Assembly (NCBI GenBank): GCA_003563255.1
Contig: PWSL01000441.1
Span: forward strand, 1 to 15,595
Source of the DNA: Desulfonatronospira sp.
GTDB lineage: Bacteria > Desulfobacterota > Desulfovibrionia > Desulfovibrionales > Desulfonatronovibrionaceae
DNA length: 15,595 bases
Direction of reading: 5' to 3'
Shown: positions 1 through 15,595 of the stretch, piece after piece
Numbering within the stretch: position 1 is the stretch's first letter
How the letters are laid out: each line of letters begins with the position of its first letter
Made by a program: the position numbers and the translations under genes
The notes under the pieces: model-generated
Databases searched by the model: none
Told to the model about the DNA's origin: nothing
Seen by the model: only the letters and a program-made list of their open reading frames with translations

Positions 1-273
1 AAGCATCTGATATTTATGACGCATACACCGCCGTATGGCACTAAAACCGACATGCTCAACTCCGGGAAAAACGTAGGCAGCCTGGCCGTAAGAGAGTTCA
101 TAGAGGAGGTGCAGCCGGAAGTCTGCATCACCGGCCATGTACACGAGGCCAATATCGAGGATTACGTTGGGGGCACCAAGGTGATTAATCCCGGTCCCCT
201 GAGCAGCGGGGGTTACGTCTGGATAAAATACGACGGTGTGGGGCTTGATGCCCACCTCAGGACTGTTTCATGA
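1..273 (+). CDS. Metallophosphoesterase, C-terminal part
   Basis: This is the 3' end of a gene that begins before the window; the reading frame is open from base 1. The visible 90 residues include a T-H-T-P-P segment and a GHVHE motif. These are the late histidine-bearing metal-binding motifs of the calcineurin-like phosphoesterase superfamily (YfcE-like or Icc-like members). They are followed by the INPGPL segment usual near the end of these small proteins. The N-terminal D-x-H and G-D motifs are outside the window, so substrate and exact subfamily cannot be assigned. The stop codon overlaps the start of the exonuclease gene (ATGA), which suggests one transcript and translational coupling. 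Confidence 0.8.
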   Translation, partial: KHLIFMTHTPPYGTKTDMLNSGKNVGSLAVREFIEEVQPEVCITGHVHEANIEDYVGGTKVINPGPLSSGGYVWIKYDGVGLDAHLRTVS

Positions 274-1034
274 TAATATACTCCTGGAATGTAAACGGCT
301 TCAGGGCGGTTACAGGCAAGGGTTTCTGGGACTGGTTCCAGGACAGGGATATTGATGTCCTGTGCCTGCAGGAGACCAAGGCGCACCCGGACCAGCTGCC
401 TGCAAAGCACAAAGAGGTCCCCGGGTATAATATCTACTGGAATCCGGCCCGGACCAAAAAAGGCTATTCCGGAACAGCCTGTTTTTACCGGCTGGAACCA
501 CAGCACATAAGTACCGGCCTGCCTCAGGATCATCTCAATGGAGAGGGCAGGATGATCCTCATGGAATATGAATCCTTCTACCTCTTCAATGTCTATTTCC
601 CCAACGGCCAGATGAGCCATGAGAGACTGAATTTCAAGCTGGACTATTACGACCGTTTCCTGGAATACGCCCAGGATCTGCGGCGCAAAAAGCCCATTGT
701 GGTCTGCGGGGATTTCAATACCGCCCACAAGGATATTGATCTTAAAAATCCCCGGGCCAATGAGGACAGGTCAGGATTTTTGCCGGTGGAAAGGCAGTGG
801 CTGGACAAGTTCATAGATCACGGGTACGTGGACACTTTCAGGATGTTCAACCAGGAAGGGGGCAACTACACCTGGTGGACTTACCGCTTCGGGGCCAGAT
901 CCAGGAATGCCGGCTGGCGTATAGATTATTTTTTTGTGTCTGAAGAACTGCGAAGCAATGTGCAAAACGCCTGGATAGAACCTCAGGTTATGGGTTCAGA
1001 TCATTGTCCTGTGGGGCTTAAACTCAACATCTAA
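270..1034 (+). CDS. xth: Exodeoxyribonuclease III (AP endonuclease, Xth/ExoA family)
   Basis: This 254-residue protein is near full length for the ExoIII/APE1 family, which cuts DNA at abasic sites and removes 3'-blocking groups during base excision repair. Family motifs are visible in order: Asn7 in SWNVNG, Glu35 in LCLQETKA, Tyr109 in VYFPNGQ, Asp148 and Asn150 in GDFNTAH, Asp219 in WRIDYFF, and the closing Asp244-His245 in GSDHCP. These correspond to the metal-binding and catalytic set known from E. coli ExoIII. The ATG overlaps the previous stop by four bases (ATGA), supporting this start. The next gene starts 9 bp after the stop and its AAGGAG ribosome site overlaps the TAA, so this repair gene is probably co-transcribed with the fumarate reductase genes. 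Confidence 0.95.
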   Translation: MIIYSWNVNGFRAVTGKGFWDWFQDRDIDVLCLQETKAHPDQLPAKHKEVPGYNIYWNPARTKKGYSGTACFYRLEPQHISTGLPQDHLNGEGRMILMEYESFYLFNVYFPNGQMSHERLNFKLDYYDRFLEYAQDLRRKKPIVVCGDFNTAHKDIDLKNPRANEDRSGFLPVERQWLDKFIDHGYVDTFRMFNQEGGNYTWWTYRFGARSRNAGWRIDYFFVSEELRSNVQNAWIEPQVMGSDHCPVGLKLNI

Positions 1035-1043
1035 GGAGCAGGC

Positions 1044-1697
1044 ATGCAATACCAGGATACCATGTTTTCACCTGCCTCAGGTTCCAGGGCGGCTTTGCTG
1101 GATCTTGTCCAGATGCTCACCGGCCTGGCCCTGGTGGTGTTTATGTATCTGCACGCTCTGTTTGTGGCCAGCATTCTGCTTGGTCCCCAGGTTTTCAATA
1201 CCCTGGCTGACTTTTTCGAAAGGTACTACCTGGCCCAGGTGGGAGGCCCGCTTCTGGCCCTGGTCTTTCTGATCCATTTTTTCATGGCCGCCCGCAGGAT
1301 ACCTTTTTCCCAGCAGGATCAGAAAAAAGTCTTGTCCTTCAGCAGATTGCTTGCTCACAGGGACACCTGGCTGTGGACTGTGCAGGTGGTTACAGCCATG
1401 ATAATCCTTATCATGGGAGCCATTCATATCTGGGTGGTGCTAACGGACCTGCCCATCACCGCTGATAAAAGCGCCGCCAGAATTCAGACCGGATTCTGGC
1501 TTGGCTTTTACCTCCTGCTTCTGCCCATGGTGGAACTGCATGTGGGAGCAGGCTGGTACAGGCTGGGGGTCAAGTGGGGGGTCATTAAGAGCAGTGCCCG
1601 CAAAAAGGCCAAAAGGGCGGAATATTATATCACCGGGTTTTTTATCCTCCTGGGCCTGATTACCCTGGCCAGGTTCATGTTTGTTTCAGTTTCATAA
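1044..1697 (+). CDS. frdC: Fumarate reductase / succinate dehydrogenase di-heme cytochrome b subunit
   Basis: This 217-residue membrane anchor of a quinol:fumarate oxidoreductase passes electrons between menaquinol and the iron-sulfur subunit. About five hydrophobic helices are visible (roughly 22-46, 65-85, 110-135, 149-172, 192-214). His37, His78, His128 and His166 lie in four of them, as expected for the four axial ligands of two b hemes. From my recollection of Wolinella FrdC, Glu59 aligns with its quinol-site Glu66. Glu164, two residues before a heme ligand in VELHVG, aligns with its E-pathway Glu180. This places the protein with the di-heme, menaquinone-linked type rather than the E. 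coli FrdCD type. An AAGGAG site lies 5 bp before the ATG. The flavoprotein gene follows after 9 bp. Confidence 0.93.
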   Translation: MQYQDTMFSPASGSRAALLDLVQMLTGLALVVFMYLHALFVASILLGPQVFNTLADFFERYYLAQVGGPLLALVFLIHFFMAARRIPFSQQDQKKVLSFSRLLAHRDTWLWTVQVVTAMIILIMGAIHIWVVLTDLPITADKSAARIQTGFWLGFYLLLLPMVELHVGAGWYRLGVKWGVIKSSARKKAKRAEYYITGFFILLGLITLARFMFVSVS

Positions 1698-1706
1698 GGC
1701 TTATCC

Positions 1707-3527
1707 ATGCGCATAATTTACACTGATCTTCTTTGTATCGGAGCCGGCCTGGCCGGTGAAAGGGTGGCCATAGAAGCGGCCCGGGCCGGGTTTGAGACCA
1801 TTTGCCTCAGCCTTGTCCCGCCCAGACGTTCCCATTCCTCGGCCGCCCAGGGCGGGATGCAGGCAGCTCTGGGCAATTGCATCAAGGGTGACGGCGACTG
1901 CCCTGATGTACACTTCCAGGATACGGTCAAGGGCTCGGACTGGGGATGCGATCAGGAAGTGGCCCGGATGTTCGCGGATAACGCCCCGCTGGCCATCAGG
2001 CAGATGGATCACTGGGGAGTGCCCTGGAACAGGGTGGTGCCGGGAAAATCCTGCTATTACAAGGGCGGGGAAAAGCTGGAAAAGGAAGAATCAGAGGACA
2101 AATCCGGCCTCATCACCGCCAGGGATTTCGGGGGCACGGCCAAGTGGCGGGCCTGTTACTGCAGCGACGGTACCGGCCATGCCATGCTTTACACCATGGA
2201 CAGCGTGGCCGTACAGCACGGGGTGCAGGTGCATGACCGCACCGAGGCATTAAGCCTTATTCATGACCAGGAGAGGTGCCACGGTGCAGTTGTCAGGTGT
2301 CTCAAAACAGGGGAGCTGAGGGCTTATATATCCAGGGCTACACTCATTGCTTCCGGAGGATTCGGGCGAATCTACCGGGCTTCCACCAATGCCGTGATAA
2401 ACGAGGGCGGGGGACAGATAATCGCCCTGGATACCGGGGTGGTGCCTCTGGGCAACATGGAGGCGGTACAGTTTCACCCGACAGGCATAGTGCCCACGGA
2501 CATCCTGGTCACCGAAGGGTGCCGCGGAGACGGGGGGACACTTCTGGACGTAAACCTGGAGCGGTTTATGCCGCAGTACGAACCAGAAAAGGCGGAACTG
2601 GCCTCCAGGGACGTGGTTTCCAGGCGCATGCAGGAGCATATGGCCAAAGGGATGGGGGTAAAAAGTCCCTACGGGGAGCACCTGTGGCTGGATATCAGGC
2701 ACCTGGGCCGGGAGCACATCACCACCAAGCTGCGGGAAGTAGATGAGATCTGCAAGAATTTTCTGGGGGTAGACCCGGCAGAGTCTTTGATACCGGTTCG
2801 TCCCACCCAGCATTACAGCATGGGCGGGGTAAGAACGGACAAAAACGGCGCCGCATATGGTCTGAAAGGGCTTTTCAGCGCCGGAGAAGCCGCCTGCTGG
2901 GATATGCACGGGTTCAACCGCCTGGGGGGCAATTCCCTGGCCGAGACAGTGGTGGCCGGCATGCTGGTGGGCCGCAGTGTGGCCGGGTTTCTTCAGGAGG
3001 AAGACATGAGGGTGGACACCGCACTGGTGCGCGGCGAACTGAAAAAACAGCAGGAACGTATCGATACCCTCAGGTCCAGTACCAGAGGCGAACCCCCGTT
3101 TGAAGTGCGAAACCGCATGCAGGATATCCTCATGGATTACGTGGGCATTTTTCGCAATGAAAAAGACCTGCACCTGGCAGTGGAAAAGCTGCAGCAGGTC
3201 CTGCAGAGTGCGGAAAATCTAAAGCTTTCTTCCAGCGGAGCAGGAGCCAGCCCGGAACTGTCCCTGGCCCTTCGCCTGCCCGGCATGGTCAGGCTGGCCC
3301 TGTGCGTGGCCTTCGGGGCCCTGGAGAGGCGCGAAAGCCGGGGGTCCCATGCCAGGGAGGATTATCCGGCCCGAAATGACCGGGACTGGCTGGTGCGGAC
3401 CCTGGCCTTCTGGCCGGGAGGCCGGGCCCTGCCCAGGCTGGAGTACGAACCTGCAACAAAGGTAGTGGAAATTCCTCCTGGAGACAGGGGGTATGGCGGA
3501 TGTGAAGTCATCAGTGCTGAAAGTTGA
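1707..3527 (+). CDS. frdA: Fumarate reductase / succinate dehydrogenase flavoprotein subunit
   Basis: This 606-residue catalytic subunit interconverts fumarate and succinate on covalently bound FAD. A Rossmann motif GAGLAGE opens the protein. His43 in RSHSSAAQGG is the FAD-linking histidine. The dicarboxylate site is complete: His257 (HPTG), the EGCRGDGG loop at 270-277, Arg301 (SRDVVS), His369 (RPTQHYSMGG) and Arg405 (FNRLGGNS). As I recall it, this numbering nearly equals that of Wolinella QFR (43, 257, 301, 369, 404). The protein ends soon after IPPGDRGYGG, a normal family end, so it does not look truncated even though a mobile element lies 32 bp past the stop. Direction of catalysis cannot be read from sequence; the anchor type favours fumarate reductase or a reversible enzyme. 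Confidence 0.95.
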   Translation: MRIIYTDLLCIGAGLAGERVAIEAARAGFETICLSLVPPRRSHSSAAQGGMQAALGNCIKGDGDCPDVHFQDTVKGSDWGCDQEVARMFADNAPLAIRQMDHWGVPWNRVVPGKSCYYKGGEKLEKEESEDKSGLITARDFGGTAKWRACYCSDGTGHAMLYTMDSVAVQHGVQVHDRTEALSLIHDQERCHGAVVRCLKTGELRAYISRATLIASGGFGRIYRASTNAVINEGGGQIIALDTGVVPLGNMEAVQFHPTGIVPTDILVTEGCRGDGGTLLDVNLERFMPQYEPEKAELASRDVVSRRMQEHMAKGMGVKSPYGEHLWLDIRHLGREHITTKLREVDEICKNFLGVDPAESLIPVRPTQHYSMGGVRTDKNGAAYGLKGLFSAGEAACWDMHGFNRLGGNSLAETVVAGMLVGRSVAGFLQEEDMRVDTALVRGELKKQQERIDTLRSSTRGEPPFEVRNRMQDILMDYVGIFRNEKDLHLAVEKLQQVLQSAENLKLSSSGAGASPELSLALRLPGMVRLALCVAFGALERRESRGSHAREDYPARNDRDWLVRTLAFWPGGRALPRLEYEPATKVVEIPPGDRGYGGCEVISAES

Positions 3528-3894
3528 AGTGCAAAATCATCTCTATGGTGAATCTTATATCACTACAGCGACACTTTATTTGAACTTGAAGGGGACTGGC
3601 TCTTTTGCCGCACAGAGCCCAGCCATTTTACGGTTTGAGTTCGGCAAAAGTGCCTGTCCCCGGTGGCTTGGGCAATAATTAACACAAAGTGGCTCTGTAG
3701 TGATAACTGAACAGTCAAAGGTTTTTTTGTAACCATCTGTTTTTATTATTTTTTATAGCAGATCAGTATATCTTTAAGGCCAGACCAGATATCTATCCAA
3801 ATTTATAGACTTTATTTCTTTCAACCAGGAACGAAGAACCAGGAACTTTGAACTCTCAAGGTGATAAGATTGTAATAGAATATAGGTCTTACAG
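3528..3894 (+). other. 367-bp gap within the frd operon
   Basis: frdA and frdB are normally adjacent, but here 367 bp separate them. The gap contains a 144-bp TA-flanked hairpin element (3560-3703), an AT-rich stretch at about 3721-3775, and a short repeated phrase (ACCAGGAAC-type, about 3822-3846). A 61-codon open frame across 3493-3678 overlaps the end of frdA and then runs through the element. It has no family resemblance and is not called as a gene. No convincing promoter or terminator was found, so frdB may depend on read-through or on a promoter I cannot identify. Confidence 0.7.
3560..3703 (+). repeat. MITE-like hairpin element, copy 1 (TA-flanked)
   Basis: The ends are inverted repeats: CACTACAGCGACACTT at 3561-3576 and its complement at 3687-3702 with two mismatches. 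Inside are longer arms: GGGGACTGGCTCTTTTGCCG at 3591-3610 and its complement at 3642-3661, with two mismatches in 20 around a 31-nt loop. A second copy in the opposite orientation lies at 7271-7415. Both copies are bordered by TA dinucleotides (here 3558-3559 and 3704-3705), consistent with a 2-bp TA target duplication as made by IS630/Tc1-type transposases. There is no coding capacity. The element would fold into a long RNA hairpin within the frd transcript. Confidence 0.85.
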
Positions 3895-4641
3895 ATGAAC
3901 AGAAAGCTTGTATTTTCCATATTCAGGTATAATCCGCAGGAGCCAGGCTCCAGCCCCGGGATGCAGGAATTCAGGTTTGAGGAGACTGAAAACCTGAATC
4001 TTTTTGTGGCGCTGAATCTCATCCGGGAAAAGCAGGATCCATCCCTGCAATTCGACTTCTGCTGCCGGGCGGGTATCTGCGGGGCCTGCGCCATGGTCAT
4101 CAACGGAAGACCCGGGCTGGCCTGCCGCACCAAGACTGCTGAACTGCCGGATAAAATAGTCCTGATGCCTTTGCCCGGATTCAGACTGGTGGGGGATCTG
4201 TCCGTGGATACCGGGGCCTGGTTCAGGTCCATGAACGAAAGGGTCAGGGCCTGGATACATACTGATGAAGATTTTGATCCGGATGCTCCTGAAGTGGTCA
4301 TGGACAACCATGTTGCTGAACAGATTTATGAACTGGACCGCTGCATTGAGTGCGGATGCTGCATCGGGGCCTGTGCCACGGCCCAGCTGCGAAGCGACTT
4401 TATGGGAGCCGCAGCCATGAACCGCATAGCCAGGTTTATGCTGGACCCAAGAGATAAGCGTAATAACAGGGATTATTTCGAAATCGTAGGTACGGACCAG
4501 GGTATTTTCGGGTGCATGGGTCTTCTGGGTTGTCAGGACGTTTGCCCCAAGAATCTGCCTCTTCAGGATCAACTGGCCCATGTCCGGCGTAAAATGGGCC
4601 GACAGGCTCTGAAAAACATCCTGCCGTGGTACAGGAATTAG
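3895..4641 (+). CDS. frdB: Fumarate reductase / succinate dehydrogenase iron-sulfur subunit
   Basis: This 248-residue protein carries electrons from the cytochrome b hemes to FrdA FAD through three clusters. The [2Fe-2S] ligands are Cys57, Cys62, Cys65 and Cys77. The second domain holds CIECGCCIGAC, with Cys150, 153 and 156 plus Cys217 for [4Fe-4S], and Cys160, 207 and 213 for [3Fe-4S]. The spacing matches E. coli FrdB closely. The third cluster has Cys at every expected position, so all three clusters should form. The ATG has only a weak AGG ribosome site 8 bp upstream. The gene is cut off from frdA by the repeat element but sits 27 bp before the fumarase genes. Confidence 0.95.
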   Translation: MNRKLVFSIFRYNPQEPGSSPGMQEFRFEETENLNLFVALNLIREKQDPSLQFDFCCRAGICGACAMVINGRPGLACRTKTAELPDKIVLMPLPGFRLVGDLSVDTGAWFRSMNERVRAWIHTDEDFDPDAPEVVMDNHVAEQIYELDRCIECGCCIGACATAQLRSDFMGAAAMNRIARFMLDPRDKRNNRDYFEIVGTDQGIFGCMGLLGCQDVCPKNLPLQDQLAHVRRKMGRQALKNILPWYRN

Positions 4642-4657
4642 ATTCACCCAGGTACAC

Positions 4658-4663
4658 AAGGAG
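4658..4663 (+). promoter_or_regulatory. Ribosome binding site of fumarase alpha
   Basis: AAGGAG lies 5 bp before the ATG at 4669. It is one of the stronger Shine-Dalgarno sites in the operon and fixes that start. Confidence 0.6.
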
Positions 4664-4668
4664 AACAG

Positions 4669-5505
4669 ATGCGAAGTATTGATGCCCGGGAAGTCACCAG
4701 GCAGGTTTCACAAATGGTGGTGGAGGCCAATATGGTGCTGCCCGGGGATGTTTCCACCGCCCTGGAAAAGGCCTGGGAAAACGAGGACAACCCTTCCGGC
4801 CGGGAAATCCTTGGGCAGTTGCTGGAAAACGCCCGGCTGGCCCGGGAAATGAGTCTGCCCCTTTGTCAGGATACAGGGCTGGCGGTTTTTTTTGTGGAAC
4901 TGGGCCAGGAGTGCAGGTTGCGGGGAGATTTGTACCAGGCTGTAAATGCAGGGGTCAGCAGGGGTTATGAAGAGGGCTTTCTGCGTAAATCAGTCTGCAA
5001 TCCCCTGAGCAGAAAAAATACCGGCGACAATACTCCGGCGGTTATTCATCTGGATCTGGTACCCGGAGACAGGCTTAAGATCCGGTTCATGCCCAAGGGG
5101 GGAGGCAGCGAAAATATGTCCGGTCTGGCCATGCTTACTCCATCCCAGGGTCTGGAGGGGGTTAAGGAATTTGTGCTGCAAAGGGTTGCCGGGGCCGGTC
5201 CCAATCCATGTCCTCCGGGAATCATTGGAATCGGCATCGGGGGATCTTTTGACCAGGCACCCCTGCTGGCCAAAAAAGCCCTGTTCAGGCCCCTGGATGA
5301 TATCCACCCGGAGCAGGAAGTGCGGGACCTGGAAGCAGAACTTTTCGAGGCTGTGAATGCCCTGGGGATAGGTCCCATGGGCATGGGAGGCAGAACCACA
5401 TGCCTGGGGGTGAAGATCCAGGCCGCGCCATGCCACATTGCTTCTTTGCCTGTGGCGGTGAATATCCAGTGTCATGCAGCCAGGCACAAGGAGGTCAGCC
5501 TGTGA
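4669..5505 (+). CDS. Class I fumarate hydratase, alpha subunit (TtdA/FumA-N type)
   Basis: This is the N-terminal-half subunit (278 residues) of a two-subunit, [4Fe-4S]-dependent fumarase or related hydro-lyase, which interconverts fumarate and malate. Visible motifs are LCQDTG with Cys66, SRKNTGDNTPAV, MPKGGGSENMS, CPPGIIGIGIGGSFD with Cys181, and GGRTTCLG with Cys245. Cys66, Cys181 and Cys245 are the likely three cluster ligands. The position directly after frdCAB indicates fumarase rather than tartrate dehydratase, although the two share this fold. The final codons overlap the GTG start of the beta subunit (GTGA), as expected for subunits made in equal amounts. Confidence 0.93.
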   Translation: MRSIDAREVTRQVSQMVVEANMVLPGDVSTALEKAWENEDNPSGREILGQLLENARLAREMSLPLCQDTGLAVFFVELGQECRLRGDLYQAVNAGVSRGYEEGFLRKSVCNPLSRKNTGDNTPAVIHLDLVPGDRLKIRFMPKGGGSENMSGLAMLTPSQGLEGVKEFVLQRVAGAGPNPCPPGIIGIGIGGSFDQAPLLAKKALFRPLDDIHPEQEVRDLEAELFEAVNALGIGPMGMGGRTTCLGVKIQAAPCHIASLPVAVNIQCHAARHKEVSL

Positions 5506-6044
5506 GTCGGGAGATCAAATTGAGTACACCCCTGCAGGAAGAGGATGTCTTACACCTGAGAACCGGGGACAAGGTTCTTTTAAGCGGGCATATCTATACC
5601 GCCAGGGATGCAGCCCACAAAAGGCTTTTACAGGATCTGGACCAGGGTATTGAGCCCCCCTTTAATCTCCAGGGGGCTGTTGTATATTATGTTGGCCCCA
5701 CTCCGGCCCCTCCCGGGCGGGTGATCGGATCTGCCGGTCCCACCACCAGTTCCCGTATGGATGCCTACACACCTCGCATGCACCAGCTGGGGGTCAGGGC
5801 CACCATCGGCAAGGGCCGCAGGAGCCAGGAAGTTAGGCGCGTACTGCAGGAGCAAAAGGCGGTCTACCTGGGGGCCACCGGCGGGGCCGGGGCACTCTTG
5901 TCCAGGTGTATTACCGGTTCCTGGGTGCTGGCCTTCGAGGAACTGGGCACAGAAGCCATCCGGGAACTGGAAGTCCTGGATTTTCCCCTCCTGGTGGTCA
6001 ATGATGCCTTTGGCGGGGAACTTTACGTCACCGCCGGGCGGTAA
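5502..6044 (+). CDS. Class I fumarate hydratase, beta subunit (TtdB/FumA-C type)
   Basis: This is the C-terminal-half partner (180 residues) of the preceding subunit; together they make the complete class I fumarase. Motifs are SGHIYTARDAAHKR, GPTTSSRMD, IGKGRRS, GGAGALLS and LEVLDFPLLVVNDAFGG, which form the swivelling C-terminal domain. The start is GTG at 5502. A strong AAGGAGG lies at 5488-5494 with a 7-bp spacer, and the similarity to the family begins at SREIKL. An ATG further upstream at 5400 keeps the frame open but would overlap the alpha gene by about 100 bp and add unrelated residues, so I reject it. The GTGA overlap with the alpha stop suggests translational coupling. Confidence 0.92.
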   Translation: MSREIKLSTPLQEEDVLHLRTGDKVLLSGHIYTARDAAHKRLLQDLDQGIEPPFNLQGAVVYYVGPTPAPPGRVIGSAGPTTSSRMDAYTPRMHQLGVRATIGKGRRSQEVRRVLQEQKAVYLGATGGAGALLSRCITGSWVLAFEELGTEAIRELEVLDFPLLVVNDAFGGELYVTAGR

Positions 6045-6069
6045 GCCTGCAAAACATTCTGGAAAAACC

Positions 6070-6513
6070 ATGCTGGAAACAATCAAGGAAATAATACGTC
6101 ATAACGATCTGGCTGTACTGGCCACTTCCCATGAAGACAGGCCCCACTGTTCTCTTATGGCCTATATTCCTGACAGTGACTGCACAAGAATCTACCTGCT
6201 CACCCTGAAAGATTCCAGAAAATTTGCCAATATCAGCAGCAATCCTTACGTAAGCCTTTTGGTGGATACCAGGGATCCCCGTGAGTCCAGGAAAGACTAC
6301 AAGGCCCTGACCATAAGCGGGACCTGTGCTCCAGCGGACACCACGGAGCAGGAAAAACTCAGGCAGGACATGGTGAAACAGCATCCACAGGTCAAGGAGC
6401 TTGCAGATAAACCGGACTGCGTGCTTTTAGTGGTAAATATTAATTCCTTTCTCTTGCTGGACGGGGTATCCACGGCTCATTATATTGAACTCGATGATCA
6501 AACGGCCAAGTAA
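6070..6513 (+). CDS. Pyridoxamine 5'-phosphate oxidase-like FMN-binding-type protein
   Basis: This 147-residue protein resembles the small split-barrel flavin-binding proteins grouped with pyridoxamine-phosphate oxidase. The opening LETIKEIIRHNDLAVLATSH is followed by a strand SLMAYI, then the conserved IYLLTLKDSRKFANISSNPYVSLLVDTR block in which a chain of small and basic residues normally meets FMN phosphate. A TISGTC strand follows. The true substrate is unknown, and many relatives are general flavoproteins or heme-degradation-like enzymes. The start at 6070 is chosen because similarity begins there; the open frame runs on upstream to 5761 but only as a shadow of the fumarase beta gene. 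It lies 25 bp after that gene and may be the last gene of the operon. Confidence 0.8.
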   Translation: MLETIKEIIRHNDLAVLATSHEDRPHCSLMAYIPDSDCTRIYLLTLKDSRKFANISSNPYVSLLVDTRDPRESRKDYKALTISGTCAPADTTEQEKLRQDMVKQHPQVKELADKPDCVLLVVNINSFLLLDGVSTAHYIELDDQTAK

Positions 6514-6659
6514 ATGGAAAAGGTGGCGGTCATTTAGGCGTTCAGCACAAATTTCGGAACAACATGGTGGTAGTTAAGAAATCATTTGTCAGAGGTCGGC
6601 AAATCAAAAGTCAGATGTAAGCAAACCCACAAAATCCGCGGGGGGTCATGGAAACGGGT

Positions 6660-7025
6660 TCAAGTACAGTGTTCCGGCTCAATGTCCAGGATCAAGGCAA
6701 CAGACTTTTTAACGGCATCCATTTCCGCTGAGCTGATCTGCCCGAGCTTTTCCAGGAACCTTTGATGGCTCAAGGATCTGAGCTGATAACAGTCGATGGC
6801 CGATTTTTTTTCAAGGGCATTGGACACGCTGGGTTCCAGGCAGACAAAAAAAGGATTGCCTTCCCAGTTCGCATTCCAGGCGGTTATGGGGACGACAATG
6901 GCTAACTTGAGATATTTGCTATGACCGCCATTCAAGATGACAACAGGGCGCGTCTTTTTGATTTCATCTCCCAGTGTGGGCGCAAGGTTGACCCGATAAA
7001 TGTCACCGATGTGCAAAGTCTTCAC
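6660..7025 (-). CDS. MazF/PemK-family toxin (probable endoribonuclease)
   Basis: This protein of up to 121 residues has the MazF/PemK layout: GDIYRVNLAPTLGDEIKKTRPVVIL at the N terminus, the following VVPIT strand, and a closing helical part. Family toxins cut mRNA and are neutralised by a co-encoded antitoxin. The gene overlaps the upstream antitoxin by 23 bp, typical of these modules. The start is uncertain. GTG at 7023-7025 lies directly against an AGAGG ribosome site, leaving no spacer, while TTG at 7014-7016 sits 8 bp from AGAGGG and would give 118 residues starting LHIGDIY. An in-frame stop just upstream excludes longer forms. I favour the TTG but give the outer limit. Confidence 0.87.
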   Translation of the reverse strand: MKTLHIGDIYRVNLAPTLGDEIKKTRPVVILNGGHSKYLKLAIVVPITAWNANWEGNPFFVCLEPSVSNALEKKSAIDCYQLRSLSHQRFLEKLGQISSAEMDAVKKSVALILDIEPEHCT

Positions 7026-7245
7026 CCTCTATGTCTTCAAACTGATTCGGATAGGCCCCCTGCCCAATCATTTCCATGGCCTGCTGCCTCTTGAGAGCCC
7101 GAAGCCTTTTGCGATCTTCCCTGATCTGGGCCTTGACTGCCTGACGCATGTACTCACTTAAGCTTTTGTAGTTCAATTCTTTGTAGACTTTCTTGATGAA
7201 CTCATAGTTTTCAGGCTCTATTTGGATTTTGGTCTGAATAAGCAT
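7003..7245 (-). CDS. Ribbon-helix-helix-type antitoxin
   Basis: This 80-residue partner of the MazF/PemK-type toxin comes first in a minus-strand operon. The N-terminal part, IQTKIQIEPENYEFIKKVY then YKSLSEYMRQAVKAQI, fits a short beta strand followed by two helices, as in ribbon-helix-helix DNA-binding antitoxins. The acidic tail FEDIEGEDFAHR is likely the toxin-wrapping segment. The start at 7245 is chosen because GAGAGG lies about 7 bp upstream. The frame stays open to 7311, but that extension enters the inserted repeat element and is not expected to be native. Family antitoxins usually repress their own promoter; here the promoter region would fall within or beyond the element. Confidence 0.82.
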   Translation of the reverse strand: MLIQTKIQIEPENYEFIKKVYKELNYKSLSEYMRQAVKAQIREDRKRLRALKRQQAMEMIGQGAYPNQFEDIEGEDFAHR

Positions 7246-7270
7246 CGAAAACCTCTCATTTCTGTCCTTA

Positions 7271-7415
7271 ACACTACAGCGACACTGTGTGAAAATTTTC
7301 GCCTCGGCCACCGGGGACAGGCACTTTTGCCGACCTCAAACCGAAAAAAGGCAGGACTATCCGGCGGCAAAAGAGCCAGTCCCCTTCCAGCCTAAATCAA
7401 GTGTCGCTGTAGTGT
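7271..7415 (-). repeat. MITE-like hairpin element, copy 2 (TA-flanked)
   Basis: This is a 145-bp element homologous to 3560-3703 in inverse orientation. Terminal inverted repeats are near perfect: ACACTACAGCGACACT at 7271-7286 and its complement at 7400-7415. Internal arms are GGGGACAGGCACTTTTGCCG at 7313-7332 and its imperfect complement at 7364-7383. TA lies on each side (7269-7270 and 7416-7417); the wider flanks also read TTAA if the outermost element base is counted as target. Arms are far better conserved between copies than the central loop, as expected if folding is selected. It ends 25 bp before the antitoxin start. Confidence 0.85.
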
Positions 7416-7610
7416 TAAATATGATGATTTAAATTTGGGTCTTTCTGGGCCAAATGTCAAGGGCATTAATCTGGGCCCAATAGGCGCTTAGTGAAAATTT
7501 CAAACCAACATTTTGTTTCATTTTCAAAGAAAGCCAAGAAAACGGAGCAGGACAGGCGTAAAGGACACAAAAAGGAAGTGATCTCATACAACCACCCCCG
7601 GCCTTAAGAA

Positions 7611-7690
7611 GTGTGGGAGTAAGGGCGTATGGGAGTATGGGAGTCAAAATATCTTTACACCCACACATGGATACCCCCATACACTCATAC
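7611..7690. repeat. Degenerate TATGGGAG tract with facing C-rich tract
   Basis: The left part (7611-7644) is a run of imperfect 8-10-bp units of the type GTATGGGAG. After a short AT-rich loop, the right part (7657-7690) is the C-rich counterpart with units such as ATACCCCCATAC. The halves can pair imperfectly. I recall similar tracts as intergenic filler in deltaproteobacterial genomes; function unknown. Confidence 0.6.
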
Positions 7691-7810
7691 TTTCTTCCTA
7701 AGGGAGGGGAATTTACGCCGTGCCTGTAATCCTATACTAAGGAGCAGGCCCTGTTGAAGGTTGCCATGCATCGCGCAAAGATATATTTCTTACTTTGCGA
7801 TCTTCGCTTG

Positions 7811-7904
7811 TCACGCCCTGGCGTGATTAAATACGTAAGCACCTCAAAGAGGATTTAACTGGGCGTCTTTGCGTGAGAAATAATGGGTTGCGGGCATAGC
7901 CCGC
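7811..7904 (-). repeat. Structured repeat, single unit related to the 15080-15298 array
   Basis: Read on the minus strand, this starts with the hairpin GCGGGC-TAT-GCCCGC followed by AACCCA. About 20 bases later comes CGCCCAGTTAAAT, a small CCTC-TTT-GAGG hairpin, a second weak hairpin, and TTTAAT closing the stem. The segment at 15080-15175 has the same order of parts. The far end here also forms a perfect TCACGCC/GGCGTGA stem (7811-7826) that the other copies lack. Confidence 0.6.
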
Positions 7905-7949
7905 CTTGGAACCCTTCCTTTGTTTTCAAGTATTAAGGGAGTATACAGC

Positions 7950-8477
7950 ATGAGCAGTGACAGCGTATTTCAGGAAGTCAAGGATTTTTACCGCATTATC
8001 CCCCTGCAGTCCATGCGGCGCACCCCGGGAGTATTTTTCGATAATGTTCCCATGGATTTCCTGCCCAGGATTGATGCCATAGACCGGGTCCTGCACCAGG
8101 GCGGGGCCGTCTCCCCGGGACCCGTTGAGGATGTACAGCGCCCCTGGTATATGCATCCCCACCAGGATGACAACCTTATAGTCCTTTATGGTGTGCGGGA
8201 TGTAGACATTTACATCAAGGGCGGCCAAATGACCAGTTTCAGGGTTACCCCTCACCAGGTCATACACAACGGGGAAGTGCTCTATGACGGCCCGGCCATG
8301 CTGGTCTGGCCCAGGTATGTATTTCACCGCATAACCAGCGGGGAAGAGGGGTCCGCCTCTTTGAATTTTGCGGTACATTATCAGGGGCTGGACATGCGCA
8401 CCAATTTCAATATCTATGACCTGGATACAGAGACTGGAAGCTTCGAGGTGATCCGAGAGGGATTCAGGGACCAGTGA
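7950..8477 (+). CDS. Cupin-domain protein of unknown function
   Basis: This 175-residue single-domain protein resembles a small beta-barrel cupin. The first cupin-like motif is WYMHPHQDDNLIVLYG, with an H-x-H pair and acidic residues suited to bind a metal. The second is PRYVFHRI with a later histidine. The rest is strand-rich, ending in NFNIYDLDTETGSFEVI. No substrate can be assigned. Cupins range from dioxygenases and isomerases to sugar-binding and regulatory proteins. The start at 7950 is supported by AAGGGAG 8 bp upstream; an ATG at 7920 in the same frame lacks this. The gene stands alone, bounded by repeat-rich gaps on both sides. Confidence 0.7.
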   Translation: MSSDSVFQEVKDFYRIIPLQSMRRTPGVFFDNVPMDFLPRIDAIDRVLHQGGAVSPGPVEDVQRPWYMHPHQDDNLIVLYGVRDVDIYIKGGQMTSFRVTPHQVIHNGEVLYDGPAMLVWPRYVFHRITSGEEGSASLNFAVHYQGLDMRTNFNIYDLDTETGSFEVIREGFRDQ

Positions 8478-8493
8478 AATGCATGACTGCAGT

Positions 8494-8519
8494 AACCGGC
8501 TTTGAACCATGCGGTTTTT
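8494..8519 (+). terminator. Possible weak intrinsic terminator after the cupin gene
   Basis: AACCG (8494-8498) can pair with CGGTT (8512-8516), or the inner AACC-ATGC-GGTT can form, followed by a run of T at 8515-8519. It begins 17 bp after the stop codon. The stem is short, so this is tentative. Confidence 0.3.
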
Positions 8520-8607
8520 CTTGCCAAAGGCATAGAAGTGCTTAAATACCATACCAGTACAGGTGGAAATATTTTGTAATTTTTCCCGGCAAAAGCTTAA
8601 AAAAAGG

Positions 8608-8797
8608 GTAAACATTCAGGGGGTCCTCGGTGGTGACTCATGGCCGGTACCTGCCCCTGAATAGGCCAGGGGACTGTCCCCGCTGAGTAATGACTGTGCA
8701 GCTTCACTTGATTTCGCGCCTGTACTTTTTGTATTCGTGAAGGAAAAGTGTCGCGGGGACTGTCCCCATGGCCGGTACCTGCCCCCTGAATGGTTAC
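8608..8797 (+). repeat. GTAA-ended MITE-like element A with 8-bp target duplication
   Basis: Ends are GTAAACATTCAGGGGG (8608-8623) and CCCCCTGAATGGTTAC (8782-8797), an inverted repeat with one mismatch in 16. The element is bordered by perfect 8-bp direct repeats AAAAAAGG (8600-8607 and 8798-8805), a clear insertion footprint. Inside are two copies of the near-palindrome GGGGACTGTCCCC (8669-8681, 8755-8767). A direct repeat beginning TGGCCGGTACCTGCCCC occurs at 8641-8662 and 8769-8791. Compared with element B it carries about 100 bp extra. GTAA ends with 8-bp duplications are the signature of IS66-family transposition as I know it, so this is probably a non-autonomous IS66-type element. Confidence 0.82.
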
Positions 8798-8799
8798 AA

Positions 8800-8806
8800 A
8801 AAAGGA
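8800..8806 (+). promoter_or_regulatory. Ribosome binding site of MoaE-like gene, formed by a target duplication
   Basis: AAAGGAG lies 7 bp before ATG 8814. Its first six bases are part of the right-hand copy of the AAAAAAGG target duplication made by element A. An earlier in-frame ATG at 8790 lies inside the element end and has no ribosome site, so translation should start at 8814. Confidence 0.7.
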
Positions 8807-8813
8807 GATACAG

Positions 8814-9173
8814 ATGGATATTTCAAAGGCCATAGCAGAGCTCAAGAAAGAAGAAGGTTTTACGGAAAACGTAGGCATGGTGCTTGTTCATAACGGGGTT
8901 GTGCGGGCCTGGTCCAGAAAGGACCGCTCCCGGGTGGGAAAAATTGAGGTCACTCCGGATCAAGACAGGGTCGAGGCCATCAGGCAGCGCTACGAAAAAA
9001 GCCAGGGGATTTTCAGGATAGTGGTCCAGGCCAACTCAGGTATCCTGGAGCCTGGAGATGACTTGCTGTTTATTATAGTGGCCGGTGATATACGGGAAAA
9101 CGTCAAGCCTGTACTTTCGGATATCCTGGATGAAATCAAAAAAGAAGCCATATCCAAAAAAGAGATGCCCTGA
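8814..9173 (+). CDS. MoaE-like protein (molybdopterin synthase large-subunit family, divergent)
   Basis: This 119-residue protein resembles MoaE, the large subunit of molybdopterin synthase, which adds sulfur to precursor Z in molybdenum cofactor synthesis. Similarity is partial: an early VGMVLVHNGVVRAWSR segment, a helix DRVEAIRQRYE, then GIFRIVVQANSGILEPGDDLLFIIVAGDIRENV and a lysine-rich end ILDEIKKEAISKKE, comparable to the lysine-bearing catalytic tail of MoaE. The usual HR-x-G motif is not seen, and the protein is shorter than E. coli MoaE (about 150 residues). It may therefore be a paralogue with another role. No moaD or other cofactor gene is nearby. The gene lies between elements A and B, each about 16-70 bp away. 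Confidence 0.65.
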   Translation: MDISKAIAELKKEEGFTENVGMVLVHNGVVRAWSRKDRSRVGKIEVTPDQDRVEAIRQRYEKSQGIFRIVVQANSGILEPGDDLLFIIVAGDIRENVKPVLSDILDEIKKEAISKKEMP

Positions 9174-9240
9174 TGCTCTGTCTGACCCCCAGGACTTGAA
9201 TCTTTCTGTTCAAAAATCCGGGAAGCCGATCCAAACTGTT

Positions 9241-9329
9241 GTAACCATTCAGGGGGCATGTACCGGCCAGGGGGACAGTCTCCTGGCCTTGTGTCATTAG
9301 TCACCACCGAGGACCCCCTGAATGGTTAC
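9241..9329 (-). repeat. GTAA-ended MITE-like element B with near-perfect 8-bp duplication
   Basis: Perfect 16-bp inverted ends GTAACCATTCAGGGGG (9241-9256) and CCCCCTGAATGGTTAC (9314-9329) enclose 89 bp. Flanks AAACTGTT (9233-9240) and AAACTGAT (9330-9337) match at 7 of 8 positions and are the likely target duplication. On the minus strand it aligns with element A: the left 31 bases and the right end with GACTGTCCCC and TGGCCGGTAC correspond, so A and B are one family in opposite orientations. There is no coding capacity. Confidence 0.82.
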
Positions 9330-9401
9330 AAACTGATTCTTGCCTTTTGGCCGTACTATGTTTAGGTGTAATTATGAAATTGAATTTTTGGAGGATAATG
9401 A

Positions 9402-10478
9402 ATGGATTTTCCAGAATTAAGATTTAAAGATCTGGTAGCCAGGGTGCCCATTATCCAGGGGGGTATGGGCGTAGGCATCTCTTTATCCGGCCTGTCTTCG
9501 GCCGTTGCCAACCAGGGTGGAATCGGGGTTATTTCAGCGGCCATGATCGGCATGGAGGAGCCTGATATTGCAAAAAATCCGGAAGAAGCCAACATCAGGG
9601 CTCTTCAAAAAGAGATAGCCAAAGCCAGGGAAATGACCTCGGGCATCCTGGGGGTGAATATAATGGTGGCTTTGAGCAATTTCGCAGAACTGGTGAAAAC
9701 CTCCATCAGGGAGCGGATGGACATTATCTTCGCCGGTGCCGGTCTACCTTTTGACCTGCCCCAGTATCAGACCCCTGAATCCAGGACAAAACTGGTGCCC
9801 ATTATTTCTTCGGCCCGGGCGGCCAGGGTCATGTGCAAAAAATGGCTCTCGCGTTTTAATTACCTCCCGGACGGCTTTGTGGTGGAGGGGCCCCTGGCGG
9901 GGGGGCACCTGGGCTTTAAGAAAGAGCAGTTGGAAAACCCGGAGTTCAAGCTGGAAAACCTTGTGCAGGAGGTTGTGGCGGAAGTCAGGCCCTTTGAGGA
10001 TGAGCACGGCCAGGCCATCCCTGTCATTGCCGCCGGGGGGATATATTCCGGGGAAGATATCTGCCGGTTCCTGCGCCTTGGAGCCTCAGGGGTGCAGCTA
10101 GGTACACGCTTCGTGGCTACCCACGAGTGCGACGCGGACATGGCCTTCAAACAGTCCTTTATTGACTGCACTGAAGAAGACCTGATGATAATCAAAAGTC
10201 CTGTAGGTATGCCCGGCAGGGCCATGCGCAATCAGTTCCTGGAAGATGTGGAGAAGGGCGGTAAAAAGCCCTTTAAGTGCCTGTATCATTGCATAGTCAC
10301 TTGCGACTACAAGCAAAGCCCATACTGCATAGCCTCAGCCCTGGCCAATGCCAAAAAGGGAAGGATGCACAAAGGGTTTGTTTTTGCCGGGCAGACCGCT
10401 CATCGCATCCAGGAAATCATGTCTGTAAAAGAACTTATTGAATCTCTCAGGCAGGAGTACGCTCAAGCCTGCTCCTGA
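9402..10478 (+). CDS. Nitronate monooxygenase / 2-nitropropane dioxygenase family flavoprotein
   Basis: This 358-residue FMN-dependent TIM-barrel protein belongs to the family that includes nitronate monooxygenases and FabK-type enoyl-ACP reductases. Markers are PIIQGGMGVGIS near the N terminus, AVANQGGIGVISAA, LGVNIMVA, the VEGPLAGGHLG segment, VIAAGGIYSGEDI and GASGVQLGTRFVATHEC, the last two being the usual phosphate-binding turns for FMN. Near the end lies a cysteine cluster (CLYHCIVTCDYKQSPYC) that basic nitronate monooxygenases lack; it may mark an anaerobe-specific subgroup with a metal or Fe-S site. The start at 9402 has GGAGG at 9390-9394. The real substrate is uncertain. The gene appears to be alone. 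Confidence 0.85.
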   Translation: MDFPELRFKDLVARVPIIQGGMGVGISLSGLSSAVANQGGIGVISAAMIGMEEPDIAKNPEEANIRALQKEIAKAREMTSGILGVNIMVALSNFAELVKTSIRERMDIIFAGAGLPFDLPQYQTPESRTKLVPIISSARAARVMCKKWLSRFNYLPDGFVVEGPLAGGHLGFKKEQLENPEFKLENLVQEVVAEVRPFEDEHGQAIPVIAAGGIYSGEDICRFLRLGASGVQLGTRFVATHECDADMAFKQSFIDCTEEDLMIIKSPVGMPGRAMRNQFLEDVEKGGKKPFKCLYHCIVTCDYKQSPYCIASALANAKKGRMHKGFVFAGQTAHRIQEIMSVKELIESLRQEYAQACS

Positions 10479-10706
10479 CTATCCTGGAGCGGGGGGTATG
10501 CTGAACATTTATTTTGGCGGACTTTCCCCCCAGCCCAGTTTAAAGAACCCCTGTACTGATTATGATAAGAGCCCGTCTAATCTTCAGACTTTTCCACCCA
10601 TTTTTTAGAGCTAAAAAGATAGGCCAATTTGAGAGCCAAAATCATATGGCATACTGAACTTTGACCTGAATCTGAACGCCTAGATTTCCCCACTCAGGAG
10701 ACAATT
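10479..10706 (+). other. Upstream region of the binding protein-kinase pair
   Basis: This stretch should hold the promoter for the two-gene sensor unit. The only clear sequence feature is a near-palindrome TTTTTAGAGCTAAAAA at 10602-10617, which could be an operator or a small hairpin. A TTGACC at 10661-10666 resembles a -35 box but has no good -10 at the right distance. The ribosome site is AGGAG at 10696-10700. Confidence 0.35.
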
Positions 10707-13004
10707 ATGAAGCACTGGATAAGAACATTTGGCATTCTATTGTTTCTGCTCTTTTTGATCTCTTCTTGTGACAGAGCGCCTAAACCTGTAGCTGAGCCTG
10801 TGCCAGGTGTTACCGACAACGAAATCCTCATAGGCTCTTCCCTGGCCCTGGAAGGTCACGCCGGATACCTGGGAACCCAGAGTCTCCGTGGAGCGCTCTC
10901 ATATATAAAATACATCAATGAACAGGGCGGCATCCATGGCAGGAAGATTAGGGTAATCTCATATGATGATGGATATGACCCTCCAAGGTGCGTATTTAAT
11001 ACCCAAAAACTTATCAATGAGGACAAGGTCTTTTCCCTTTTCAATTATGTCGGCACCCCTACATCGGTCAAGATCATCCCTATTGTCCAGGATGCCAGAA
11101 TCCCGCTTCTCGGCCTGATCACCGGGGCAAACGCCTTAAGAGATCCTTTCAAGCGCTACATCATCAATGTCCGGGCTTCCTATTACCAGGAAACAGGTGC
11201 GATGGTTAAACATCTTGTGGAAGATCTGGATATAAGGAAGATAGCTGTCTTTTACCAGTATGATGACTATGGTTTGGACGGCCTTAGAGGAACGGAGATT
11301 GTCCTGAAAAGATTCGGCCTCACCCCGGTGGCTACGGGAAGCTATATCCGCGGGACCCTGGATGTGCAGGATGGACTGGACAAGATCAGGGCTTCCGGAG
11401 CCCAGGCGGTGATTATGATCGGCACCTACGAACCATGTGCCAGGTTCATAAAGCTGGCCAGGTCAAAAGACTTCAACCCTATCTTCCACAATGTCTCCTT
11501 TGTAGGTTCCGATGAGTTGGCCAGGAAACTGGGCAAGCAAGGGGAGGGAGTCTTTATCACCCAGGTGGTTCCACCGCCTGAGGCACCGGAAATAAGAACC
11601 CTGCTTTGGGGTGCAGAGGAATACAGTAGTTTACTTAAAAAATACTTTCCTGAAGATGAACTCAGCTTTGTAGGGCTTGAGGGCTATATCAATGCCAGAG
11701 TACTGGTGGAAGGCCTTAAAAGGGCAGGCAGGGATTTAAACCGGGAGAAATTCATTGACGACATTGATTCCATACAGGATTATTCCCTGGGCATTGCCAA
11801 TACCCTGACATTTAGTCCTGATGATCGCCAGGGATTGGAGAGGGTATATTTTACCCGGATAAAAGACGGTCGATTTGACTTGGTTGTTGACTGGGAAAGG
11901 ATAAGGAGAGCCCGGGAAGTTCCAGGGCTTACAGACAACGAAATCCTTATAGGCTCTTCCCTGGCCTTGGAAGATCACGCCGGGTACCTGGGAACAGAGA
12001 CCCACCACGGAGCGCTCTCTTATATTAATTTTATCAACGAACAGGGCGGCATCCATGGCAGGGAGATAAGGCTGATCGCCTATGATGATGGATATGATCC
12101 TCCAAGGTGTGTGGCCAATACCAAAAAACTTATTAACGAAGACAAGGTATTCGCCCTCTTCAATTATTTAGGCACCCCTACATCGGTCAAGATCATCCCT
12201 ATTGTCCAGGAGGCCAAAATCCCGCTTCTTGGTCTGTTCACCGGGGCAAATGCCTTAAGGGAACCCTTTATGCGCTATATCATCAATGTCCGGGCCTCCT
12301 ATTATCAGGAAACGGGTGCGATGGTTAAGCATCTTGTGGAAGATCTGGATATAAGAAATATAGCTGTCTTTTACCAGGATGATGATTATGGTTTCGACGG
12401 CCTTAAAGGAACCGAGGTTGCTCTGCAAAAATACGGCCTCACCCCCGTTGCCACCGGCAGTTATATCCGGGGAACCCTGGATGTGGAGGATGGACTGGAC
12501 AAGATCATGGCCTCCGGAGCCCAGGCGGTGATTATGATCGGCACCTACGGCCCCTGCGCCAGGTTCATAAAGCTGGCCAGGTCAAAAGACTTCAACCCCA
12601 TCTTTCACAATGTCTCCTTTGTGGGTTCCGAGGAGTTGGCCAGGAAACTGGGCAGGGAAGGGGACGGTGTTATTATCACCCAGGTGGTACCACCTCCCGA
12701 GGAAAGGGTTCTTCTTCCGGCTGCAGAGGAATATACCCGATTGCTGGCGAAATATTATCCGCAACGCACCCCCACCTTTGCAGGATTTGAGGGCTTCATC
12801 AATGCCAAAATCCTGATGGAGGGCCTTAGGCGGGCCGGACGAGAAATCACCAGGGAAGACCTGGTCAATGCCATAGAAACCATGGATATTTACTTTGTGG
12901 GTGTAGGCGCCAAAGTATCATTTGGGCCCAATGACCGCCAGGGGTTGGATCAGGTGTACTTTACCAGGATTGAAGACGGTAAAGTGACCATGTTTACAGA
13001 TTAG
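10707..13004 (+). CDS. Tandem-duplicated branched-chain amino-acid-type periplasmic binding lipoprotein
   Basis: This 765-residue extracytoplasmic receptor is made of two copies of a type I periplasmic binding domain (Peripla_BP_6/LivJ-like). A hydrophobic signal at 8-20 ends in LISSC, so Cys21 is a probable lipid anchor. Copy 1 spans about residues 32-404 and copy 2 about 405-765, offset exactly 373 codons (1119 bp). Both share DNEILIGSSLALE, GALSYI, NEQGGIHGR, YDDGYDPPRC, RYIINVRASYYQETGAMVKH and GSYIRGTLDV. Each keeps two cysteines (DPPRC and PCARF), perhaps a disulfide. Family length for one domain is about 370, so this is a fusion by duplication. No permease or ATPase gene is adjacent; instead a histidine kinase starts 29 bp later. 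A role in sensing is therefore more likely than transport. Confidence 0.9.
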   Translation: MKHWIRTFGILLFLLFLISSCDRAPKPVAEPVPGVTDNEILIGSSLALEGHAGYLGTQSLRGALSYIKYINEQGGIHGRKIRVISYDDGYDPPRCVFNTQKLINEDKVFSLFNYVGTPTSVKIIPIVQDARIPLLGLITGANALRDPFKRYIINVRASYYQETGAMVKHLVEDLDIRKIAVFYQYDDYGLDGLRGTEIVLKRFGLTPVATGSYIRGTLDVQDGLDKIRASGAQAVIMIGTYEPCARFIKLARSKDFNPIFHNVSFVGSDELARKLGKQGEGVFITQVVPPPEAPEIRTLLWGAEEYSSLLKKYFPEDELSFVGLEGYINARVLVEGLKRAGRDLNREKFIDDIDSIQDYSLGIANTLTFSPDDRQGLERVYFTRIKDGRFDLVVDWERIRRAREVPGLTDNEILIGSSLALEDHAGYLGTETHHGALSYINFINEQGGIHGREIRLIAYDDGYDPPRCVANTKKLINEDKVFALFNYLGTPTSVKIIPIVQEAKIPLLGLFTGANALREPFMRYIINVRASYYQETGAMVKHLVEDLDIRNIAVFYQDDDYGFDGLKGTEVALQKYGLTPVATGSYIRGTLDVEDGLDKIMASGAQAVIMIGTYGPCARFIKLARSKDFNPIFHNVSFVGSEELARKLGREGDGVIITQVVPPPEERVLLPAAEEYTRLLAKYYPQRTPTFAGFEGFINAKILMEGLRRAGREITREDLVNAIETMDIYFVGVGAKVSFGPNDRQGLDQVYFTRIEDGKVTMFTD

Positions 13005-13033
13005 AACATTTTTATTGAGTAGCTGCCGGAAAA

Positions 13034-15058
13034 ATGGACATCCTTCGAAAGCTGAGTTTTAATAACAAGGTGTTATTCAGCACCACACTGATCGTGGTCC
13101 TTCTGGCAATAGCCGTGCTTGTTGTTGTCCAGTGGGTACTGCTTCCCAGTCTGACCTCAGAGCTTAAAAGAAGAGGAGTGGCCATTGCTCAAAGTGTAGC
13201 CAGTCTAAGCACTGGCTATATCCTGGTGGGAGACAAGCCTGCCCTGACCGGCCTGATTTTCGATGAAAAACAGCTTGAAGAGAGAAGACCCATTGTATCG
13301 TATATACTTGTCCTCGATATCTACCAGGAGGTGCTGGCCCATACCTTCATTGGCGTATTTCCCCAGGGGATCGTGGAAGCCAATATAGTTACGCCGGACC
13401 AGGAACGAAGCATCAAGCCCATTGAGATTCCTGAAGGACATATCTACGATATAGCAGTGCCTGTAAAAGAAGGCATATACAAGATTGGAACGGTTCGTGT
13501 GGGGGTCAATAAAGCAGTTATAGACCGGCTCATTGGCAAATTGGCCCTCATCCTTCTGGGGGCCATATCCGGGGTTATTGTGGTGGGATTTTTTATCAGC
13601 TACCGGTTGTCAAGGTATATTACCCGCCCTGTCACGCAACTCACCCGTTTGGCGGATGAAATCAGCCGTGGGAACCTGGATGTAACCTTTGATTTTGGCC
13701 AGAAGGTCAGGTGCTGGGAGATGCAGGAATGCGACAAAACCGATTGCCCGGCCTATGGTCAAACCGATGCAATGTGCTGGTTTACTGAAGGGACCCTTTG
13801 CACCGGGTCTCCCATGGGAAAATTTCCTGAAAAACTTGAAGAGTGCTATAAATGCAAAGTATATAAAACGCATGGCGGTGATGAGATAGTTCAGCTTGCA
13901 GATGCCTTTTTCTTCATGACCAGGAATTTAAAAATCTCCAGGGATGAATTGAAGAGAGCCTATGATTATCAGAAAAACCTCATTGAGAGTTCCATCGACG
14001 GGATTGTTGCTATGGATGAAGAGGACAACATTGTGATCTTCAATGAAGGCGCGGAAAAGATCTTAGGTTATAAATTTGATGAAGTTGCCGGGAAGATGAG
14101 TGCGGCGGATCTCTATCCGCCCGGCCAGTTCAAGAAGGTCAGGGAAGTCCTTTATGGCGATGGATATGGGGGAACCGGCAAGCTGGCAAACTACGAGACC
14201 ACCATTTTAAACAGTGCCGGCGACCAAGTTCCAGTGTGGCTTTCGGCCAGCATCATATATGAACATGAAAAGGTCTTGGGGACCGTGATGTTTTTTCAGG
14301 ATTTGACCGAAAGGAGGAGGTTGGAAAAAAAGGTTCTGGAATCGGAAAAGTTGGCTACCATAGGACAGGGAGTTGCCTACATCTCTCATGAAATTAAGAA
14401 TCCCTTGATGGTAATCAGTGGCTTTGCCCAACAGGTTCTGCGCGACATAGACCAGGATGACAAAAACAGGGCAAAATTGGAAATTATCATAAATGAAGTC
14501 AAAAGATTAGAGGGATTTCTGATAGATATAAGTGATTTTACCAAACTGTCCAAGCCAAAAAAGAATATGGCCAGCATCAATAGTGTGGTGGAGGAAGTCT
14601 CCACCCTTTTTGAGCATGAATTTGAAGTCCGTCATGTAGTATTTGACAAATCCATTGATCCCCATATTCCGGAGACCTTATTAGACCCAAAACAGCTTAA
14701 ACAGGTACTCATAAATATTGTCAAAAATTCGGTGGAAGCCATGCCGCAAGGGGGGAAGCTGTCTATCGAAACATGGCTTAAGGATGACTGCATTGAAATC
14801 CTCATTAGTGACACAGGAAAAGGAATTGCTCCGCAGGATTTAAAAGATATTTTCAATCCATTTATTACCTCTAAACCCAAAGGTACAGGGCTTGGGCTGG
14901 CCATTTCCCGCAAGATTATTGAAGACCATGAAGGTGAAATTTCCATAAAAAGCAAGGTGGGTGAAGGAACCGTCTGTACCATCGTCCTTCCTGTTCAAGG
15001 TCCGGATGGAAAAGAGCTGGAAGCACTCCATACGGCCGGGCAGGGATCAAACACGTGA
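13034..15058 (+). CDS. Membrane sensor histidine kinase with Cys-rich HAMP insert and PAS domain
   Basis: This 674-residue sensor has TM helix 1 at about 13-37, an extracytoplasmic region at 38-167 and TM helix 2 at about 168-189. A HAMP domain follows, whose first helix (190-215) and second helix (283-302) are separated by an insert with Cys227, 233, 238, 248, 256, 271 and 274, including CWE, CPAY, CW and GTLC motifs. A PAS domain spans about 313-425. The kinase core follows: H-box SHEIKNPL with His452, N-box around Asn565, G1 DTGKGI at 593-598, and G2 GTGLGL at 617-622. It lies 29 bp after the duplicated binding protein, its probable ligand receptor. No response regulator gene is visible downstream in this window. 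The ribosome site is weak (GGA), consistent with coupling to the upstream gene. Confidence 0.93.
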   Translation: MDILRKLSFNNKVLFSTTLIVVLLAIAVLVVVQWVLLPSLTSELKRRGVAIAQSVASLSTGYILVGDKPALTGLIFDEKQLEERRPIVSYILVLDIYQEVLAHTFIGVFPQGIVEANIVTPDQERSIKPIEIPEGHIYDIAVPVKEGIYKIGTVRVGVNKAVIDRLIGKLALILLGAISGVIVVGFFISYRLSRYITRPVTQLTRLADEISRGNLDVTFDFGQKVRCWEMQECDKTDCPAYGQTDAMCWFTEGTLCTGSPMGKFPEKLEECYKCKVYKTHGGDEIVQLADAFFFMTRNLKISRDELKRAYDYQKNLIESSIDGIVAMDEEDNIVIFNEGAEKILGYKFDEVAGKMSAADLYPPGQFKKVREVLYGDGYGGTGKLANYETTILNSAGDQVPVWLSASIIYEHEKVLGTVMFFQDLTERRRLEKKVLESEKLATIGQGVAYISHEIKNPLMVISGFAQQVLRDIDQDDKNRAKLEIIINEVKRLEGFLIDISDFTKLSKPKKNMASINSVVEEVSTLFEHEFEVRHVVFDKSIDPHIPETLLDPKQLKQVLINIVKNSVEAMPQGGKLSIETWLKDDCIEILISDTGKGIAPQDLKDIFNPFITSKPKGTGLGLAISRKIIEDHEGEISIKSKVGEGTVCTIVLPVQGPDGKELEALHTAGQGSNT

Positions 15059-15079
15059 GTAGCTAAATTGCCCTCTAAC

Positions 15080-15094
15080 GCGGGCTGTACCCGC
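15080..15094. repeat. GCGGG hairpin, repeated at 7890-7904
   Basis: GCGGG-CTGTA-CCCGC forms a 5-bp stem. With the following AACCCA, 19 of 21 bases equal the reverse complement of 7884-7904. In both places it lies directly before a cloverleaf-type repeat, so it is probably part of the same element. It may also act as a weak transcript end for the kinase gene, although no T-run follows. Confidence 0.6.
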
Positions 15095-15130
15095 AACCCA
15101 AGAAGTAAAGAAACCTTAACCGTCCGTTCG

Positions 15131-15298
15131 CCCATGTTGAATGGCTGCGCCTACACTTCGTGTATTCAACTGGGTAAAAAGACTCACCCAGTTGAATACG
15201 GCTTTGCCGTAGACCGAAGGTCTATTCAACCGGGCGAGCTCAAGACGCCCAGTTAAACCCTGCTGCGCAGGAAAGCTTTCAGCGTTGTTTAACCGGGC
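15131..15298. repeat. Array of three cloverleaf-forming repeats
   Basis: There are three units about 57-60 bp apart. Each has an outer stem CCCA-GTTGAAT/ATTCAAC-GGG or CCCA-GTTAAAC/GTTTAAC-GGG, enclosing two small hairpins. Unit 1 (15131-15174) holds GGC-TGC-GCC and TACAC-TTC-GTGTA. Unit 2 (15188-15233) holds ACGGC-TTT-GCCGT and AGACC-GAA-GGTCT. Unit 3 (15247-15298) holds CCTGC-TGC-GCAGG and a weaker AAAGC/GCGTT stem. Stem sequences differ between units while pairing is kept. An alternative fold pairs neighbouring units: 15162-15175 with 15186-15199 is a perfect 14-bp stem. Confidence 0.75.
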
Positions 15299-15362
15299 AG
15301 ACAAAGGTCGCAATGGAAGGCAGGAAGGTTTTTTCATTTGCCGCTATCTGCTTTAACCGTCA

Positions 15363-15381
15363 CCCCGGACTTGATACGGGG
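15363..15381. repeat. CCCCGGACTTGAT-type palindromic repeat
   Basis: CCCCG and CGGGG enclose GACTTGATA. I recognise this as a variant of a common short extragenic palindrome (CCCCGGACTTGATCCGGGG type) seen in many proteobacteria. It has one change from the symmetrical form. Confidence 0.5.
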
Positions 15382-15464
15382 CCAGGTCTTCTTATTCGAT
15401 CTTGCTGAATAGTTACACGACGTTTATTGATTTTAACCAGGAACCTGCCGGGAACCGCAATAAG

Positions 15465-15498
15465 ATGTGACTGCAAAAAGTCATTTTTGCAGTCACAG
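15465..15498. terminator. Strong hairpin, possible bidirectional terminator
   Basis: TGTGACTGCAAAAA at 15466-15479 pairs perfectly with 15484-15497, a 14-bp stem with loop GTCA. The A-run and T-run lie inside the stem beside the loop, not after it, so it is not a textbook intrinsic terminator. Its position in a long gene-free gap still suggests a transcript boundary or another repeat. Confidence 0.45.
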
Positions 15499-15595
15499 AC
15501 GTCAGTGATCAGAGGTCAGTAAAATCAAAAAGTTATGTATATTGTTGATTTGTGAATTTTTCATTCCCCGATTTTTTGCAGGTGCATCCAATAAG

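Follow-up and report, generated by a model that had tools for sequence, protein, structure and literature searches.

A tandem solute-binding lipoprotein encoded beside an sCache_3_2 sensor kinase in Desulfonatronospira sp.: a candidate ligand receptor from a family conserved in related genomes

Introduction

Type I periplasmic binding proteins that adjoin and feed a sensor kinase are represented by LuxP/LuxQ and TorT/TorS, the outer domain of LuxQ being of the PDC/Cache type. To our knowledge, only a handful of such binding-protein-assisted receptors are known. AmiC of Pseudomonas (1pea, 1qnl, 1qo0), which we take to be a cytoplasmic amide receptor holding AmiR, has no membrane receptor, unlike the pair described here. 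Dret_0059 of Desulfohalobium retbaense (5ere) presumably has a binding domain and tandem PAS-like sensor domains in one chain, without a kinase; Desulfohalobium belongs to the same order as the organism studied here. 5ere is presumably a single polypeptide, unlike the separate lipoprotein and kinase of the present locus, and its Foldseek comparison with a single-chain model of the pair from L061, another locus of the family, aligned 567 columns at 21 A rmsd, a piecewise match at best. The 'possible leucine/isoleucine/valine-binding protein' of Rhodopirellula baltica (4kv7) is single-domain, unlike the tandem protein considered here.

The present locus resembles LuxPQ and TorTS in that its binding-protein gene adjoins a kinase gene, is conserved there, and lies outside transporter loci, and in that the kinase has a Cache-type outer domain. 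It differs from them in having a Peripla_BP_6 (LivJ-like) lipoprotein, an sCache_3_2 receptor, a two-CW domain and, in the common form of the family, a receiver-STAS partner. With 98.7 vs 1200 on the LuxQ model and 115.8 vs 676.5 on the TorS model, the kinase falls well short of both and is neither LuxQ nor TorS proper. A description of such a lipoprotein-kinase pair was not found in the literature; the search was limited, so that absence from print is weakly tested. The pair is real and conserved, and it belongs to a known class of device, of which it represents a less common, tandem variant.

Lipoprotein and Kinase Genes of the Window

The window, i.e., the whole stretch of DNA analysed, is one entire contig (G000:C309, 15,595 bases) of a draft genome, G000, of 3.5 Mb in 532 contigs and 99% completeness. 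Its nearest match is locus L074, titled Desulfonatronospira sp., a genus of the Desulfovibrionales in the Thermodesulfobacteriota. The features considered are as follows.

10707..13004, + strand: tandem type I solute-binding lipoprotein with two Peripla_BP_6 domains, 765 aa (ORF, Pfam)
10797..11918, + strand: binding domain D1 (conserved-position comparison, dN/dS against L074)
11919..13001, + strand: binding domain D2 (conserved-position comparison, dN/dS against L074)
13034..15058, + strand: sensor histidine kinase, 674 aa, with TM, sCache_3_2, TM, HAMP, two-CW, PAS, HisKA and HATPase_c (ORF, Pfam, NF045718)
13151..13540, + strand: extracytoplasmic sCache_3_2 domain, kinase residues 40-169, proposed dock of the lipoprotein (Pfam)
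13709..13870, + strand: two-CW domain, kinase residues about 226-279 (NF045718)

The ORFs and Pfam matches bear out the arrangement given in an earlier note on this DNA: a two-domain lipoprotein, a gap of 29 bases (13005-13033) and a kinase, with no transporter genes adjoining. The lipoprotein matches Peripla_BP_6 in two stretches (386.9 bits, cut-off 31.7), and the two domains, which that note had called near-identical, are only 75% identical (272/364 aa). The signal peptide ending in ISSC and the transmembrane segments of the kinase are our own reading of the sequence. Pfam places sCache_3_2 at kinase residues 40-169 (49.2 bits, cut-off 28.4), so that an extracytoplasmic PDC/Cache domain is present, followed by HAMP (191-220), PAS matches (315-426), HisKA (447-505) and HATPase_c (551-655).

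The cysteine cluster that had been assigned to the HAMP domain follows closely on the HAMP match and is part of an already described domain, two-CW, for which the kinase passes the cut-off of NF045718 (37.9 bits, cut-off 35). Of 97 relatives, 78-81 have residues at the columns of its Cys 238, 248, 271, and 274, and in these the four cysteines are 96-99% conserved; in the others, the two-CW insert is absent or the match is cut short. In the alignment, most of the relatives displayed keep only the second half of the domain, with its four cysteines.

A search against Rfam returned nothing at gathering scores. Of the 537 bases of contig left 3' of the kinase, the 211 searched (15110-15320) are part of a repeat family, matched 55 times in G000, in which units of about 53 bases (15248-15300 in the window) often stand in tandem elsewhere in the genome; this family may be the reason why the assembly breaks at the window end. 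Elsewhere in the window, positions 1044-6044 hold fumarate reductase/succinate dehydrogenase-like genes, of which the cytochrome b subunit was matched by profile and the flavoprotein and iron-sulfur subunits, followed by an apparent two-part fumarase, were recognized by our own reading. Two small overlapping ORFs on the minus strand (6660-7311), with weak MazF-like and ParD-like matches below curated cut-offs, are a possible toxin-antitoxin pair.

Conservation of the Pair

The pair was followed through 150 genomes around that of the window, its own included. The lipoprotein matched at E ≤ 1e-40 in 95 of them; two (G019 and G059) hold a distant relative only (about 1e-44) and were dropped, leaving 93 carriers. 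In the remaining 57/150 the lipoprotein was not found, and the system is thus not universal. The kinase lies directly downstream of the lipoprotein on the same strand in 92/93 carriers, with 2 to 292 bases between match ends; in the last one (G060), the lipoprotein copy stops at a contig edge and the kinase match is on a different contig. Because of this adjacency the pairing is far beyond chance, and a chance neighbourhood is ruled out. The co-occurrence that the earlier note had asked genome searches to decide is thereby borne out, although not as a feature of tandem lipoproteins: the matches in carriers are single-domain except in G000, G003, and a broken copy in G037, so that single-domain versions are the rule and the doubling is a sub-variant.

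A scan with one genome per species gave 444 coding stretches. Among the best 80 of these 444, which were examined, the kinase stands behind the first domain in 69 and behind the second domain in nine tandems, and two end before a kinase could appear; it is therefore next in 78/78 loci with room for it. Of 395 genomes drawn evenly from the phylum, 16 have a lipoprotein match at E ≤ 1e-100.

The sCache Receptor as Constant Partner

The lipoprotein has paralogues that are 34-39% identical to the L061 lipoprotein, and 20 of the 56 lower-scoring places listed in the search of the 150 genomes, mostly the better ones, were fetched (L177-L196). A profile built from the outer domains of 97 main-family kinases matched 22 of 1027 reading frames across 26 loci. 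All 20 fetched paralogue loci have one match each, directly downstream of the binding protein; L152 has two, one beside each of two binding proteins; the five distant loci L161-L165 have none. Six of the 20 paralogue receptors were scanned, and all have sCache_3_2, HAMP and PAS, with GGDEF-EAL ends in four and kinase-receiver ends in two. The sCache receptor is the constant partner of these binding proteins and the output part changes, since 20/20 paralogue loci keep the sCache domain while the outputs of the six scanned receptors vary. Those pairs with GGDEF-EAL ends are apparently binding-protein-fed c-di-GMP receptors. Two of the 20 paralogue loci have a permease some 3 kb away.

Other arrangements were also seen. 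In G187 and G487, a kinase that is dissimilar and has Cache matches forms a row with a receiver and the binding protein, and in G254 a Cache-HAMP protein is adjoined by two binding proteins; no Cache domain was found by Pfam in the G222 kinase. Related sCache/two-CW kinases lack a neighbouring binding protein in 20/20 loci (positive control 20/20), and the sCache domain therefore does not need one. When sCache domains with and without a binding protein were compared, there were 11 columns at which both partnered groups agree against the stand-alone group; the window kinase is mixed at these columns, and no weight is put on them. The window's genome has a second sCache kinase (G000:C370; L217 137-2224), 31% identical over residues 4-305, and a binding protein was not seen beside it in its 3.8 kb contig.

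Regulator and Operon Neighbours

In 89/93 carrier genomes, a relative of a receiver-STAS regulator is encoded no more than 1.7 kb past the kinase match; the receiver and STAS domains themselves were identified in the member from L061. The four exceptions are the tandem carriers G000, G003, and G037, and G074, where the gene is on another contig. At E ≤ 1e-30, G000 gave no receiver-STAS relative, and none was found in six core tandem loci having at least 1.2 kb behind the kinase (L062, L063, L068, L071, L116, and L142); in L068, a short receiver is encoded 5 kb further on, on the opposite strand.

The 51 loci with full flanks include the kinase in 50, the regulator in 47, a redoxin in 30, a rhodanese protein in 28, a MauE/DoxX protein in 28 and formate dehydrogenase in 33; the one kinase missed, in the tandem-type L068, was found by a separate comparison. 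In L061 (13962-16734) and similar loci, a ResA-like redoxin, a rhodanese-ended protein and a MauE/DoxX protein are in an operon behind the regulator, a set that looks like a putative kind of thiol relay. The formate dehydrogenase alpha subunit (E ≤ 1e-100) is within 10 kb of the locus in 16 of 25 low-contig genomes, which are not independent of one another, vs 0.37 expected. This proximity extends over 8/12 genera, and the orientations differ. None of the ten tandem loci checked has formate dehydrogenase, so that the link is claimed for the single-domain form only.

An MMPL-type transporter fused to a histidine kinase (Pfam) is in an operon beside the pair in L067 (5661-8642), with relatives recognized by similarity in L168 (13896-16880) and L170 (4768-7854).

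The Tandem Form

Eleven tandem loci are related to the window: ten full ones, the window included, and the contig-broken one in G037. Their D2 halves group together (support 98 in a larger tree, 92/83 in a smaller one), from which the doubling that they share is judged old. G187 has another tandem (L161 10650-12971), in the order kinase-receiver-lipoprotein and with more than one Cache match in the kinase, whose halves are nearly identical and sisters in the tree. Since these halves are sisters, G187 doubled independently of the window's group, and by these trees the doubling arose at least twice. A tandem produced by faulty assembly is ruled out by the like tandems in other assemblies (L074, L062, L064, L066, L067, L068, L071, and L116) and by that of G187, a one-contig genome.

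Eight core tandem kinases form one clade (99), its branching consistent with that of their lipoproteins, and D1, D2 and the kinase branch consistently within the core group. Desulfonatronospira and G037 are found there among loci titled Desulfobacteria, Desulfobacterales, Desulfobacteraceae or Deltaproteobacteria, and G006, another genome of the genus Desulfonatronospira, has the ordinary form. This distribution suggests that the core tandem pair was transferred as a unit. The tandem kinases of L066 and L067 fall outside the core clade, and that of L064 is cut off by a contig end. The receiver-STAS operon is retained in L067; in L066 its place is taken by a receiver-kinase protein.

In 85 single-domain relatives, 113 positions show conservation of at least 95%; D1 and D2 each keep 108 of them, and a decayed second half is thus ruled out. 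Compared with L074, dN/dS is 0.096 for D1, 0.068 for D2 and 0.139 for the kinase (540 codons). Between D1 and D2, dS is 0.62 and dN 0.14. Thirteen alignment columns separate D1 from D2 across 10 tandem loci, three of them being gaps in one half. The predicted fold of the tandem lipoprotein alone, from nine sequences, had a pLDDT of 53.9 and was too poor for use.

Transporter Genes

The best NCBIfam match of the lipoprotein is a branched-chain amino acid transporter subunit model, at 96.9 bits and far under its cut-off of 477; a LivJ-type ABC transporter subunit would be expected to reach this curated score and to have permease genes alongside, and the lipoprotein does neither. BPD_transp_2 permeases occur somewhere in 141 of 150 relatives. 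None was found at E ≤ 0.001 in G000, a 532-contig draft, nor in G002, which is among the 93 carriers of the pair; the control for the search gave a signal in 12/14 genomes. LivHMGF genes beside homologues of the lipoprotein, on whose absence the earlier note had let its reading hang, are not in evidence, six permease fragments having given 0 matches in 111 loci of the lipoprotein family, many of them with short flanks. Ordinary Peripla_BP_6 proteins served as controls: from 26 matches in three low-contig relatives, three orthologues and two sCache-linked paralogues were set aside, and the other 21 proteins lie in 20 loci, with a permease in 18/20 and an sCache match in 0/20. The reading as a transporter subunit is rejected on these permease searches, set against the control loci.

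Docking and Ligand

The L061 pair was modelled on one chain, with the intergenic stop read as Gly, and folded well domain by domain, with a pLDDT of 84.5 and a pTM of 0.62 but no interface measure; we estimate that the binding protein, if well folded, would reach almost this pTM by itself. The binding domain of the model is best matched by 4kv7, and the aligned rows cover that domain only. A mirror-tree comparison over 62 loci, in which the fast evolution of the kinase sensor has to be borne in mind, gave the lipoprotein a partial correlation of -0.08 with the sensor vs 0.42 with the catalytic part of the kinase and 0.20 with the regulator, and lends docking no support. The case for docking is made by outputs that are exchanged while the outer domain stays constant, and by analogy. 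As for the ligand, Phe of the SFVGA stretch seems to stand in place of the acidic residue that presumably holds the amino group in LivJ structures, a change that would make amino acids less likely.

Competing Explanations

That the lipoprotein is the substrate-binding subunit of an ABC transporter encoded elsewhere, its position next to the kinase being an accident of regulation, is very improbable. The NCBIfam match and the permeases present somewhere in most relatives are what such a reading would draw on; the lack of a detectable BPD_transp_2 permease in G000 and in G002, and the contrast between 0/111 family loci and 18/20 ordinary ones, speak against it, and for the window's genome the searches appear already nearly to refute it. 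An arrangement in which lipoprotein and kinase are co-expressed without contact, the lipoprotein scavenging or buffering a solute that the sCache domain binds itself, or the two merely sharing a regulon, is less far-fetched and still improbable. It fits the mirror-tree, with no excess correlation between lipoprotein and sensor, and the related sCache kinases that have no binding protein beside them; usually an sCache domain binds its small ligand directly. Mere co-regulation, however, predicts neither that binding proteins of one kind should adjoin sCache receptors whose outputs differ widely nor that the pair should persist in the core tandem type, which lacks the receiver-STAS gene.

A separate question within the tandem form is whether D1 and D2 bind different ligands, which together with the two-CW cysteines would make a true multi-input sensor. 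The conservation and constraint of both halves, the 13 columns that tell them apart in 10 tandem loci and the independent doubling in G187 agree with this; the nearly alike halves of G187 fit dosage or a built-in dimer equally. We consider two ligands rather unlikely.

Proposed Mechanism

The reading that we consider probable is that a sensor kinase has taken over a transport-type (LivJ-like) solute-binding protein as its dedicated receptor for a ligand. The co-receptor role that the earlier note had given the lipoprotein accords with the kinase adjoining it in 92/93 genomes and the permease fragments matching 0/111 loci. Architecture, pair conservation, the lack of permeases nearby, the conserved and constrained halves and the constant sCache partner are computed results. 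For docking, ligand, direction of control and the role of the cysteines, we infer the following path. The membrane-anchored binding protein would close on a small solute and, once closed, dock outside the membrane on the sCache_3_2 domain of the kinase, altering kinase activity. HAMP would carry the signal inward; behind it, the four-cysteine two-CW domain may check metal or redox state inside the cell before the signal reaches PAS and the catalytic core. In the common form, the signal would pass to the receiver-STAS protein encoded next door, whose gene is often in an operon with those of the thiol redoxin, the rhodanese protein and the MauE/DoxX protein and often near formate dehydrogenase. 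The window represents the tandem sub-form: its lipoprotein has two binding domains, its kinase is diverged, and a receiver-STAS gene was not found in G000.

Significance

A wider reading is possible, if doubtful: sulfate reducers would have a modular family in which a captured LivJ-type lipoprotein heads sCache_3_2 receptors with swappable outputs (kinase and receiver-STAS, kinase-receiver, GGDEF-EAL), the main member would watch periplasmic formate metabolism, and the tandem of the window, with two outer sites and an inner four-cysteine switch, would be a several-input sensor. The family is large, with 444 coding stretches in a species-level collection (best 80 of 444 examined). Its transport and signalling relatives contrast cleanly within the same genomes, which makes the change from transport protein to sensor testable. 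The tandem form is a natural test of multi-site input, and the system, chromosomally linked to formate dehydrogenase, may be one of the principal means by which many sulfate-reducing bacteria sense their environment.
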